From an uncultured bacterium (GTDB taxonomy: Bacteria > Verrucomicrobiota > Lentisphaeria > Victivallales > UBA1829): a DNA stretch of 64,000 nucleotides. Position 1 is the first letter of the stretch, and every line of letters begins with the position of its first letter. The position numbers and the translations under genes are program-made. The notes under the pieces are model-generated. The model worked only from the letters and a program-made list of their open reading frames with translations. It was not told the DNA's origin and did no database searches. Shown here in pieces: positions 1 to 64,000 of this stretch. Location: contig CACZEK010000001.1 in NCBI GenBank assembly GCA_902780135.1, positions 1 through 64,000 on the forward strand, read 5' to 3'.

Positions 1-876
1 ATAGCCCAGGTTGTTCTGCGCACTGGCATTGCCCTGTTCCGCAGCTTTCCGATACCATTTCACGGCTTCCGCTTTGTCCTTCTTCACGCCTTCGCCATAA
101 TCATAAGCATAGCCCAGGTTGTTCTGCGCACTGGCATTGCCCTGTTCCGCGGCTTTGCGATACCATTTCACGGCTTCCGCTTTGTCTTCGCTCACGCCTT
201 TGCCATAATCATAAGCATAGCCCAGGTTGTTCTGCGCACTGGCATTGCCCTGTTCCGCAGCTTTGCGATACCATTTCACGGCTTCCGCTTTGTCTTCGCT
301 CACGCCTTTGCCATAATCATAAGCATAGCCCAGATTGTACTGTGCATAGGAATCGTTCTGCTCCAGAGCCTTACGGTACAGCTCCATGACTTTTGCACTG
401 CTGCCGGGAGGCAAAGGCAAGGGGATAGAATCCAACCGTTTATGCAGCAGATACATGGCAAGCTCGCGCGCCTCCTCACTCGTGAGTTCGGGAAAAACGT
501 CTCTGAGTTTGCCCATGACCTGCCGGGTCATGCTGCCGGAGATTTTGCCGGAACTCATGTCGGTTTTGAGGATATCATTCACCTGGGAACATGCCTCAAA
601 GCATTCATCATAGCCCGGCTTTTTACCAAAGGTGTCATAAAACTCGTTGAACTCGTCGTCCCAGTCGTCCCGGTGTTCCTCCACAAACCCGATCACCTTG
701 GAAACGTATTCTTTTTCCTGCAAAAAAGCCGGTGCCGCGTTTCCGCCCGCGTCCACAGCCAGATTCGAAGCAGATTCCGTGTTTTCTTCGGTCCTGTCGC
801 AGATCGGGCACAGGTGTCTCTGCCCCAGGTTCATTCCGCATTTCGGGCAGATTCTGCCGCCGCTGTTGTTCGCCAT
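1..876 (-). CDS. Zinc-ribbon / Sel1-repeat protein, 3' end cut by window edge
   Basis: Reading on the minus strand from ATG at 876, 292 codons stay open to the left edge, so the C-terminus is missing. Residues 9-27 form a zinc ribbon with two CxxC pairs (CPKCG and CPICD). A middle region of about 110 residues has no recognised family; it is shared with the broken gene at 4329-5760 (both carry GSMT..VM..L..VFP.L..EEAR.LAM). At least four 36-residue Sel1 repeats of the type AEAVKWYRKAAEQGNASAQ follow, almost identical at the DNA level. Sel1 repeats form TPR-like superhelices that bind other proteins; the partner is unknown. The gene lies 37 bp downstream of the Sel1 gene ending at 914 and is probably cotranscribed with it. 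Family assignment is firm, function is not known. Confidence 0.85.
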   Translation of the reverse strand, partial: MANNSGGRICPKCGMNLGQRHLCPICDRTEENTESASNLAVDAGGNAAPAFLQEKEYVSKVIGFVEEHRDDWDDEFNEFYDTFGKKPGYDECFEACSQVNDILKTDMSSGKISGSMTRQVMGKLRDVFPELTSEEARELAMYLLHKRLDSIPLPLPPGSSAKVMELYRKALEQNDSYAQYNLGYAYDYGKGVSEDKAEAVKWYRKAAEQGNASAQNNLGYAYDYGKGVSEDKAEAVKWYRKAAEQGNASAQNNLGYAYDYGEGVKKDKAEAVKWYRKAAEQGNASAQNNLGY

Positions 877-913
877 TTTATGGTTTCCTTATCAATTCAG
901 GTTAAAAAAACAT

Positions 914-1930
914 TCACAGTTGAAGCCGGTCGAGCAGGGACTGCGCATCGGCGTTTCCATGTTCCGCCGCCATGCGCCACCATTTGACCGCCTCGGAATT
1001 ATCTTTCCCGACGCCTTCCCCCCGGAAATAGCACACGCCGAGCAGATACTGCGCATCGGGCATATTCTGTGCCGAGGCCGAACGGAACCACCGGGCCGCT
1101 TCGGAAACGTCCTTGTTTACGCCGTCGCCTTTGTAGAGACATACGCCAAGATAATACTGCGCGTCCGCATTTCCCTGTTCTGCCGCCATGCGCCACCATT
1201 TGACCGCCTCGGAAAAGTCCTTCGCCACGCCAGTTCCGCTGTAACAGCACTTGCCGAGAAACTCCTGTGCATCGGCGTCGCCTTGTTCCGCCGCCATGCG
1301 CAGCCACCGGAAGGCTTCGGAAAAGGCTCTCTCCACGCCTTCCCCTTTGAAGTAGCACATGCCGAGAAGATACTGCGCGGCGGCTCTGCCCTGTTCCGCC
1401 GCCATACGCAGCCAATTGATGGCTTCGGACTTGTTTCTCTCCACGCCTTCCCCCAGGAAAATGATCCGGCCGAGGGCGGATTGCGCCTTGGCGTCGCCAC
1501 GTTCCGCCGCCATGCGGAACCACCGGACCGCCTCGGGAACGTCTTTCACCACGCCGGTCCCGTTGTAATAACACGTGCCGAGGTTGTACTGCGCCGCGGC
1601 ATTGCCCTGTTCGGCGGCCAGACGGTACGTTTGGATCCGGTCGGCATTCTCCTGGTCCTCAAGGCGCGCCAGACACGAGTTCACGGCTTCGACACTGGCA
1701 GAATAAGCGCCGGTTCCGCAGCTGTCCTCATGCCCGGATTCCGGGACATCGCAGTTCGGACAAAGGTGCTTCTGCCCGAGGTTCATTCCGCACTTCGGAC
1801 ATACCCTGCCGCCACGCGGCTGTTCCGGCTCGGGTTCCGGTTCCGTCCTGTCGCAGACCGGGCACAGATGCTTCTGCCCCAGGTTCATTCCGCATTTCGG
1901 GCAGGTCCTGCCGTTGTCGTTGTTCACCAT
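914..1930 (-). CDS. Double zinc-ribbon Sel1-repeat protein
   Basis: 338 residues. Two zinc ribbons (about residues 8-27 and 42-61, each with two CxxC pairs) are separated by a short Glu/Pro linker. About six Sel1 repeats with the core EAVKWWRMAAEQGNADAQ fill residues 105-335. There is no signal peptide or membrane segment, so a cytoplasmic scaffold is the simplest reading. The gene sits 47 bp after its upstream neighbour and 37 bp before the next in a same-strand array of paralogues. Its Sel1 repeats (KWWRMAAE, RWFRMAAE) differ from those of neighbours (KWYRKAAE), so it has diverged on its own rather than being a fresh copy. Function unknown beyond probable protein binding. Confidence 0.85.
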   Translation of the reverse strand: MVNNDNGRTCPKCGMNLGQKHLCPVCDRTEPEPEPEQPRGGRVCPKCGMNLGQKHLCPNCDVPESGHEDSCGTGAYSASVEAVNSCLARLEDQENADRIQTYRLAAEQGNAAAQYNLGTCYYNGTGVVKDVPEAVRWFRMAAERGDAKAQSALGRIIFLGEGVERNKSEAINWLRMAAEQGRAAAQYLLGMCYFKGEGVERAFSEAFRWLRMAAEQGDADAQEFLGKCCYSGTGVAKDFSEAVKWWRMAAEQGNADAQYYLGVCLYKGDGVNKDVSEAARWFRSASAQNMPDAQYLLGVCYFRGEGVGKDNSEAVKWWRMAAEHGNADAQSLLDRLQL

Positions 1931-1977
1931 ATTTCAAACTCCTGTGTTCGATATTCAAGTCGGAAGGACGTGGCAGC

Positions 1978-3177
1978 TCACCGTCCAAGATTTCTCAGTT
2001 TTTCCCGCGCGTTTTCGTTTCCCTGTTCGGCGGCCAGACGGTACCATTTCGCAGCTTCCGCACGGTCCTCTTCCACGCCTTCGCCATGCTCATAGCAGCT
2101 GCCCAGAATATACTGCGCCTCGGCAAATCCCTGTTCGGCGGCTTTGCGATACCATTTCACCGCTTCCGCTTTATTTGGAGACAGGCCGGTGCCTGTTCCG
2201 CGATCATAGCAATACCCCAGATTGTACTGTGCCTTGGCGTTGCCCTGTTCGGCGGCCAGACGGTACCATTTCACGGCTTCCGTCCTGTTCTCGGCCACGC
2301 CTATGCCTTCACTATAGCAGTAGCCCAGATTGTTCTGCGCCTCGGCGTTGCCCTGTTCGGCGGCCAGACGATACCATTTCACGGCTTCCGTCCTGTTCTC
2401 GGCCACGCCTATGCCTTTACTATAGCAGTAGCCCAGATTGTTCTGTGCCATACGATATCCCTGTTCGGCGGCCAGACGATACCATTTCACGGCTTCCGCC
2501 TTATCCATGCTTACGCCTTTCCCCAGAAAGTAGCATTCGCCCAAACGGCTCTGCGCCTCGGCATCTCCCCGTTCGGCGGCAGTGCGATACCGATTGACGG
2601 CGGCCGTATCGTTTTCGTTCATCTTCCGATACGGGATATCGTACTCGCGCAGTTTGTTCCGGGCTCCCGCATGTCCCTGCGCCTCGGCCCTGCGCCACCA
2701 TTTGACCGCCTCGGACTTATTTTCCTCCACGCCCAGACCGTAAAAAAAGCATCCGCCCAAATTGTATTGCGCCTCGGCATCTCCCCGTTCGGCGGCAGTG
2801 CGATACCGGTTGACAGCTTCCGTCCTGTCGACCGGAGAGGAGGCGGCACGGAAAAAGTCTGAAGCACCCGCGTCATGCTTCTGCTCGGGCTTGTCGCAGA
2901 CCGGGCACAGGTGTTTCTGTCCGAGGTTCATCCCGCATTTCGGGCAGATTCTGCCACCGCGCCGCTGTTCCGGTTCGGATTCCGGTTCCGGGTTGTCGCA
3001 AATCGGACAGAGGTGTTTCTGCCCGAGGTTCATCCCGCATTTCGGGCAGATTCTGCCACCACGCCGCTGTTCCGGTTCGGATTCCGGTTCCGGGTTGTCG
3101 CAGATCGGGCACAGGTGTTTCTGCCCGAGGTTCATTCCGCATTTCGGACATACCCTGCCGCCGTTTCTGTTCGCCAT
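1978..3177 (-). CDS. Triple zinc-ribbon Sel1-repeat protein
   Basis: 399 residues. The N-terminus holds three zinc ribbons in tandem; the repeat unit is 34 residues (102 bp) and the first two linkers are identical (DNPEPESEPEQRR), which points to recent duplication. A variable linker of about 20 residues leads to seven or eight Sel1 repeats (EAVKWYRLAAEQGNAEAQ) to the C-terminus. No signal peptide or membrane helix is visible. Together with the single-ribbon and double-ribbon paralogues beside it, the ribbon number runs 1, 2, 3 across adjacent genes. It is 29 bp downstream of the YPNGN-repeat gene and likely in its operon. A role in binding nucleic acid or protein through the ribbons is possible but not shown. 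Confidence 0.85.
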   Translation of the reverse strand: MANRNGGRVCPKCGMNLGQKHLCPICDNPEPESEPEQRRGGRICPKCGMNLGQKHLCPICDNPEPESEPEQRRGGRICPKCGMNLGQKHLCPVCDKPEQKHDAGASDFFRAASSPVDRTEAVNRYRTAAERGDAEAQYNLGGCFFYGLGVEENKSEAVKWWRRAEAQGHAGARNKLREYDIPYRKMNENDTAAVNRYRTAAERGDAEAQSRLGECYFLGKGVSMDKAEAVKWYRLAAEQGYRMAQNNLGYCYSKGIGVAENRTEAVKWYRLAAEQGNAEAQNNLGYCYSEGIGVAENRTEAVKWYRLAAEQGNAKAQYNLGYCYDRGTGTGLSPNKAEAVKWYRKAAEQGFAEAQYILGSCYEHGEGVEEDRAEAAKWYRLAAEQGNENAREKLRNLGR

Positions 3178-3206
3178 TTCACAAATTCCTTACGTTGATT
3201 CAGGAG

Positions 3207-4178
3207 TTATTTCGAGGTGAGGATCCCGATTATGATCCAGAGGATCAGGCCGATCAGCAGAATGAGCCAGATCCGTCCGCCCGATGAACGGGCGCCGTCG
3301 TTCCGGCTCCGCACACGGCGCGGAGTAAAATCCCGCGCATCGACATCATCGTCGTCATCGTCGTCATCGTCGTCTTCATCGGTATCGTGGATCCGGATTC
3401 TACCGTTCGAGTCTATGGAACAAGTACTGTTGAAAAGCGCTCTGAAGCGTTCACTTCCGCCGGAATCCGAGGAGAAGATGCGGGAACCGTCGGATTCGCG
3501 GGTGTTCCCGCCGCCGGAATCCTCCCGCCCTCGGTCGGTGTTGTCTCGACCGCTGTTCGAACCGGAGCTACTGCCACGGTATCGACCGCTGTTCGAACCG
3601 GAGTTGCTCCCGCCGCCGGAACTCGAGGCGGATGCGCTGTTTTCCGTCCTGATCTCTTCGCGCGGACGGTATCTGCGTCCATGCGGGATAAAAAGGTAGA
3701 AAACGAGTTCGATGACCTCCCTAATATCGTTCACCCGGTCGATCGAGGCGGTCGGGATCCCGTTCCCATTTCCGTTCGGGTAAAAATAGACCGTCCGTCC
3801 GCATAATTCGAAATACGCGATATTGGGGATCCCGTTTGCGTTTCCGGTCGGATAAAACACGACCGCGTTCTCGCCGCGGAAACTGAAATAATACTCCGGG
3901 ATCCCGTTTGCGTTTCCATTCGGGTAGAACTCCACGGCGCCATACGGGCCGTGCCTGCGTCCTGGCGGGACATATTGGAAATAGTTGTACGGGATGCCGT
4001 TCAGGCCGGGCTGTCTGTAGACCTCGCAGGATTCCCTCGTCTTTCTCATCGACCAGATATGAATCCCGTTCGCGTTTCCGTTCGGGTAGAATTTGCACAT
4101 GCTTCCATCGATCTCCATGGAGGCGAAAGGAAAGCTGTTGCAGTTTCCGTTGTCGTAGACTTCGAGGATATGTCCCAT
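3207..4178 (-). CDS. Tail-anchored YPNGNANGIP-repeat protein, unknown family
   Basis: 323 residues, not recognised as any named family. Residues 1 to about 150 are six degenerate repeats of roughly 24 residues whose core is FYPNGNANGIP followed by an aromatic-rich strand and often Gly; variants include VYDNGNCNSFP, FYPTGNANGIP and FYPNGNGNGIP. The periodic aromatic/Gly/Asn pattern suggests beta-hairpins. Next comes a Ser/Gly/Asn-rich low-complexity stretch (about 175-235), a run of ten Asp near residue 275, a basic segment, and one hydrophobic helix (WLILLIGLILWIIIGIL) ending three residues before the C-terminus. There is no signal peptide, so it should be a C-tail-anchored protein with the repeats inside the cell. 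It heads the minus-strand array of zinc-ribbon/Sel1 genes. Confidence 0.8.
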   Translation of the reverse strand: MGHILEVYDNGNCNSFPFASMEIDGSMCKFYPNGNANGIHIWSMRKTRESCEVYRQPGLNGIPYNYFQYVPPGRRHGPYGAVEFYPNGNANGIPEYYFSFRGENAVVFYPTGNANGIPNIAYFELCGRTVYFYPNGNGNGIPTASIDRVNDIREVIELVFYLFIPHGRRYRPREEIRTENSASASSSGGGSNSGSNSGRYRGSSSGSNSGRDNTDRGREDSGGGNTRESDGSRIFSSDSGGSERFRALFNSTCSIDSNGRIRIHDTDEDDDDDDDDDDVDARDFTPRRVRSRNDGARSSGGRIWLILLIGLILWIIIGILTSK

Positions 4179-4328
4179 AATCTGCTCCTGTCGTTTTATG
4201 GGGTGAAATCCGTTTTCAGTTATTCGGTTGTATTGTGTACCGGCTTATTTCATCAGTCCGTTTCTTGTTGGGCAAACTTCTCTTCTTTTCCCTTGTCAGG
4301 AACAAAAAGAGCGATATTATTACCACAA
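4179..4328. other. Short intergenic gap between Sel1 gene remnant and YPNGN-repeat gene
   Basis: 150 bp between the stop of the broken Sel1 gene and the start of the YPNGN-repeat gene, both on the minus strand. It is AT-richer than its surroundings. A GGAG ribosome-binding site precedes the ATG at 4178. I could not pick out a convincing promoter or terminator. Confidence 0.4.
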
Positions 4329-5760
4329 TCAATGCCTTATTTCATAATATACCACAATACCGATGGCAATGACTCCTACTACAACAACAATCTTGCCCCA
4401 AAGTATAATTGCTAATTCTTCTTTTGCCTCTGTATCCCCCTGTTCGGCGGCTTTGCGCAACCATTTCACGGCTTCCGCTTTGTCCTTCTTCACGCCTTTG
4501 CCATAATCATAAGCACGGCCCAGATTGTACTGTGCACTGGCATTGCCCTGTTCCGCGGCTTTGCGATACCATTTCACGGCTTCCGCATAGTCTGGGGTCA
4601 CGCCTTCGCCGTTATTATAGCATTTGCCGAGTTTAAACATGGCATCCGGGTTGCCTTGCCCAGCAGCATCCAGCAAATCCACTACTTTTTTCAGAGACGA
4701 TACTTTTTCCTGCGCGGCTTCATTGCCCTGTTCGGCGGCTTTGCGGTACCATTTCACGGCCTCCGGTATGTCTCTGTTCACGCCTTTGCCATATTCATAA
4801 GCACGGCCCAGATTGTACTGTGCACTGGCATTGCCCTGTTCCGCGGCTTTCCGATACCATTTCACGGCTTCCGTCCTGTTCTCGGCCACGCCTATGCCTT
4901 CACTATAGCAGTAGCCCAGATTGTTCTGCGCCTCGGCATGCCCCTGTTCCGCAGCTTTCCGATACCATTTCACGGCTTCCGCTTTGTCTTCGCTCACGCC
5001 TTCGCCATGTTCATAAGCATAGCCCAGGTTGTTCTGCGCACTGGCATTGCCCTTTCACGGCTTCCGCTTTGTCCTTCTTCACGCCTTCGCCATATTCATA
5101 AGCACGGCCCAGATTGTTCTGCGCCTCGGCATGCCCCTGTTCCGCAGCTTTGCGATACCATTTCACGGCTTCCGCTTTGTCCTTTTCCACGCCTTTGCCA
5201 TGTTCACAAGCATAGCCCAGATTGTACTGCGCCTCGGAGTCGTTCTTTCTCTTGGCGTTAAGGTACATTTTCATGACTTCGGGACTTCTCCGGGGAGGGA
5301 GGGGCGCAATTCTGTAATCCAGCAGGTCCATAGCCAGACCGCGCGCCTCCTCATCCGAAAGGTCCGGGAAAACCGCTTTCAGTTCATTCATGACTTTGAT
5401 CGTCATGCTGCCTGACACTTTATCGGAATCCGGTCTGTTTCTTCCGAATATCCCGCTCACTTTGGAGCAGGCATCATGGTATTCCTCATAACTATGTTCC
5501 CCGGGAAGACCATCGAAAAAGGTATTGAATTCCTTATCCCAGTCGTACATGTATCCGTATCCGCCGATGAATTCGATCAGGCGGGAAACATAATCCGCGG
5601 TCTGCGAGGCCGCCGGTGCCGTGTTTCCGCCCGCGTCCGCGGTCGGATTCGGAGCAGATCCCGTGTTTTCTTCTGTCTTATCGCAGATCGGGCAGAGGTG
5701 TCTCTGCCCCATGTTCATTCCGCATTTCGGGCAGACTCTGCCGCCGTGTTTTTCCGCCAT
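4329..5760 (-). pseudogene. Zinc-ribbon / Sel1 / C-terminal TM protein, frameshifted by a 23-nt deletion
   Basis: Two abutting open frames read as one gene. The 5' part (5760-5011, 249 residues) has a zinc ribbon (CPKCGMNMGQRHLCPIC), the roughly 110-residue middle region shared with the gene at 1-876, and the first Sel1 repeats; it ends in an out-of-frame tail after AEAVK. The 3' part (4997-4329, 222 residues) starts within a Sel1 repeat and ends in one membrane helix (KIVVVVGVIAIGIVVYY), so the intact product would be tail-anchored. At 5052/5053 the repeat that normally reads GCCCTGTTCCGC...CCATTTCACGG lacks 23 nt, which shifts the frame. The cause could be slippage between repeats or a sequencing or assembly error in repetitive DNA. 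The downstream part could be made only by reinitiation. Confidence 0.8.
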
Positions 5761-6170
5761 GATGTATATCCTTTCCGAGGTGCCGATTTGTTCTTATAAT
5801 ATTGATACAATACTATAGCATGATTCAACCGGGAATCAAGGCGGGCGCGAAGAAAAAACAGGCTTTTCTCTCTGTTTTCATTTCTCCACAAAACGTTTCC
5901 GGTACGCCTCGGAACGGATCTCACATCCCGCGCTTCAAAGATTTTGGTGTAGTTGATGTTTTTATGCAACATTCACGGCGCTTTATTTGCGATTCCCTCG
6001 ACTGGAAGAATGAAAACAGGGTTTATTGAAAAAGCCGAATTTCATCTTTCTCCTAAAAACCAGTTGAAAATGCTCATTCAGGAATGCAGCAGCAACAGTA
6101 ATAAGCACAAACACTGCAAGAATACCCACACCACAAGAGTATTAATACCCCTTACCATGTGGGGCCCGAA
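5761..6170. other. Intergenic region upstream of the broken Sel1 gene
   Basis: 410 bp. It holds a minus-strand promoter near its left end (5812-5839). The rest, about 330 bp, shows no supported gene; the small open frames have no ribosome-binding site or recognisable product. Confidence 0.5.
5812..5839 (-). promoter_or_regulatory. Sigma-70-like promoter for the zinc-ribbon/Sel1 gene at 5760
   Basis: On the minus strand TTGATT (5839-5834), a 16-nt spacer and TATAGT (5817-5812). It lies about 50 bp upstream of the ATG at 5760 and may serve the whole minus-strand array. Confidence 0.6.
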
Positions 6171-7880
6171 TCAACCATAACGCCATTGCTTGATACATAC
6201 CACAACAACAATGAATAAAACCGGAAGCAGAAAAACCCATTTAGAGGATTTCTTTTGAGATTCAGCTTCTACGGTGCTGTCATCTTCATGATAAAAGGTC
6301 TCAAGCATTCTCTTTGCGAGTGAACTGCCTTGTTCGGCCGCTTTGCGTAACCATTTTTCGGATTCATCCCAGTCCTTTGATCGATAGTAAAGCCCCAATA
6401 CCAGCTGCGCTTCCATCACATGCCCGTATTCCGCGGCATTACGGTACCATTTCACGGCTTCGTCCATGTCTTTGGCAATGCCCTCGCCTGTCGCATAACA
6501 CACCCCGAGCCTGTACTGCGCCTTCGAATGCCAACGCTCCGCGGCCTTGCGGTACAATTTCACGGCTTCGGCGGAGTTCTTATCAACACCGAGGCCCTTC
6601 GCATAACACTCGCCGAGCTTGTACTGCGCGTCCGAACAACCGCCTTTTTCGTCCGCCATGCCGTACCACTTGGCCGCCTCGGCATAATCCTGTTTCACTC
6701 CTTTTCCAATGAAAAAGCATTCGCCGAGTTCATAGCACGCATCGGCATTGCCGCGATCCGCGGCGAGACTGTACAACCGGAACGCCTCCGCATCGTCCAA
6801 GGGGACCTGTTTCCCGGTTTCATAGTATTTGCCGAGCTTGACCATTGCAACGGGATCCCCGTCTTCCACGGCTTTGCGCAAGCCAATGACCTCGTTCATG
6901 GAATTGATCTTTTCGGACATTTCTTCTTTGCCCCCCTGTTCCGCCGCCATGCCGTACCACTTGACCGCCTCGGCATAATCCGAAAGAGCATTGTCCTTCT
7001 CGTATATCTTTCCCAGCTTGACCATGGCGTTGATATGCCCCTGTTCCGCCGCTTTTCGATACCATTTCACGGCTTCCGTCATCTCTTTCGGCACACCGTT
7101 GCCGTTCTGATAGGATCCGCCGAGGCAGAACTGAGCTTCGGCATGCCCCTGTTCCGCCGCGGCGGAATACCATTTGATCGCTTTGTTCAAATCACGGGCC
7201 GTGCCTTTTCCGGTCGCGTAGTGTGTTCCGAGTTCGAATTGAGCTGCCGCACATCCCTGTCCCGCCGATTTGAGAAACCATTTGACCGCTTCGGAAGGAT
7301 TCTCTTTCGCCCCCCGGCCTCTGTCATAGCACACGCCGAGCCGGAACTGCGCCTCGACATGCCCCTGTTCCGCCGCTTTCCGGTACCATTTGAATGCTTC
7401 AGCCTCGTCTGTTGCCACGCCGGTTCCGTTGAAACAGCATTCTCCCAGCACGAATTGCGCCTCGACATGCCCCATGTCTGCGGCCTTCCGATACCATCTG
7501 GCCGCTACTTCCGGATCCTTTTTGACGCCGCGCCCCTTCGCATAGCAGATGCCGATCCGGTACAGACCTTCCGGGTTTATTTGTTTGGCGGCCTCGAAAT
7601 ACCATTTGAGAGCCTGTGCGTCATCCTGCTCCACGCCCTGTCCGTTCCAGAAGCAGTCGGCGATTCGGGTCTGCGCTTCCGCATTGCCTTGTTCGGCTGC
7701 TTTCAGAAACCATTTCGCAGCGGTTTCGTAATCCTGCTCGGCATAGGCGGTTTCCCCAAGTGCGAACTCCTCCTGCCCCGACTTCGGACTCCTGCCGCAG
7801 GAAATGAAGACTGCGCATAAGAACAACGCGAGGATGAGGAAGCGATTGTGTTGAAACTTGCGTCGGTGTTGTTTTATCAT
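6171..7880 (-). CDS. Sel1-repeat lipoprotein with C-terminal membrane helix
   Basis: 569 residues. The N-terminus (basic start, then FLILALFLCAVFISCG) looks like a lipoprotein signal with the acylated Cys near residue 28, although Phe at -3 is unusual. About thirteen Sel1 repeats (AEAVKWYRKAAEQGHVEAQF and variants) fill residues 40-530. A hydrophobic helix (WVFLLPVLFIVVVVCI) follows near the C-terminus. The mature protein would be exported and held at both ends, unlike the neighbouring zinc-ribbon Sel1 proteins, which have no signal peptide. Exported Sel1 proteins often act as adaptors in envelope or host-interaction functions; none is shown here. It has its own promoter at 7914-7941 and is separated from the array below by 410 bp. 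Confidence 0.85.
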   Translation of the reverse strand: MIKQHRRKFQHNRFLILALFLCAVFISCGRSPKSGQEEFALGETAYAEQDYETAAKWFLKAAEQGNAEAQTRIADCFWNGQGVEQDDAQALKWYFEAAKQINPEGLYRIGICYAKGRGVKKDPEVAARWYRKAADMGHVEAQFVLGECCFNGTGVATDEAEAFKWYRKAAEQGHVEAQFRLGVCYDRGRGAKENPSEAVKWFLKSAGQGCAAAQFELGTHYATGKGTARDLNKAIKWYSAAAEQGHAEAQFCLGGSYQNGNGVPKEMTEAVKWYRKAAEQGHINAMVKLGKIYEKDNALSDYAEAVKWYGMAAEQGGKEEMSEKINSMNEVIGLRKAVEDGDPVAMVKLGKYYETGKQVPLDDAEAFRLYSLAADRGNADACYELGECFFIGKGVKQDYAEAAKWYGMADEKGGCSDAQYKLGECYAKGLGVDKNSAEAVKLYRKAAERWHSKAQYRLGVCYATGEGIAKDMDEAVKWYRNAAEYGHVMEAQLVLGLYYRSKDWDESEKWLRKAAEQGSSLAKRMLETFYHEDDSTVEAESQKKSSKWVFLLPVLFIVVVVCIKQWRYG

Positions 7881-7913
7881 AATCCCTATTCGGTGCTGAA
7901 TCGGAAACGATGT

Positions 7914-7941
7914 AATATAACTGTTTTTCCGCAGATTGCAA
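7914..7941 (-). promoter_or_regulatory. Sigma-70-like promoter for the Sel1 lipoprotein
   Basis: On the minus strand TTGCAA (7941-7936), 16-nt spacer, TATATT (7919-7914), 34 bp upstream of the ATG at 7880. Confidence 0.65.
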
Positions 7942-8677
7942 GTCCCGTGAGATTGCTTTTATACAATCTTGTTTCTTTTTCTTATGCGGGACTATAACAA
8001 AAAAACTATGCTGCCCATTTGACTCTGCGATACGACGACAAAAGACTACAGAGACGGGACAATTCCATGATTTCTCCATCGGGGGCTTGTGGCCATGGAT
8101 GCAAAACTCTCGACTTTTCGATTATTTTGCTCAAAAGTCGGGTTGTTTTTCTCCGTTTGTGATTTATGAAAAAAGAGTTTGAGTGGACGAGTTTTCGTGT
8201 CGCAAAAAAGTCGGAGAAAGATAGGCGGTGAGTGGTTTGCCCCCCTCATAAAGAGTGGCGCTGAAATCGGTTGATTCGCACCACCAGTTTGTTTTAAACG
8301 CCTGTGAAGTCCAACGATTTCGCAGGCTTTCTTGTTTCGGTACAAGAGCCTCAACGTTCGAGGGTTGCGCGAGTTTTCCGCCGTCCCTTGCTCAAGCAGA
8401 AGATACCCTCGTGGAGCCCCAAAAGAGCCCCCGGAACCGTGGTGATCTCCCCGATTCTCTCTGTTTCGTAAGTCATGTGACCAGAGTTTTGTTCAGGTCA
8501 TATGGTTGGCATATGGTTTAAAAAAAATCTTTCTCTTTTGGGGGTCCGCAACCGCCGCGAGACACCCCCGATTCAGTGGTTTGACCTCAAAATGACCCAA
8601 AACGTAAGGCCTTTCAACTCCCATATGCCTACCGCTTTTCCGCGACAAACTTGACCTACGTTTTTTCGAGGGGAAAA
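7942..8677. other. Long intergenic region without a supported gene
   Basis: About 735 bp between divergent genes. Frames in it are short and match nothing I recognise. Visible structure is limited to a C-rich/G-rich pair able to form a hairpin (GGGGGTC near 8541, ACACCCCC near 8565) and a repeated CATATGGTT at about 8499 and 8510. No tRNA or small RNA could be assigned. Confidence 0.4.
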
Positions 8678-8845
8678 CGATTTGGACGAACGCAGAGATT
8701 TTATGTCGAGCGCAGAGAAGCAACCTCATCCTTCCGCCCCTGTCCGGCAGGCTCCGGGTAGGAAGTTGGCGGGAAAGCGTGTGTTTTCCTTTGCATTTCC
8801 GGCATTTTCCGCTTGTTTTTTCACAAAAAGAGATTTATAGTAAAG
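8678..8845 (+). repeat. Promoter-block repeat, copy 1
   Basis: First of three copies of an intergenic block that begins CGATTTGGACGAACGCAGAG and contains CGCCCCTGTCCGGCAGGCTC. It is nearly identical to the copy at 11510 for its first 110 bp and then diverges, but keeps a promoter at the same relative place. It lies directly upstream of the gene at 8869. Confidence 0.8.
8813..8841 (+). promoter_or_regulatory. Promoter for the HEAT-like membrane protein gene
   Basis: TTGTTT (8813-8818), 17-nt spacer, TATAGT (8836-8841), within repeat copy 1 and 28 bp before the ATG at 8869. Confidence 0.6.
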
Positions 8846-8868
8846 TGAAACGCTGATTACACGGAGAA

Positions 8869-10314
8869 ATGGAAGCCATGTCCCGGATCAAGTTCAAATG
8901 CAAGATCACGCCTTACGGGGTTTTCCTCCACATCGGACGGAATGCTTCCGACATGCGTTTGAGGCGGCATATTCTCGCCCGGATTAATCGGATGCGCCGA
9001 CCGGGAGACACGAAACGGCCATCCGCCCGCGTGTACTGGCTCCGTCACATGAGGGTGGTGTCGTTCTGGGTGAAATTGGTTCTCTGCATCGGCATCGGGT
9101 ATATGGCCCTGCACCCGATGAAAACCGGATATTACGGGACCAGGAGCATCATTCGTCACTGGCCGGACATCGTGCATGTCGCCACATTCTGCTCCTGGGG
9201 CAAATCCTACATGGATAAAGAATTCCTGGAAGACCGGTTCCGACATTACGACCCGTTGACCGAAGATGACCTCAACCGGATTCTCAGCGGAGAATTCCTG
9301 TTCGACAAAGACGGGAATATCCGGCCGGATCGCATTGATATCGCGTGCTACATTGCCTCCTTCGCCCAAATCCATGACGCGGAAACAATCCGGAAGATCG
9401 TGGATTACGCTCATTCCGCGAATAAGTCTTATTATATTGAGGAAGCGTTCCGTTCGATCGGGCCTGAGGTCTGCCCTGTCCTGATCGACCTGATGCTGCA
9501 TGATCCGGATCTGTATGTCCGACAGAATGCTTTGGAGGCGTTCGGCGTCGGATTCGCGAATCCGAATTATTCCCGTTACTGGGCGGGAAAGGCGCGGAAA
9601 GAAATCGAATCGGTCCTGCTGAACCCCGATGAAGATCCTTTCGTCAGGAGATGGGCCCGGATTGCGCTGGTCGATCTTCATGACAGGCGCTCTCTGCCGG
9701 TCTTCGAGCAACATGTTCATGCCAGTCTCGAAACCCCGGACGGACAAAGGAATGACGCGTTTTATCAGGAAGAACTGGTCAATATATGGGACGATCTGTA
9801 TGAATGGGGCGGCGACGGCGGACTGTCCGTTCTGCTTGGTTTCCTTGAAAAAAAGATCATCCCCCAGCCAACATGGTTGAAGGATGGGCGGCAATACTTT
9901 TTTCCGAATCCGGACAATTATTATGAAGTCCAGTATTTTTCCCGCGAGTTCGTCAGTCCGTTCGATCTGGACGAGAAGAAGATACCCTATTTTTACGCGT
10001 ACAGGCCAATCATCGTGTCAAAGCAGACCTACGCCCGGTTCGAACGGCTGATGACCGCCGACGATACGGAGCCGGAAATAAAGGAATGGCTGGAAAAAGT
10101 CAGCCGCTATGTGCTGCGATGCCCGGACGACAAGATGGATCTGCCGTTTGTGCGGCATTTCCAGAATATGTCGAATTCAGCATTCTATCACTGGGATGCC
10201 CGCCTTGAGTTTTATAAATTCCTGATGGAGAATACCGGTTCCGACGATTCCATGTTCAAGGGGCGCCTGCAAATCAGTTTTTTCCACTTCGAAGACGAGG
10301 AAGGAACAAAATAA
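8869..10314 (+). CDS. Membrane protein with HEAT-like helical repeats, unknown function
   Basis: 481 residues from ATG 8869; ATG 8878 is equally possible, with GGAG at 8863 as ribosome-binding site. Residues 1-60 are basic, residues about 63-82 form one membrane helix (VVSFWVKLVLCIGIGYMALH), and the rest is soluble. From about residue 195 to 290 the pattern resembles HEAT-type helical pairs (VCPVLIDLMLHDPDLYVRQNA, then DPFVRRWARIALVDL). No catalytic motif is visible. It is transcribed from the promoter inside repeat copy 1 and is followed at once by a fragment of an unrelated Sel1 gene, so it may have been inserted between a repeated promoter and its former gene. Function unknown. Confidence 0.75.
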   Translation: MEAMSRIKFKCKITPYGVFLHIGRNASDMRLRRHILARINRMRRPGDTKRPSARVYWLRHMRVVSFWVKLVLCIGIGYMALHPMKTGYYGTRSIIRHWPDIVHVATFCSWGKSYMDKEFLEDRFRHYDPLTEDDLNRILSGEFLFDKDGNIRPDRIDIACYIASFAQIHDAETIRKIVDYAHSANKSYYIEEAFRSIGPEVCPVLIDLMLHDPDLYVRQNALEAFGVGFANPNYSRYWAGKARKEIESVLLNPDEDPFVRRWARIALVDLHDRRSLPVFEQHVHASLETPDGQRNDAFYQEELVNIWDDLYEWGGDGGLSVLLGFLEKKIIPQPTWLKDGRQYFFPNPDNYYEVQYFSREFVSPFDLDEKKIPYFYAYRPIIVSKQTYARFERLMTADDTEPEIKEWLEKVSRYVLRCPDDKMDLPFVRHFQNMSNSAFYHWDARLEFYKFLMENTGSDDSMFKGRLQISFFHFEDEEGTK

Positions 10315-10367
10315 CAAGCCGCACTCAAACGCCTCGGCGCGGAATGATCCCGGTCTGCATCAACAAT
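10315..10367 (+). pseudogene. 3' tail remnant of a Sel1-repeat gene
   Basis: Directly after the stop of the previous gene, CAAGCCGCACTC... reads QAALKRLGAE and stop. This matches the end of the Sel1 protein at 11728-12954 (QAKAALNRIGAE and stop). About 40 nt spanning the stop and the untranslated DNA after it (10328-10367 versus 12934-12974, including TGATCCCGGTCTGCATC) are nearly identical. Only the last few codons survive, so this is the scar of a lost paralogue. Confidence 0.75.
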
Positions 10368-10370
10368 TAG

Positions 10371-10521
10371 TCCTCCGCCCCTGTCCGGCAGGCTCCGGGC
10401 AGGAAGTCAGCGGGAAAGATGGTGTTTTCCCTTGATTATCCGGCATTTCCCGCTTGATTATTTGTTTGGGGCGTGGTATAATAAAGTTATGATTCCTCAA
10501 ACCCTCCATCAGCAACAACAA
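10371..10521 (+). repeat. Promoter-block repeat, copy 2
   Basis: Second copy, lacking the first 50 or so bp of copies 1 and 3. It runs from TCCGCCCCTGTCCGGCAGGC through the promoter to ATTCCTCAAACCCTCCATC. It is very similar to the copy at 11510, including the promoter spacer. Confidence 0.85.
10454..10482 (+). promoter_or_regulatory. Promoter for the surface-repeat lipoprotein
   Basis: TTGATT (10454-10459), 17-nt spacer, TATAAT (10477-10482), 55 bp before the ATG at 10538. Confidence 0.75.
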
Positions 10522-10537
10522 AGAAGGGCCTGAAAAC

Positions 10538-11446
10538 ATGTCGAATACGAAAACGAGACGAAATATCTTCCTCATGATTGTCGCGGTCGTTTTCGCCGTC
10601 GCGGGCTTCACCGGGTGCAGGCATGATGTGGTCAACGCCGACGGCGAAACGGTCAGTGCCGTAATCACGCCGCTCCAAATCGGTCCGCTGCTGATTCCCT
10701 TCGGGGAGGAAAATGTCACCACCTACGGCCTTTCCACGGGATTGGCGACAATGGACACGGACTCATGCGGGATCTTTGCCTCGGTCTTGGGATCGGGGTT
10801 TGCCGGAACAAACTATGGAATATCAGCCGGCCTTGCATTCGGAATAAATGGCCGGGAGTCAAGCTTCAACGGGATTTCAACTGGGCTTCTGTATTATAAG
10901 GATTTTATAGGATACGGCCCGGGTTCCGGGACTCAGAACGGCATTTCCGTTTTTCCGTTTGAAACCGGAAGCAAAACGAACGGGCTTTCCGTCGAAGCCT
11001 CTACGCTGAGCAAGGACTTCAACGGAATTGACGTTTGCCTTTTCAATCTTTACGGGACAAGAGGGATCGGGCTGCAGGTGATCGGACTGGATTGTTCCAC
11101 GAACAACGAGAGCAGAATAGTCGGGTGCCAGATCGGAGGGCTCCTGCGTTCGGGTGTTCGCGGCGCGCAGATCGGGGCGATCACATACAATCCGGGGGTA
11201 TATCCGGGGCATGACCGCGGGGATTCGTTCGGAAAATGCCTGAACTTAGGCATCCTGAACTTCGAGCTGAAGGAGGGCTTTCAGGTCGGCGCAATCAACA
11301 ATACCTCGGACGGGAATCCAGTTCAGATCGGGCTGTTCAACACCACCTTCGACGGCAGCCCGTTCCAGATCGGCTTGCTGAACATCAACCCGAACGGATT
11401 CTTTCCGATCTTCCCATTCTTCAATTACAGCGTCAAAAAGGATTGA
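10538..11446 (+). CDS. Lipoprotein with surface-type NGIS/QIGL repeats
   Basis: 302 residues. A basic start and hydrophobic stretch end in AGFTGC, a probable lipobox with Cys near residue 27. The rest is repetitive: short strands with turns such as NGISTGL, NGLSVEA, GAQIGAI, VQIGLFN and FQIGLLN recur every 12-20 residues. This beta-solenoid-like pattern resembles the LA_2272-type surface repeat proteins known from Leptospira and Bacteroidota; that match is from memory of the family motif and needs a profile search. Expected location is the outer membrane or cell surface. It is transcribed from repeat copy 2 and preceded by AAGGGCC as a weak ribosome-binding site. Confidence 0.7.
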   Translation: MSNTKTRRNIFLMIVAVVFAVAGFTGCRHDVVNADGETVSAVITPLQIGPLLIPFGEENVTTYGLSTGLATMDTDSCGIFASVLGSGFAGTNYGISAGLAFGINGRESSFNGISTGLLYYKDFIGYGPGSGTQNGISVFPFETGSKTNGLSVEASTLSKDFNGIDVCLFNLYGTRGIGLQVIGLDCSTNNESRIVGCQIGGLLRSGVRGAQIGAITYNPGVYPGHDRGDSFGKCLNLGILNFELKEGFQVGAINNTSDGNPVQIGLFNTTFDGSPFQIGLLNINPNGFFPIFPFFNYSVKKD

Positions 11447-11509
11447 CAGGACAAAAGCATTCTGCTCCCTGAAATCTTTCCCGTCCGTGCTTGCAATGTC
11501 GCCGAGAAG
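11447..11509. other. Short spacer before repeat copy 3
   Basis: 63 bp between the lipoprotein stop and the start of the third promoter block. No terminator hairpin with a T-run is visible. Confidence 0.4.
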
Positions 11510-11716
11510 CGATTTGGACGAACGCAGAGATTTTATGTCGAGCGCAGAGAAGCAACCTCATCCTTCCGCCCCTGTCCGGCAGGCTCCGGGCAGGAAGTCG
11601 GCGGGAAAGATGGTGTTTTCCCTTGATTTTCCGGCATTTTACGCTTGATTATTCGCCTGGGGCGTGGTATAATAAAGTTGTGATTCCTCAAACCCTCCAT
11701 CCGCAACACCGTAAAG
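11510..11716 (+). repeat. Promoter-block repeat, copy 3
   Basis: Fullest copy: it carries the CGATTTGGACG start shared with copy 1 and the GGGGCGTGGTATAATAAAG promoter end and ATTCCTCAAACCCTCCATC leader shared with copy 2. It shows that copies 1 and 2 derive from one ancestral block. Confidence 0.85.
11645..11673 (+). promoter_or_regulatory. Promoter for the multi-TM Sel1 gene
   Basis: TTGATT (11645-11650), 17-nt spacer, TATAAT (11668-11673). Its position rules out starts upstream of 11728 for the following gene. Confidence 0.75.
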
Positions 11717-11727
11717 GACCCGAAATC

Positions 11728-12954
11728 ATGATCATAAGAATGCACACGAAGAACCCCCGGACAGAATCGCCGGCCGGTGCCACGCTCGGCGCGGATCATG
11801 TGTTCAACGTCTTCCGGCAGGTCGACACCCCGGTCTCGGACCTGAAGAGGACGGCGATCGTCATGCAGATCGCCTTTTTCGTCGGAGTGATTGCCGCCGT
11901 GCTGATGCTCTCGTTTTTATGGGAGACAGGGGTACTCGCGATCGGGGTGCTGCCCTTGATCTTGCCGGTTCTGGTCCTGATCGCGCTTCCGTTCGTCCCC
12001 GGCGTCATCGTCCGCAGGGAATTCCGGGACGACGTGATCCCGGCGTGCAGGCGCGTCTGCAGCGAACAGAAGATCGTTGCCGGCGCGCTGAAAAGCCTGT
12101 GGTATCTGTGGGCGCGTTATCTGCTGTATCTGCTCCCGTTGATCCTGATCTTCCTCGGATTGACCGTTTGCTATTGTTTTTCCGACCTGGGGAGCGTGCC
12201 CATTCGCGAGCTCGGCTGGCTGATGGTTCTGTCCATCGCGGTTCTTCTGCTGGGAGATTGCGCTCTGGCGGTCTTCCCGGTCGCACGGCTGTTCAGCCGG
12301 AGAGCCGGCATGATCGTGATGCTGATCCTGATGATCCTGGGACAAGCTGTTTTGCGGTTCAATACCTTGGTCGACGCGTCCGGCATAATCTGGTTTACAG
12401 ACGGCACTCCCCCGGTTAAAGAAGCTATTACCTACTCCATCATCCTGATCGTCATCGGCATCGTGCTTTTCGGCGGCGGACTCGGATATTTCATCCACGC
12501 GGCCTATACGGACGCGGAAGAGCAAGGCCTGCCGGACACCGAAGAAGACGACGGGGGAACACACGGGAATGAAAAACTCAAATGGATAGGATTAGTCTGC
12601 CTGATTCTGACCATCTGTTCCGCCGCGTTTTTCGCCGGTTCCCTGGGGCATTCTCATGCTTCGGGGGACAGTGGCTTCCCTGTGGATGCGGATGCGGAGA
12701 GCAAGCGCGCGGAGAAGTTTTTGGAGAAAGGCAATACCACGTTTGAAGCACAGAAATTCGAAAGTGCGGTACAGTATTACACCCGGGCAGCCAAACTGGG
12801 CAACGCCGAGGCGCAGTTCAGGCTCGGCTGTTGTTACGAAACCGGTACCGGCGTCGAACAGAACCTGAAAGAGGCCGAATTCTGGTTCCGCAAATCCGCC
12901 GAACAGGGCGAGGAACAGGCGAAGGCCGCGCTCAATCGCATTGGCGCGGAATGA
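11728..12954 (+). CDS. Multi-spanning membrane protein with C-terminal Sel1 repeats
   Basis: 408 residues from ATG 11728, chosen because it lies downstream of the promoter and has AAGGA upstream. Residues 1-45 are soluble; about six membrane helices lie between residues 46 and 265 (for example IAFFVGVIAAVLMLSFLW and LLYLLPLILIFLGLTVC). After an acidic loop comes another helix (WIGLVCLILTICSAAFFAG) and then a soluble tail with about two Sel1/TPR repeats (AVQYYTRAAKLGNAEAQF, AEFWFRKSAEQGEEQA). The fold of the membrane part is not recognised. Its last codons and the untranslated DNA after them match the remnant at 10315-10367. It probably heads an operon with the two small membrane-protein genes downstream. 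Confidence 0.75.
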   Translation: MIIRMHTKNPRTESPAGATLGADHVFNVFRQVDTPVSDLKRTAIVMQIAFFVGVIAAVLMLSFLWETGVLAIGVLPLILPVLVLIALPFVPGVIVRREFRDDVIPACRRVCSEQKIVAGALKSLWYLWARYLLYLLPLILIFLGLTVCYCFSDLGSVPIRELGWLMVLSIAVLLLGDCALAVFPVARLFSRRAGMIVMLILMILGQAVLRFNTLVDASGIIWFTDGTPPVKEAITYSIILIVIGIVLFGGGLGYFIHAAYTDAEEQGLPDTEEDDGGTHGNEKLKWIGLVCLILTICSAAFFAGSLGHSHASGDSGFPVDADAESKRAEKFLEKGNTTFEAQKFESAVQYYTRAAKLGNAEAQFRLGCCYETGTGVEQNLKEAEFWFRKSAEQGEEQAKAALNRIGAE

Positions 12955-13003
12955 TCCCGGTCTGCATCTACAATGAACCTCAAAACATTTCAAGAGGCAT
13001 CCT

Positions 13004-13480
13004 ATGAAATTATTTTTTCGAAAAGTATCGAAAAAAACATGGATCCTTCTATGTGTTTTTATCGCCTTTGAATTTCTGTCCTTGTGGGTTTATCATCGTT
13101 GCACTTTTCTTGACTGGCCCATGCATGTTTTCTCCTATCAAGCTGCCGGCACTTGGATGAAGGGTGATTTGGTGGATTATGGCCGTGAGAACCCTCTCCC
13201 GGACAAGCTTGATTCCAGGTTTTATTACAGTCCGCTCACGATTTCTCGATGCTGCCATGCTATGTATCAGGATGACAAGCCATATCTTCAATACCACATG
13301 TTCCCGTCTCCGGAAGGACCTGACTTCCGGAGATTCATCAGCAGCAAGGATGATGAGATCGTTTACACGCTCGACATCAGCGTCAGCTCCACCGCGTATG
13401 AGCAACGCAATGAGCATTTTTATTGCCATGGCACAAAACGCGGCAGCATGAAACAGCTTTATCCGGAAGGAGGACGCTGA
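13004..13480 (+). CDS. Small single-helix membrane protein, hypothetical
   Basis: 158 residues, with AAGAGG 11 bp before the ATG. A basic start and one membrane helix (residues 12-30, WILLCVFIAFEFLSLWVYH) are followed by a polar domain, probably outside the cytoplasm, with four Cys and many aromatic residues. No family recognised. It starts 49 bp after the multi-TM Sel1 gene, and its stop lies 2 bp before the next ATG, so the three look cotranscribed. Its codon use is AT-richer than the core genes, which suits acquired DNA. Confidence 0.6.
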   Translation: MKLFFRKVSKKTWILLCVFIAFEFLSLWVYHRCTFLDWPMHVFSYQAAGTWMKGDLVDYGRENPLPDKLDSRFYYSPLTISRCCHAMYQDDKPYLQYHMFPSPEGPDFRRFISSKDDEIVYTLDISVSSTAYEQRNEHFYCHGTKRGSMKQLYPEGGR

Positions 13481-13482
13481 CC

Positions 13483-14121
13483 ATGAAACCAGATGTTCCT
13501 GTCAAGACGAAATTCTCCATCGCTCATTTCTTCCTTCTTCTTATTCCCATGCAAATCATCGTGTTCGGGTGTTTTTTTGCATACGAACAATATGCGAGAC
13601 ACAGGAGATTGTTCTTTGATAACGAACAGTTTGAAAAGAACTGCGCAATCGCCTATCTCTGTGAAATCATGTCCGATCCGTACATCCATCAGGACATCTG
13701 CAATCAATATTCCTCCTGCCTGGCAAAGACAAATTCCAAGGGGTGGTTTACAGAGGGAATCCCGGACCTTCCTTTCCCGGTAACGGATCAATCCTTTCAG
13801 GAATGGTTCCGGCACGGTCCATTCAGCAATCAAAAAAGGAATCCCAGACTGTGGACCGAAACCAGTTCCTCACGCGCTTGCCATGTTGTGATACCTGATT
13901 CTTTTCACAAAGAACATTCTTTTTATTCCATTGCCACATTCGATTCGGACGACGGCATCCTTTTGCGCCTGTTTGTGCCTCTGAAATGCTGCAAAGGCGT
14001 CATAAAAGGGATTCTGAAAAAGTCAATCATAGACAATGAACCTGTCTATGAACAGTCAATCGAGCTCGTCGAGCAGTCCGATCCGGATTTTCTTCGTGCA
14101 AAAGAGATGAATGAGAAATGA
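13483..14121 (+). CDS. Small single-helix membrane protein, hypothetical
   Basis: 212 residues from ATG 13483; an earlier in-frame start at 13423 would overlap the upstream gene, whereas GGAAGGAGG at 13465-13473 fits 13483. One membrane helix near residues 15-35 (FFLLLIPMQIIVFGCFFAY) and a polar remainder with Cys residues. It resembles its upstream neighbour in size, topology and base composition but no clear sequence repeat links them. No family recognised. Its stop is followed closely by a decayed transposase. Confidence 0.6.
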   Translation: MKPDVPVKTKFSIAHFFLLLIPMQIIVFGCFFAYEQYARHRRLFFDNEQFEKNCAIAYLCEIMSDPYIHQDICNQYSSCLAKTNSKGWFTEGIPDLPFPVTDQSFQEWFRHGPFSNQKRNPRLWTETSSSRACHVVIPDSFHKEHSFYSIATFDSDDGILLRLFVPLKCCKGVIKGILKKSIIDNEPVYEQSIELVEQSDPDFLRAKEMNEK

Positions 14122-14159
14122 ACACCTTGAGAATCCGGAGAAGTCACTTGTTTCCAGTG

Positions 14160-14349
14160 TTGATGGATCGTTCGATAGAGACCTTTTTTGGCGCACAAGC
14201 TCAATGACTACGTTTCCCTGCCTCAACTCCGCAGAGGCATCCAAAGTTACGTGAACTTCTATAACGGCAGACGGCTTCACTCGGATCTGGGGGATCTTAC
14301 TCCCGATTCCGTCTGCGAAGGGAGGCGTGTCCCGGACAAAGCGTCATAA
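14160..14349 (+). pseudogene. IS3-family transposase (OrfB) 3' remnant
   Basis: From 14191 to the TAA at 14347-14349 the translation KLNDYVSLPQLRRGIQSYV, NFYNGRRLHSDL, GDLTPDSV matches the conserved C-terminus of IS3-type integrase-core transposases (LNDY.SLPELR.GI..Y..FYN..RPHSSLG..TP). Just upstream, in another frame, DRSIETFFG corresponds to the segment with the catalytic Glu (NxxxESFF). A T-run at 14184-14189 marks the frameshift between them. The rest of the transposase and orfA are absent. Confidence 0.8.
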
Positions 14350-14375
14350 ATTTCAATATCTTTTCGGATTCAGGC

Positions 14376-14403
14376 TTGACATCCGGGCATTGCCTGCTAT
14401 AGT
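14376..14403 (+). promoter_or_regulatory. Promoter upstream of the AbiH-like gene
   Basis: TTGACA (14376-14381), 16-nt spacer, TATAGT (14398-14403). It lies between the transposase remnant and the left direct repeat, about 157 bp before the gene at 14560. Confidence 0.65.
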
Positions 14404-14413
14404 ATCCATCAGC

Positions 14414-14463
14414 ATTTGCATCTGTCACGACAATCAAAACAGTCCAGCCCCAGGGGGACAGGG
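14414..14463. repeat. 50-bp direct repeat, left copy
   Basis: Matches 16201-16250 at 46 of 50 positions by eye; the shared core is TGTCACGACAATCAAAACAG followed by TCCAGCCCCAGGGGGACAGG. It contains the near-palindrome TGTCACGACA and the CCCC/GGGG pair, so each copy could fold. The two copies bracket the AbiH-like gene in the same orientation. Confidence 0.85.
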
Positions 14464-14559
14464 CACCTCCCTTCTTACGAACTATCACTATCAGTCAGCC
14501 ATTTCAAATATCCGCACAATTCTGCACACTACCATGGCGCGTTCGTTTGAAAACAAATA

Positions 14560-15933
14560 ATGAATAACGGATATCGTATTATGCCGACGCCGAACAGTTG
14601 CTTTTTCGTTTCCATTCTGCGTGTTATCCTTTTTCCCTTTTTGCTTTTCTTCGCTAAAACGCCAAGGGACGAAACAGAAAACAGCGAGGAAAATGACATT
14701 CCCATTGACACCCTCGTCATCGTTGGAAACGGCTTTGATCTCTGGCAGGGGCTTCCAACAAGTTTCAGGGATTTTTACCAATACTATCTGAAAAACCGGG
14801 ACAGTATCCTGAAAAAGCTCCATATCGGGAAAAACAAATGTATCTATGAAGATGGTGAGGTTGTAGAATACAGCGATGAGGAAGTCATTTACGGGGATCC
14901 GGTCTTTCCGTGTGAATTGGACTATGGTTTTTGGGGAGAGTTTGAAACGTCTCTGGAAAAGATCGAACCAGAAAGGCTGACGATGTATTATGGGAAAACA
15001 CGCAGCGGATTGAGACAAATGAACAAGACAATACGAAACGCGAAACGTATCATACGGGAAGCATTCTGCAGCTGGATTTCTACCATATCAATAGAAAAAC
15101 AAATCCCCGAATACCAATTTGGAAAGAATGTCTTTTTCATCAACTTCAACTATACACCAACTCTGCAGAAAAGGTTCGGCGTCGATGAATTCAATGTGTA
15201 TCATATCCATGGAGATTTATCGGACAAAAAAAACATCATCTTCGGACATTCCGGTCATCCGCAAATGCCGGAATACTCTTTATACAAGCATGGCGGCAGT
15301 CTTCGAAGTCTCTATATGATAGAGAAGCTGCTTTACGAAACCGACAAACAGGTTGAAGAGAATATTCTGCATCTATGCGTTGCTTTTGCATTCCGCGGCA
15401 TAAAATTCGAAAACATCAAGTCTGTTTACGTTCTGGGGCATTCCATGAGTTCACCGGATCAGGAATACTTTGCTTTTTTGAAAAAAATGACTTCTCCCGG
15501 CAGAAACAAAAAGAGAAAAGAGAGGAATGACGCTTCTCCGAAGGAAAATGCGCTGGAATCCTTTTACAGAGAGCAATATATCGTGAATCACATAGGGCAT
15601 CAAATCAGCGACGATCAAATCCCGTTTGAACCAAGGGAAGCCATACGGAAAAAGAGAAAAAAAGAGCATGCCGAACTGTCAGCACATTTGGAAAAGAAAT
15701 ATGTATCGTTTATGGTCAGGCATACAAAAGGAAAAAGCAGGGAACAAATAAGAAAAGAATTCCATGATTTCCTGCATCCCATCAGGACAGATCAGGCACA
15801 ATGGCACATCACGTATTACAACGATGAGACAAAAAGAAGGATCATAAAGCTTATGAAAAAGATAAAATGCAACAACTACCAGCTTTACCTCGGCATAGAT
15901 CAATGCCTGGCTCCGTTCAAAGCAAAGGCATAA
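14560..15933 (+). CDS. AbiH-like abortive infection (phage defence) protein
   Basis: 457 residues. Residues 53-68 read VIVGNGFDLWQGLPTS, the hallmark start of the AbiH family (GNGFDL..GLPT). Further family-like motifs follow in order: FINFNYTPTL near 192, YHIHGDL near 214 and YVLGHSMSSPDQEYF near 291. AbiH proteins stop phage propagation in lactococci by an incompletely known mechanism. Unusually, a hydrophobic segment (residues 15-32, FFVSILRVILFPFLLFF) precedes the core, so the protein may be membrane-attached; ATG 14581 is an alternative start that keeps it. The gene is AT-rich against its surroundings and sits between two 50-bp direct repeats beside an IS3 remnant, all signs of recent transfer. 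A promoter at 14376-14403 would drive it alone. Confidence 0.8.
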   Translation: MNNGYRIMPTPNSCFFVSILRVILFPFLLFFAKTPRDETENSEENDIPIDTLVIVGNGFDLWQGLPTSFRDFYQYYLKNRDSILKKLHIGKNKCIYEDGEVVEYSDEEVIYGDPVFPCELDYGFWGEFETSLEKIEPERLTMYYGKTRSGLRQMNKTIRNAKRIIREAFCSWISTISIEKQIPEYQFGKNVFFINFNYTPTLQKRFGVDEFNVYHIHGDLSDKKNIIFGHSGHPQMPEYSLYKHGGSLRSLYMIEKLLYETDKQVEENILHLCVAFAFRGIKFENIKSVYVLGHSMSSPDQEYFAFLKKMTSPGRNKKRKERNDASPKENALESFYREQYIVNHIGHQISDDQIPFEPREAIRKKRKKEHAELSAHLEKKYVSFMVRHTKGKSREQIRKEFHDFLHPIRTDQAQWHITYYNDETKRRIIKLMKKIKCNNYQLYLGIDQCLAPFKAKA

Positions 15934-16395
15934 CTGCAGGTCAAAGGAAGGTTGCGTCCGGATTTATGCGCGCTTTTGAAATGGCGGATCATTCGTGACA
16001 GTTCGCCAGAAGGAAGCAGAGCCAAACCGACCACGTTACAGGATACATTACACTGTTTCAGAAACAGAAAACAATCAAACAGAAATTGGATTCTTTTTTT
16101 CCCGAAAAATGGAAAGATTGCCGTTTTTCGGGAATATGCAGCGGTTTTTCTGGGATCTTCACCGCGGAGGGGATCGCGTCTACCATAAACGCATGCGGCC
16201 ATTTACACCTGTCACGACAATCAAAACAGTCCAGCCCCAAGGGGACAGGACAGCCCCTCGGTCTTGCTTAAAACTAAAAAAAACGATTCGCACAGGGTAT
16301 TTTGGATAAGTCCGGGGGAATTCCAAAACACCCTTTTTTCCAAAGCTTGAAACATTGCTCCGTCTCGCATGGGGGGCAGCCCGGGGCGTCCTGTC
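15934..16395. other. Intergenic region right of the AbiH-like gene
   Basis: 462 bp. It contains a 9-bp perfect stem (CCCGAAAAA 16101-16109 with TTTTTCGGG 16124-16132) and the right 50-bp repeat. No gene is supported. Confidence 0.5.
16201..16250. repeat. 50-bp direct repeat, right copy
   Basis: Second copy of the repeat at 14414-14463, with four mismatches by eye and the same orientation. It lies about 270 bp after the AbiH-like gene. Confidence 0.85.
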
Positions 16396-17757
16396 CTATT
16401 TGAACTGGACCCAGTCGACATGCATCAGGATGCCGTCGGGCATCGTGACAAAGAGGTTATGCACGCCCTTCAGCTGTTTCAGGACGGCGGCGGAAGCGTC
16501 CTGCCATTCGTCTTTTGCCTCGACCGGGATCCTCGCGATCAGGTCGCCGTCCACGGCGTCCGCATGGAACTCGATGGTCCCGCTGCCGCCGACGCGCGCA
16601 AAGACATGGACGACCGCGCTTGACAGGTCTTTCTCCCCGAAATCCACCCGGTCATACTCGATCCAGATCGGGCGGCGGTAGTTGTCCTTGTTGCGGAACA
16701 CGGTCTTCCACCCGGCGAACGGGTCCTCCGTGCGGTTGTATTCGACCCAGACGTGATTGGGGTCTCCGATGGCGGAATACCGGTCGATCTGGATCCTGCC
16801 GGTCGCCGGGGTGACGCCCACGCCGCGCTGCGTCGGCACGATCGGCTGAATGGTCCCGTCTTCGTTGAACGTCAAATACTCCGCGCAGATGGAGCGGTTC
16901 ACATCGTGTTCGCGGCAGTAGTCGTTGTGGTGGTAGAAGAAATACCACTGCCCCTCATACTCCACGACGGAATGATGGTTGGTCCAGCAGTCCGTATTCT
17001 GCTCCATGATCTTGCCTTTGTATTCGAACGGTCCCATCGGGCTGTCGCCCATGCAGTAGCAGATGCACTCCGTCTGCCGTTCGCACCACGGGAACGAGTA
17101 ATAATACTTTCCGTTGCGCTTGAACATGAACGGGCCTTCCTTCAGTCCGTTTCTCGGCACATTGTGGTTGACCGTGACGACCTCCGAATCAAGTTCCGTC
17201 ATATTGTCTTTGAGCCGTGCGACCACGAGTGCGTTGCCCTGCGCCTGCCAGGTCAGATACGGCGTGCCGTCGTCGTCGATGAAAATGCACGGATCGATGC
17301 CGTTCACGCCGGGGATCGGGTTTTCCTGGGGCACGTACGGGCCTTCGGGCTTTTCGGCGATCGCCACGCCGATCGCGTTGCGTCCGTTCTTCTGGTGCGC
17401 GGGAAAATAGAAATAGTATTTCCCGTTTTTGAAATTGCAGTCGGGAGCCCACATGGAATAGCTCCTGCCGTCCACCCACGGCACCTTCTCCTGGTCCACG
17501 ATCACGCCGTGGTCGGTCCAGTCGAGCAGGTTTTCGGAGGAATACACATGGTAGTCCGGCATGTTGAACCCTTTTTTGTTCCGCGAGCCCGCGGGCGCCG
17601 GGATGTCATGCGACGGGAAAACGTACACTTTTCCGTTGAACACGTGGGCGGACGGATCGGCGGAGAATGCGCCGGAAATAAGCGGATTATCCGCGAATGC
17701 GGGGATCGCGAACGAGGCGGCGAAAAATGCGATGCAAATGGTTTTGGTGAGCTTCAT
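16396..17757 (-). CDS. Secreted GH43 glycosidase with CBM6-like module
   Basis: 453 residues from ATG at 17757, chosen because a clear signal peptide follows (MKLTKTICIAFFAASFAIPA, cut near AFA-DNP). The catalytic domain carries the three acidic sites of family 43 five-bladed propellers: ADPSAHVF (base), NGIDPCIFIDDDG (pKa modulator) and KEGPFMFKRNGKYY (acid), plus TNHHSVVEYEGQW. Residues from about 325 on look like a CBM6-type beta-sandwich (RVDFGE, SGTIEFHAD, HVDWVQF). Expected activity is exo-cleavage of arabino- or xylo-configured side chains in plant or mucosal polysaccharide; the substrate cannot be read from sequence. The product is periplasmic or secreted. It is followed by no other carbohydrate gene, so it is not in an obvious utilisation locus. 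Confidence 0.88.
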   Translation of the reverse strand: MKLTKTICIAFFAASFAIPAFADNPLISGAFSADPSAHVFNGKVYVFPSHDIPAPAGSRNKKGFNMPDYHVYSSENLLDWTDHGVIVDQEKVPWVDGRSYSMWAPDCNFKNGKYYFYFPAHQKNGRNAIGVAIAEKPEGPYVPQENPIPGVNGIDPCIFIDDDGTPYLTWQAQGNALVVARLKDNMTELDSEVVTVNHNVPRNGLKEGPFMFKRNGKYYYSFPWCERQTECICYCMGDSPMGPFEYKGKIMEQNTDCWTNHHSVVEYEGQWYFFYHHNDYCREHDVNRSICAEYLTFNEDGTIQPIVPTQRGVGVTPATGRIQIDRYSAIGDPNHVWVEYNRTEDPFAGWKTVFRNKDNYRRPIWIEYDRVDFGEKDLSSAVVHVFARVGGSGTIEFHADAVDGDLIARIPVEAKDEWQDASAAVLKQLKGVHNLFVTMPDGILMHVDWVQFK

Positions 17758-17867
17758 TGTTCGGGTCTTTCTTGTCGAAACGGCGATGTTTTCTGTTTTT
17801 ATCGGGGGGGGGAGACTTTCCACGCGGGGCAGCGGCGGCGTCCCCTGCCCCGCGGCTGACGGAGAGA

Positions 17868-18152
17868 TCAGTTCATTTTCAGCAGAGCGTCCCTGCCGGA
17901 CATCCCGGGCGCGACGCCGAGTCCCGCGGCGGCGGACGATACGCTTTTCACCCGGGCGTTCAGCATGTCGTCGAAGTTCTTCACCCCGGTGACGATCGCG
18001 GCCGCATCGCCGACCTTTTCTGCGGTCTCGAGCGAGATGTAGCCGCACCCCAGGAATCCGTTCTTCGCCCGGATGACGAGGATGAACGTATTCCCGGAAG
18101 GAATTGCGTATCCGTCGAACAGGGCTCCATCAAGATTCAACGTTTCGTTCAT
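17868..18152 (-). CDS. DUF1805 (YunC-like) protein
   Basis: 94 residues. The C-terminal pattern NARVKSVSSAAAGLGVAPGM followed by GRDALLKM closely matches DUF1805 proteins such as B. subtilis YunC (LES...AA..LGI..GM.G.DALLKM), and the length fits the family. The family has no assigned reaction. It lies 110 bp upstream of the GH43 gene on the same strand, with its own promoter at 18217-18244, so the two may share a transcript, though a functional link is not evident. Confidence 0.82.
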   Translation of the reverse strand: MNETLNLDGALFDGYAIPSGNTFILVIRAKNGFLGCGYISLETAEKVGDAAAIVTGVKNFDDMLNARVKSVSSAAAGLGVAPGMSGRDALLKMN

Positions 18153-18216
18153 TGTTTTCCCTTCCTCGGTTGTGTTGTCCGCGGCCCTCCGGAAAAGCGC
18201 GGCGGACCGTCAGAAA

Positions 18217-18244
18217 AATATACTCGGTCTTCCGCGAATTGCAA
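18217..18244 (-). promoter_or_regulatory. Promoter for the DUF1805 gene
   Basis: Minus strand TTGCAA (18244-18239), 16-nt spacer, TATATT (18222-18217), 65 bp upstream of ATG 18152. Confidence 0.65.
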
Positions 18245-18448
18245 GCGGAGTCCGGAAAAACACGCCGGGAGGGACGACGGCGCAGGCAAAAAAGCTTCCC
18301 CGGGAGCGGTCAATGCCCGGAACAAGAGAGGGAAACGAACCGAAAAAAACGAAACGGCGCATGACTTTTCCGGGAAGCGCCCGTCCCATAAACGGCAAGG
18401 GGAAGACGGGAAGGGCAAAGAAAAGTTCGAAAAAAAAGCGGACCCGGC

Positions 18449-18477
18449 TTGAAAAAGACGGGAACATGGGGTATATT
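18449..18477 (+). promoter_or_regulatory. Promoter for rplM-rpsI
   Basis: TTGAAA (18449-18454), 17-nt spacer, TATATT (18472-18477). The leader to the rplM ATG is about 120 nt. No clear L13-type autoregulatory fold could be drawn by eye. Confidence 0.7.
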
Positions 18478-18603
18478 AATTGATTCCGATGTGGTATATC
18501 CCGAATACGACGTCAGGAAAGTCCCGGGATCTGGCAGTTCCGGAACGCCCTTTTTTCGACCATTTGTGCATACAAACTGAACTGAACGAGGAGCAATCCT
18601 GAA

Positions 18604-19029
18604 ATGAAAACCTATTTGGCAAAGACCGGCGAGATCGAGCGCAAATTCGTGCTGTTCGACGCCGCGGGCGAACCGCTTGGAAGACTTGCCGTCAAGATCG
18701 CGAACGCTCTGCGCGGCAAAGATAAACCGACCTATACCCCCCACGTCGACACCGGCGCGTTCGTCGTCGTGATCAACGCGGGCAAAGCCGTCCTCACGGG
18801 CAGCAAGGAAACCGGCAAGAAGTACATCCGCTGGACGGGCTACCGCAGCGGCCAGAGAATCGAAACGCCGGAAATGATCCGCGCGAAGCACGCCGACCGC
18901 CTGGTCCGCGAGGCCGTGTGGGGCATGATGCCGAAGGGACGTCTTGGCCGTGCCCAGTACGCCAAGCTGAAAGTGTACGTCGGTGCGGAGCATCCGCACG
19001 CGGCGCAGAAACCCGAACCCGCGAAATAA
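18604..19029 (+). CDS. rplM: 50S ribosomal protein L13
   Basis: 141 residues, normal for L13 (about 142). Typical features are the N-terminal LAKTGEIERKFVLFDAAGEP, the GRLAVKIANALRGK segment, the YTPHVDTGAFVVVINA core and the C-terminal GMMPKGRLGRAQYAKLKVY. L13 is an early assembly protein of the large ribosomal subunit. AGGAGCAATCC precedes the start. It forms the usual operon with rpsI, 14 bp downstream, and the two are followed closely by argC, which is less usual. Confidence 0.97.
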   Translation: MKTYLAKTGEIERKFVLFDAAGEPLGRLAVKIANALRGKDKPTYTPHVDTGAFVVVINAGKAVLTGSKETGKKYIRWTGYRSGQRIETPEMIRAKHADRLVREAVWGMMPKGRLGRAQYAKLKVYVGAEHPHAAQKPEPAK

Positions 19030-19043
19030 TGGAGCATTGAGAT

Positions 19044-19439
19044 ATGGATAAGAAGAACGCCATCGCAGCCACCGGTCGCAGAAAATGCGCCAGCGCCCGC
19101 GTCCGCATCGACGCCGGCAACGGCAAGATCACCGTGAACGGCCAGAAGTTCGAAGAATATTTCGAGACCGAAGCTCTCCGCGGCTACGTGATGCAGCCCC
19201 TGAACGTCTCCGGCGCAGCCGAAGCGTATGACATCGACGCGTCCGTCGTGGGCGGCGGCAAGGCCGGCCAGGCCGGCGCCATCCGCCACGGCATCGCCCG
19301 CGCCCTCGTTCTCACGGACGAAAACTACAAGTCCGTCCTGAAGAGCAGCGGCATGCTGACGCGCGACTCCAGAGTGAAGGAACGCAAGAAACCCGGCCAG
19401 CCGGGCGCGCGCAGACGCTTCCAGTTCTCCAAACGCTAA
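19044..19439 (+). CDS. rpsI: 30S ribosomal protein S9
   Basis: 131 residues. The sequence holds ATGRRKCASARVR at the N-terminus, GGGKAGQAGAIRHGIARAL in the centre and the basic C-terminal tail RVKERKKPGQPGARRRFQFSKR-type pattern ending KR, which reaches the P-site tRNA in the ribosome. Length is normal for the family. It starts 14 bp after rplM and ends 15 bp before the argC ATG. Confidence 0.97.
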   Translation: MDKKNAIAATGRRKCASARVRIDAGNGKITVNGQKFEEYFETEALRGYVMQPLNVSGAAEAYDIDASVVGGGKAGQAGAIRHGIARALVLTDENYKSVLKSSGMLTRDSRVKERKKPGQPGARRRFQFSKR

Positions 19440-19454
19440 TTGGAGACAGGTGTC

Positions 19455-20483
19455 ATGGACAAAGTACGCGTCGCGATCGTCGGCGCCGCGGGATATGCAG
19501 GCGAGGAGCTTCTTCGCCTGCTTTCCCGTCATCCGTATGCCGATATCCGCGTGATCACGTCCCGCCAGAACGCGGGCAAGGACATCGCGGAGATCTTCCC
19601 CCGTCTCGCCGGGACCGGCCTGCATTTCTCCATGCCGGACGCCGAGGCGATCAAATCCGGCTGCGACGCCGCTTTCCTGGCGCTTCCCCACGGCCTCGCG
19701 CACGAATTCGCCGAGCCGTTCATCAATGCCGGACTCACCGTCATTGACATCAGCGCGGACTTCCGTCTGCGCTCCCTCGACCAGTACAAAAAGTACTACA
19801 AGATCGACCATCCCGCGCCCGGACTGCTCTCCAGTGCGGTCTACGGCCTCCCCGAGCGCTACCGCGAACAGATCCGCACCGCGAAGCTGATCGCCTGCCC
19901 GGGCTGCTACGTCACGAGCATCCTGCTCCCGACTACCGCGATCCTGGCGGCGAAGCTCGCCTCGCCCGAAGGCATCGTGGCGTGCAGCATGAGCGGCGTG
20001 ACCGGAGCCGGACGCAAAGTCGACCTGCCGTACATCTTCCCGGAATGCAACGAGAGCGTGCGCGCCTACGGCGTGTCCGGCCATCGCCACCTGCCCGAGA
20101 TCGAGCAGGAGCTCGCCGTCGCCGCCGGGCTGCCCTCCCTCAGCATGAACTTCATCCCGCACCTGGTGCCGACCAACCGCGGCATCCAGTCCACGGTCAT
20201 CCTGGACGCCGCCGAAGGCTGCACCGAGGAAGCCGTGGCGGACGCGTTCGCGAAGGCGTACGGGAACGAACGGTTCGTGCGCGTGCTCCCCGCCGGAAAG
20301 CTCCCGGACACGAAGCACGTCACGCTCACGAACTGCTGCGAGATCGGGTTCAAGCTGGACTCCCACACCGGAAAGCTCCTGCTCTTCTCCTGCATCGACA
20401 ACCTCACCAAGGGCGCGTCGGGCCAGGCAGTGCAGGACTTCAACATCCGCTTCGGGTTCCCCGAGGAGACCGCGCTGGTCTGA
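19455..20483 (+). CDS. argC: N-acetyl-gamma-glutamyl-phosphate reductase
   Basis: 342 residues from ATG 19455, which has GGAG at 19442 upstream; a TTG at 19440 touching the rpsI stop is less likely. The enzyme reduces N-acetylglutamyl phosphate with NADPH to the semialdehyde in arginine synthesis. The N-terminal Rossmann motif (VAIVGAAGYAGEELLRLL) and the catalytic Cys in ACPGCYVTS are visible, with SGVTGAGRK and GHRHLPEIEQEL further on. It follows the ribosomal genes at 15 bp without a promoter, so arginine synthesis seems tied here to the rplM-rpsI transcript. A strong terminator follows at 20510-20546. Confidence 0.95.
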   Translation: MDKVRVAIVGAAGYAGEELLRLLSRHPYADIRVITSRQNAGKDIAEIFPRLAGTGLHFSMPDAEAIKSGCDAAFLALPHGLAHEFAEPFINAGLTVIDISADFRLRSLDQYKKYYKIDHPAPGLLSSAVYGLPERYREQIRTAKLIACPGCYVTSILLPTTAILAAKLASPEGIVACSMSGVTGAGRKVDLPYIFPECNESVRAYGVSGHRHLPEIEQELAVAAGLPSLSMNFIPHLVPTNRGIQSTVILDAAEGCTEEAVADAFAKAYGNERFVRVLPAGKLPDTKHVTLTNCCEIGFKLDSHTGKLLLFSCIDNLTKGASGQAVQDFNIRFGFPEETALV

Positions 20484-20509
20484 GGACGTCCCGTCCGTTA
20501 AGAAACGCC

Positions 20510-20546
20510 GCAGGGCCGGAATCTTTTTCCGGTCCTGCTTTTTTTT
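20510..20546 (+). terminator. Rho-independent terminator after argC
   Basis: Stem GCAGGGCCGGAA paired with TTCCGGTCCTGC (one G-T pair), short loop and eight T residues. It ends the rplM-rpsI-argC unit. Confidence 0.85.
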
Positions 20547-20567
20547 GCGTTTTTTCAGGCGCTGAGA

Positions 20568-20596
20568 TTGATTTTTCAGCCGGATGATGCTATTGT
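20568..20596 (+). promoter_or_regulatory. Promoter for the MurC-type ligase
   Basis: TTGATT (20568-20573), 17-nt spacer, TATTGT (20591-20596). It makes ATG 20638 the natural start of the following gene. Confidence 0.6.
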
Positions 20597-20637
20597 TTTC
20601 CGAACTTGAAACACATCCATTCACGAGGCATCGTCTT

Positions 20638-22113
20638 ATGGCATCGGAACCGACCGTCAAATCATCCTCCGGCGCACGCCAGGATCTCCCGAAATCTCTT
20701 CACTTCGTCGGCATCGGCGGCATCGGCATGAGCGGACTCGCGCAGATGTTCCTGGACCTCGGATGCGCCGTGACCGGCAGCGACCGCGCGCTCGGACACG
20801 CGGAGAACGAACGCATCTTCGCCGCGCTCCGCAAGTGCGGCGCGAAACTCCGCCCGCAGGACGGCTCGGTCTACGCGGACGGATACGCGCCGGACGCCAT
20901 CGTGTATTCGACCGCGATCGAGGAGGACAACCCGGACTTCAAATGCGCGCCTCCCGGCACGCGCCGTCTCCACCGCAGCGAAGCGCTGTCGCTCGGGATC
21001 GGCGCGCTGCGCGGACGCTTCACGATCGCCGTGACCGGCACCTGCGGCAAAACGACCGTGAGCGCGTGGCTGGCGGACGCGCTGGACCGTCTGGGCGGCG
21101 ATCCCGGGGCATTGACCGGCGGCTATGTGAAACGGTTCCGCGAGAACGGCGCGGCGGGGAACTACCGGGGCGGCTTCGGGCGCGATTTCGTGATCGAGGC
21201 GGACGAGAGCGACAAGAGCCTGCTGAACTACGTGCCGGACACCGCGCTCATCCTGAACATCGGCACGGACCATTATTCGCGGGAGGAGCTCGCCGAAGTC
21301 TTCCTGACGTTCGCCGCGTCGGCGCGTTCGTGCGTGGTCATGGAGCTTGCCGCGTTCGAGGAGATCGGACCGGACAGATTCCCCCCGGAAAAGCTGATCC
21401 TGCTCTTCAGCGGCGACCCGGACGCGCCGGTGTCCTGCGCGGGGCGTCCCGTCCTGCGGCTGAACTCCTACCGCGTGGCGGGCGGCAGCGCGTGGTGCGC
21501 GTTCAACGGACTGCCGGAGATCCGCCTGCCGATGCCGGGCCGCCACAATGCCCTGAACGCGCTGGCGGTTCACACCGTCCTGACCTCGCGCGGATACGAC
21601 TCCATGGACGCGCTGAAGGCGGTTTCGGAGTTCGGCGGCGTGGCGCGGCGGTTCGACCGGGCGGGCGTCATGGCGAACGGCGCGCTGGTCATCGACGACT
21701 ACGCGCACAACGTGGAGAAGCTGGCGTCGTGCATCGGCGCGGCGCAGGAACTTGCGCCGGAGGGCCGCGTGGTCACGGTGTTCCAGCCGCACGGATTCGC
21801 CCCGCTCCGGTTCATGCGCGAGGCGCTCGCGAACGCCCTGCCCTCGATCCTGCGTCCCTCGGACGAGTTCATCTTCCTGCCGGTCTACTACGCGGGCGGC
21901 ACGGCGTCATTCAGCCCGACCAGCGCGGAAGCCGCGGAGACCTGCCGGAACGCCCCGGGCGCGGATCCGGACGCCATCCTGGTCTTCAACGACAGGCTGG
22001 CTTGCGAAGACCACCTGAAAAAAGCCGTAAAAAGCGGCGACGTGGTGATCGTGGCGGGCGCACGGGACGAAAGCCTGTCGATTTGGGCAAAAAGCCTGAC
22101 AAAATACGCTTGA
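20638..22113 (+). CDS. murC: Mur ligase family protein, MurC/Mpl type
   Basis: 491 residues from ATG 20638, downstream of the promoter and with GAGG nine bases upstream. MurC adds L-alanine to UDP-N-acetylmuramate in peptidoglycan synthesis. The N-terminal nucleotide-sugar site is typical (FVGIGGIGMSGLAQMF), followed by the P-loop GTCGKTTVSAW, the central EADESDKSLLNY and MPGRHNALNALA. Two details differ from textbook MurC: GTHGKT is GTCGKT, and DDYGHHPTE is DDYAHNVEK. It stands alone, away from a division-wall cluster, so an Mpl-like recycling ligase or a specialised paralogue is an alternative. The next promoter overlaps its last codons. Confidence 0.78.
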   Translation: MASEPTVKSSSGARQDLPKSLHFVGIGGIGMSGLAQMFLDLGCAVTGSDRALGHAENERIFAALRKCGAKLRPQDGSVYADGYAPDAIVYSTAIEEDNPDFKCAPPGTRRLHRSEALSLGIGALRGRFTIAVTGTCGKTTVSAWLADALDRLGGDPGALTGGYVKRFRENGAAGNYRGGFGRDFVIEADESDKSLLNYVPDTALILNIGTDHYSREELAEVFLTFAASARSCVVMELAAFEEIGPDRFPPEKLILLFSGDPDAPVSCAGRPVLRLNSYRVAGGSAWCAFNGLPEIRLPMPGRHNALNALAVHTVLTSRGYDSMDALKAVSEFGGVARRFDRAGVMANGALVIDDYAHNVEKLASCIGAAQELAPEGRVVTVFQPHGFAPLRFMREALANALPSILRPSDEFIFLPVYYAGGTASFSPTSAEAAETCRNAPGADPDAILVFNDRLACEDHLKKAVKSGDVVIVAGARDESLSIWAKSLTKYA

Positions 22114-22138
22114 CATTTGCCAGAAACCGTGATATAAT
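22110..22138 (+). promoter_or_regulatory. Consensus sigma-70 promoter for the TPR-ExbB-ExbD operon
   Basis: TTGACA (22110-22115), 17-nt spacer, TATAAT (22133-22138): a full consensus match, overlapping the stop codon of the Mur ligase. Confidence 0.85.
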
Positions 22139-22200
22139 ATGTATATCTTTTTTCGCTATCCATAATTTTATAGAGAAACTGTGACACGGCCGGAGTTTTT

Positions 22201-25200
22201 ATGCTGAACCGATTCAGATATTTGGCGATACTTGCGATGCTGGCCCTGCCGGGCGCGGCCGGATTCGCCCAGACAGGCGCGGTCAAACGCGACATGGCGT
22301 ATTCGCGCGAGCTCAATACGCTGGGGCTGTTCGATTTTTCGACGCGGTTCCTGACGGAGCGCATGGAGGAAAACACGGACAGGAACATGGCGAATTTCTA
22401 CCGGGTCCAGCTCGCGGAGACCTACCTCGCCTCCGGAAAAAACGAGGAGGCGCAGAAGATCATCGAGAACATCCCGAAATCCGATCCCGCCTACCACCAG
22501 TCCCTCGGCACGCTCGGCGTGTACTATTTCATGAAGAAGGACAACCAGAAGGCGCTGAAGCCGCTGGAGGAGCTTTACGCGCACCTGAAACGGAACAAGA
22601 TCGACCCGTCCGACTACGAACGCCCCCTCACCGCCCTGCTGAACATCTACTATCAGGAGGGACGCGAGAACGACGCCGCCTCTCTCATGGACTGGACCCG
22701 CGGCACCACTTCGGACAAACGCGCCGCAATGTACACGAAGGCCGTCATGCAGCTCGCCACCGCGGAGAACAACCGCCGCGCCGAACTGCGCGAAAAAGCC
22801 GCGTTCCAGCACAGGCTCTCCGAACTGATGAAGGACAGGAGCAAGCAGGCCGACCTGACGCGCCTTCAGAAACGCGTCACGGACCTCACGAAGGAAGTCG
22901 TGAACAACCCCGGCAACGTCGGCAGGCAGCAGGAACGCATCAAGGCGTACAAGGACCTCGGCGAGCTCCTCGGCATGGACCTCGACCGCGTCATGAGGAT
23001 CGACGAGCTGGAGCTCGCCCGCAAAAAAACCTCCGGCGAGGTGAAAAACCGCGACAAGTGGAGCTCCGGCGACAAGGACCGCCTCCGCAGGACGGACCCC
23101 AACGACTGGCAGACCGCCGTCCTTGCCGCCGCGGTCGATCTCCACGACATCCAGTGGGGCGGACAGGACATGCTCACCGCCTACGCCACCGCTCAGATCA
23201 TCCGGTGTTTCTACCTCATCGGCGAATACGAGGAGGCCGGCGAGGAAGTGCGGCGGTATCCCGACCTCTTCGAGGCTTCGGACGAGGCGCTGGAAAAGGA
23301 CGGAAAGAAGAATGAATCGCCCGCCGCGGACGCGAAATTCTGGACCGGACGGTCCTATCTCGCCCTGGCGGAGCAGACCGAGGCCGCCTACAACGAAAAG
23401 AAAAACGCCGACCTCAAGAAACAGGCAGTCACCTACTACCGGCGCGCGTTCAAATACCTCGGCAAGCTCGTGAAATACTATCCGCAGTTCAAGGACGCCC
23501 CCGCCGCATACAAGGACTTCAAACAGGCCACGGAAAGCGCCATGGCGCTCGACCCGGACAAACGCTCCACCTACCAGGCCGAATTCTCCAAGGTCAAAGC
23601 GCCGGAGATGAGCGACCAGTCCACCCTCGTTTCCGCCTGGGCGGAACAGAACTACGCCGGCAGGCAGTACAATCTGGTCGTCGAGGAGCTTCTCCCCATC
23701 CTCCAGCGGATGGCGTCCCGCTACACGCCCGGCCTCTCCGAGCTCGTGAACCGCCTGGTCATGTCCTACGCCTACATGGGCGACTCCACGAACGCCGTCA
23801 TCCTCGGCAGCTACGCTTCCCTGCTCCCGAAAGACGATTTCGTCACGACCGCGCTCCTGAACGCCGGGCACGTGCTGTGGAAACAGGCCGCCGGGGAGCC
23901 CGATCCGGCAAAAGCCGCCCGCCTCAAGGGCGATGCGCTCACGCTCTACAGGTTCCTGCTTGAGATCGACCTGCTGAACCCCTACGCCGGGGTCGTCTCG
24001 CTCCGCGTGGCGCGCGAGCACCTGAACGCCGCCAGCACGATCGGCAAGCGCCTGAACGCATCCTCCGATCCCGCGGAACGCGTCGCGCTGAAGAAGCAGT
24101 GGACCGCCGAAGTGAACAACGCCGCGTCGTCCTACAAGCTCATCATGGAGAATTTCGGCAACAACCCCGAACTCACCGACGAAGCCTACATGAAATACGC
24201 CGACTGCCTCGCCATGCAGGACGACTACGAGGGCGCGGCCAACACGCTCCGCAAGTTCATCGCGTTCGGCCCCAGCTCGCTCGCGGTCGCCGCCGTCGTG
24301 CAGGAGATCATCCCCGAAATGCTCTCCCGCGAGGCCGACCGTCTCGCCGACCAGGCGGCGTCCATCCGCGACGAGGCCGCCGGGGACGTCTCGCTGATCG
24401 AAAAGGCGGACAAGCTCAAGGCGCAGGCGGCAACGATCTACGACGAGGCGGCTGACGGCATCCTGGAATTCCGCCGCGACCTCGCCGGCAAATACAAGGA
24501 CGTCGCGAAGACGCCCGAAGTCCAGAAAGTCGTCCGCCGGGCGGATTCCCTCCTGCCGTGGCTGTACGACGGCGCCGGGAAATGGGACAAGGCGATCGCC
24601 GAGTTCAACGAATTCGTCCGCAAGCATCCCGACGACCCGCTGGCTTCCGCCTACCTGATGCGCATCGGCATCATCCACATGAACATGGGACGCGACAGCG
24701 AGGCGCAGAGGATCCTGACCGCGCTGGTGAACAGCTACCCGGACTCCGCCGAGGCGAAAAATGCCCAGTACGTGCTCGCACGCACGCTCTACACCGCCGG
24801 CAACTACGCCAAGGCGCTGGACATCTTCGAAAGGCTCTTCGCCGGAGACCAGGCGAAGAACCTCTCCATCACGAACCTGCGCTGGATCGCATCCACGCTC
24901 TCCCAGTGCCCCGACGAAGCCCTCGCGAAACGCGCCGCCGGGATCGCGCTGAACGTCTGCGAACGCCTCATCATGGCGGTCCAGGACCCCGTGCTCGACG
25001 ACTGGTTCTCCGAACAGCGCGCCGCCGAGCTCAAATCGGACAAGGCGGCGGCAAAGACCGCAATATCCCGCCTGGAACAGCGTCTGCACCTCGACGCCGG
25101 ACGCGCGGCGGCGAAGGCGGGTCAGTACGACAAGGCGGTCGCCGAGCTCGAAAAGATCGAGATGCTCGAGAAGGATTCGCCGTATTTCTACGACATGCAC

Positions 25201-25674
25201 TTCGCGATGGCGGAGACGCGCGAACTTCAGGGACGCGCCGAGGAGGCCCGCGCCGAACTCGCGAAGATCTCCGTGCGCGCCAACCAGACCGCGAACTTCG
25301 AGCTGTACAACAAGGCGCAGGTCCTGACCGGCGAATCGTTCCTGAAGTCCGGCGCAATCAACAAGGCTTACGCCTGCTTCAGCATCATCGCAGCCGCCGC
25401 GTTCCCCGAGGACGAGGACGGCGCGGAGGACGCGGAGGAAACGGAGACTGCGCCGGCGCCGGAAGCGTCCGCGGACGAAGAAAAGCCTGCCGAAGAGGAG
25501 GATCCCGCCGCGATGCAGTGGATCGAACAGGCGGTCTACCGCACCGCGTACACCGCCGCCCTCCTCGGCAACACCGAAGACCGCGACCGCATGGTCCGGA
25601 AATACCGAAGGCATTTCCCCGACGGGAAGTACGCCGCCGAAATCGGCGCGCTCCCCGAATCCCAGGCTCAATAA
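22201..25674 (+). CDS. Large periplasmic TPR protein of an ExbB/ExbD operon
   Basis: 1157 residues. A signal peptide (RYLAILAMLALPGAAGFAQ) points to export. The rest is almost entirely alpha-helical with degenerate TPR pairs: recognisable ones include AETYLASGKNEEAQKIIEN near 70, RSYLALAEQTEAAYNEKK near 385, AYMKYADCLAMQDDYEGA near 662 and YVLARTLYTAGNYAKALDI near 860. A Glu/Ala-rich acidic linker lies near residue 1060. No enzyme motif is seen. As first gene of a unit with another exported TPR-like protein, an ExbB/TolQ channel and two ExbD/TolR proteins, it is probably the periplasmic scaffold of that energised complex; this is inference from order and spacing. Confidence 0.8.
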   Translation: MLNRFRYLAILAMLALPGAAGFAQTGAVKRDMAYSRELNTLGLFDFSTRFLTERMEENTDRNMANFYRVQLAETYLASGKNEEAQKIIENIPKSDPAYHQSLGTLGVYYFMKKDNQKALKPLEELYAHLKRNKIDPSDYERPLTALLNIYYQEGRENDAASLMDWTRGTTSDKRAAMYTKAVMQLATAENNRRAELREKAAFQHRLSELMKDRSKQADLTRLQKRVTDLTKEVVNNPGNVGRQQERIKAYKDLGELLGMDLDRVMRIDELELARKKTSGEVKNRDKWSSGDKDRLRRTDPNDWQTAVLAAAVDLHDIQWGGQDMLTAYATAQIIRCFYLIGEYEEAGEEVRRYPDLFEASDEALEKDGKKNESPAADAKFWTGRSYLALAEQTEAAYNEKKNADLKKQAVTYYRRAFKYLGKLVKYYPQFKDAPAAYKDFKQATESAMALDPDKRSTYQAEFSKVKAPEMSDQSTLVSAWAEQNYAGRQYNLVVEELLPILQRMASRYTPGLSELVNRLVMSYAYMGDSTNAVILGSYASLLPKDDFVTTALLNAGHVLWKQAAGEPDPAKAARLKGDALTLYRFLLEIDLLNPYAGVVSLRVAREHLNAASTIGKRLNASSDPAERVALKKQWTAEVNNAASSYKLIMENFGNNPELTDEAYMKYADCLAMQDDYEGAANTLRKFIAFGPSSLAVAAVVQEIIPEMLSREADRLADQAASIRDEAAGDVSLIEKADKLKAQAATIYDEAADGILEFRRDLAGKYKDVAKTPEVQKVVRRADSLLPWLYDGAGKWDKAIAEFNEFVRKHPDDPLASAYLMRIGIIHMNMGRDSEAQRILTALVNSYPDSAEAKNAQYVLARTLYTAGNYAKALDIFERLFAGDQAKNLSITNLRWIASTLSQCPDEALAKRAAGIALNVCERLIMAVQDPVLDDWFSEQRAAELKSDKAAAKTAISRLEQRLHLDAGRAAAKAGQYDKAVAELEKIEMLEKDSPYFYDMHFAMAETRELQGRAEEARAELAKISVRANQTANFELYNKAQVLTGESFLKSGAINKAYACFSIIAAAAFPEDEDGAEDAEETETAPAPEASADEEKPAEEEDPAAMQWIEQAVYRTAYTAALLGNTEDRDRMVRKYRRHFPDGKYAAEIGALPESQAQ

Positions 25675-25706
25675 TTCAAAATCATCCATACAAACGAGGT
25701 AACCAG

Positions 25707-26528
25707 ATGAAAAAACTGATGACGCTCATCACCGGAGGACTCCTGCTGGCGGCCGTTCAGCTCTCCGCGCAGACCGCCTCCGCCAAACCCGTTATCATGA
25801 CGACCGACGGCGAAGAGATCCGCGCCGCGATGGTCGAGCTCACGCAGAGCGGCGATTTCCGCTATGCGGAATCCCTGAAGGACGGCTCCCCGAAGCTCAC
25901 CGTCCGCAAGAACCGCGTCCGCTGGGCGTGGGTCCCGAAACCGGAGGAAATTACGGCCGCCGACAAGCTCCTCACGAACAAGAAATACGAGGAAGCCGCC
26001 ACGGCGTTCGCCGCCGCGGTGAAGTCGTTCGGACCCCTCGGCTGGGAGCCCTACTGCAAGCTCCGCCAGGCGGAAGCGCTCGACGCCTCCGGCAAGCAGT
26101 CCGAGGCGATCAAACTGCTTGAGCCGCTGAAGGACTACGCGAACGCCAGCCCGCGCAACGAGGCGGACCTGAGCGCGGCGTACGAACTCCTCATCAAATT
26201 CTACGCCAACATCAAGGCGTGGGACAAGGGGCTCGAACTCTCCAAAAAGCTCATGTACGCCGGCGACGCCGCCGCAGTGAGCGCGCTTTTCGCACGCGGC
26301 GACATCCTTTCCGCCCGCGCCTCCGAAACGAACTCCCAGGACGACCGCCGCGACGCGTTCAACGCCTACGCGCAGGTCAGCCTGCTTTTCCCGAAGTCAA
26401 GCCGCGCCGCCGAAGCGACGTTCCGCGCCTACCAGACGCTGACCGTGCTGAACGACGCCCGCGCGCAGATCTTCGCCGACAAGCTGAAAAAGGACTATCC
26501 GAAGAGCGACTACGCCAAACAGTTCTGA
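25707..26528 (+). CDS. Exported TPR-like protein of the ExbB/ExbD operon
   Basis: 273 residues. Signal peptide MKKLMTLITGGLLLAAVQLS with a likely cut after SAQ. Residues about 30-75 form a short beta-rich segment (KPVIMTTDGEEIRAAMVELT); the rest is helical with TPR-like pairs (LTNKKYEEAATAFAAAVKSF, GDILSARASETNSQDDRRD). It starts 32 bp after the large TPR protein, with GAGG upstream of the ATG, and lies 60 bp before the ExbB/TolQ gene. It likely works with the large TPR protein in the periplasm. No named family recognised. Confidence 0.75.
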   Translation: MKKLMTLITGGLLLAAVQLSAQTASAKPVIMTTDGEEIRAAMVELTQSGDFRYAESLKDGSPKLTVRKNRVRWAWVPKPEEITAADKLLTNKKYEEAATAFAAAVKSFGPLGWEPYCKLRQAEALDASGKQSEAIKLLEPLKDYANASPRNEADLSAAYELLIKFYANIKAWDKGLELSKKLMYAGDAAAVSALFARGDILSARASETNSQDDRRDAFNAYAQVSLLFPKSSRAAEATFRAYQTLTVLNDARAQIFADKLKKDYPKSDYAKQF

Positions 26529-26588
26529 TCCCGCCCCCCCCGTTTCATGTCATCAAGTCAAAACTTCAACATAAAAGGAATCATTCGT

Positions 26589-27353
26589 ATGAAATTCAAT
26601 CGCACCTCAGCGTTCCTGACGGCTGCCTCCGTTGCGGCCACGGGTCTTCTGCTCTCCATGCCCGCCTGGGCGCAGGAAGCGGCGGCAGCGGCCGAAGAGC
26701 CCGCGGCGAAGGGCACCAGTTTCCTGCAGGTCGTCTTCGGCGGCACCCCCATGGACCTGATCGTCTGGCTCATGATCTTCCTGACCTCGCTCGCCACGCT
26801 CGCGCTCATCATCGACTCCTGCGTCTGCATCCGCGCGGTGAAGATCATGCCCGCCGACCTCATCGAGACCGTGAAGAACTCGCTCGCCGAGGGCGACCTG
26901 GGCGCCGCGATGGAAGCCTGCGAAGCCACCCCCGGCCCGCTCTCCAACATCCTGATGTCCGGCTTCAACAGCATCACCGAGGGCTACGACGTCGTGCTCG
27001 ACTCCGTGTCCTCGCAGGCGAGCATCGAGACCGAAAAGCTCATGCAGCGCGTGAACTACCTGAACCTCTGCGGCCAGCTCGCCCCGATGTTCGGACTCAT
27101 GGGCACCGTGACCGGCATGGTGTCCGCGTTCGGCAGCCTCGGCACCGTGAAGGGCGCCGCGCAGACCGCCGCACTCGCGCAGTCCATCTCCTCCGCACTC
27201 TACACCACCGCCGTCGGCCTCTTCATCGCCGTCCCCGCCATCCTCGGTTTCACGTTCATCAAGAACAACGCCTCCAAGATCATCCTCATGATGGAGGCAA
27301 TGACCTACGAACTCATCAACACGCTGAAGAACTCCGAAGTCAAGGAACAGTGA
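26589..27353 (+). CDS. MotA/TolQ/ExbB proton channel family protein
   Basis: 254 residues from ATG 26589, preceded by AAAGGAA; an upstream start at 26547 would only add a polar leader. A cleavable signal (FLTAASVAATGLLLSMPAWAQ) precedes the core. Three membrane helices follow: about 50-75 (MDLIVWLMIFLTSLATLALI), near 158-180 (LAPMFGLMGTVTGMVSAFG) and 195-220 (ALYTTAVGLFIAVPAILGF). The GLMGTV and TTAVGLFIAVPA segments are family hallmarks. Such proteins form the pentameric stator that uses proton flow to power outer-membrane processes. A signal peptide on an ExbB is found in several Gram-negative groups. Paired with two ExbD proteins downstream. Confidence 0.92.
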   Translation: MKFNRTSAFLTAASVAATGLLLSMPAWAQEAAAAAEEPAAKGTSFLQVVFGGTPMDLIVWLMIFLTSLATLALIIDSCVCIRAVKIMPADLIETVKNSLAEGDLGAAMEACEATPGPLSNILMSGFNSITEGYDVVLDSVSSQASIETEKLMQRVNYLNLCGQLAPMFGLMGTVTGMVSAFGSLGTVKGAAQTAALAQSISSALYTTAVGLFIAVPAILGFTFIKNNASKIILMMEAMTYELINTLKNSEVKEQ

Positions 27354-27389
27354 CCGCACCCGTGAATCCCGCTCAAAGGAGAATCACAA

Positions 27390-27815
27390 ATGGCGAAGAA
27401 AACCAGACTCATGACCGAGGAAGCCGCCTCGGTGCCGATCTCCAGCATGATCGACATCGTCTTCCTCCTCATCATCTTCTTCATCGTGACCGCCACGCTT
27501 GACAAGGACATGCAGGACGAAAGCGTCCTCCTCGCCGACGCCCCCAACGGACGCCCCGTCGTCAAGCAGGACCCGCGCACCATCACGATCAACCTCCGCA
27601 TGGACGGCTCCATGACGATCGGCGGACGCGCCATGACCGGCCCGCAGCTCACCGCCCTGCTCGAGGACGTGAAGCGCACCTCGCCCGACCCGCTGTCGAT
27701 CCCCATCGTGATCCGCGGCGACCGCCAGGTGCAGTATTACTACGGCGCGAAGGTCCTGGACGCGATCAAGAAGACCGGGCTGTACAAGGTCAGCCTCGCG
27801 GGCATGCAGGAATAA
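27390..27815 (+). CDS. ExbD/TolR family protein 1
   Basis: 141 residues. One N-terminal membrane helix with the conserved Asp that takes part in proton flow (SSMIDIVFLLIIFFIVTATL), then a periplasmic ExbD fold ending in YYGAKVLDAIKKTGLYKVSL. AAAGGAG precedes the ATG. It partners the upstream ExbB/TolQ channel. A second, longer ExbD gene follows after 12 bp; paired, unequal ExbD genes suggest a heterodimeric rod in the stator. Confidence 0.92.
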   Translation: MAKKTRLMTEEAASVPISSMIDIVFLLIIFFIVTATLDKDMQDESVLLADAPNGRPVVKQDPRTITINLRMDGSMTIGGRAMTGPQLTALLEDVKRTSPDPLSIPIVIRGDRQVQYYYGAKVLDAIKKTGLYKVSLAGMQE

Positions 27816-27827
27816 CGGAGGCCCGGC

Positions 27828-28376
27828 ATGGCAAGAAAAGAAACCACCAAGCTCAATCCGCCCCCGGACGCCAGCTTCCCGCTCTCCAGCATGATCGACG
27901 TCGTCTTCCTGCTGCTCATCTTCTTCCTCGTGACCCAGAAACCCATCACCGAGGAAGTCATGATCAACGTGGAGCTGCCCGCGCCCGACATGTCCACCGT
28001 CGCCGCCGATCCGCTCATCCCCATCACCATCGACGTCGACAAGTATTCGCGCGACAATATCGACGAGATCGACGCGCGCCTCGCCGCGCTGAGCGACCGC
28101 GACGACCCGAACGAGGTCCTGAAGGACGAACGCCTGTACTATTCGTTCAACGGCTCCGCCCCGATGGAAGTCGCCCGCCTGCGCGAACGCCTCGCCGCCG
28201 TCGCCGCCGCCGACGCGAACTCCACGATCATCATCAAGTGCGACCCGAACGTGAAGTACCGCAAGCTCATCCGCGTGCTCGACCTCTGCAGCGAACTCGG
28301 GCTGAACTCCCGCCAGCTCGTCGACAAGGTCAAGCCGTTCATCCCCGATCCCCCGCCCCAGCGCGGCCGCAGATGA
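27828..28376 (+). CDS. ExbD/TolR family protein 2
   Basis: 182 residues, about 40 more than the first paralogue. The helix is SSMIDVVFLLLIFFLVT with the same essential Asp. The periplasmic part has an insert around residues 75-105 (DKYSRDNIDEIDARLAALSD, then LKDERLYYSFNGS) and a typical end (DPNVKYRKLIRVLDLCSEL). GGAGG is seven bases upstream. It is the last gene of the TPR-ExbB-ExbD unit. Confidence 0.9.
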   Translation: MARKETTKLNPPPDASFPLSSMIDVVFLLLIFFLVTQKPITEEVMINVELPAPDMSTVAADPLIPITIDVDKYSRDNIDEIDARLAALSDRDDPNEVLKDERLYYSFNGSAPMEVARLRERLAAVAAADANSTIIIKCDPNVKYRKLIRVLDLCSELGLNSRQLVDKVKPFIPDPPPQRGRR

Positions 28377-28442
28377 CGCCGGTTTGAACTGAAACCAACA
28401 TTTCCCAATCCATACCCTCAACCCCCCGAAAGGACTTTCATC

Positions 28443-28976
28443 ATGGAACTGAAAGGCAGCAAGACCGAAAAGAACCTCGCATTCGCGTTCGCAGGCGAAT
28501 CCCAGGCGCGCAACAAATACACGTACTTCGCCAGCAAGGCGAAGAAGGAAGGCTACGAGCAGATCGCCGCGTTCTTCCTCGAGACCGCCGACAATGAAAA
28601 GGAACACGCCAAGCTCTGGTTCAAGCACCTCGGCGGCATCGGCTCCACCGTCGAAAACCTAAAGGCCGCCGCCGACGGTGAAAACGAAGAGTGGACCGAC
28701 ATGTACAAGCGTTTCGCCGAAGAGGCGCGCGCCGAAGGATTCAACGACATCGCCGCCCAGTTCGAGGGCGTCGCCGCCATCGAGAAGCGCCACGAGGAAC
28801 GCTACCGCAAGCTCCTCGCCAACATCGAAACCGGAGAGATCTGGGTCCGCACCGGCGAAAACCGCTGGGAATGCCGCAACTGCGGCCACGTCTACATCGG
28901 GACCACCCCGCCGGAAGTCTGCCCCGTCTGCAACCATCCGCGGGCGTATTTCCAGATCGAAGCCGACAACTACTGA
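28443..28976 (+). CDS. rbr: Rubrerythrin
   Basis: 177 residues. The N-terminal ferritin-like four-helix domain has the diiron ligands in [27 protein letters not shown] and [13 protein letters not shown]. The C-terminal rubredoxin domain binds one iron through ECRNCG and CPVCNHP (about residues 142-165). Rubrerythrin reduces hydrogen peroxide in anaerobes with electrons from rubredoxin or NADH systems. Order and length are standard. GAAAGGA precedes the ATG. It is 66 bp after the ExbD gene and may be read through from that operon. Confidence 0.96.
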
Positions 28977-29049
28977 TCATCGGCACTTCGGGGTATCCTG
29001 ATCTTTTCAGGGCAACACCTACTCATTAATGAAAGGATTTTATCCATTA

Positions 29050-30111
29050 ATGATGAAAAGACAGAACAAGCTGATCATTCCACTATTCCTGATCGCAGGG
29101 TTGGGAATAGTGGGAATTGTCTGTGCGCAAGGAACAACTGCAGAGACAAACAAAACGGAACGTGAAAAATCTGCCGCTTATACCCGGGAATTAGCTTCCC
29201 GGCTTGAATCGTCTGGTTTTGATATTAAGGGAACCGTAATAGATTCCGACGGAGCCTTATTGAATGATGTCAAAATGGATATCGTCCTTTCCTCCCCGAT
29301 TCTTCCTTACATGACCGATTCAAAAAAAGTTAACAAAGTACAGAATATAAATTCGGAATTTGCTGTTTGTGAAAAAGGTGTTACAGGTATTGTTCTTTCC
29401 TTTTCTAAAAAGGGATACTATACCGAAAGACGCACTTTTTCATCTAGTATCTTCGAAGAAGATCCGTCAAAGATCATGCAAAAACATAATATCCAGGTTA
29501 AGATGATAAAAAGAGGTACTCCCGCGGAGTTGATCTGCTTTTATAAAAATATAAAAAGTGTCATAAAGGAAGACAGAAAAGATATCTGTGATCTCTCCGT
29601 TTTGCAGGCGGAAAGCATAAAAGAAGATGTTACCATCAGCCTGAAAACAATTGATTCCAAAACAAAACTTGACACAAAATACATTGAATTGGATTTCAAC
29701 AGAGACCAAAACGGGAACATTCTTTATGACAGCAAATATAGAGAAAGACCTTGTCCGTCCGGTTTTATCATTCGATTCCACTCGAACGATCCGGATGACG
29801 GGTTGATCCTGGTTAATGATCAGGATCCCGATATCACTCAAGATAGTTTCAAAACGGCGTATAACCTTGCCCCGGAAGAAGGATACACCAGGAAGGAAAT
29901 CGTGATAAAACTTGGTGAAAAAACAAATGGGAACTACCCCTGCGAAATCGGCAAAACATTTGTTTTCCTGAAATGCGGGAAGCATTATGGGAGAGCTATT
30001 TTTAACGAACTTTCCATAGATTATTCAAGGGATGAAATCGAATCCGTATCAACAAAAGTTCAAATGGATTTCAACAGGAAGGAAGGCGACCGCAATTTGA
30101 CGGAGTTTTGA
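29050..30111 (+). CDS. Exported protein with carboxypeptidase-regulatory-like domain, AT-rich
   Basis: 353 residues from ATG 29050, with AAAGGA at 29032; ATG 29029 and 29053 are alternatives. A signal or anchor segment (LIIPLFLIAGLGIVGIVCAQ) leads to a region resembling the Ig-like carboxypeptidase regulatory fold (GFDIKGTVIDSDGALLNDVK), then beta-rich sequence with no recognised motif. Expected to be periplasmic or surface. The gene is clearly AT-richer than rubrerythrin and the aldo/keto reductase on either side, which suggests separate acquisition. Function unknown. Confidence 0.65.
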   Translation: MMKRQNKLIIPLFLIAGLGIVGIVCAQGTTAETNKTEREKSAAYTRELASRLESSGFDIKGTVIDSDGALLNDVKMDIVLSSPILPYMTDSKKVNKVQNINSEFAVCEKGVTGIVLSFSKKGYYTERRTFSSSIFEEDPSKIMQKHNIQVKMIKRGTPAELICFYKNIKSVIKEDRKDICDLSVLQAESIKEDVTISLKTIDSKTKLDTKYIELDFNRDQNGNILYDSKYRERPCPSGFIIRFHSNDPDDGLILVNDQDPDITQDSFKTAYNLAPEEGYTRKEIVIKLGEKTNGNYPCEIGKTFVFLKCGKHYGRAIFNELSIDYSRDEIESVSTKVQMDFNRKEGDRNLTEF

Positions 30112-30247
30112 TTCAGATGTTTCAACCGTGTATCGCTCACTGTTATTCAGCATGAGCGTATATCGTTGAACAATATGCTCCCAAATCTGTTCCGGTGCGT
30201 GGCAGCACGATCGCGCGCCTCACGATTTTATTGTTGGAAGGGAATTT

Positions 30248-31186
30248 ATGAACCGCATACGGATCCACAACACAGACCTTGAAGTCTCGCCGATCTGCTA
30301 CGGCCAGGTCAAGCTCGGGCTCCGCCCGGACAAAGCCGAAGGCATGCGCCTGCTCGACCTGTTCGCCTCGCTCGGCGGCAATTTCGTCGACACCGCGTCC
30401 GTGTACTCGAACTGGGTGCCCGGCGAACTCCACCGGAGCGAACGCGTCCTCGGCGACTACTTCAAATCGCGCGGCAGCCGCGACAAGTTCGTCGTCTGCA
30501 CGAAGGGCTGCCACTACGACCTCGAAACGAAGGCGGACCGCGTGACGCCCGCCGACTTCATGGCGGACCTCGAAGCCTCGCTCAAGGCGCTCCGAACCGA
30601 CTGGATCGACCTGTATCTCTTCCACCGCGACGACATGCGGATGCCCGTCGCGACTCTGCTGGAGGCCTGCGAAAAGGCGAAGGCCGAGGGCAAGATCCGT
30701 TACTACGGCTCGTCCAACTGGCGCGTCCAGCGGCTCATGGCGGCCGACAACGCCGCGCGCGAACGCGGTTTCGAGGGCTTCCGCGCGGACCAGCTCACCA
30801 CGCACCCGGCGGTCGGACTCACCAATCCCATGCCCGACCCCACGATGTCCATGTGGAACCGCAATTACGCGGACTACCACCGCGCGACCGGGATGACCGT
30901 CATGGGCTCCTCCTCGCTCGCCGAGGGGTTCCTCTCCGACCCGGACGACGAGCGTTTCGCCGGGACCATGTACGATTCCGGCGCGGCGCGTCTGCTGGCG
31001 GAAAAAATCCGCGGCCTCGCGCGGGAAACCGGCCTCACGCCCGCTCAGATCTGCATCCGGTTCCAGACGGACTACCCCGGCATCCAGATGATCCCCGTCT
31101 TCTCCGCCTCCTCGGAAAAGAACCTCCGCGAGCTCTGCGCCTCCTTCGACAAACCCTTCCCCGAGGACGCGCTCTTCCGATTCTGA
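30248..31186 (+). CDS. Aldo/keto reductase
   Basis: 312 residues of the NADPH-dependent (alpha/beta)8 barrel family. The catalytic tetrad is visible: Asp and Tyr in FVDTASVYSNW, Lys in VVCTKGCHY, His in YLFHRDD. A further conserved stretch is GKIRYYGSSNW, and the NADP site fits LAEGFLS and IPVFSASSEKNLREL. The substrate (sugar, ketone or aldehyde) cannot be told. GGAAGGGA precedes the ATG. It stands alone, with 136 bp upstream of it. Confidence 0.92.
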   Translation: MNRIRIHNTDLEVSPICYGQVKLGLRPDKAEGMRLLDLFASLGGNFVDTASVYSNWVPGELHRSERVLGDYFKSRGSRDKFVVCTKGCHYDLETKADRVTPADFMADLEASLKALRTDWIDLYLFHRDDMRMPVATLLEACEKAKAEGKIRYYGSSNWRVQRLMAADNAARERGFEGFRADQLTTHPAVGLTNPMPDPTMSMWNRNYADYHRATGMTVMGSSSLAEGFLSDPDDERFAGTMYDSGAARLLAEKIRGLARETGLTPAQICIRFQTDYPGIQMIPVFSASSEKNLRELCASFDKPFPEDALFRF

Positions 31187-31349
31187 GCCGGTCTTCTCCG
31201 TGCGCGGGCGCAGCCGCGCTCTTCCGCAGTGGAGGCCCCGCCTCCCCCCCGAAGACGCCCTCTTCCGTTTCTGAGCAAAACAAGCTGGATTCTTCCAGTT
31301 TCACGTCGGTTCCGTTCGTGGAATCGACGTTTCTTTTTCGGCTTCATGA

Positions 31350-31377
31350 TTGTTTTTTCGTGAAAGAGATGTATATT
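31350..31377 (+). promoter_or_regulatory. Promoter for waaA
   Basis: TTGTTT (31350-31355), 16-nt spacer, TATATT (31372-31377), 38 bp before ATG 31416. Confidence 0.6.
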
Positions 31378-31415
31378 ATTTATTCCGTTTTGATTCCGAA
31401 AACACTCCCCAAGGT

Positions 31416-32699
31416 ATGCTCCGCATGCTTTTCTTCTATAATCTCTTCTTTCCGGTCGTCTTTCTGTTCTACCTGCCCGGCCTGATCGTGAAATACATCC
31501 GGCGATCCGGGTACAAGGAAACGTATTTCGAACGCTTCGGCATCTTCGGCGCGGCACGCCGCCGCGAGCTGAAGGAATGGCGCGGCGCGGTGTGGCTTCA
31601 CGCCGTGAGCGTGGGCGAGACGAACCTCACGCTGCCGCTGCTGAAAGCGTGGGCGGAAGCGGAACCGGGCCGCAAGTTCATCCTGAGCACGACGACCACC
31701 ACGGCGCAGGAGATCGCGCGCAACAAGACCGATCCGGCGCGCGTGAAGGTCATCTTCTGCCCGATCGACTGGTGTTTCTTCGTGTGGTCGGCGATGCGCC
31801 TGATCCGCCCCTCGAAACTCGTGATCTTCGAGACCGAGCTCTGGCCGCAGCTGATCTCGTCGGCGAAACGTTCCGGCGCGAAGCTCATGCTCGCGAACAC
31901 GCGCATCTCCGACCATTCGTTCCGCGGATACCGCCGCTTCCGGTTCGTGATCGCGCCGATGCTCCGCAAGTTCGACCATATCTGCGCGCAGACCGAACTC
32001 GACCGCGAACGCCTGCTCGCGATCGCGCCCGGCATCGAATCCCGCGTCTCCGTGTGCGGCAACATCAAGTTCGACCAGGCGCCGCCCGCGGGCGACGGCG
32101 CGGACTTCCCCGCGCTCTTCGGCGAACAGGGCATCACGGTCCTGCTGGCGGCATCCACGCACAGCCCGGAGGAGCCGCTCGTCCTCGACGCCTTCCTGGC
32201 GCTGCGGAAGGAATTCCCCGCCCTGCGGCTCGTGCTCGTGCCGCGCCACGCCGAACGCGGCAACGACATCGAGAAGATGATCCGCGAACGCAATTTGAGC
32301 TACCACCGCCGCAGCAACGGCACCGGCGACAAACAGGGATTCGCCGTGCTGCTGGCGGACACCACCGGCGAACTCGCGCGCCTCATCAAGGGCGCGGACC
32401 TCGTCATCATGGGCAAGACGCTCGCCGGAAACGACGAGGGGCAGAACATCATCGAGCCCGCCGTCATGGGCAAGCCCGTGGTCTGCGGCCGCCAGCTGAA
32501 GAATTTCCGCCAGGCGCTCGACGCCCTCGTGAAGGGCGACGCGGTCCTGCGCGTGATGAAGGACGACGAACTCGTCGGCGCGCTCCGAAGCCTGCTCGCC
32601 GATCCCGCGAAACGCCGCGAACTCGGCGAACGCGCCCGCGCCGTCATGCTGAAGAGCCGCGGCGCGCTGGAAAAGATCCTCGCCGAAATTATCAAGTAA
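31416..32699 (+). CDS. waaA: 3-deoxy-D-manno-octulosonic acid (Kdo) transferase
   Basis: 427 residues from ATG 31416; starts further up would lie inside the promoter. The enzyme moves Kdo from CMP-Kdo to the lipid A precursor at the inner face of the cytoplasmic membrane. Visible features: N-terminal membrane anchor (FFYNLFFPVVFLFYLPGLIV), WLHAVSVGETN with the catalytic Glu, FETELWPQLI, VCGNIKFDQ, ASTHSPEE, LVPRHAERG, and GKTLAGNDEGQNIIEPAVMGKPVV-type C-terminal site (read as GQNIIEPAVMGKPV). It shows that the organism makes lipopolysaccharide. The gene ends in the tandem hairpin repeat. Confidence 0.94.
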   Translation: MLRMLFFYNLFFPVVFLFYLPGLIVKYIRRSGYKETYFERFGIFGAARRRELKEWRGAVWLHAVSVGETNLTLPLLKAWAEAEPGRKFILSTTTTTAQEIARNKTDPARVKVIFCPIDWCFFVWSAMRLIRPSKLVIFETELWPQLISSAKRSGAKLMLANTRISDHSFRGYRRFRFVIAPMLRKFDHICAQTELDRERLLAIAPGIESRVSVCGNIKFDQAPPAGDGADFPALFGEQGITVLLAASTHSPEEPLVLDAFLALRKEFPALRLVLVPRHAERGNDIEKMIRERNLSYHRRSNGTGDKQGFAVLLADTTGELARLIKGADLVIMGKTLAGNDEGQNIIEPAVMGKPVVCGRQLKNFRQALDALVKGDAVLRVMKDDELVGALRSLLADPAKRRELGERARAVMLKSRGALEKILAEIIK

Positions 32700-32845
32700 C
32701 GGAGGGCAAGCCCTCCACTTGGGTAGTGCTCTCAGCTTCGCTTGAGCACGGAGGACAAGTCCTCCACTTGGGTAGTGCGCTCAGCTTCGCTTGCGCACGG
32801 AGGACAAGTCCTCCACTGCGGCAGTGCGCTTTCGCGCACGATAAG
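32699..32845 (+). repeat. Tandem 49-bp double-hairpin repeat, three copies
   Basis: Units start at 32699, 32748 and 32797 (exact 49-bp period). Each holds a perfect palindrome GGAGGACAAGTCCTCC (copy 1: GGAGGGCAAGCCCTCC) and a second stem GTGCGC...GCGCAC around AGCTTCGCT. The third copy has a shortened second loop (TTTCGC). Paired changes keep the stems intact. It lies between the convergent genes waaA and the GspC-like gene, so it may terminate both or stabilise transcripts. Confidence 0.85.
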
Positions 32846-32906
32846 TCTCATAGGTCCCATAGGACTAATAGGACCCATTCTTTCATCGAACTGGTGCGAA
32901 ACGGGA
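32846..32906. repeat. Short ATAGGTCCC/ATAGGACCC repeat tract
   Basis: About 35 bp near 32846-32880 made of variants of ATAGG[TA]CC[CT] in register about ten bases apart (CATAGGTCCC, ATAGGACTA, ATAGGACCC). It follows the tandem hairpins directly. Nothing else is seen up to the stop of the GspC-like gene. Confidence 0.5.
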
Positions 32907-34121
32907 TCAGAATCCTCCGAAACCGCCCATGCCGCCAAAGCCGCCCGCACCGCCGAAGCCGCCGGCTCCGCCGCCAAAGCCGCCCGCACCGCCGCCGAAG
33001 CCGCCTGCGCCGCCGCCGAAGCCGCCTGCGCCGCCGCCAAAGCCGCCCATGCCCCCTCCGAAGTCCATGCCGCCGCCAAAGCCGCCCATGCCGCCAAAGC
33101 CGCCCATGCCCCCTCCGAAGTCCATGCCGCCGCCGAAGCCGCCCATGCCCCCTCCGAAGTCCATGCCGCCGCCAAAGCCGCCCATGCCCATATCGCCGAA
33201 GCCGCCCATGCCGAAGCCGCCCATGCCGCCGAAGCCGCCCATGCCGAAACCGCCCATGCCGAAACCGCCCATGCCCGCGTTTCCGGTCGTGTTCTGCATG
33301 GAAAGCTCGATCGTTTCCTGGTTGCGCGTGAGCGTGGCGGTCGTACGCGTCACTGCCGCGAGCGTGTAACCGTTCGGGAGCGTTTCCCCGATGCGGAAAT
33401 ACTGCTTGTTGGAATTGGACGCGGTCGCCGTTGCCGTGATGCCGTCGGCGGACAGCCCGTCGCGCCCCATAACACGCTGCCGGTTCTGGTTCTGCAGGAG
33501 TTCGATCTGTTCGTTGGAACGCGCCAGGCGCTGGCGGAGCAGTTCGGTCTGCTGGGCGGTAACGCCGGGGCTCTGCTGCAGCGCCTGAAGCAGCGAGGTC
33601 AGCTCCGCGCGGTTCTCCAGCGCCTGCTGCATCTGCTGTTCCTGCGCCGCCGCCAGCTCTTCGGCGTTGTTGGTGTTGTTGCCGCCGTTGCGGTTGTTGT
33701 TGCGGCCCGGCTGCTGCCACATGTTCTGCATCTGCATCCCCCGCTGAAGGATGATCGCGCCTGCGACCCTGCCGATCGTGAACGTCCCGGCGAGCGTCAT
33801 GTCGCCGCGGTTGACCGGCATGGCGAACGTCGCGCGGTTCGCGGTCGCCTTCGGCGCGCGCTCGGGGTCGAAGATGTTCAGCGCCACGGTGGTCGCGACC
33901 TGGTTCTCGGTCGACATGGGCGCGGGATTGAATCCGTATCCGTATTGCGGCATCATCTGCCGCACGGCGACGGGCTGGGGCTGCGGCGCCGATGCGCGGC
34001 GTTCTCTCGTGGCGCTCGTCGCGATCTCGGCTTCCACCGACGGTTCGTTCAGCCATTCGTATGCGTGGAACGCGACGAAGGCCGCAAGGATCAGATTGCA
34101 GAAAATCAGAATGGTTCTCAT
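32907..34121 (-). CDS. GspC/PulC-like protein with long Gly-Phe-rich tail
   Basis: 404 residues. One N-terminal membrane helix (TILIFCNLILAAFVAFHAY) is followed by a periplasmic part. Residues about 75-125 (VALNIFD... FAMPVNRGDMTLAGTFTIG, AGAIILQRG) and about 240-270 (YFRIGETLPNGYTLAAV, TATLTRNQETIELSM) follow the pattern of the GspC homology region, which links inner and outer membrane parts of type II secretion. A Gln/Asn-rich coiled segment (about 130-215) interrupts the two halves. From about residue 278 to the end the chain is almost only Gly, Phe and Met (GMGGFGMGGFG, GGGMDFGGGMGGFGG, GGGAGGFGGGAGG). No other secretion genes are nearby. AAGGAG precedes the ATG. Confidence 0.6.
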   Translation of the reverse strand: MRTILIFCNLILAAFVAFHAYEWLNEPSVEAEIATSATRERRASAPQPQPVAVRQMMPQYGYGFNPAPMSTENQVATTVALNIFDPERAPKATANRATFAMPVNRGDMTLAGTFTIGRVAGAIILQRGMQMQNMWQQPGRNNNRNGGNNTNNAEELAAAQEQQMQQALENRAELTSLLQALQQSPGVTAQQTELLRQRLARSNEQIELLQNQNRQRVMGRDGLSADGITATATASNSNKQYFRIGETLPNGYTLAAVTRTTATLTRNQETIELSMQNTTGNAGMGGFGMGGFGMGGFGGMGGFGMGGFGDMGMGGFGGGMDFGGGMGGFGGGMDFGGGMGGFGGMGGFGGGMDFGGGMGGFGGGAGGFGGGAGGFGGGAGGFGGGAGGFGGAGGFGGMGGFGGF

Positions 34122-34566
34122 TCCCGTTCTCCTTTATTACTGTTTGGGGCGTTGAGGGGGCTTGATTCCGTTTCCCGGGGGGTGGCAGACGCCGGAACGC
34201 GGATTTGCCGGAAACGGGGAGATCTTGCCGGGATTATTGCGGATTTATTTTTGCTGTCTAAATCAATTAACGGTCCCGCCATGGGATTTATTGCGCCAAA
34301 AGATATTTTTTCTCAAACTTTTGAAAGAAATTATCTTGTTTTAACACCTTTTTAACAACCAATTCGTTTTTATGAAACACTCCAAAACAGGTCGTTTCCT
34401 GCTGAAAACGCCCCGTTTCTCCCCGGAAAATAGCATCCTTTCGAAGAAAACGGTGGACGGTCGCGCGGCGTTCCGTTTTCCTTTTCCCTGCCTTTTCCGA
34501 TGGCACGCGCGTTCGGGCCGCATGACGCCGCACGGAGCTTTTTTCCGGCATCCGCGCGGTCAAAAC
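34122..34566. other. Divergent intergenic region, no gene seen
   Basis: 445 bp, AT-rich in its middle (about 34250-34400). No supported open frame and no convincing promoter for the minus-strand gene. Confidence 0.4.
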
Positions 34567-34595
34567 TTGACAAATCCCTCCTGCGCGTGTATATT
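34567..34595 (+). promoter_or_regulatory. Promoter of the riboflavin operon
   Basis: TTGACA (34567-34572), 17-nt spacer, TATATT (34590-34595), about 30 bp before the riboswitch. Confidence 0.85.
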
Positions 34596-34627
34596 ATAAC
34601 TTGCACTTTTAACAGACACATTGCAGT

Positions 34628-34782
34628 TATTCGGGGTTTGGTGAGAATCCAGACCGGCGGTGACAGTCCGCGAACCGGCGCAAGCCGGCCGACGTGGTGG
34701 AATCCCACGACCGACGGTGAACGGACCGCACGCATGCGCAAACCGGCGCGGCGGGCGGCGAGGCAGTCCGGATGAGAGAATC
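34628..34782 (+). promoter_or_regulatory. FMN riboswitch (RFN element)
   Basis: The conserved segments appear in order: TTCGGGGTTTGGTGAGAATC, AGACCGGCGGTGACAGTCCG, CGAACCGG, GTGGTGGAATCCCACGACCG, ACGGTGAA and CAGTCCGGATGAGAGAA. Between them lie complementary stems, including one extended G/C-rich arm near 34724-34762. Bound FMN should reduce expression of ribBA and the genes behind it. About 70 nt separate it from the ribBA ATG, so either terminator formation or occlusion of the start is possible. Confidence 0.93.
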
Positions 34783-34854
34783 ATTGCAGCGTCGCAGCAT
34801 GTTCTTTAGGCGAAGCTCCCGATACCGCAGAACAACTTACGAGGTCAATCGAGA

Positions 34855-36045
34855 ATGGACAGCAGGTTCGACACCGTGGAAAGCGTCCTGGAGGACGTGC
34901 GCGCAGGCCGGCTCGTGATCGTCACGGACGACGAGAAACGCGAGAACGAAGGCGATCTGGTGTGCGCGGCGGAAAAGATCACGCCGGAACATGTGAATTT
35001 CATGATCACCCATGCGCGCGGGCTCGTGTGCGCCCCGATCACCGAGGCTCGGGCGAAGGAACTCGGCATCTACCGCGCGCCCTCCACCGACCACTTCAAG
35101 ACGGCGTTCACCGAGAGCGTCGACGTGCTGACCGGGACGACCGGCATCAGCGCGTCCGACCGCGCCGCCACGATCAAAGCCCTGCTCGACCCGGCGGCGA
35201 AACGCGAAGACTTCGGCATCCCCGGGCACGTGTTCCCCATCGCGGCGCGTCCCGGCGGCGTGCTCCAGCGCACCGGGCACACGGAGGCGTCCGTGGACCT
35301 GGCGCGCCTCGCCGGGCTCCAGCCCGCGGCGGTCATCTGCGAGATCACGAAGGACGACGGCACGATGGCGCGCCTGGACGACCTGGCGGCGTTCAAGGAG
35401 AGGTTCGGGCTGAAGCTCTGCTCCATCGCGTCGCTCATCGAATACCGCCGCAAAAAGGAAAAGCTCGTGGAGAAGGAACTCTGCGTGAAGCTCCCGACCG
35501 CGTACGGCGACTTCATGCTCCACATGTTCCGCTCCAAGCTCGACGGCGCGTGCCATCTGGCGCTGACCCACGGCGACGTCGCCGCCGCAAAGTCCGTGCT
35601 GGTCCGCATGCACAGCGAATGCCTCACGGGCGACGTCTTCGGCTCCATGCGCTGCGACTGCGGCGACCAGCTCCACACGGCGATGCGCATGATCGCGAAG
35701 GAGGGCGCGGGCGTGCTCGTCTATCTGCGCCAGGAAGGGCGCGGCATCGGACTGGCGAACAAGCTCCGCGCGTACAAGCTCCAGGAGGAGGGCTGCGACA
35801 CGGTCGAGGCGAACATCCGCCTCGGATTCCCGCCCGACCTCCGCGAATACGGCATCGGCGCGCAGATCCTGCTCGACCTCGGCGTGAAGCATCTGCGTCT
35901 GCTCACGAACAACCCGATGAAGGTGGTCGGCATCGACGGCTACGGGCTCGTCATCGACGAACGCGTCCCTATCGTGATCGAACCTGGCGAATACAACAGA
36001 CACTACCTGGACACGAAACGCGAGAAGATGGGGCATCTGATCTGA
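34855..36045 (+). CDS. ribBA: Bifunctional 3,4-dihydroxy-2-butanone-4-phosphate synthase / GTP cyclohydrolase II
   Basis: 396 residues, the usual length of the fusion. Residues 1 to about 200 are the RibB part, with the acidic metal loop [22 protein letters not shown] and [16 protein letters not shown]. Residues 205-396 are the RibA part, with the zinc site [17 protein letters not shown] and [11 protein letters not shown], then [16 protein letters not shown]. The two activities supply both precursors of the riboflavin ring from ribulose 5-phosphate and GTP. It is controlled by the FMN riboswitch upstream and followed by ribH after 70 bp. Confidence 0.96.
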
Positions 36046-36115
36046 CCCGCCGCCGCAAAAACCGAAACGAACTGAATTCACAACAAAAAAACAACATACA
36101 TCAGGAGAAACCATC

Positions 36116-36592
36116 ATGGAAAAAGACGAACTCACCGTACTGGAAGGCAACCTCAGCGCAGCCGGCCTCAAAATCGCCGTCGTGTGCGCACGCTTCAACG
36201 AATTCTTCGTCTCCAAACTCTTCAGCGGCGCGGTCGACGCAATTGTCCGCCACGGCGGCAGCCGCGCGAACATCACGCAGGCATGGGTCCCCGGCTCCTT
36301 CGAGCTCCCGTTCGCCGTCGCCAAGCTCGCGAAGAGCGGCAAGTTCGACGCCGTGATCGCGCTCGGCGTGGTCATCCAGGGCGCCACCGCCCACGCCTCC
36401 ACCATATACAGCCAGGTCTCGAAATCCCTCGCCCAGATCGGCATGGAGTCCGGCGTCCCGGTCATCTACGGCGTCGTCACGGTCGAAAACATCGAGCAGG
36501 CGATCGAACGCTCCGGCACCAAGGCGGGCAACCGCGGCGCGGACGCCGCCGTCGCCGCGATCGAAATGGCGAACCTGAACAAGAAGCTCTGA
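36116..36592 (+). CDS. ribH: 6,7-dimethyl-8-ribityllumazine synthase
   Basis: 158 residues, normal for the subunit that builds pentamers or 60-mer shells. Motifs are VVCARFNEFFVSKLFSGAVD at the N-terminus, VPGSFELPFAVAKLA, the substrate loop ALGVVIQGATAHAST (family GVVIRGxTxH) and GVVTVENIEQAIERSGTKAG with GNRGADAA. The enzyme condenses the ribA- and ribB-derived precursors to lumazine. ACAGGAG-like AGGAGAAACC precedes the ATG. It is in the riboswitch operon, before nusB, a common gene order. Confidence 0.96.
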   Translation: MEKDELTVLEGNLSAAGLKIAVVCARFNEFFVSKLFSGAVDAIVRHGGSRANITQAWVPGSFELPFAVAKLAKSGKFDAVIALGVVIQGATAHASTIYSQVSKSLAQIGMESGVPVIYGVVTVENIEQAIERSGTKAGNRGADAAVAAIEMANLNKKL

Positions 36593-36648
36593 GCCTGCCG
36601 TTTCCCTTTTCTCCTTCTCCAGAATCCAGCCCACATACCGAACCAGCG

Positions 36649-37212
36649 ATGAACACAGAATCTGATTTTGAACACGAAGCCGGAGACGCCGCCCCGGAAA
36701 AACACGCCCCGAACGGCAAAAAATCGCATCAGCCGCAGTTCCAGCCGCACCAGCACTTCAAACGCCTCGGCCGCGAACTCGCGATGCAGTATCTTTTCGA
36801 ATGCGATCTGCGTGCCAGCGTGACCGAACCGAACACGATGGAGGATTTCTGGGAGCAGGCCGAGGAATCCGGGGAATTCCCCGATCCGCGCGTCTTCCGC
36901 CGCGCCAGGGCCTACGCCGAAAACCTCATCGCCCACGTGCAGGCAAACGACGACGAGATCACCGACCTCCTCGGCAGGTTCTCCGAAAAATGGGACGTGG
37001 AACGCATGTCCGCCGTGGACCGCAACATCATGAAGGCGGCGGTGGCGGAAATGCTGTACTGCCCGGACATCCCGCACCTCGTGAGCATCGACGAGGCGAT
37101 CGAGATCTCCAGGGATTTCAGCGACGAGAAGTCGGGCGTCTTCATCAACGGCATCCTGAACGGCATCAAGAACGAGATCGAAAAGAGGCCCGCGGGCGGC
37201 AAAACGGAGTAA
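36649..37212 (+). CDS. nusB: Transcription antitermination factor NusB
   Basis: 187 residues from ATG 36649; the first 35 residues are a polar, low-complexity extension (PEKHAPNGKKSHQPQFQPHQ) before the family core. The core holds LGRELAMQYLFECDL, WDVERMSAVDRNIMKAAVAE, DIPHLVSIDEAIEISRDFSD and FINGILNGI, all NusB signatures. NusB pairs with NusE (S10) on boxA RNA to prevent premature stop of rRNA transcription. Its place behind ribH is widespread in bacteria. It ends 6 bp before ftsY. Confidence 0.93.
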   Translation: MNTESDFEHEAGDAAPEKHAPNGKKSHQPQFQPHQHFKRLGRELAMQYLFECDLRASVTEPNTMEDFWEQAEESGEFPDPRVFRRARAYAENLIAHVQANDDEITDLLGRFSEKWDVERMSAVDRNIMKAAVAEMLYCPDIPHLVSIDEAIEISRDFSDEKSGVFINGILNGIKNEIEKRPAGGKTE

Positions 37213-37218
37213 CGGAAC

Positions 37219-38166
37219 ATGTTTTCCATCTTCTCCAAATTCAAAAACGGCCTTCAGAAGACCGCGGTCGCCGTCAACCGGAAAATATCCGGGCTCTTCA
37301 CCGGAAACCGCGAGTGGACCGAGGAGGATTTCGCCGAACTCGAAAAGACGCTGATCGGCACCGACCTCGGCATGTCCGCCTCCCGCACCATCGTGCAGAA
37401 CATCCGCGAACGCTACAAGCTCGGCGAGCTCAAGTCGTCCGACGACATCTCCCGCGTCGCCGCCGCCGAACTGAAGAAGATCCTCTCCGAAGGCGCGCGC
37501 CCTATGCGGAAAAACCCGGACGGCGTGACCGTGCTCCTCTTCGTCGGCGTGAACGGCAGCGGCAAGACCACCACCATCGGCAAGCTCGCCGCCGCTCTCA
37601 CCCAGGACGGCAGCCGCGTCATGCTCGGCGCGTGCGACACCTTCCGCGCCGCCGCCGTCGAACAGCTCGCGCTGTGGGCGGAACGCACCGGCAGCCAGAT
37701 CGTCGCGGCGAAACAGGGCGCGGACCCCGCGTCCGTGGCGTTCGACGCCGTGAAGTCCGCCGTCGCGAAGGGCGTGGACTACCTGCTCATCGACACCGCG
37801 GGACGCCAGCAGAACCGCAAAAACCTCATGGACGAGCTGGCGAAAGTCACGCGCATCATCAACAAGGTCCTGCCCGGCGCGCCCCACGAGACCATCCTCA
37901 CCATCGACGCCAGCCACGGCAGCAATTCCATCACCCAGGCGCGCGAATTCGCCTCCATCTCCGGCGCCTCCGCCATGGTCCTCACCAAAATGGACGGCAC
38001 CGGAAAGGGCGGAGCCGCCTGCGCCGCCCAGCGCGAATTCGGCCTGCCCATCCTCTTCGTCGGACTCGGCGAACAGCCGGACGACCTCCAGGTCTTCGAC
38101 CCGGAGACCTACGCGAACGCGATCTTCCCGCCGGACGCCGGCGCCGCGGCGGAATCCGAACCGTAA
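37219..38166 (+). CDS. ftsY: Signal recognition particle receptor FtsY
   Basis: 315 residues, a short form without the long acidic A domain. The NG domain is complete: GVNGSGKTTTIGKLAAAL (P-loop), DTFRAAAVEQLALWAER, DTAGRQQNRKNLMDEL, TKMDGTGKGGAAC and the C-terminal GLGEQPDDLQVFDPE. FtsY docks ribosome-SRP complexes at the membrane. AACGGAAC lies before the ATG, 6 bp after the nusB stop. Confidence 0.96.
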   Translation: MFSIFSKFKNGLQKTAVAVNRKISGLFTGNREWTEEDFAELEKTLIGTDLGMSASRTIVQNIRERYKLGELKSSDDISRVAAAELKKILSEGARPMRKNPDGVTVLLFVGVNGSGKTTTIGKLAAALTQDGSRVMLGACDTFRAAAVEQLALWAERTGSQIVAAKQGADPASVAFDAVKSAVAKGVDYLLIDTAGRQQNRKNLMDELAKVTRIINKVLPGAPHETILTIDASHGSNSITQAREFASISGASAMVLTKMDGTGKGGAACAAQREFGLPILFVGLGEQPDDLQVFDPETYANAIFPPDAGAAAESEP

Positions 38167-38193
38167 CATCAAGCCGGAACCACGGAGTTCATC

Positions 38194-39480
38194 ATGCACT
38201 TATCCGTCAGACACTCGCAGATCAACGGCGAAACCGCCGTCCCGGGATCCAAGTCCCATACCATCCGCGCACTCGCCATCGCCTCCCTCGCGAAAGGCTC
38301 CTCCATCATCAAGGCGCCGCTCGTCTCCGACGACACCCTCTCCTGCCTCTCCGCCGCATGCGCCCTCGGAGCCTGGGTCCGCCGCGGCGACGATTCCATG
38401 TGGCAGGTCATCGGGACCGGCGGACGCATGATCGAACCGGCGCGCCCCCTGAACATGGGCAACTCCGGCACCGGACTGCGCATCTTCAGCGCGCTCGCGG
38501 CGCTCTCCGCCTCCCCGATCTCGTTCGGCGGCGACGAATCCCTGCAGAACCGTCCGATGATGCCGCTTCTCTCCGCGCTGAACGACCTCGGAGCCAAGAC
38601 CGAATCCGCCGACGGGCACTGCCCCCTGACGGTCACGGGGCCCATCCGCGGCGGCGAAACGTCCGTCGACGGCACCTCCTCCCAGTACCTCTCCGCGCTC
38701 CTGCTCGCCGCCCCCCTCGCCGAAGGCGACACCATCCTGAACGTCCCCTTCCTGAACGAGGTCCCCTACGTCGAAATGACGCTCGCCTGGCTGAAACGCC
38801 AGTGCATCAACGTGAAATACAACAAGAACTACACGCGCTTCCACGTGGTCGGCGGACAGCAGTTCAAGCCGTTCAACGAGACCATCCCCGCCGACTTCTC
38901 CACCGCGGCGTTCCCGCTGGCGGCCGCTGTCGTGACCGGCGGCGGCATCCTGATCCGCAACCTCGATTTCAACGACCCCCAGGGCGACAAGGCGTTCGTC
39001 GAACTCGCCCGGCGCATGGGCGCGAAGATCGAGACCGGCCCCGGATTCGCCCGCGTGAAGCCCGGCCCCGTGAAACTCCACGCCGCCGAACTCGACCTGA
39101 ACTCCACGCCCGACCTCCTGCCGGTCCTCTCCGTCGTGGCGGCGTGCGCCGACGGCATCACCGTGCTGAAGAACGTGGCGCAGGCGCGCCTGAAGGAGAC
39201 CGACCGCATCGCCGTCATGGCGCACGAACTCTCGAAAATGGGAATCCAGGTCGAGGAATTCGAGGACGGCATGGCGATCACCGGCGGCAAGCTCAGGCCC
39301 GCCCACGTCGACAGTTTCCGTGACCACCGCGTGGCGATGTCGCTCGCCATCGCGGGAATGACCTGCGACGCGGACGAGGAGGAGCCGACCCTGATCGACT
39401 CCGCGGAGTGCATCGGCGTCACCTACCCGACGTTCGTCGACGACTTCACCAGGCTCGGCGCCGGATTCTTCGTCGTCTGA
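38194..39480 (+). CDS. aroA: 3-phosphoshikimate 1-carboxyvinyltransferase (EPSP synthase)
   Basis: 428 residues. Family motifs are GSKSHTIRALAIASLAKG (Ser-His in place of the usual SKSxTNR), LNMGNSGTGLRIFSALAAL, RPMMPLLSALNDLGAK, SSQYLSALLLAAPLA, DFSTAAFPLAAAVV and LKETDRIAVMAHELSKMG, ending DHRVAMSLAIAG. The enzyme joins shikimate 3-phosphate and phosphoenolpyruvate in aromatic amino acid synthesis. It is 27 bp after ftsY and probably the last gene of the riboswitch operon. Confidence 0.94.
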   Translation: MHLSVRHSQINGETAVPGSKSHTIRALAIASLAKGSSIIKAPLVSDDTLSCLSAACALGAWVRRGDDSMWQVIGTGGRMIEPARPLNMGNSGTGLRIFSALAALSASPISFGGDESLQNRPMMPLLSALNDLGAKTESADGHCPLTVTGPIRGGETSVDGTSSQYLSALLLAAPLAEGDTILNVPFLNEVPYVEMTLAWLKRQCINVKYNKNYTRFHVVGGQQFKPFNETIPADFSTAAFPLAAAVVTGGGILIRNLDFNDPQGDKAFVELARRMGAKIETGPGFARVKPGPVKLHAAELDLNSTPDLLPVLSVVAACADGITVLKNVAQARLKETDRIAVMAHELSKMGIQVEEFEDGMAITGGKLRPAHVDSFRDHRVAMSLAIAGMTCDADEEEPTLIDSAECIGVTYPTFVDDFTRLGAGFFVV

Positions 39481-39838
39481 GATAACGCAAAACTCTTTCT
39501 CCGATCTCCCGGCACGGCTCCCGCGAAGGCTCCGTTTCCCCGGGAGTTTCCCGTTTTCAGAGACGAACCGTCCCGGAAGAGGCGATGCGTTTGCCCCGGA
39601 ACGGAAGCGGTAAAAACATTATTTGTTTTTTTCGTGACAGACTGTTTTGCGGCAACCGTTTTTTCATGCCGGATCGCCGTATGCCCGTCAAATACGGGAA
39701 TATGTAACACCAGAAGACCGTGATTGATTTTATCGTGACGATACCGTCCCGCGATTCCGTTTTCCATCCGAAAAAGTCGGCGGCGTCTTTCCCGGAAACC
39801 TTTTTTCCGTTTTTTTTGCAAAAAAAGATTGTTTCGAT
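39481..39838. other. Intergenic region after aroA
   Basis: 358 bp. A possible long-looped stem (TCTCCCGG near 39505 with CCGGGAG near 39540, then GTTTCCC) could end the aroA transcript, but there is no T-run. No gene supported. Confidence 0.4.
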
Positions 39839-39867
39839 TTGCAATAATATTTGACAGGATGTATATT
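39839..39867 (+). promoter_or_regulatory. Promoter for the MarR-type gene
   Basis: TTGCAA (39839-39844), 17-nt spacer, TATATT (39862-39867), 50 bp before ATG 39917. Confidence 0.7.
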
Positions 39868-39916
39868 ATTCCATTCCTGCAAGTTTCCCCCTTCGAATCA
39901 AACCGGAGTCCTTATC

Positions 39917-40360
39917 ATGGCAAATTCCGATCCCGCGATCCTCAGAAAAACGGTTTCGAGGCTCTACGACGCATTCCGCGAAGCAGCCGAAACCGTCGGC
40001 AACATATCTTCCGTCGACGTCAGCATCCGCCAGCATCAGACGATGTCTCTGGTCTGCCGTCTGACCGAAGAGAAGCCGAACGGCGTCACGCTGAAGGAGC
40101 TTGCGGAAGCCATGAAGCTCGCCCCGGCGACCGTGTCCGAGCTCGTCGAATCCCTCGTGAAGAAGAATTTCCTCCAGCGCGTGCAGAACCCGGAAGACCG
40201 CCGCGCCGTGCAGATCACGCTCACGGACCACGGCCAGATGATGCTGGACCAGTGCATCAAGTGCGTCGACAGCCTCTGCGACAAGCTTCTCTCCGACCTC
40301 TCCGCGTCCGAGCGCACCGCCATGCTCGCCGCCCTGACGAAGATCACGACCAGGCTCTGA
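39917..40360 (+). CDS. MarR-family transcriptional regulator
   Basis: 147 residues from ATG 39917, with CCGGAG upstream; a start at 39851 would lie within the promoter. A winged helix-turn-helix is clear: VTLKELAEAMKLAPATVSELVESLVKKNFLQRV, in segments VTLKELAEAMKLAPATVSEL (recognition helix) and NPEDRRAVQITLTDHG (wing with the conserved D-R-R). Helices at both ends form the dimer interface. No divergently placed target gene is evident, and no palindromic operator stands out. It is monocistronic with a strong terminator. Confidence 0.92.
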   Translation: MANSDPAILRKTVSRLYDAFREAAETVGNISSVDVSIRQHQTMSLVCRLTEEKPNGVTLKELAEAMKLAPATVSELVESLVKKNFLQRVQNPEDRRAVQITLTDHGQMMLDQCIKCVDSLCDKLLSDLSASERTAMLAALTKITTRL

Positions 40361-40388
40361 CTGACCTCCGCGACTCCGATCCCCGATC

Positions 40389-40417
40389 GCCCGGCATTGT
40401 TCGCCGGGCTTTTTTTT
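40389..40417 (+). terminator. Rho-independent terminator after the MarR-type gene
   Basis: Perfect stem GCCCGGC (40389-40395) with GCCGGGC (40403-40409), 7-nt loop and eight T residues. Confidence 0.9.
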
Positions 40418-40587
40418 CAGACCGGAATCCGTCCGTCCCGCCGCCGGAACGAAGCCCCCCCCGGGACCGCGCCGGGCTCCGCCGGATTCTGTTCCGCGGG
40501 GACCGCGCCGGAGGGGGCGTCGCCGGAAGGAACGTGGTTTTTCCCTGTCCGCAGGACGGCAAAACCGGGGTATTTTCATGATTCCGT

Positions 40588-40616
40588 TTGTATTTCAGGG
40601 AAACGGATGGTATATT
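40588..40616 (+). promoter_or_regulatory. Promoter for the GT39-like gene pair
   Basis: TTGTAT (40588-40593), 17-nt spacer, TATATT (40611-40616). It sets the start of the following gene at 40705, leaving a leader of about 80 nt. Confidence 0.7.
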
Positions 40617-40704
40617 ATTTAGAATATTCATCTTCAGGACCGCGGCGGAAGACGGATTCGTTTTCCGCGGCTCCTCTGCGGCAAAGAACATTTCGAACGA
40701 CAAA

Positions 40705-41469
40705 ATGCCTGACAACAGCCTGACAACAAAGCATCGGAAATACAGAGCGCTTTTGTGCATCGCCCTTTTGATCTATGCGACCGCGCTGCTGGTCAGAGCG
40801 ACGAAAATAACGCTGGACCCGGCGCTGGAAAGAGACGCCGGCGTCTATCTTTCCTGGGTGGAACACTGGACCGCGACGGGCGACTATTTCTACTCGTTCT
40901 TCGGCAGAGTCGGCCTTGTGCCGCCGCTTTCGCTCTGGCTGATCAAAACCCTGAAGCTGACCGGATTCAGCACGGAGATCGCGGGCAGGTCCATATCCAT
41001 GTTCCTCGGCTCCCTGCTGCCCGTCGTCGGCTTCTTCTTCGCCTGGCGGATCTGCCGGAACATCCGCATCGCCCTGCTGGCTGCGCTGGTGCTGATCCTG
41101 CATCCCAACCTGGTGGAGTATTCCTGCCAGCCGTTGCGGGAGAGCTGCTATGCCTTTTTCAACTGCATCCTCCTTTTCACGTTCATGGAGGCGGTCAGGA
41201 AAACCACCGTTTTCAACTGGGCGGCATGCGGCGTCGCCCTTTCCCTGACGGCGTACACCAGGTTCGAGGCGCTGGAATTCATCCTTTTCGCGCCGCTCCT
41301 GCTGGCGGCCCTGTGCTGGTTCAGGAAAATGAACTGGAAAGATGCGATCCGCAGCACCGCGGTCTTCTATTTCTTTTTCTGCCTCGCCTCCGTCCTTCTT
41401 CTCGCGTGCGTGGAGTTTGACAGCAGGTTCTTCCTCCGTCCGCTGGAGCATATCGCCCAGATCTTCTGA
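40705..41469 (+). CDS. Integral membrane glycosyltransferase, GT39-like, N-terminal part
   Basis: 254 residues from ATG 40705. About six or seven membrane helices. After helix 1 comes LERDAGVYLSWVEHW, which resembles the acidic catalytic loop of ArnT/PMT-type GT-C enzymes (D-E/D-x-x-Y). These use polyprenyl-phosphate sugars at the outer face of the membrane. The chain stops after IEHIAQIF-type end (RPLEHIAQIF), well short of the usual 450-600 residues. The gene 38 bp downstream adds further membrane helices, so the two may act as a split enzyme or derive from one by a break. It has its own promoter. Confidence 0.65.
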   Translation: MPDNSLTTKHRKYRALLCIALLIYATALLVRATKITLDPALERDAGVYLSWVEHWTATGDYFYSFFGRVGLVPPLSLWLIKTLKLTGFSTEIAGRSISMFLGSLLPVVGFFFAWRICRNIRIALLAALVLILHPNLVEYSCQPLRESCYAFFNCILLFTFMEAVRKTTVFNWAACGVALSLTAYTRFEALEFILFAPLLLAALCWFRKMNWKDAIRSTAVFYFFFCLASVLLLACVEFDSRFFLRPLEHIAQIF

Positions 41470-41507
41470 ACAGTCCCAAGCCATCCGCAAAACATCCCGG
41501 AGACCCC

Positions 41508-42845
41508 ATGTCCGACCTGCTGGAAACATTTGAAAAAATCCCCAAGGGGATCAACATCATCGTCTTCATCTGGGCGATGATCGGGCTGCTTCTGCTTTTC
41601 AGGGACCCGAGGTTCAGAAAGGGAACGGGCTTTTACGTCTTCCTGGCGATGATCGGCTTCATGAGCGCATGGAGAATCCTGTTCCGGATCGCGACGTCGA
41701 GATACGCGTCCGGGCTGATTCTTCCGTGCGTCGTGCTCGCCTCGTATTTCCTTTACAACTCCGGGAAAAGGCGCCACGGGCTCGTCCGGCTCGTCCTGTA
41801 CGGCGCGATCGCGTGCTCGTGGTTCATCCTTCTGAAAATGAACGTCGATTCCATGACGCGGAACGAGAGCGGCTATGTCATCGCGGAGGTCTTCCGGGGG
41901 ATCGACGCGACACGCGGGAGCTATGAGTTCCGGGCGCCGTGGAAGGATTACGGCAGAATCTACTACGCCAGCCACCTGGGCGACAAGATCCGTGCCGTCA
42001 ACAAAAAAGACGTCGCCCCCTATGTCTTCAACTTCAGCGACGTGTACGCGGACGCCGTCCTGAACGTCGAGAGCAGGACCATCGTCGACGACGACCGGCT
42101 CATGTACGAGCTCAAAAACAACCAGACGCAGCTCGTTTCCCTGGTCGAAGAGGACAAAATGGACAAAAAGCAGCTCGTCTTCCTTCTTTCCTCCGGCAAC
42201 AGCTGCGTCCCGGTCCCCGAGCACCGGGTCCCTCCGTACCGCCCGAATCTGCTGGACAACGGCGACCTGGAGCTTGCCGACACCCCGGAGGAATCCCGCG
42301 CCAAGATCAATGCGCATCTCGCGGGACATGCCGTGCCCGGGGATGCGGACGATCCGGTCCTGACGCCCCGCAACGCGTTTTTTTCCGCCGGGGCCGGCAT
42401 GACGTCCCGTCTTGAGTTCGGCACGTCGGCGGATTCCCCGATCGACGGAAACCGCTCCGCATGGATCCGCGTCACGCCGGAAAAGGAACGCGACTCCTAC
42501 GATTTCGAACCGTATTCCATGGACGGCACGGCGTTTCTGATGTTCGACCAGAAATTTACGGACGGAAAATACGAGTATTCCGTGCTCGTGAAAGGAAAAA
42601 CGGGCACGGAAATCTGTCTCTTCCGCGAGTTTCCCGGGGACGGCGGCGGGGCCCGGCCCGTCCGCATCGCGACCGCGACGTTCACGATCCCGGACAGAAG
42701 ACTGTTCCGGATCACGGCGCATTTCACCGTTGACGGCCTGAACGGGGACGGCTTTTTCCGGGTGGGCGTTTCCGTCCGGGACGGCGAGGCGTTTTTCGAC
42801 GATTTCTCGCTGACGCGGACGTCCGGCGCATCGAAGGCGGACTGA
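41508..42845 (+). CDS. Membrane protein with large soluble C-terminal region, partner of GT39-like gene
   Basis: 445 residues. Residues 15-110 carry about four membrane helices (INIIVFIWAMIGLLLLF, LILPCVVLASYFLY, GAIACSWFILL). The rest is soluble and beta-rich: about 135-235 has the pattern of the soluble end of GT-C proteins (WKDYGRIYYASHLGDKIRAV), and 245-440 resembles a jelly-roll module (NLLDNGDLELADT, then DSYDFEPYSMDGTAFLMFDQ). GGAG lies seven bases before its ATG, so it is translated on its own. Spacing and topology suggest it completes the upstream enzyme. No named family is assigned. Confidence 0.55.
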   Translation: MSDLLETFEKIPKGINIIVFIWAMIGLLLLFRDPRFRKGTGFYVFLAMIGFMSAWRILFRIATSRYASGLILPCVVLASYFLYNSGKRRHGLVRLVLYGAIACSWFILLKMNVDSMTRNESGYVIAEVFRGIDATRGSYEFRAPWKDYGRIYYASHLGDKIRAVNKKDVAPYVFNFSDVYADAVLNVESRTIVDDDRLMYELKNNQTQLVSLVEEDKMDKKQLVFLLSSGNSCVPVPEHRVPPYRPNLLDNGDLELADTPEESRAKINAHLAGHAVPGDADDPVLTPRNAFFSAGAGMTSRLEFGTSADSPIDGNRSAWIRVTPEKERDSYDFEPYSMDGTAFLMFDQKFTDGKYEYSVLVKGKTGTEICLFREFPGDGGGARPVRIATATFTIPDRRLFRITAHFTVDGLNGDGFFRVGVSVRDGEAFFDDFSLTRTSGASKAD

Positions 42846-42856
42846 ACATTCCCGCC

Positions 42857-42884
42857 TTGTATTTTCGCCGTTTTCGGGTATATT
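42857..42884 (+). promoter_or_regulatory. Promoter for uxaC
   Basis: TTGTAT (42857-42862), 16-nt spacer, TATATT (42879-42884), 48 bp before ATG 42932. Confidence 0.65.
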
Positions 42885-42931
42885 ATTTCCGCATGCTCGA
42901 CAATCAAACAATCCACAGGAAAGGATTCGCC

Positions 42932-44293
42932 ATGTTCCTCGGTCAGGACTACCTCATCGGCAACGAAACAGGAAAACGCATTTTCGACTCGGTCAAAGGA
43001 CTCCCCATCCTCGACCCGCACAACCACGCCGACGTCGCGGCGATCGCGCGCAACGGGAATTTCAAGGACGCCTGGGAACTCTTCGCCGCCACAGACCATT
43101 ATGTCTGGGAAGTCCTGCGGAAGGCGGGCGTGCCGGAGGAGAAGATCACCGGCGGCGCGTCCCCCCACGACAAATTCATCGCCATGGCAAACGTCTTCGA
43201 CCGGATCGCCGGGAACCCCGTCTACGAGTGGATCCACCTCGACCTCCGGTTCCTCGGCGTGACGGAGCTGCTGAGCGCGGAAACGGGCGAAGCGATCTGG
43301 CAGAAGGTCAACGGCATCCTCGCGCAGGAGGAAAGCAGGCCCCAGGCGCTCCTGAAACGCATGAACGTCGGCGTGATGTGCTCGACCGACGACCCCGCCG
43401 ACACGCTCGAATACCATAAAATCGTCAATGAAAGTGTCGGTCGGACGATCGTGCGTCCGACCTGGCGCCCGGATGCGGCGATGAAGGCGGGAAAGCCCGG
43501 ATTCCCCGCGTACATCGACCGCCTCGGAAAACGCTGGGGCGTCAGGATCTCCACGCTCGGCGAACTGCTCGACGTCCTTCAGAAGTCCCATGATTTCTTC
43601 GCCGAAAACGGCTGCCGCGCCAGCGACCACGGACTGGAACTCGCGTCCAGCGGGACCGGCGACGCCGACGCCGCCGCGGAAACGTTCCGCAAGGCGCTCG
43701 CGGGCGAGCCCGTGACCCCGGAGGAAGCCGCGAACTACGCGGACTATCTGCTCGGCGAATGCGGCGAGATGAACAGCCGGAGCGGCTGGGTGATGCAGCT
43801 CCACATCGGCGCGGTCCGCGACGTGCGCGATTCCCTGTTCCGCACGATCGGGCCGGACTCCGGCGGCGACGTGAGCGACATCTTCCAGGCGCACGAACCG
43901 AAGCTCATCCGGTTCCTGAACAGGTTCGACGGCCGCCTGAAGGTCGTGCTGTACTGCCTGGACCAGGCGCATCAGGCGACGCTGGCGGCGCTCTCCCGCG
44001 CCTTCGGCAGCACGGTCCGCCTCGGCTCCGCCTGGTGGCTCTGCGACACGCCCGTCGGCATGAAACGCCAGCTGGAATACATCGGCAGCGTCGATCTCCT
44101 GAGCGCGTTCGCAGGCATGGTCTCGGATTCCCGCAAGCTCCTCAGCTACGGCTCCCGCTTCGAGATGTTCCGCAGGATCCTCTCCTCCGTGCTCGGCGGA
44201 ATGGTCGAGGCCGGACAGATCCCGGAACCCGTCGCCATGAAGCTCGCGCGGACGATGTGCTACGACGGGCCGCTCGCTTTCTTCGGGCTGTAA
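42932..44293 (+). CDS. uxaC: Glucuronate/galacturonate isomerase
   Basis: 453 residues from ATG 42932, preceded by AGGAAAGGA and downstream of the promoter. The enzyme interconverts D-glucuronate or D-galacturonate with the keto sugar, the first step of uronate breakdown. Family marks are LPILDPHNHADVAAIARNG (metal-binding His pair), ATDHYVWEVLRKAGVPEE, NVGVMCSTDDPADTLEYH, PTWRPDAAMK and WVMQLHIGAVRD. No other uronate genes are adjacent, so the rest of the pathway must be elsewhere. It fits a polysaccharide-degrading lifestyle with the GH43 gene. Confidence 0.95.
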   Translation: MFLGQDYLIGNETGKRIFDSVKGLPILDPHNHADVAAIARNGNFKDAWELFAATDHYVWEVLRKAGVPEEKITGGASPHDKFIAMANVFDRIAGNPVYEWIHLDLRFLGVTELLSAETGEAIWQKVNGILAQEESRPQALLKRMNVGVMCSTDDPADTLEYHKIVNESVGRTIVRPTWRPDAAMKAGKPGFPAYIDRLGKRWGVRISTLGELLDVLQKSHDFFAENGCRASDHGLELASSGTGDADAAAETFRKALAGEPVTPEEAANYADYLLGECGEMNSRSGWVMQLHIGAVRDVRDSLFRTIGPDSGGDVSDIFQAHEPKLIRFLNRFDGRLKVVLYCLDQAHQATLAALSRAFGSTVRLGSAWWLCDTPVGMKRQLEYIGSVDLLSAFAGMVSDSRKLLSYGSRFEMFRRILSSVLGGMVEAGQIPEPVAMKLARTMCYDGPLAFFGL

Positions 44294-44319
44294 CGGCGGC
44301 TCCCGCTTCACTGTCCGCA

Positions 44320-45498
44320 ATGACGCCTCCCGCCATGAAATCCGACGGGGATCCGGAATCCGAACGCGATCTCGTGCGCGAGAACGCCGCGCTGAGAGAG
44401 ATCATAGGATGCCTCTCTCGTCAGACCTACGGACGGATCATGCCGGGACTTTTTGCGTTCCCGGACGAAACGGAAGAAGATGCTTCCGAGGAGGGTATTC
44501 CGAGGGCAAACGGCAAACGGGGAAACAATGGCGTGCTTCGCGAACCCGCGGCGGCGTATCATGTCCCCGCGGCGGCGTCCGTGCCGCCCGGCTGCCCCTC
44601 GGAAGAGGTAACGCTGGAGCTCCCGCCCGGAAAACGCGGCGGGATGACCGTCGCCGGATATGAGCCTTCCGAGGCGATCGCGGCGCGTCCGGCGATCGTC
44701 CGCCGTACGTTTCGCCGTGCCCTGTATGTTTCCGACGACGGCTCCGGCATGGCGGGCGCGGCGCCCGCTCCCGCGCTGTTTCCCGATCCGTCCGGCGGCG
44801 CCCGGATGTTCGACGCATCCTTCGTGGCGTGCGTGGCGAATTATCGCATGGCGGGCATGGCGTTCCGCATGATCTCAGAACTGATGGAAACGGAATCCGG
44901 CCTCGCGATCTCCGAAACCGCTTTGCGCGGGCTGGTCCTGGCCGCGGCGGAAACGGTCGCGCCCGTCTGCACCGCGATGGTCACCCGGACGCTTCCCGAC
45001 TGGATGAACCTCCGCCGCATGTTCGAGGAGGTGAAAGCGGGCGGCGACTGGCTCGCCGACGATTTCCTGAAGAGCATCCGCGCGCTTTTCGAACTGGAGG
45101 AACGCGCCCGGATTCGCGCGGACCGGCTCGGCGGCGCGCCGGAGGACCTGTACCGCGAACGCCGCGCCGCCCGGCTGGAATCGGCGAGGATCACGGCAAG
45201 ATTCTTCGAACGGTGCCGCGAGGCTCTGCCCGCCCAGAATCCGGAGTCGCCGCTCGCGGAAACGCTCCGCCATGCGGTCGAACACGAAAGCTTCCTCTCC
45301 GGGTTCCTGTACGACCCGAGGCTGGAATTGTCCCGCGCGAACCCGGAGACGCCCGTCGCCGATCCGGTCGCGATCCTCGCGGTCTGCGCCGACGAATGCC
45401 GTACGCGCGGCGTGCCGTTCCGCACCTGGCTGGAAGACACGCTCGTGAAGCTGAAACAGCCGGATCCGCCGCCGCTCGAAACGCTGTTCCCCCGCTGA
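44320..45498 (+). CDS. IS66-transposase-derived protein without catalytic core
   Basis: 392 residues, intact frame; ATG 44335 is an alternative start. The N-terminal coiled segment (LVRENAALREIIGCLSRQTY), CPSEEVTLELPPGKRGG and VAGYEPSEAIAARPAIVRRT followed by ARMFDASFVACVANYRMAGM match the N-terminal third of IS66 transposases. The C-terminal third also matches: RERRAARLESARITARFFER, ESPLAETLRHAVEHESFLSG, DPRLELSRANPE and RTWLEDTLVKL. The middle, where IS66 has its first two catalytic Asp residues and the HARR motif (about 130 residues), is absent, replaced by about 30 unrelated residues. The NN.AE motif is degenerate (SRANPE). No terminal inverted repeats were seen. Host-like GC content suggests an old, retained derivative. 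Confidence 0.65.
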   Translation: MTPPAMKSDGDPESERDLVRENAALREIIGCLSRQTYGRIMPGLFAFPDETEEDASEEGIPRANGKRGNNGVLREPAAAYHVPAAASVPPGCPSEEVTLELPPGKRGGMTVAGYEPSEAIAARPAIVRRTFRRALYVSDDGSGMAGAAPAPALFPDPSGGARMFDASFVACVANYRMAGMAFRMISELMETESGLAISETALRGLVLAAAETVAPVCTAMVTRTLPDWMNLRRMFEEVKAGGDWLADDFLKSIRALFELEERARIRADRLGGAPEDLYRERRAARLESARITARFFERCREALPAQNPESPLAETLRHAVEHESFLSGFLYDPRLELSRANPETPVADPVAILAVCADECRTRGVPFRTWLEDTLVKLKQPDPPPLETLFPR

Positions 45499-45525
45499 AC
45501 GCGGCGCGAGGCGGGATCGAACGGA

Positions 45526-46767
45526 TCAGAGCGCGCCCGCCGCGGCAAGACCCGCGAGGCGTCCGCTGGACAGCGCGAACTGGATGTTGAAGCCGCCGGT
45601 CGGCCCGGTCAGGTCGAGGATCTCCCCGGCGAAATGCACGCCTTTGACCAGGCGGCTCTCCATCGTGCGCGGGTCGACTTCCTTCAGCAGGACGCCGCCG
45701 TCCATCGCCATGGCTTCGTCCATGGAGGCAGGCTTCGACACCGTGAACGGGATGCGGTCCAGCAGGTGCGCGAGCTCGTGCGCCCCGGCGTTCGTGAGGC
45801 GTTTCGAATGGAAATCCTCCCCGAAAAGGCGTTCGCAGACGAGCGAGGCAAGCGAACGCGGCATGATGCGCGCGAGGGAGTTCTTCAGCAGATGGTCCGG
45901 CACGTTTTCTCGTTCCGCGACCAGGTAATCGAACAGGTCCTGCTCCTTTTTGTCCGGCAGCACGCGCAGGAAGATTTGAGCGGGCTTTCCGCCGGACAGC
46001 GCCCGGTTCACCGTGCCGGAGAGGTTCAGCGCCGCCGGGCCGGAGAATCCGGTGTGCGTGAAGAGCAGGCTGCCGCGCATGGACACGCGGCGCGTCCCGA
46101 CCGCCACGCCAAGTTCGGCGTCCGGCACCGTGACTCCGGCAAGTTCGGAGAGCCACGGATCGTCGACATGGACGGGCGCGAGCGCGGCGACGGGTTCGCG
46201 GACGCCGTGCCCGAGCGATTTCGCAAGCTCCAGCCCGGATGCCGTGCCGCCGAGCGCGGGCGCAGCCGTGCCGCCGCACGCCAGGATCACGTGCGAGGCG
46301 CGGATGACGTCGCCGGACTCCGTTTCGACGCCCGATACGGCCCCGTTTTCCGCGAGCACGCGCCGCACGCCGGAGGACGAACGGGTCTCCGCTCCCGCCT
46401 TCTTCGCCGCATGCAGGAAGGCGTCCCGGACGTCGGACGCCCGCCCGTTCATGGGGAAGTAATGGACATCGTCCTCGACCTTCGGGCGGATCCCCTCCTG
46501 CAGGAGCAGGTCCAGGAAGAACTCCCGGGGCGCGGCGCGCAGCGCGTCGATCATGAAGCGGCCGTTCCTGCCGAACTCCGCCATGAACTTGAGCGGATGC
46601 AGGGTGTTGGAGAAATTGCAGCGTCCGTTTCCGGTGGCGCAGAGCTTGCGGCCGATCACGCAGTCCCGGTCCAGGATGAGGACCGAGGCTCCGTGCGAGG
46701 CGGCGGCGAGTCCCGCCGAAAGTCCGGCGGGTCCGCTTCCGCAGACGATGACGTCGAATGATTCCAT
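45526..46767 (-). CDS. BaiN/RdsA (HI0933/YhiN) family NAD(P)/FAD-dependent oxidoreductase
   Basis: 413 residues. N-terminal FAD-binding Rossmann motif VIVCGSGPAGLSAGLAAASHGA, then GRKLCATGNGRCNFSN, the family signature. Further family segments are HYFPMNGRASDVRDAF, VILACGGTAAPALGGTASGL, LLFTHTGFSGPAALNLS and the C-terminal GEILDLTGPTGGFNIQFALS. Members include flavoproteins with reductase roles; the substrate here is unknown. It lies convergent to the IS66-derived gene, 27 bp apart, and divergent from the greA fusion. Confidence 0.93.
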   Translation of the reverse strand: MESFDVIVCGSGPAGLSAGLAAASHGASVLILDRDCVIGRKLCATGNGRCNFSNTLHPLKFMAEFGRNGRFMIDALRAAPREFFLDLLLQEGIRPKVEDDVHYFPMNGRASDVRDAFLHAAKKAGAETRSSSGVRRVLAENGAVSGVETESGDVIRASHVILACGGTAAPALGGTASGLELAKSLGHGVREPVAALAPVHVDDPWLSELAGVTVPDAELGVAVGTRRVSMRGSLLFTHTGFSGPAALNLSGTVNRALSGGKPAQIFLRVLPDKKEQDLFDYLVAERENVPDHLLKNSLARIMPRSLASLVCERLFGEDFHSKRLTNAGAHELAHLLDRIPFTVSKPASMDEAMAMDGGVLLKEVDPRTMESRLVKGVHFAGEILDLTGPTGGFNIQFALSSGRLAGLAAAGAL

Positions 46768-46984
46768 GAAAAGAGTTCCGGGCGGCGAGGCGGGAGTGAG
46801 GATTGAAAAGAGTCGGGAGAAGATAAAGATAGCGCATCCTGCGGAAAAATCAAATCAAAAAGCGGGGAAAAAACGTCATTCAGCCGGAAAAACACTTGAA
46901 AAAAGGCCGTTTTGGGTGTACATTAATCAGTTTAGTAATACAAACATGCTACTTGACCCCCGATGTCGAAGGAGACGACTCTCT
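46768..46984. other. Divergent intergenic region with greA promoter
   Basis: 217 bp between the divergent flavoprotein and greA-fusion genes, AT-rich in the middle. It holds the greA promoter; no minus-strand promoter was convincing. Confidence 0.4.
46896..46924 (+). promoter_or_regulatory. Promoter for the GreA fusion gene
   Basis: TTGAAA (46896-46901), 17-nt spacer, TACATT (46919-46924), 60 bp before ATG 46985. Confidence 0.65.
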
Positions 46985-49132
46985 ATGAGTATCAATGACT
47001 TTTCCCTGCCGGATCTGATCCTGTACGCACAAATGGAGCAGCACGACGACGCCGTCAACGTCCTGCTCGAACGTGTCAACCGCCTTGGTTCGTCCGACAT
47101 TCAGGAACTCCGCGCCGCCGCGCCTCAGTTCGAAGCCCTGTTCGAGGCATGGGACGACGCGATCTCCGCCTCCGTCGACAAGGCGAAACTCTGCGTCCGG
47201 CTCGCCGAATTCTCCATCCTCGACTCCGCGGCTTTCCGCAACTGCCTGAACTACGCGGTCCGCAAGCTGCTCCCGCCCTACCTGGTCAGCGGCGCGGTCG
47301 TGAAGGCGCTCGGCGCGAAAGACGCGAACATCGGCGTCCGTGAAGTCGCGCTCCGCCTCAAAAAACTCCAGCGCCTGCGTTCGACCGCGATCATGTACCA
47401 GCAGGAGACCGGGCAGTGCGGACGCATCACCGGCATCGACCGCGTGACCGGCACGATCGCAGTCACCCCGGTCGACGGCTCCAGCAGTTCGTCCATCCCG
47501 ATCGCGAACGCGGTCGTCTCCGCATATTTCTTCGAAACGACGCCCGAGCTCATGGACCTGATCTCCCCGCTCCGCGCCACGCTCCGCCCCTCGTCCGAAT
47601 ACCGCCGCATCCTGAACCGCCTGGCTCTGGTCGACGTGCCGGAACAGAAGATCCAGGAGCTCGTCCAGCATCTTCTGGTGCCGCGCACCTTCACCGCCGC
47701 CGAGTTCGCGGCGTGGTGGGACGCCGCGCCCGCGGCCTCCGCGGCCGGCGGAAAGCGCCATTTCAGCGACTCCCGCAGCGTGCTTGAGCTCTACACGCTC
47801 CTGAAGGCCATCGTGGACGGCGGAGCCGCCGTGGAAGTCGACGCCGCGTCCGCGGAAAAGCTCGGAAAGCTGTTCCTCCGCGTCAGCTCCAGGCTGCTCC
47901 CGAAGGACGTCCAGATGCTCGCCGAATCCATTTCCTGGCTCTCCCTCGGCACGGCGCAGGACCTGCTCGCCTCGATGTTCACCCCCCTGCGCGGACAGGT
48001 CCCCTTCTGGCCCGCCTCGGTCCCCGGCGGCGTGAAGCTCCAGAACCTCGCGATCTGGGCGAAGATCTCCGTGAAGGACCTCGACGGCCTCCTCGCCGCG
48101 ACGCGCGCCATCTACACGCAGGACGAATACGTCTCCCTCGGCCTGCTTCTCCCGCTCCGCTGCATGACCGTCTTCTTCGAGCCGAAGAAAGGCGCCGATC
48201 CCGCGGAAGAGGCCGCCCTCCTTCAGGCGGTCATCACCAAGATCGCCGCGATGGAAACGCTTTCCGCCGACGTCTGCCTCTGGATCTGGAAGAACAAAAC
48301 CCGCATCAAATCCAAGATCATCACCTCGCTGGTCGACATGGAGACCGTCGTCGCCGCGCTGAACCGCCCTGACCTGCTGAAGGAATGGGGCGCGGCGCAG
48401 CGCGAGCTCAAACGCCTCCTGCTCGGCGAGAAGGGCGACTTCCGCAAATACCTCATCGAAAACGCCGACGGCGACATCCCGTCCATCGTCGCCAGCCTCC
48501 AGAAATTCCGCACGCAGGCAAGCGAGCTCCAGAGCGTGATGGTCAAGATGGGCCGCGTCTCCCCCGAATTCATGGAATACATCGAAAGCGGCGAAGGCAG
48601 CAAGCTGCTCGGCATCCACGCGGCGAACACCTCCGAACAGCCCCCGGTCGCCTCGATCGCGTCCCAGAAGCGCATGCAGGCCGAACTCAAGCACCTCGTC
48701 GAGGTCCTCATCCCGCAGAACGCCGAGGCCGTGGCGTACGCCAGAAGCTTCGGCGACCTCCGCGAAAACGCCGAATACGACGCCGCCAAGGAACAGCGCC
48801 GCTTCCTCCAGAGACGCCGCTCCGACCTCGAAAGATCGCTCGGCTTCATGGACGTCACGAATTTCAGCGACGTCAGGCCGACCGACACCGTCGTGCCCGG
48901 CTGCCGCGTCTTCCTGAAGGACGAAAAAGGCAAGGAAGTCTCCTACTACATCCTCGGCGCCTGGGACGGCGACGTCGACCGCGGCCGCATCGCCTACAAG
49001 GCCCCGCTCGGACAGGCGCTCGTGGAACACAAGGTCGGCGAAAAGGTCAAGCTGCCCGAACTCGGCGTTTGCCTGATCGACAAGATCGAGCCGCTGCCCG
49101 CCGAAATGATCAAAGAACTCTCCGGCGAATAA
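46985..49132 (+). CDS. greA: GreA/GreB-type transcript cleavage factor with long N-terminal fusion
   Basis: 715 residues from ATG 46985 with AAGGAGA upstream. The last 155 residues are GreA: a coiled coil with the catalytic acidic tip FGDLRENAEYDAAKEQ (about 589-604), then the FKBP-like domain (DTVVPGCRVFLKD, YYILGAWDGD, IAYKAPLGQAL). The factor enters the RNA polymerase secondary channel and rescues backtracked complexes by RNA cleavage. The first 560 residues are helical with no other named domain; residues about 120-190 include a small beta-rich region (GQCGRITGIDRVTGTIAVTP). Ordinary GreA has about 160 residues. Chlamydiae encode GreA fused to a similarly long N-terminal region, which supports PVC affiliation. 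Confidence 0.9.
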   Translation: MSINDFSLPDLILYAQMEQHDDAVNVLLERVNRLGSSDIQELRAAAPQFEALFEAWDDAISASVDKAKLCVRLAEFSILDSAAFRNCLNYAVRKLLPPYLVSGAVVKALGAKDANIGVREVALRLKKLQRLRSTAIMYQQETGQCGRITGIDRVTGTIAVTPVDGSSSSSIPIANAVVSAYFFETTPELMDLISPLRATLRPSSEYRRILNRLALVDVPEQKIQELVQHLLVPRTFTAAEFAAWWDAAPAASAAGGKRHFSDSRSVLELYTLLKAIVDGGAAVEVDAASAEKLGKLFLRVSSRLLPKDVQMLAESISWLSLGTAQDLLASMFTPLRGQVPFWPASVPGGVKLQNLAIWAKISVKDLDGLLAATRAIYTQDEYVSLGLLLPLRCMTVFFEPKKGADPAEEAALLQAVITKIAAMETLSADVCLWIWKNKTRIKSKIITSLVDMETVVAALNRPDLLKEWGAAQRELKRLLLGEKGDFRKYLIENADGDIPSIVASLQKFRTQASELQSVMVKMGRVSPEFMEYIESGEGSKLLGIHAANTSEQPPVASIASQKRMQAELKHLVEVLIPQNAEAVAYARSFGDLRENAEYDAAKEQRRFLQRRRSDLERSLGFMDVTNFSDVRPTDTVVPGCRVFLKDEKGKEVSYYILGAWDGDVDRGRIAYKAPLGQALVEHKVGEKVKLPELGVCLIDKIEPLPAEMIKELSGE

Positions 49133-49153
49133 TCCCGCCGCCAGCGTGCCGCC

Positions 49154-50059
49154 ATGCCGGACGTTTCCAGCTTCCGCTCCCGGATCTACACCCGGAAACA
49201 GAAAACGGACCTGACGGCGGAGCAGCGCGCAAGGGCTCTGCTCTGGCAAACCGCCCCCTCGTTCGTCAACGAGTCCCGCGCGCTCCCGTCCGGCCTGCGC
49301 GTCCGCTTCATGCGCATCTCCAAGCCGCGCCTGGCGGGCCGCACCCTGCTGTTTTTCTCGGACACCCACATCCGCACCGCGGGCATCCGGGGTATCTCCC
49401 CGTTCGTGCGCCAGGGCGGCGGGACGGAATGGCTGACGAAGGCGTTCCGCGAACTCTTCGAGGCGATCCCGGCGCCGGACTGCATCGTGTTCGGCGGCGA
49501 CCTCGCCGGGGAAGCCGCCTGGATCAGCCCCGCACTTGACTTCCTGCGCACCATCCCGTCCGGCCCGCGCAAGTTCGCGGTCTGCGGCAACTGGGAACTC
49601 CGCCGCCGCTGGATCCCGGTCGAACGCTGGCGCGATCTCTTCGCGGACGCCGGATTCCGGCTGCTGATCAACGAAACGGAGGAAGCCTGCGGGATCCTGT
49701 TCTGCGGGCTGGACGACGCGAAGGAAGGCGACGGGCTGTCCCGCGAGGCGGAGATCCCGCAGTCCGAAAACGTCTGCGTGCTCTCCCACAATCCCGACAC
49801 CGCGGCCGCCATGCTCCCCACGGACAGGCTGAAGGAAGCCCCGCTGATCCTGTGCGGCCATACGCACGGCGGCCAGTTCCGGATCCCCGGCTTCGGCGCG
49901 GTCATCACCTCCTCGCGGTTCGGCAAACGACTCGAATACGGCGCGTACCGGCACAGCTCGACCGGCGCGACGATGTACGTAACGGCGGGCATCGGCGGCA
50001 CCTGGTTCCACGCCCGCATCTGCTGTCCGCCCGAGGTCCTCTTCGTCAACTTTTGCTGA
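49154..50059 (+). CDS. Calcineurin-like metallophosphoesterase
   Basis: 301 residues. The five metal-binding blocks are all present: FFSDTHI, FGGDLAGE, GNWELRRRW (GNHE type with Trp for His), LSHNPD and LCGHTHGGQFRIPGFG. The closing GHTHGGQ..P..G and the order fit the YkuE/lipid phosphoesterase branch, though no membrane helix is visible. GNWE instead of GNHE changes a usual substrate-side His, as in some family members. It starts 21 bp after the greA fusion and is probably cotranscribed. Substrate unknown. Confidence 0.9.
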   Translation: MPDVSSFRSRIYTRKQKTDLTAEQRARALLWQTAPSFVNESRALPSGLRVRFMRISKPRLAGRTLLFFSDTHIRTAGIRGISPFVRQGGGTEWLTKAFRELFEAIPAPDCIVFGGDLAGEAAWISPALDFLRTIPSGPRKFAVCGNWELRRRWIPVERWRDLFADAGFRLLINETEEACGILFCGLDDAKEGDGLSREAEIPQSENVCVLSHNPDTAAAMLPTDRLKEAPLILCGHTHGGQFRIPGFGAVITSSRFGKRLEYGAYRHSSTGATMYVTAGIGGTWFHARICCPPEVLFVNFC

Positions 50060-50075
50060 ACTTTCGCATTCCGGC

Positions 50076-50104
50076 TTGAAAGCCGGGCCCTGCCGTGCTA
50101 TACT
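50076..50104 (+). promoter_or_regulatory. Promoter for glnS
   Basis: TTGAAA (50076-50081), 17-nt spacer, TATACT (50099-50104), 49 bp before ATG 50154. Confidence 0.7.
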
Positions 50105-50153
50105 AATAGATTAAAACGTTTTTTGACCGAATCCCGAATACGGAGCGACAACT

Positions 50154-51842
50154 ATGAGCGAAACCGAAATCAATCTCCCCGACAATTTCATCCATGAGAT
50201 AATCAAGAAGGACATCGCCGCAGGCAAAAACGGCGGCGCGGTCAAGACGCGTTTCCCGCCGGAGCCGAACGGATACCTCCACATCGGCCACGCGAAGAGC
50301 ATCTGCCTGAACTTCGGCACCGCGCAGAAGTTCGGCGGCAAGTTCAATCTCCGCCTCGACGACACCAACCCCGTGAAGGAGGACACCGAATACGTCGAAT
50401 CCATCCTCGAGGACGTGAAATGGCTCGGCGCGGACTGGGAGGACCGTTTCTTCCACGCGTCCGACTACTTCGACCAGATGTACGAGTACGCGGTCCAGCT
50501 CATCAAAATGGGAAAGGCATACGTCTGCGAGCTCTCCGAAGACGAGTTCAAGGAATACCGCGGCACCCTCACCGAGCCCGGCAAGGAGCCCCCGGGACGC
50601 AAGCGCACGGTCGAGGAAAACCTCGACCTCTTCGAACGCATGAAGGCGGGCGAGTTCCCGGACGGCAGCAAGGTGCTCCGCGCCCGCATCGACATGGCGT
50701 CGCCGAACATCCACATGCGCGACCCGGCGATCTACCGCATCCGCCACGCCGAGCACCACAACACCGGCTCGAAGTGGTGCATCTACCCGCTCTACGACTT
50801 CGCGCACTGCCTGGAGGACGCCATCGAGGGCATCACGCACTCCATCTGCACGCTCGAGTTCGAGATCCACCGCCCGCTCTACGACTGGATCCTGAACACG
50901 CTCGACACCCCGTGCAAGCCCCAGCAGATCGAGTTCGCGCGCCTCAACCTCACCTACACCGTCATGAGCAAGCGCAAGCTCCTCGAGCTCGTGAAGACCG
51001 GCCTCGTGAACGGCTGGGACGACCCGCGCATGCCCACCATCTGCGGCATGCGCCGCCGCGGCATCCCCGCCTCCGCCATCCGCGATTTCTGCGAGACCAT
51101 CGGCGTCACCAAGTTCAACAGCCTCACCGAGATTGAGCTCCTCGACCACTGCGTCCGCGACGACCTGAACAAGTCCGCGCGTCGCGCCATGGCGGTCATG
51201 AACCCGCTCAAGCTCGTGATCGACAACTACCCGGAAGGCGAGGTCGAGGAAGTCGAGACCGTGAACAACCCGGAAGACCCCGCCGCCGGAACCCGCAAGG
51301 TCCCGTTCACCAAAACGCTCTACGTCGAACGCGACGACTTCATGGAGAACCCGGTCAAGCAGTTCCACCGCCTCGCGGTCGGCAAGGAAGTCCGCCTCCG
51401 CAGCGCCTATTTCGTGACCTGCACCTCGTTCGTGAAGGACGAAAACGGCGAGATCGTGGAGCTTCACGCCACGTACGACCCCGCCACGAAGGGCGGCAAC
51501 GCCCCCGACGGACGCAAGGTCAAGGGCACCATCCACTGGGTCTCCGCCGACAAGTCCCTCGAAGCCGAGGTCCGGCTCTACGACAAGCTCTTCACCGTCC
51601 CCGACCTCTCCGCCATCCCGGAGGACGCCGACTGGAAGAGCTACCTGAACCCGGATTCCCTGAAGGTCGCGAAGTGCCGCATCGAACCCGGCCTCGCCGG
51701 GCTTCCGCCGTCCACGCACGTCCAGTTCGAGCGAATCGGCTATTTCTTCTCCGACCCGAAGGACCATTCCAAGGAGCATCCCGTGTTCAACCGCACGGTC
51801 GCGCTGAAGGATTCCTGGTCCAAGATCGCGAAGAAAGTCTGA
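50154..51842 (+). CDS. glnS: Glutaminyl-tRNA synthetase
   Basis: 562 residues, normal length. Class I signature HIGH as GYLHIGHAK near residue 41 and KMSKS-type VMSKRKL near 271; [30 protein letters not shown] and the anticodon-binding beta-barrels in the second half ([24 protein letters not shown]) identify GlnRS rather than GluRS. It charges tRNA-Gln directly, so the organism does not depend only on the GatCAB amidation route. Monocistronic by its own promoter. Confidence 0.95.
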
Positions 51843-51882
51843 CGGAGCAAGGCAAAACCTGCGTGTTTTCCGCGGAAACGAT

Positions 51883-51911
51883 TTGACAAAACGGTTTCCA
51901 GCGTGTAAAAT
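51883..51911 (+). promoter_or_regulatory. Promoter for hcp
   Basis: TTGACA (51883-51888), 17-nt spacer, TAAAAT (51906-51911), 61 bp before ATG 51973. No operator-like palindrome stands out. Confidence 0.75.
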
Positions 51912-51972
51912 ACATCCGGGTTTTCCCGTTTTCACTGACTTAACCTCAATTTTATAAAAGGAGACAATCCAG

Positions 51973-53547
51973 ATGGAAGGATCCATGTTCTGCTACCAGT
52001 GCCAGGAGGCTCTCGGCAACAAAGGATGCACGGCGGGCGGCCGCTGCGGCGAAACGACCGAGACCGCCAATCTTCAGGACCGCCTCATCGCCGAGCTGAA
52101 AGCCGTCGCCCTGACGCTGGAAGGACGCACCAATGTCACGCGCGAGTTCAGCCGGTTCATCGTCCGCGCCATGTCCGCCACGCTTACCGATACCAACTTC
52201 AACCCGGACCGCATCTACGCCCTCATCGACGAGGCGAAACGCGCGCTCCGCACGCTCGATTCCGACATCCGGCCCCAGGATCCTTCCATCCTCTCCGTCG
52301 AAGACCCGGAGGAGCGCAGCTACCGCGAACTGCTCGTCTACGGGCTCAAAGGCGTCTGCGCCTTCGCGTTCCACGCGCTCGCCCTCGGCTACGAGGACAA
52401 CGCCATCTACAACTTCATCATCAAGGCGCTTTCCGCCACGGCGAAGACCGACACCCCGCACGAACGCCTCGCCCTGCTGATCGTCGAATGCGGACGCATC
52501 GCCGGCATCGCCATGGCGCTGCTCGACGAAGCCAACACCGAGACCTACGGCTCCCCGACCATCTGCCACGTCTCCTGGAAAGCCGGACAGAACCCCGGCA
52601 TCCTGATGTCCGGGCAGGACCTGAAGGACCTCGAGGAGCTCCTGATTCAGACCGAACACGCCGACATCGACGTCTACACGCACGGCGACATGCTCCCCGC
52701 CAACACCTATCCCGGATTCCGCAAGTTCCCGCACCTGAAGGGCAACTACGGCGGCTCCTGGCGGACCCAGGCGCAGGATTTCGCCTCGTTCAACGGGCCC
52801 GTCATCGTCAACTCGAACTGCATCGTCCCGGTGCAGGACGCCTACCGCGGGCGCATCTTCACCACCGGCATGGTCGGCTGCAAGGGCATCCCGCACATCA
52901 CGCACCGCCACATCGGCATGCAGAAGGACTTCTCCGAGGTCATCAGCCTCGCCAGGACGCTCCCGCCGCCCACCCCGCTCGACACCGACTCCGTCGTCCT
53001 CACCGGCGGCTTCGGGCACCACCAGGTCTGCTCCGTGATCTCCCAGATCGCGCGCTACATCGAAAACGGCACCGTCCGCCGCTTCATCGTGATCGCGGGC
53101 GAGGACGGCCGCGACGAACGCCGCGAATACTACACCGAGCTCGCCAAGGCGCTTCCGCCCGACACCATCATCCTGACCGCCGGCGGCGCGAAATACCGTT
53201 TCCTGGACCTCGACCTCGGCAAGATCACCGGCATCCCGCGCATCATGGACATCGGGCAGATCAACGACGCCTACTCCATCATCCGCATCGCGCTGGAGCT
53301 CCAGAACGCTCTCGGCATCCGCACGCTCGACAAGCTCCCCGTCTCCTTCGTCCTCTCCTGGTACGAACAGAAGACGATCGCGGTCTTCCTGGCGCTGCTC
53401 ACACTCGGCTTCAAGAACATCCGCCTCGGACCCACCTTCCCCGCGTTCTTCTCCCCCGGCATCCTCGAAGTCCTCACGCGCGACTACGGCGTGAAGCCCG
53501 TCACCGACGCCGCCGCCGACGCCGCGGACATGATGGCGGGCAACTGA
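51973..53547 (+). CDS. hcp: Hybrid cluster protein (hydroxylamine reductase type)
   Basis: 524 residues. The N-terminal cubane ligands are Cys7, 10, 19 and 25 (FCYQCQEALGNKGC), spacing C-x2-C-x8-C-x5-C as in class I proteins of anaerobes. Ligands of the hybrid Fe-S-O cluster lie in segments such as NSNCIVPV, GMVGCKGIPHI and SFVLSWYEQKTIAVF. Hcp reduces nitric oxide (and hydroxylamine in vitro), giving protection against nitrosative stress. AAAAGGAGA precedes the ATG. No hcr reductase gene is adjacent, so electrons must come from another carrier, perhaps a ferredoxin. Confidence 0.95.
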   Translation: MEGSMFCYQCQEALGNKGCTAGGRCGETTETANLQDRLIAELKAVALTLEGRTNVTREFSRFIVRAMSATLTDTNFNPDRIYALIDEAKRALRTLDSDIRPQDPSILSVEDPEERSYRELLVYGLKGVCAFAFHALALGYEDNAIYNFIIKALSATAKTDTPHERLALLIVECGRIAGIAMALLDEANTETYGSPTICHVSWKAGQNPGILMSGQDLKDLEELLIQTEHADIDVYTHGDMLPANTYPGFRKFPHLKGNYGGSWRTQAQDFASFNGPVIVNSNCIVPVQDAYRGRIFTTGMVGCKGIPHITHRHIGMQKDFSEVISLARTLPPPTPLDTDSVVLTGGFGHHQVCSVISQIARYIENGTVRRFIVIAGEDGRDERREYYTELAKALPPDTIILTAGGAKYRFLDLDLGKITGIPRIMDIGQINDAYSIIRIALELQNALGIRTLDKLPVSFVLSWYEQKTIAVFLALLTLGFKNIRLGPTFPAFFSPGILEVLTRDYGVKPVTDAAADAADMMAGN

Positions 53548-53633
53548 CCGCGCGAACCCCGTCCGTTCCGGCGCTTCGCCGGAGCGGATTTCCGCATTCC
53601 ACGCCTCGACCGCCAACCCGAAACCGCTTCGCC

Positions 53634-54164
53634 ATGACGTTTTCCCGGTTCATGATCCGCGCTTTTGCCGCATTGCTCGCCGTATGCCTGACGTCCGCCT
53701 GCCGTTCCCCGCAGGACATCCTGCTCACGGAATCGGATTCCGGCAGGACGCTCGACCTGCGCGTCGGCGACACGGTCGTGGTGGCGCTGAACGCGAACAA
53801 AACGACCGGGTTCGACTGGTATCCCCGCCACGGCGCGGGCAGCGTGCGGATCCTCGCCGAAAAAGGCGACCGCTACGTCGTCGATCCCGATCCCGCCGAC
53901 AGCAGGAAACCCGTCGCGGGACGGAACGGCTCGCACTATTTCACCTACCGCGTCATCGGGCCCGGCGTCTGCGGCATCGCCCTGGACTACAAACGCAGCT
54001 GGGAAAAGAAGGATCCGACGAAGACTTTCGAGGTCATGATCCGTGCGACCGGCACGCCGGAGGAGGCCGCCTCCGATCCGCGCGAACTGCCCCCGGAGGA
54101 ACAGCCCGTCTACATGACGGACTCCAAGGGCAACGTGACGATCCGCCCCGACAGTCCGCAGTGA
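53634..54164 (+). CDS. Chagasin-like (I42) cysteine-protease inhibitor lipoprotein
   Basis: 176 residues. Signal AFAALLAVCLTSAC ends in a lipobox with Cys near 23. The mature part carries the three inhibitory loops of family I42: LNANKTTGFDW (NxTTG), AGRNGSHYFTYRV (Gly-rich loop) and LDYKRSWEKKDP (R-[P/S]-W). A Pro/Glu-rich tail follows. Chagasin-type proteins block papain-like proteases by wedging these loops into the active site. Expected location is the periplasm or outer membrane. Its target, own or foreign, is unknown. It lies 86 bp after hcp and 22 bp before the WaaP-type kinase. Confidence 0.82.
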   Translation: MTFSRFMIRAFAALLAVCLTSACRSPQDILLTESDSGRTLDLRVGDTVVVALNANKTTGFDWYPRHGAGSVRILAEKGDRYVVDPDPADSRKPVAGRNGSHYFTYRVIGPGVCGIALDYKRSWEKKDPTKTFEVMIRATGTPEEAASDPRELPPEEQPVYMTDSKGNVTIRPDSPQ

Positions 54165-54186
54165 TTTCACCCGCGCGAGGTTTCCC

Positions 54187-54996
54187 GTGGAAAAGCTCTA
54201 TTTCAACGACACGTTTCAGAAAGCCTGGGGCAAGGATCCCTTCGCCAGCGCGTTCGCCGTGACCGGGGAGGTCTTCCGCGACGTCAAGAACCGCAAGACC
54301 ATGCGGTTCCGCATGGACGGCAGATCCTACTTCATCAAGCTCCACGGCCCGGTCGGCTGGGGCGAGATATGGAAGAACCTGATCCAGTTCAAGCTCCCCG
54401 TGATCGGGTCCGCAAACGAATACCTCGCGATCTCCCTGCTGAACAAGCTCGGCGTGCCCACCATGACCGCCTGCGCCTTCGGCATCCGCGGCGTCAACCC
54501 CGCCGCCATGGAATCGTTCCTGGTGACCGAGGACCTCGTCGGCATGGTCTCGCTGGAGGATTTCTGCCGCGACTGGAAGACGAACCCGCCGCCCGCCGCG
54601 CTCAAAAACCGCATCATCCGCGCCCTCGCGGTGACCGTCGCCCGGATGCACGGCAGCGGCCTGAACCACCGCGACTGCTACATCTGCCATTTCCTGCTGG
54701 ATCCCGCCTCGGTTCGGGAAAAGCGCATCAGGCTCCACGTGATCGACCTCCACCGGGCGCAGCTGCGGCCGCGCATCCGCCGCCGCTACCGCGTCAAGGA
54801 CCTCGCCGGGATCTTCTTCTCCGCCATGGACCTCGGACTCTCCCGGCGCGACGCCCTCCGGTTCATCGCCGCGTACACGCCCCGCGCGGGCGCCCTGGAC
54901 GCGAAGATATGGCGGGACGTCCTCCGGACCGCGGTCCGCCTTTACCGCAAGGAATTCGGCCGCGCGCCCGATCTCCCGCCCGATTGTTCCCGCTGA
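54187..54996 (+). CDS. waaP: WaaP (RfaP)-type lipopolysaccharide core kinase
   Basis: 269 residues. Kinase-like fold with FIKLHGPVGWGEIWKNL (ATP lysine region), ANEYLAISLLNKLGVPTM, AFGIRGVNPAAMESFLVTED, the catalytic loop LNHRDCYICHFLL and IDLHRAQLRP (metal Asp). These match the heptose I kinase WaaP of enteric bacteria in order and spacing. WaaP adds phosphate to inner-core heptose and strengthens the outer membrane. Whether the acceptor is heptose here is not shown. GAGG lies before the ATG, and an NTase-like gene follows after 26 bp. Confidence 0.9.
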   Translation: MEKLYFNDTFQKAWGKDPFASAFAVTGEVFRDVKNRKTMRFRMDGRSYFIKLHGPVGWGEIWKNLIQFKLPVIGSANEYLAISLLNKLGVPTMTACAFGIRGVNPAAMESFLVTEDLVGMVSLEDFCRDWKTNPPPAALKNRIIRALAVTVARMHGSGLNHRDCYICHFLLDPASVREKRIRLHVIDLHRAQLRPRIRRRYRVKDLAGIFFSAMDLGLSRRDALRFIAAYTPRAGALDAKIWRDVLRTAVRLYRKEFGRAPDLPPDCSR

Positions 54997-55022
54997 CTCT
55001 CAAAAACTCTTTCCTTCCCGCC

Positions 55023-56030
55023 ATGTCCTACTCAAAATCCGCAGACCCCCGTGTTGAACGCCACATCCAGGATGCCCTCGACGGCATCCGCGCCTCGCTT
55101 GCAACCTCGCCGGAATCCTCCGCGATCCGCGCCGTCGCGCTCGGCGGCGGCTACGGACGGGGCGAAGGCGGCGCCACGCCGGACGGCATGCCGTACAACG
55201 ACATGGATTTCTTCGTGGTGATGAACGGGAAGAAGCCGTCTCCCGGGCTCCGGAGTCTGCTGGACTCCATTTCGGCGGAATGGCGCGGCAAGCTCGCCAT
55301 CGACATCGACTTCTGCTGCGTCAAATCCCTGAAGGCGCTGTACAAGGACGCCGGCACGCTGATGATCCAGGAGCTTTTCGCAGGATCCCGCATCGTCTTC
55401 GGCGACGAACATGTTTTCGACAACGCACCCCGGCGTCCGTTCTCCGAACTTCCCTGGACCGAGGCCGCACGCCTCCTCCTCAACCGCGGCGCGGGCCTGC
55501 TGTTCGCCCGCCAGCGCGCCTCCGATCCCGCCGAGGCGGATTTCGTCCGGCGCAATCTCCACAAGGCCGCGCTGGGCTGCGGCGACGCCATCCTGGTCGT
55601 GCACCACGACTACCGCACGTCGGGGACGGAACGACTGGAGGCGCTCAGGAAATACCGCGAGGCGTCCTGGCTGTTCTCCGCCTACGAAGACGCCCTGGCG
55701 TTCAAATACACCCCGTGCGCCGGGAAAGAACCCGATTACGCGCATCTGCTGGACTGCTGGCTCCGCACCATGGCGCTCGTCGCCACGGAGATCACACGCC
55801 ACATCGCATCCTCGGACGCGCATTTCTCCGCCTGCCGCATCGCGGACGCCGGCCCGCGTTCGCTGAAATCCATGGTCCTCTCGCTCTGCAGCGCGCCGGT
55901 CCTGCCGGAACTTCTCCGCCCGCTCGCGGTCCATCCGCGCGTGAAGCTTCTGCGGCTTCTGACAGTCTGCCTGGAAGATCCCGGACACGAAACGGAAACG
56001 TTCATCCGTCTTTGGAAACGCTACAATTAA
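55023..56030 (+). CDS. Nucleotidyltransferase-fold protein of the envelope cassette
   Basis: 335 residues from ATG 55023. The Pol-beta-type motif is GGGYGRGEGGATP followed by YNDMDFFVVM (two metal-binding Asp) and, about 50 residues on, AIDIDFCCVKSL (third Asp). A helical C-terminal domain follows. Such enzymes transfer a nucleotidyl group to small molecules or proteins; the substrate here is not known, and it does not fit any named class I can place. It is 26 bp after waaP, in the same direction. Its end is followed by a separate promoter. Confidence 0.72.
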   Translation: MSYSKSADPRVERHIQDALDGIRASLATSPESSAIRAVALGGGYGRGEGGATPDGMPYNDMDFFVVMNGKKPSPGLRSLLDSISAEWRGKLAIDIDFCCVKSLKALYKDAGTLMIQELFAGSRIVFGDEHVFDNAPRRPFSELPWTEAARLLLNRGAGLLFARQRASDPAEADFVRRNLHKAALGCGDAILVVHHDYRTSGTERLEALRKYREASWLFSAYEDALAFKYTPCAGKEPDYAHLLDCWLRTMALVATEITRHIASSDAHFSACRIADAGPRSLKSMVLSLCSAPVLPELLRPLAVHPRVKLLRLLTVCLEDPGHETETFIRLWKRYN

Positions 56031-56044
56031 ATCGGATGCCGCAC

Positions 56045-56073
56045 TTGAAAAACACCTTTTTAAGTGATATATT
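56045..56073 (+). promoter_or_regulatory. Promoter for the phosphodiesterase-GT2 pair
   Basis: TTGAAA (56045-56050), 17-nt spacer, TATATT (56068-56073), 45 bp before the GTG start. Confidence 0.7.
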
Positions 56074-56117
56074 TATGTGAGATGTTCACAATTGTCCTAT
56101 CGGGAGAATGATGAAAA

Positions 56118-57284
56118 GTGAAAGACCGTGTTAAGATTTTCATGTTCAGCGATGCGCTCGGGTACGAAATTGTCCAGCACTACCGCTTCATGACGGACGA
56201 ATTCCCGGTGCGCCTGCCCGTCCGCACGCAGTTCGGCTACTCCTCGACCTGCGTCCCGACGATCCTGACCGGCGAACCGCCCACGAAACACGGCCATTTC
56301 AGCTTTTTCTACCGTCCGAAAGGGGCGGAATCCCCGTTCTCCTGCTTCCGGTTTCTGCATCCGTTCCTGCATCCCTCGGCCGTTTTCGACAACCACCGCA
56401 TCCGCCACCGCGTGAGCCTGTGGCTGGCGCGGCATCTGAACTACACCGGGTATTTCAACATCTACCGCGTGCCGTACGCCCGCCTGCCCTACTTCGACTA
56501 CTGCGAGAAACAGGACATCTTCGCGCCGCACGGCCTGGCGCCCGTGAAGAACCTGCGCGACGTCCTGACCGAATCCGGCGTGCCGTTCCATATCTCGAAC
56601 TGGCATCTCTCCGACGACCGGAACATCGCCGCCGCGAAGAAGCTGCTGGAGGAGGAAAAGACGGAGTTCTTCTTCATCTACACGGCGGGACTGGACAGCA
56701 TGCTGCATTTCCACGTGCACGAGCCCGAGGTCGTGGCGAAACATCTGGATGAGTTCGCCGCCAAGGTGCGCGGCGTGCTCGAGACCGCACGGGCGCATTT
56801 CAAGCACGTCGATTTCTGCATCTTCTCCGACCACGGCATGACCCCGCTGAAAGGCGAGACCGACATCAAGTCAAAGATCGAGGCGCTCCCGCTCAAGTTC
56901 GGAAAAGACTATATCGCCGCGTACGATTCCACCATGCTCCGCGTGTGGTTCTTGAACCGGGACGCGCGCAAGCCGGTCATGGACGCCGTGAACGGCGCGC
57001 CCGGGCACTGGCTTTCCCCCGAGGAAAAGACCGCGCTCCACGTCGATTTCGCCGACGCCAGCTACGGCGACGAGATCTTCCTGCTCGACCCCGGCATCCA
57101 GCTGGTCCCGAGCGACATGGGCGCGAAGCCCATCCCCGGCATGCACGGATTCTCGCCCGACGACCGCGACTCCACCGCCTGCATCCTCTCCGTGAACGAG
57201 CTCCCCGAACATCCGCGCGAGATCGCCGATTTCTTCCGCCTGATGAAACATGGCGCGTCCGAGCTGAAAAACGCCGGAGCGTGA
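56118..57284 (+). CDS. Alkaline-phosphatase-superfamily protein (type I phosphodiesterase-like)
   Basis: 388 residues from GTG 56118, with GGGAG at 56102 upstream. Metal and nucleophile sites of the superfamily occur in order: FMFSDALGYE (Asp), STCVPTILTGEPP (Thr nucleophile in the PTILTG context), YTAGLDSMLHFHVHEP (Asp, His), FSDHGMTPL (Asp, His) and GMHGFSPDD (His). The closest pattern is type I phosphodiesterase/nucleotide pyrophosphatase. There is no signal peptide, so it should act in the cytoplasm, unlike many relatives. It ends 6 bp before a GT2 gene. An out-of-frame 8-codon ATG frame (56108-56134) overlaps its start. Confidence 0.8.
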   Translation: MKDRVKIFMFSDALGYEIVQHYRFMTDEFPVRLPVRTQFGYSSTCVPTILTGEPPTKHGHFSFFYRPKGAESPFSCFRFLHPFLHPSAVFDNHRIRHRVSLWLARHLNYTGYFNIYRVPYARLPYFDYCEKQDIFAPHGLAPVKNLRDVLTESGVPFHISNWHLSDDRNIAAAKKLLEEEKTEFFFIYTAGLDSMLHFHVHEPEVVAKHLDEFAAKVRGVLETARAHFKHVDFCIFSDHGMTPLKGETDIKSKIEALPLKFGKDYIAAYDSTMLRVWFLNRDARKPVMDAVNGAPGHWLSPEEKTALHVDFADASYGDEIFLLDPGIQLVPSDMGAKPIPGMHGFSPDDRDSTACILSVNELPEHPREIADFFRLMKHGASELKNAGA

Positions 57285-57290
57285 TCCCCC

Positions 57291-58205
57291 ATGCCCGCGG
57301 AATCACAGACCTGTCCGCCGGAGATCACCGTCGTGGTGCGGTCCCACAACGACCGCGACCTCATCCGCGACACGCTCTCCATGCTCTGCGGCCAGACCGT
57401 CGCCGACCGCATGGAGATCCTGCTCTTCGACGACAATTCCACCGACGGCACGCTGGAGGCCGCCGCATCGTTCCCGTCCGTCACGGTCGTCCCCTGGGAC
57501 GGTCTGCCGTACAACCCGCCCCGCGTGCTGAACCGCGCGGTCGACGCCGCGCACGGCAAATACATCGTCTTCAACAACTCCGACGCCGTCCCGTGCAGCC
57601 GCGACGCGGTCGAACGCATCGCCGCCCGACTTCGGGACCCCGCGGTCGGCGCGGTCTACGGCAACCAGCTCCCGCGCGCGGACGCCCTGCCTCTCGTGCG
57701 GAAGGACTACGAACGCGCGTTCGGCGACGGCACGGTCGCGGCAAGCTGGGGATTCATGTTTTCGCTGGTCTTCTCCGCGGTCCGCACGGACGTGGCGCGC
57801 CGGATCCGGTTCAATCCGGCGTTCCAGTATTCGGAGGACATCGACTGGGCGCTCCGCATCCGCGAATCCGGGCTGAAGATCGTCTACGAGAAGGACGCCG
57901 CCGTGGTCCACTCGCACAATTATACGCCGGAGATCCTCCGCAAACGGTTCTACAACGAGGGCATCGCGAACGGCATGCTCTACGGGACGAAACCCTGTTT
58001 CTGCCGCGCGCTGCTCGGATTCGCCGCCGAATCCGCCCGCGACCTCCTCTACCTCTGCCTCCATCGCGAGCTCGGCTATCTCTTCAAAGGCATCCGCTAC
58101 CGCTGGATTCAGCGCATGAGCTGCTACCGCGGCGAAAAGTACGCCTTCCAGCAGGATTTCTTCCACAAGAAGGATTCTCCCGTTCCTCTCGTCCCGAAAT
58201 CCTGA
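57291..58205 (+). CDS. Glycosyltransferase family 2
   Basis: 304 residues. GT-A fold: ITVVVRSHNDRDLIRDTLSM, LLFDDNSTDGTLEAA, the metal-binding position at FNNSDAVP (DxD replaced by NSD), and the acceptor-side YSEDIDWALRIRESG with the catalytic Asp (ED..W..R). No membrane helix. The NTase-kinase-phosphodiesterase setting suggests a role in surface glycan or core assembly. It starts 6 bp after the phosphodiesterase gene. Confidence 0.92.
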   Translation: MPAESQTCPPEITVVVRSHNDRDLIRDTLSMLCGQTVADRMEILLFDDNSTDGTLEAAASFPSVTVVPWDGLPYNPPRVLNRAVDAAHGKYIVFNNSDAVPCSRDAVERIAARLRDPAVGAVYGNQLPRADALPLVRKDYERAFGDGTVAASWGFMFSLVFSAVRTDVARRIRFNPAFQYSEDIDWALRIRESGLKIVYEKDAAVVHSHNYTPEILRKRFYNEGIANGMLYGTKPCFCRALLGFAAESARDLLYLCLHRELGYLFKGIRYRWIQRMSCYRGEKYAFQQDFFHKKDSPVPLVPKS

Positions 58206-58256
58206 ATCCCGTCCCGCCGTTCCCGCAAATCGTTGCCGGAAAAAGCGCGTTTTCTC

Positions 58257-58285
58257 TTGAAAAAAGCTCTCATGCGGTGTATTTT
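58257..58285 (+). promoter_or_regulatory. Promoter for hppA
   Basis: TTGAAA (58257-58262), 17-nt spacer, TATTTT (58280-58285), 71 bp before ATG 58356. Confidence 0.7.
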
Positions 58286-58355
58286 AAATAGGGTGTTTTT
58301 TCTGTCTTTGATTTAACATTCCTGTCTTTCATTTTTTATCCGGAGGTTGTTTTTT

Positions 58356-60638
58356 ATGTTCGGATCAACGTCCATCTGGTGGATCGCTCCCGTCTGCTCC
58401 ATCGTCGCCCTTCTCTCCGCCACTCTGTGCTACATCCTGATGAAACGCGCCGGCACGGGCAACGAGCGCATGGAGGAGATCGCCGGGTATGTGCGCGACG
58501 GCGCGATGGCGTACCTGAAGCAGCAGTATTCGCGCGTCGGCATCGTCTTCGCCGTCCTCTTCGTGATCTTCGCGGTCCTGGCGGCTCTGAAGCTCCAGAA
58601 TCCCTTCGTCCCGGTCGCGTTCCTGACCGGCGGCTTCTTCTCCGGCCTCTGCGGCTTCGTGGGCATGAAGACCGCCACGAGCGCGTCCAGCCGCACGGCG
58701 CAGGGCGCGAGCGAAAGCCTGAACCGCGGCCTGCAGGTGGCGTTCCGCTCCGGCGCGGTCATGGGCCTCGCCGTGGTCGGGTTCGGGCTCCTCGACATCA
58801 CCGCGTGGTATTGCATCCTGGACCGCCTGGTCTACACGCCCGACCACATGGCGCACGGTCTGTCGTTCCTCGGCCTCCAGCTCGTCGCGCCCGGATTCGA
58901 CGTCTCGCACAAGTTCGTCGAGATCACGACCACCATGCTGACCTTCGGCATGGGCGCGTCCACGCAGGCGCTCTTCGCACGCGTCGGCGGCGGCATCTAC
59001 ACGAAGGCCGCGGACGTCGGCGCGGACCTCGTCGGCAAGGTCGAGGCGGGCATCCCCGAGGACGACCCGCGCAACCCCGCCACCATCGCGGACAACGTCG
59101 GCGACAACGTCGGCGACGTCGCGGGCATGGGCGCGGACCTTTACGAATCCTACTGCGGCTCCATCCTCTCCACCGCCGCCCTCGGCGCGGCGATCCCCGC
59201 CGCCATGAAGACCACGATCGCCTACGTGAACGCCCCGATGATCGTCGCGGGCATCGGCGTGGTGCTGTCGCTGATCGGCATTTTCGCGGTGCGCTGCAAG
59301 GAAGGCGCGAGCATGGGCACCCTGCTCCGCGCGCTGCGCCTCGGCACCTGGGGCAGCTCCGTCCTGATCCTCGTCGCCTGCGCCGTTCTCGCCGGATGCG
59401 GCATCCTCACATGGGGCGTGTTCGGCGCGATCGTCTCCGGCCTGGTCGCCGGCGTGGTGATCGGCTACAGCACCGAGTATTACACCTCCGACGAATACCG
59501 CCCGACCAAGGAACTCGCCGCGCAGGCGCAGATGGGACCCGCCCCCGCCATCATCTACGGGCTTTCCCTCGGCATGCTCTCCTCCGCGATCCCGGTCGTC
59601 GCCACGATCGCCGCGATTATCTCCGCGTTCACCTGCGCGGGCGGCTTCACGCAGGGCACGATCTTCGGACTCTACGGCATCGGATTCGCCGCCGTCGGCA
59701 TGCTCGCCACGCTCGGAATCACGCTCGCCACCGACGCCTACGGCCCCATCGCAGACAACGCCGGCGGCAACGCCGAGATGTCCGCGCTCCCGCCGCACGT
59801 TCGCGATCGCACCGACGCCCTCGACATGCTCGGCAACACCACGGCCGCCACGGGCAAGGGGTTCGCCATCGGGTCCGCCGCACTCACCGCCATGGCGCTG
59901 CTCGCCGCCGAGATCCAGGAGATCGAGATCTGGGGCGGCAAGTTCAACGCGTTCCCGGCGGACGTGAAGGCGAAGCTCCTGCTGGATTCCGACCACTTCG
60001 CCATTCTCGTCGATTTCTTCAAGATCAACGTCATGAACCCGCTCTTCCTCTGCGGGTGCTTCCTCGGAGCCATGATGGCGTTCGTCTTCTGCGCCCTCAC
60101 CATGAAGGCGGTCGGACGCGCCGCCGGACGCATGGTCGAGGAGGTCCGCAGACAGTTCCGCACCATCCCCGGCATCATGGACGGCACCGGCAAGCCCGAC
60201 TACGCACGCTGCGTCGCCATCTCCACCAAGGGCGCGCAGCACGAGATGATGCTCCCCGCCCTCCTCGCCATCATCATCCCGGTCGCCACCGGACTCGTCC
60301 TCGGCGTCCCCGGCATCATGGGCCTGCTCATCGGCGGCCTCACCTGCGGCTTCTCCCTCGCCTGCATGCTGAACAACGCCGGCGGCGCGTGGGACAACGC
60401 CAAGAAGCACATCGAAAAGGGCAATTTCGGCGGCAAGAAGCTCCCCGACGGCACAAAGAACCCCGTCCACGGCGCGGCGGTCATCGGCGACACCGTCGGC
60501 GACCCCTGCAAGGACACCAGCGGCCCCGCCCTGAACATCCTCGTGAAGCTCATGAGCATGGTCGCCGTCGTCTTCACCCCGCTCTTCATCAAGGTCGCCC
60601 CCGTCGTCCAGGAATGGCTCGGCCTCATCCGGAAGTGA
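58356..60638 (+). CDS. hppA: Membrane-bound ion-translocating pyrophosphatase
   Basis: 760 residues from ATG 58356, with GGAGGT at 58342-58347. About 16 membrane helices. Substrate site motifs are [20 protein letters not shown] (D-x7-K-x-E), [21 protein letters not shown] and, near the end, [18 protein letters not shown]. The segment [20 protein letters not shown] has Ala where potassium-independent enzymes carry Lys, which marks a potassium-dependent type; whether it moves protons or sodium is not certain. It couples pyrophosphate hydrolysis to ion export, saving energy in anaerobes. Monocistronic with a terminator behind it. Confidence 0.95.
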
Positions 60639-60699
60639 CCCGCGGCCTCTTCCGAACAATCAAAAATCCCCGCCGGACCTCAATCCGCGGGGACAAAAA

Positions 60700-60724
60700 A
60701 ACCCGGCGTTCAACCGGGTTTTTT
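60700..60724. terminator. Bidirectional terminator between hppA and ferredoxin
   Basis: Stem AACCCGG (60700-60706) with CCGGGTT (60714-60720), T-run to the right and A-run to the left, so it can act on both converging transcripts. A second stem (TCCCCG/CGGGGA, 60668-60693) lies next to it. Confidence 0.88.
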
Positions 60725-60747
60725 CTTGCACAAAAGCGGGAGATTGA

Positions 60748-60921
60748 TTACTCAACCGTGATCGCTTCGCAGGGGCATTCGCCAGCGCAGGCGCCGCAGC
60801 CGACGCAATCGGCTTCGTTGACTTCGGCAGCGCCGTCCTTCATGGAAATCGCGTTGACGGGGCAGGCTCCGACGCAGGATTCGCAGCCGGCGCATTTGCT
60901 CTTATCGACTTTTGCAGCCAT
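60748..60921 (-). CDS. 2x[4Fe-4S] ferredoxin
   Basis: 57 residues from ATG at 60921. Translation shows two complete cluster motifs: Cys10-x2-Cys13-x2-Cys16-x3-Cys20-Pro and Cys39-x2-Cys42-x2-Cys45-x3-Cys49-Pro, as in clostridial-type ferredoxins. There is one extra Cys (51) just after the second motif. Such proteins carry low-potential electrons between oxidoreductases in anaerobes. CAAGGAGTAC precedes the start, and a promoter lies at 60964-60991. The gene is short and easily missed. Confidence 0.95.
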   Translation of the reverse strand: MAAKVDKSKCAGCESCVGACPVNAISMKDGAAEVNEADCVGCGACAGECPCEAITVE

Positions 60922-60963
60922 TGTAGTACTCCTTGTTTAGGGTTAGGGTGGTTGGCATCAGTT

Positions 60964-60991
60964 AATATATTGCTTTTTTCGGGAAAAACAA
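60964..60991 (-). promoter_or_regulatory. Promoter for the ferredoxin gene
   Basis: Minus strand TTGTTT (60991-60986), 16-nt spacer, TATATT (60969-60964), 43 bp before the ATG. Confidence 0.65.
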
Positions 60992-61140
60992 GCCGGAAAC
61001 GAAAAAAAAACGAGATTCCTGCCGTTTTGCCCTCGTTTCCAAATGGTTTTCCGGTAGGAAGGCACAAAAATCCCGCCCCGGTTTTGAGGCCGGAGCGGGA
61101 TCGGATCCGATTTGGGATCGAATGCCTGAACGGACGCGGA

Positions 61141-63075
61141 TCAGTTGCCGCGCTTCTGGGCGAAGAGCCAGGTCCAGGTGTTCTTGTCCGCGTAGGCGTT
61201 GTCCCAGGAGTTGTGTCCGACTCCGGGGTACTCCGTGTACGTGACCTTGCCGCCGGCGTTCTTCAGCATGTCGTAGAAGGCGCGGGTGCGCGCAGGCTGG
61301 ACAGTGGTGTCCGCGGCGCCCTGGTGGAGCTGGGTCGGGATCTTGACCATCTTGTCGGCCTGCGCCTGGGAACCGCCGCAGCAGATCGCGACGGCAGCCG
61401 CGTAGAGGTCGGGCCTGCGGGAGCACATTTCGAGCGTGCCGATGCCGCCCATGGAGAAACCGGTGATGTAGACGCGGTCCGGATCGGCGCCGTAGTCCTT
61501 GATCTTCTGCTCGATGAGCTTCGGGAGGATGTCGATCGCGGCGGAGCCGTCCTCGGGGAGACGTCCCATGCCGCCCCAGGTCTGGTTGCTCGGACACTGC
61601 GGAGCGAGCACGATGACCTTGCGGGTCGGGTCGGCCTTGATCGCGGAGATGATGGCGGGGAGGCCCAGACGGACCTGGCTGGCGTTGTCGGTGTCGTTGC
61701 CGCGTTCGCCGCCGCCGTGGAGGAAGAGGATGATGGCGGGCTTGCCGGCCGCGTTCATGTTGTACGTGCCTTCGCAATACCACACCTTGTGGCCCGCGTC
61801 GGTCGTGTATTCAAGCTGCTTCAGGTCGTTGTCGCGGATGATCTGGAGGTCGCGTGCGCGCTGGGGATTCTGCCCCTGCTGGCCGCCCTGGCCCATGCCC
61901 GGACGCTGGCCGCCCTGACCGAAGCCGCCGCCGAAGCCGCCCTGACCCTGCGGGCGCTGGCCGCCCTGACCCATGCCGCCGCCGAAGCCGCCCTGACCCT
62001 GCGGACGCTGGCCGCCCTGGCCCATGCCGCCGCCGAAGCCGCCCTGACCCTGCGGACGCTGGCCGCCCTGGCCCATGCCGCCGGGACGCTGGCCGCCGCG
62101 GCCGCCGCCGAACCCGCCGGCGGATTCAAATTCTTCCTGCGTGACCTTCACGACTTCGCCCTGTTCGGGACGGACGTCGGACTTGACGCCGCGCTTCTGC
62201 GAGAAGAGCCACTTCCAGGATTCGGGGTTCTGATAGGTCCGGGTCCAGCAGTCATGCTGCACGCCGGGATATTCCTTGTAGAACACGTCGTCGTTGCCGG
62301 CTTCCTTCAGCGCGGCATACATGCGGCGGGAGAGCATCACGGGCACGGTCGGATCGGCTCCGCCGTGGAAGATCCAGATCGGGAGGTCTTTCATCTTTTC
62401 CGCCTGGGCGGGATCGCCGCCGCCGCAGCAGGGCATCGCCGCCGCGAAGAGGTCGGTGCCGTAGCGGGAGATGAGGTCCCAGGTGCCGTAGCCGCCCATG
62501 GAGAGGCCGGTGATGTAGACGCGGTCCGGATCGGCGTCAAACTCTTTGATCTTTTTCTGGATGAGGACGGGGACCAGGCCGAGCGCCTGCGCGGGCTTCT
62601 CGGTCAGCTTCGCCATGGAGCCGCCGCGGTGGAGCGGAGCCCAGAGCTGGCTGCTCGGGCATTCGGGGGCGAGCAGGATGACTTTCTGCTTGGCGTCCTT
62701 GATCTGCTTCACGATATCGGGAACGGCAAGGCGGATGGAGGCGAGGTTCTCGTCGCCGCGTTCGCCGATGCCGTGCAGGAAGACGAGGATCGCGGGCTTG
62801 CCGGGCTGGTCTTCATTGTAAACGCCCTGGCAGTACCACATGCTGCCGTCGGCGTCCTTGATGGTCTCCCGCTTCATGTTGTTGTCCTTCAGGATCCGCA
62901 GTTCGTTGGCGAATCTCTGCTGGATCTGCGCGGACGGGGCCTCGGTCTCGGTGATCACTGCCGCGTCGGCGGCGGCCACGAGCGCCGGATCGGCCGGCTT
63001 GAAAGCGGAGTCGGTGGAGCATGCAGCCAGCACGCCGATCATGGCGCAGCCGAGCATACAGATGCTTTTTTTCAT
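61141..63075 (-). CDS. Lipoprotein with two tandem alpha/beta-hydrolase (esterase/peptidase-like) domains
   Basis: 644 residues from ATG at 63075, with GGAGG upstream. Lipobox VLAAC places the anchor Cys near residue 19. Two homologous hydrolase domains (about 55-310 and 425-644) each show ILVFLHGIGERG/ILFLHGGGERG (oxyanion loop), the nucleophile elbow (GLSMGGYG and GFSMGGIG), an Asp (HGGADPTVP, HQGAADTTVQ) and a His (GVQHDCW, GVGHNSW). They are joined by a Gly/Gln-rich linker of about 100 residues with three near-identical units (GQGGQRPQGQGGFGGGM). The pattern resembles PHB-depolymerase/feruloyl-esterase-like or prolyl-peptidase-like enzymes; substrate unknown. It acts outside the cytoplasm. 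Confidence 0.85.
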   Translation of the reverse strand: MKKSICMLGCAMIGVLAACSTDSAFKPADPALVAAADAAVITETEAPSAQIQQRFANELRILKDNNMKRETIKDADGSMWYCQGVYNEDQPGKPAILVFLHGIGERGDENLASIRLAVPDIVKQIKDAKQKVILLAPECPSSQLWAPLHRGGSMAKLTEKPAQALGLVPVLIQKKIKEFDADPDRVYITGLSMGGYGTWDLISRYGTDLFAAAMPCCGGGDPAQAEKMKDLPIWIFHGGADPTVPVMLSRRMYAALKEAGNDDVFYKEYPGVQHDCWTRTYQNPESWKWLFSQKRGVKSDVRPEQGEVVKVTQEEFESAGGFGGGRGGQRPGGMGQGGQRPQGQGGFGGGMGQGGQRPQGQGGFGGGMGQGGQRPQGQGGFGGGFGQGGQRPGMGQGGQQGQNPQRARDLQIIRDNDLKQLEYTTDAGHKVWYCEGTYNMNAAGKPAIILFLHGGGERGNDTDNASQVRLGLPAIISAIKADPTRKVIVLAPQCPSNQTWGGMGRLPEDGSAAIDILPKLIEQKIKDYGADPDRVYITGFSMGGIGTLEMCSRRPDLYAAAVAICCGGSQAQADKMVKIPTQLHQGAADTTVQPARTRAFYDMLKNAGGKVTYTEYPGVGHNSWDNAYADKNTWTWLFAQKRGN

Positions 63076-63174
63076 GATTGTTCCTCCATGAAACGTGATT
63101 GATTGTGTTTTTTCCGTATCCTTCCGGGCTTGTTTTTGAGGGGGTACGCCCGGAAACATACGCAATGACGCGAT

Positions 63175-63203
63175 AACATACTGCAAAAGACTAAAAAAGT
63201 CAA
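63175..63203 (-). promoter_or_regulatory. Promoter for the double-hydrolase lipoprotein
   Basis: Minus strand TTGACT (63203-63198), 17-nt spacer, TATGTT (63180-63175), about 100 bp before the ATG at 63075. Confidence 0.6.
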
Positions 63204-63341
63204 TAGCAGATGAAAAAGAAAAACGCACTTTTCCCGCCGTTTATTAAAACGGTAACGTTACGCGGCCGCGCCGGGACGGTGCGGCTCCGGCGAAAGGCCG
63301 TCGACGAGCCGCCGTTCCGGGGCTTTTTTCAGGCAGAAAGC

Positions 63342-63370
63342 TTGATTTCGGCATCCGCAAATGCTATATT
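63342..63370 (+). promoter_or_regulatory. Promoter for tsaD
   Basis: TTGATT (63342-63347), 17-nt spacer, TATATT (63365-63370), 55 bp before ATG 63426. Confidence 0.7.
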
Positions 63371-63425
63371 AATTGATTGCATGCGAACAAATCACCATTT
63401 TGGATAAACGCGAGGCCGAAAGACT

Positions 63426-64000
63426 ATGAGCTTGATCCTGGGGATCGAATCCAGCTGCGACGAGACCGCCGTGGCGGTCGTGGAGGACGGGAAAAAAGTC
63501 CTCTCCAACGCCGTGGCGTCCCAAATCGCCAAACACGCCCCCTACGGCGGCGTCATCCCGGAACTCGCCGCGCGCGCCCACCTGACCGCGGTCTGCCCGA
63601 CCCTGGACGAAGCGCTGAAGACGGCGGGCGTAACGCTCGACGACCTCGACGCCGTGGCGGTAACGCACGCGCCCGGACTGATCCCCGCGCTGCTCGTCGG
63701 CCTCAATTTCGCCAAGGGGATCGCCGCCTCGCACAACCTGCCGCTGATCCCGATCAACCATTTCTCCGCGCACATTTACGGCGCGTTCCTCGAACAGGAC
63801 TCCATCGTCTTCGGCGATCCGGACCTCTTCCCGATGCTCGCCGTGGTCGTCTCCGGCGGCCACACCGCGCTGGTCGTGGTCGGCGAAGACGGAAAGATGA
63901 CGCTCGCCGGGACCACGCTCGACGACGCCGCGGGCGAAGCCTTCGACAAGGCCGCGAAGATCCTCGACCTCGGCTACCCCGGCGGCCCGGTGATCGAACG
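63426..64000 (+). CDS. tsaD: tRNA N6-adenosine threonylcarbamoyltransferase TsaD, cut by window edge
   Basis: The first 191 codons are present; the frame stays open at the right edge. ILGIESSCDETAVAVVEDG, YGGVIPELAARAHL, THAPGLIPALLVGLNFAKG, the metal-binding HFSAH (in INHFSAHIYGAF), VVSGGHTALVVV and DDAAGEAFDKAAKILDLGYPGG are diagnostic. TsaD completes the universal t6A37 tRNA modification with TsaB, TsaE and TsaC. It is transcribed away from the hydrolase lipoprotein. Confidence 0.96.
   Translation, partial: MSLILGIESSCDETAVAVVEDGKKVLSNAVASQIAKHAPYGGVIPELAARAHLTAVCPTLDEALKTAGVTLDDLDAVAVTHAPGLIPALLVGLNFAKGIAASHNLPLIPINHFSAHIYGAFLEQDSIVFGDPDLFPMLAVVVSGGHTALVVVGEDGKMTLAGTTLDDAAGEAFDKAAKILDLGYPGGPVIE

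Follow-up and report, generated by a model that had tools for sequence, protein, structure and literature searches.

What do the short, NG-rich repeats of a tail-anchored protein fold into, and what might such a protein do at the membrane? The window (the whole 64,000-nucleotide stretch of DNA analysed here) raises this question at 3207-4178 on its minus strand, where an ORF of 323 aa begins with ATG and carries a good Shine-Dalgarno site, AGGAG, six bases before it. The ORF, this site and homologues of the N-terminal half identify the gene as a whole. The protein, from a rumen bacterium, is real and coherent, and mildly surprising: a predicted sixfold beta-flower domain followed by a linker and a tail anchor. 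It would be a cytosolic, tail-anchored form of a recently described fold.

Repeats, linker and membrane tail

An earlier note on this DNA had described about six repeats, then a Ser/Gly linker with ten consecutive Asp residues, and a single membrane helix at the C-terminus, and the sequence confirms each of these parts. Six hairpin repeats of 23-24 aa occupy residues ~3-148 (3735..4172, minus strand), with 12 strands predicted by the AF2 models, and are ~40% identical to one another. In five of them the G(N/L)xN(G/S) core can be recognised (residues 11, 34, 88, 112 and 136); the third is degenerate (SCEVYRQPGLNGIP, core near residue 57) and carries an 8-residue insertion in the otherwise even spacing of 23-24 residues. 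The motif NG[NL]xN[GS][IF] is present in 4 copies. Shuffling the same residues 20,000 times produced no copy in 19,981 shuffles and a single copy in the other 19; the motif count is far above chance. As the earlier note had also proposed, the core matches no named sequence family, since searches of Pfam, NCBIfam, PHROGs and PDB sequences all remained below cut-off, and the PHROGs and PDB-sequence matches were discarded as being at chance level only.

Between the repeats and the linker lies a conserved, hydrophobic helix that had been missing from the earlier list of parts (residues 152-163, IREVIELVFYLF; 3690..3725, minus strand; assigned by DSSP of the AF2 models and by the alignment). This helix, which we propose to be a barrel plug, is the key to the fold. 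It is followed by a low-complexity linker (residues ~167-279; 3342..3680, minus strand) that is rich in Arg, Ser and Gly and then runs into ten Asp residues, DTDEDDDDDDDDDDVD. The C-terminal half weakly matched PBP1_TM, DamX and PRK09506; these matches are explained by an acidic run preceding a transmembrane helix and were rejected.

The protein ends in a single transmembrane helix (residues 303-321, IWLILLIGLILWIIIGILT; 3216..3272, minus strand), the sole hydropathy peak of the protein with a mean Kyte-Doolittle value of 2.9, in agreement with the tail anchor first claimed. An N-in topology is predicted because an Arg-rich stretch flanks this helix on its N-terminal side. Hydropathy found no N-terminal hydrophobic signal or signal peptide in the protein, and the repeat domain is therefore expected to be cytosolic.

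Predicted fold and its standing among known barrels

The earlier note had asked whether the repeats form a beta-propeller or a solenoid. Structure prediction pointed to neither, and instead to a sixfold beta-flower, a Tubby-like barrel. With the window domain and ten relatives as input, AF2 returned a model in which twelve short strands are followed by the C-terminal helix, residues 152-163 (mean pLDDT 88.3, pTM 0.84). A second AF2 query, a 159-aa protein from the other clade of the family (locus L021), was run with an alignment that did not contain the window sequence, and gave a highly regular model of 12 strands with a helix at 142-155 (pLDDT 91.0, pTM 0.85). For both models the best solved match in VIA was 1zxu, a LURP-one-related plant protein of Tubby-like fold, with Z 7.9 over 123 aligned residues at 4.6 A for the window model (next row 5.2) and Z 8.3 over 120 at 4.1 A for the L021 model (next row 5.0), although VIA itself rates Z near 8 as common among models without a clear match. 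The alignments to 1zxu begin at model residue 14 and span the helix, which is the only basis for the predicted place of the helix inside the barrel. Foldseek ranked 1zxu first for the L021 model (probability 1.00, TM 0.55), and 1zxu was not among the best 50 matches of the window model. Foldseek searches of BFVD and, for the window model, of the PDB yielded only weak matches, to WD40 propellers among other folds; TM was about 0.3 and the rmsd large, and the beta-propeller was set aside.

Beta-flowers were recognised only in 2023, when Durairaj et al. gave this name to a shallow symmetric barrel of 8, 10 or 12 strands, or 4, 5 or 6 hairpin petals, with long loops (~9) on one face and short ones (~4) on the opposite face (PMC10584680). 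Many of them enclose a hydrophobic C-terminal helix, [DNEQ]XXG is semiconserved at the hairpin tip, and the sixfold form resembles Tubby and 1ZXU with the N-terminal strand circularly permuted; a likeness to 2FIM is described as well (PMC10584680). The window family is predicted to share this layout with the sixfold beta-flowers (PF21786 Bflower_3, PF21784 and PF21785; clan CL0395), having six petals, 12 short antiparallel strands in both AF2 models, long loops on one side only and a C-terminal hydrophobic helix. In the L021 model, six ten-residue loops with NGNxNG lie on one side and five turns of 2-3 residues on the opposite side. The [DNEQ]xxG signature occurs at the loop, in the form NxNG, in 6/6 repeats of the L021 protein (N[CG]NG) and 4/6 of the window protein (N[AG]NG).

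In contrast to this likeness in layout, there is no detectable sequence similarity between the window family and known beta-flowers. PF21784, PF21785 and PF21786 gave no match at E<=1 in 13 members and none in the window's genome, and PF01167, PF04525, PF03803 and the Tubby-clan models gave no match at E<=1 in any member. Comparison by hhalign with same-order beta-flower proteins was blank, with probabilities of about 1% or lower, both alignments being shallow. The unit is 23-24 aa in the window family and about 20 in beta-flowers. Family members have no signal peptide or lipobox, whereas the PF21786 relatives present in the same order have a signal peptide, as in the protein at L074 (E 3e-25), and only the window copy adds a linker and a transmembrane anchor to the beta-flower plan. 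Because no Pfam beta-flower model reaches the family sequences, membership rests on fold and layout. On the predicted fold, we call the repeat family a sixfold beta-flower and a new sequence family outside the existing Pfam entries. Elsewhere in the order, secreted proteins at the centres of loci L079, L080 and L081 have about six 20-residue TTYYYNGNGSSAGRSTSSGN repeats, lack a C-terminal helix and are sub-threshold to Bflower_3; they are possibly another beta-flower branch.

The LURP-one-related (LOR)/Tubby C-terminal domain (PF04525; At5g01750, PDB 1zxu) would, if the models are right, share with the window family a barrel of 12 strands and, within it, a C-terminal hydrophobic helix. It differs in its longer strands, in a repetition that is not obvious, as opposed to the similar hairpins of the window family, and in the entry of the helix, which relates to the beta-flower layout by a circular permutation (PMC10584680). 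PF04525 had no match in the window's genome and no LOR gene was found in the genus; the only LOR control protein came from a different family within the order.

A MORN_2-type protein (PF07661), in which the hairpins would form an open ribbon or extended sheet and not a closed plugged barrel, is the first alternative to this fold. MORN_2 shares with the window repeats a short NG-containing hairpin, resembles them in repeat length (22-24) and in the NG core, and some beta-flowers are themselves annotated as a MORN variant (PMC10584680). Although it is the nearest repeat HMM for 3 of the 13 members, the matches are weak (best E 0.0004), and the window protein scores 16.5 bits where the curated cut-off is 29.6. 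The domain of the window family moreover has a fixed number of repeats and closes with a helix; exactly six repeats and an invariantly placed hydrophobic helix favour a closed object, and the best solved match, 1zxu, is a plugged barrel. We regard an open sheet as unlikely, and the helix as likely enclosed by the barrel.

The Y-xxxx-N/C-x-G hairpins might instead be parts of the Greek keys of a beta-gamma-crystallin or MiAMP1-like domain. MiAMP1 (PF09117) is weakly matched in 10 of 13 members, with a best E of 9e-5, yet its score for the L021 protein, 18.2 bits, lies under the curated cut-off of 26. Greek keys of beta-gamma-crystallins are ~40 residues long, which is at odds with six similar hairpins repeated every 23 residues; the AF2 models show plain hairpins, and to our knowledge no terminal helix is expected in that fold. 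This second alternative is very improbable. The MiAMP1 matches were rejected as sub-threshold, as were those to FAM194.

A family centred on one genus and a tail of one paralogue

Homologues of the repeat domain are encoded at a further 13 places, namely 12 loci in one genus and a diverged homologue (37% identity) in a sister genus. One of the loci is a second copy in the window's genome (G000 contig 23, 40072-40536), and the other eleven are spread over 10 of 12 related genomes of the same genus. For eleven of the 13 places the named records belong to rumen MAGs, which carry the labels Lentisphaeria, Victivallales or uncultured. The domain was not found elsewhere in the phylum in a sample of 388 genomes, and sequence searches of IMG/VR viral contigs and of phage and plasmid collections gave no matches. 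A profile match in G071 (E 5e-4, two stops) was rejected, being out of frame within unrelated genes.

The tree separates the window copy, G002, G009 and both G012 genes, as a clade with 100/100 support, from the remaining members. Pairwise omega (dN/dS) among members is 0.07-0.48, and the family is thus under purifying selection. The helix of the domain is conserved throughout, with E and F invariant and D, V, Y, L and I near-invariant in the alignment of 13 members. The other full-length members are 156-172 aa long; no other member has the linker and transmembrane tail, which have no convincing counterpart elsewhere in the genus. We infer that the tail was acquired by one paralogue, which would place a binding module at the membrane.

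Possible role and gene neighbourhoods

As we read the protein, it is probably a cytosolic, plugged sixfold beta-flower that acts as a binding module through its loop rim and is held at the inner face of the membrane by its linker and transmembrane helix. Within residues ~1-165, six similar beta-hairpins are predicted to come together as a closed, shallow barrel of 12 strands, with the hydrophobic helix folding back to form its core, as in Tubby C-terminal, LOR and scramblase domains. The six Asn/Gly-rich, ten-residue NGNxNG loops would crowd one rim to form a putative pseudo-sixfold binding face, whose ligand may be polar lipid headgroups or a protein or polymer. A flexible charged linker of ~140 residues and the C-terminal helix would then keep the domain tethered at the cytoplasmic membrane, on its inner side. 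The repeats, the family and its selection, the conserved helix and the unique tail are direct observations and the fold is a good prediction, whereas topology, ligand class and role are inferred.

Tubby-like relatives show phosphoinositide binding or scramblase activity (PMC10584680), and such activity is a lead, by analogy, for the window family; no paper assigning a function to beta-flowers was found. With its fold as predicted, the family is a clean six-repeat, cytosolic beta-flower branch without signal peptides, and it offers a natural membrane-tethered fusion. Its similar hairpins illustrate a possible origin of the Tubby-like plugged barrel by duplication of one 23-residue hairpin.

The family also offers a conserved gene context in one clade. 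At 8/8 loci of the clade without the window copy, the gene upstream on the same strand, identified from its sequence as phosphate acetyltransferase (pta), ends about 95-160 bases before the start of the family gene; these loci include the second copy in the window's genome. At L021 (6900-8477), as at the equivalent places in L020-L027, the family gene lies directly 3' of phosphate acetyltransferase. Within the clade of the window copy no shared neighbours were found. A more specific proposal, in which a cytosol-facing, membrane-tethered bacterial Tubby-like barrel of six similar hairpins would read a membrane lipid or a metabolite via its NGNxNG rim, with the untethered pta-linked relatives tying their clade to acetate/acetyl-phosphate metabolism, strikes us as rather doubtful. 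Near the beta-flower gene of G002, about 3.3 kb away, is a 1052-aa ORF with a Cas9-like N-terminus (L028 2093-5251, minus strand).

Downstream of the window gene, a zinc-ribbon/Sel1 gene (1978..3177, minus strand), with three zinc-ribbon motifs and Sel1 repeats by sequence and profile search, begins 29 bases past the stop on the same strand. This gap allows co-transcription in the window's genome, and co-transcription of the two genes is possible. It had been proposed that these proteins might make up a membrane-attached complex. The beta-flower could then be its scaffold in this species, and such a complex is compatible with the beta-flower fold. The short gap on the same strand is in its favour, as is a further Sel1 gene nearby that ends in a transmembrane helix. 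The neighbourhood check nevertheless left the proposal unsupported, with no zinc-ribbon/Sel1 gene beside any other family locus. Other members are located elsewhere; at L037 a plain Sel1 gene lies some 1.2 kb from the family gene. The zinc-ribbon pattern was found in 0/60 related genomes and a zinc-ribbon protein search gave 0/40, so that among the genomes searched the island of these genes occurs only in the window's genome. Sel1 repeats give 14-142 matches per genome across the genus, and at that abundance adjacency in a single genome counts for little. With the island confined to one genome and Sel1 common in the genus, a conserved Sel1 link is not supported, and we give the complex a small chance.

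The island itself covers window positions 1-7880 on the minus strand and holds Sel1 genes, five or six in number; in four, the protein starts with one to three CPKCGMNxGQ(K/R)HLCPxCD zinc-ribbon motifs. Beyond it, at 10538-11446 on the plus strand, lies a protein of 302 aa whose start resembles that of a lipoprotein and which contains many G-rich units of the GISxGL type; it had no Pfam match at E<=0.1. Within the island, at 4329-5760 on the minus strand, the tail-anchored Sel1 ORF 4329-4997 and the zinc-ribbon/Sel1 ORF 5011-5760 seem to be parts of a single gene that a frameshift interrupts within its repeat array, through a real lesion or a repeat misassembly; between the neighbouring Sel1 units 4938-5045 and 5131-5238 there are 85 bases, against a unit of 108 bases.
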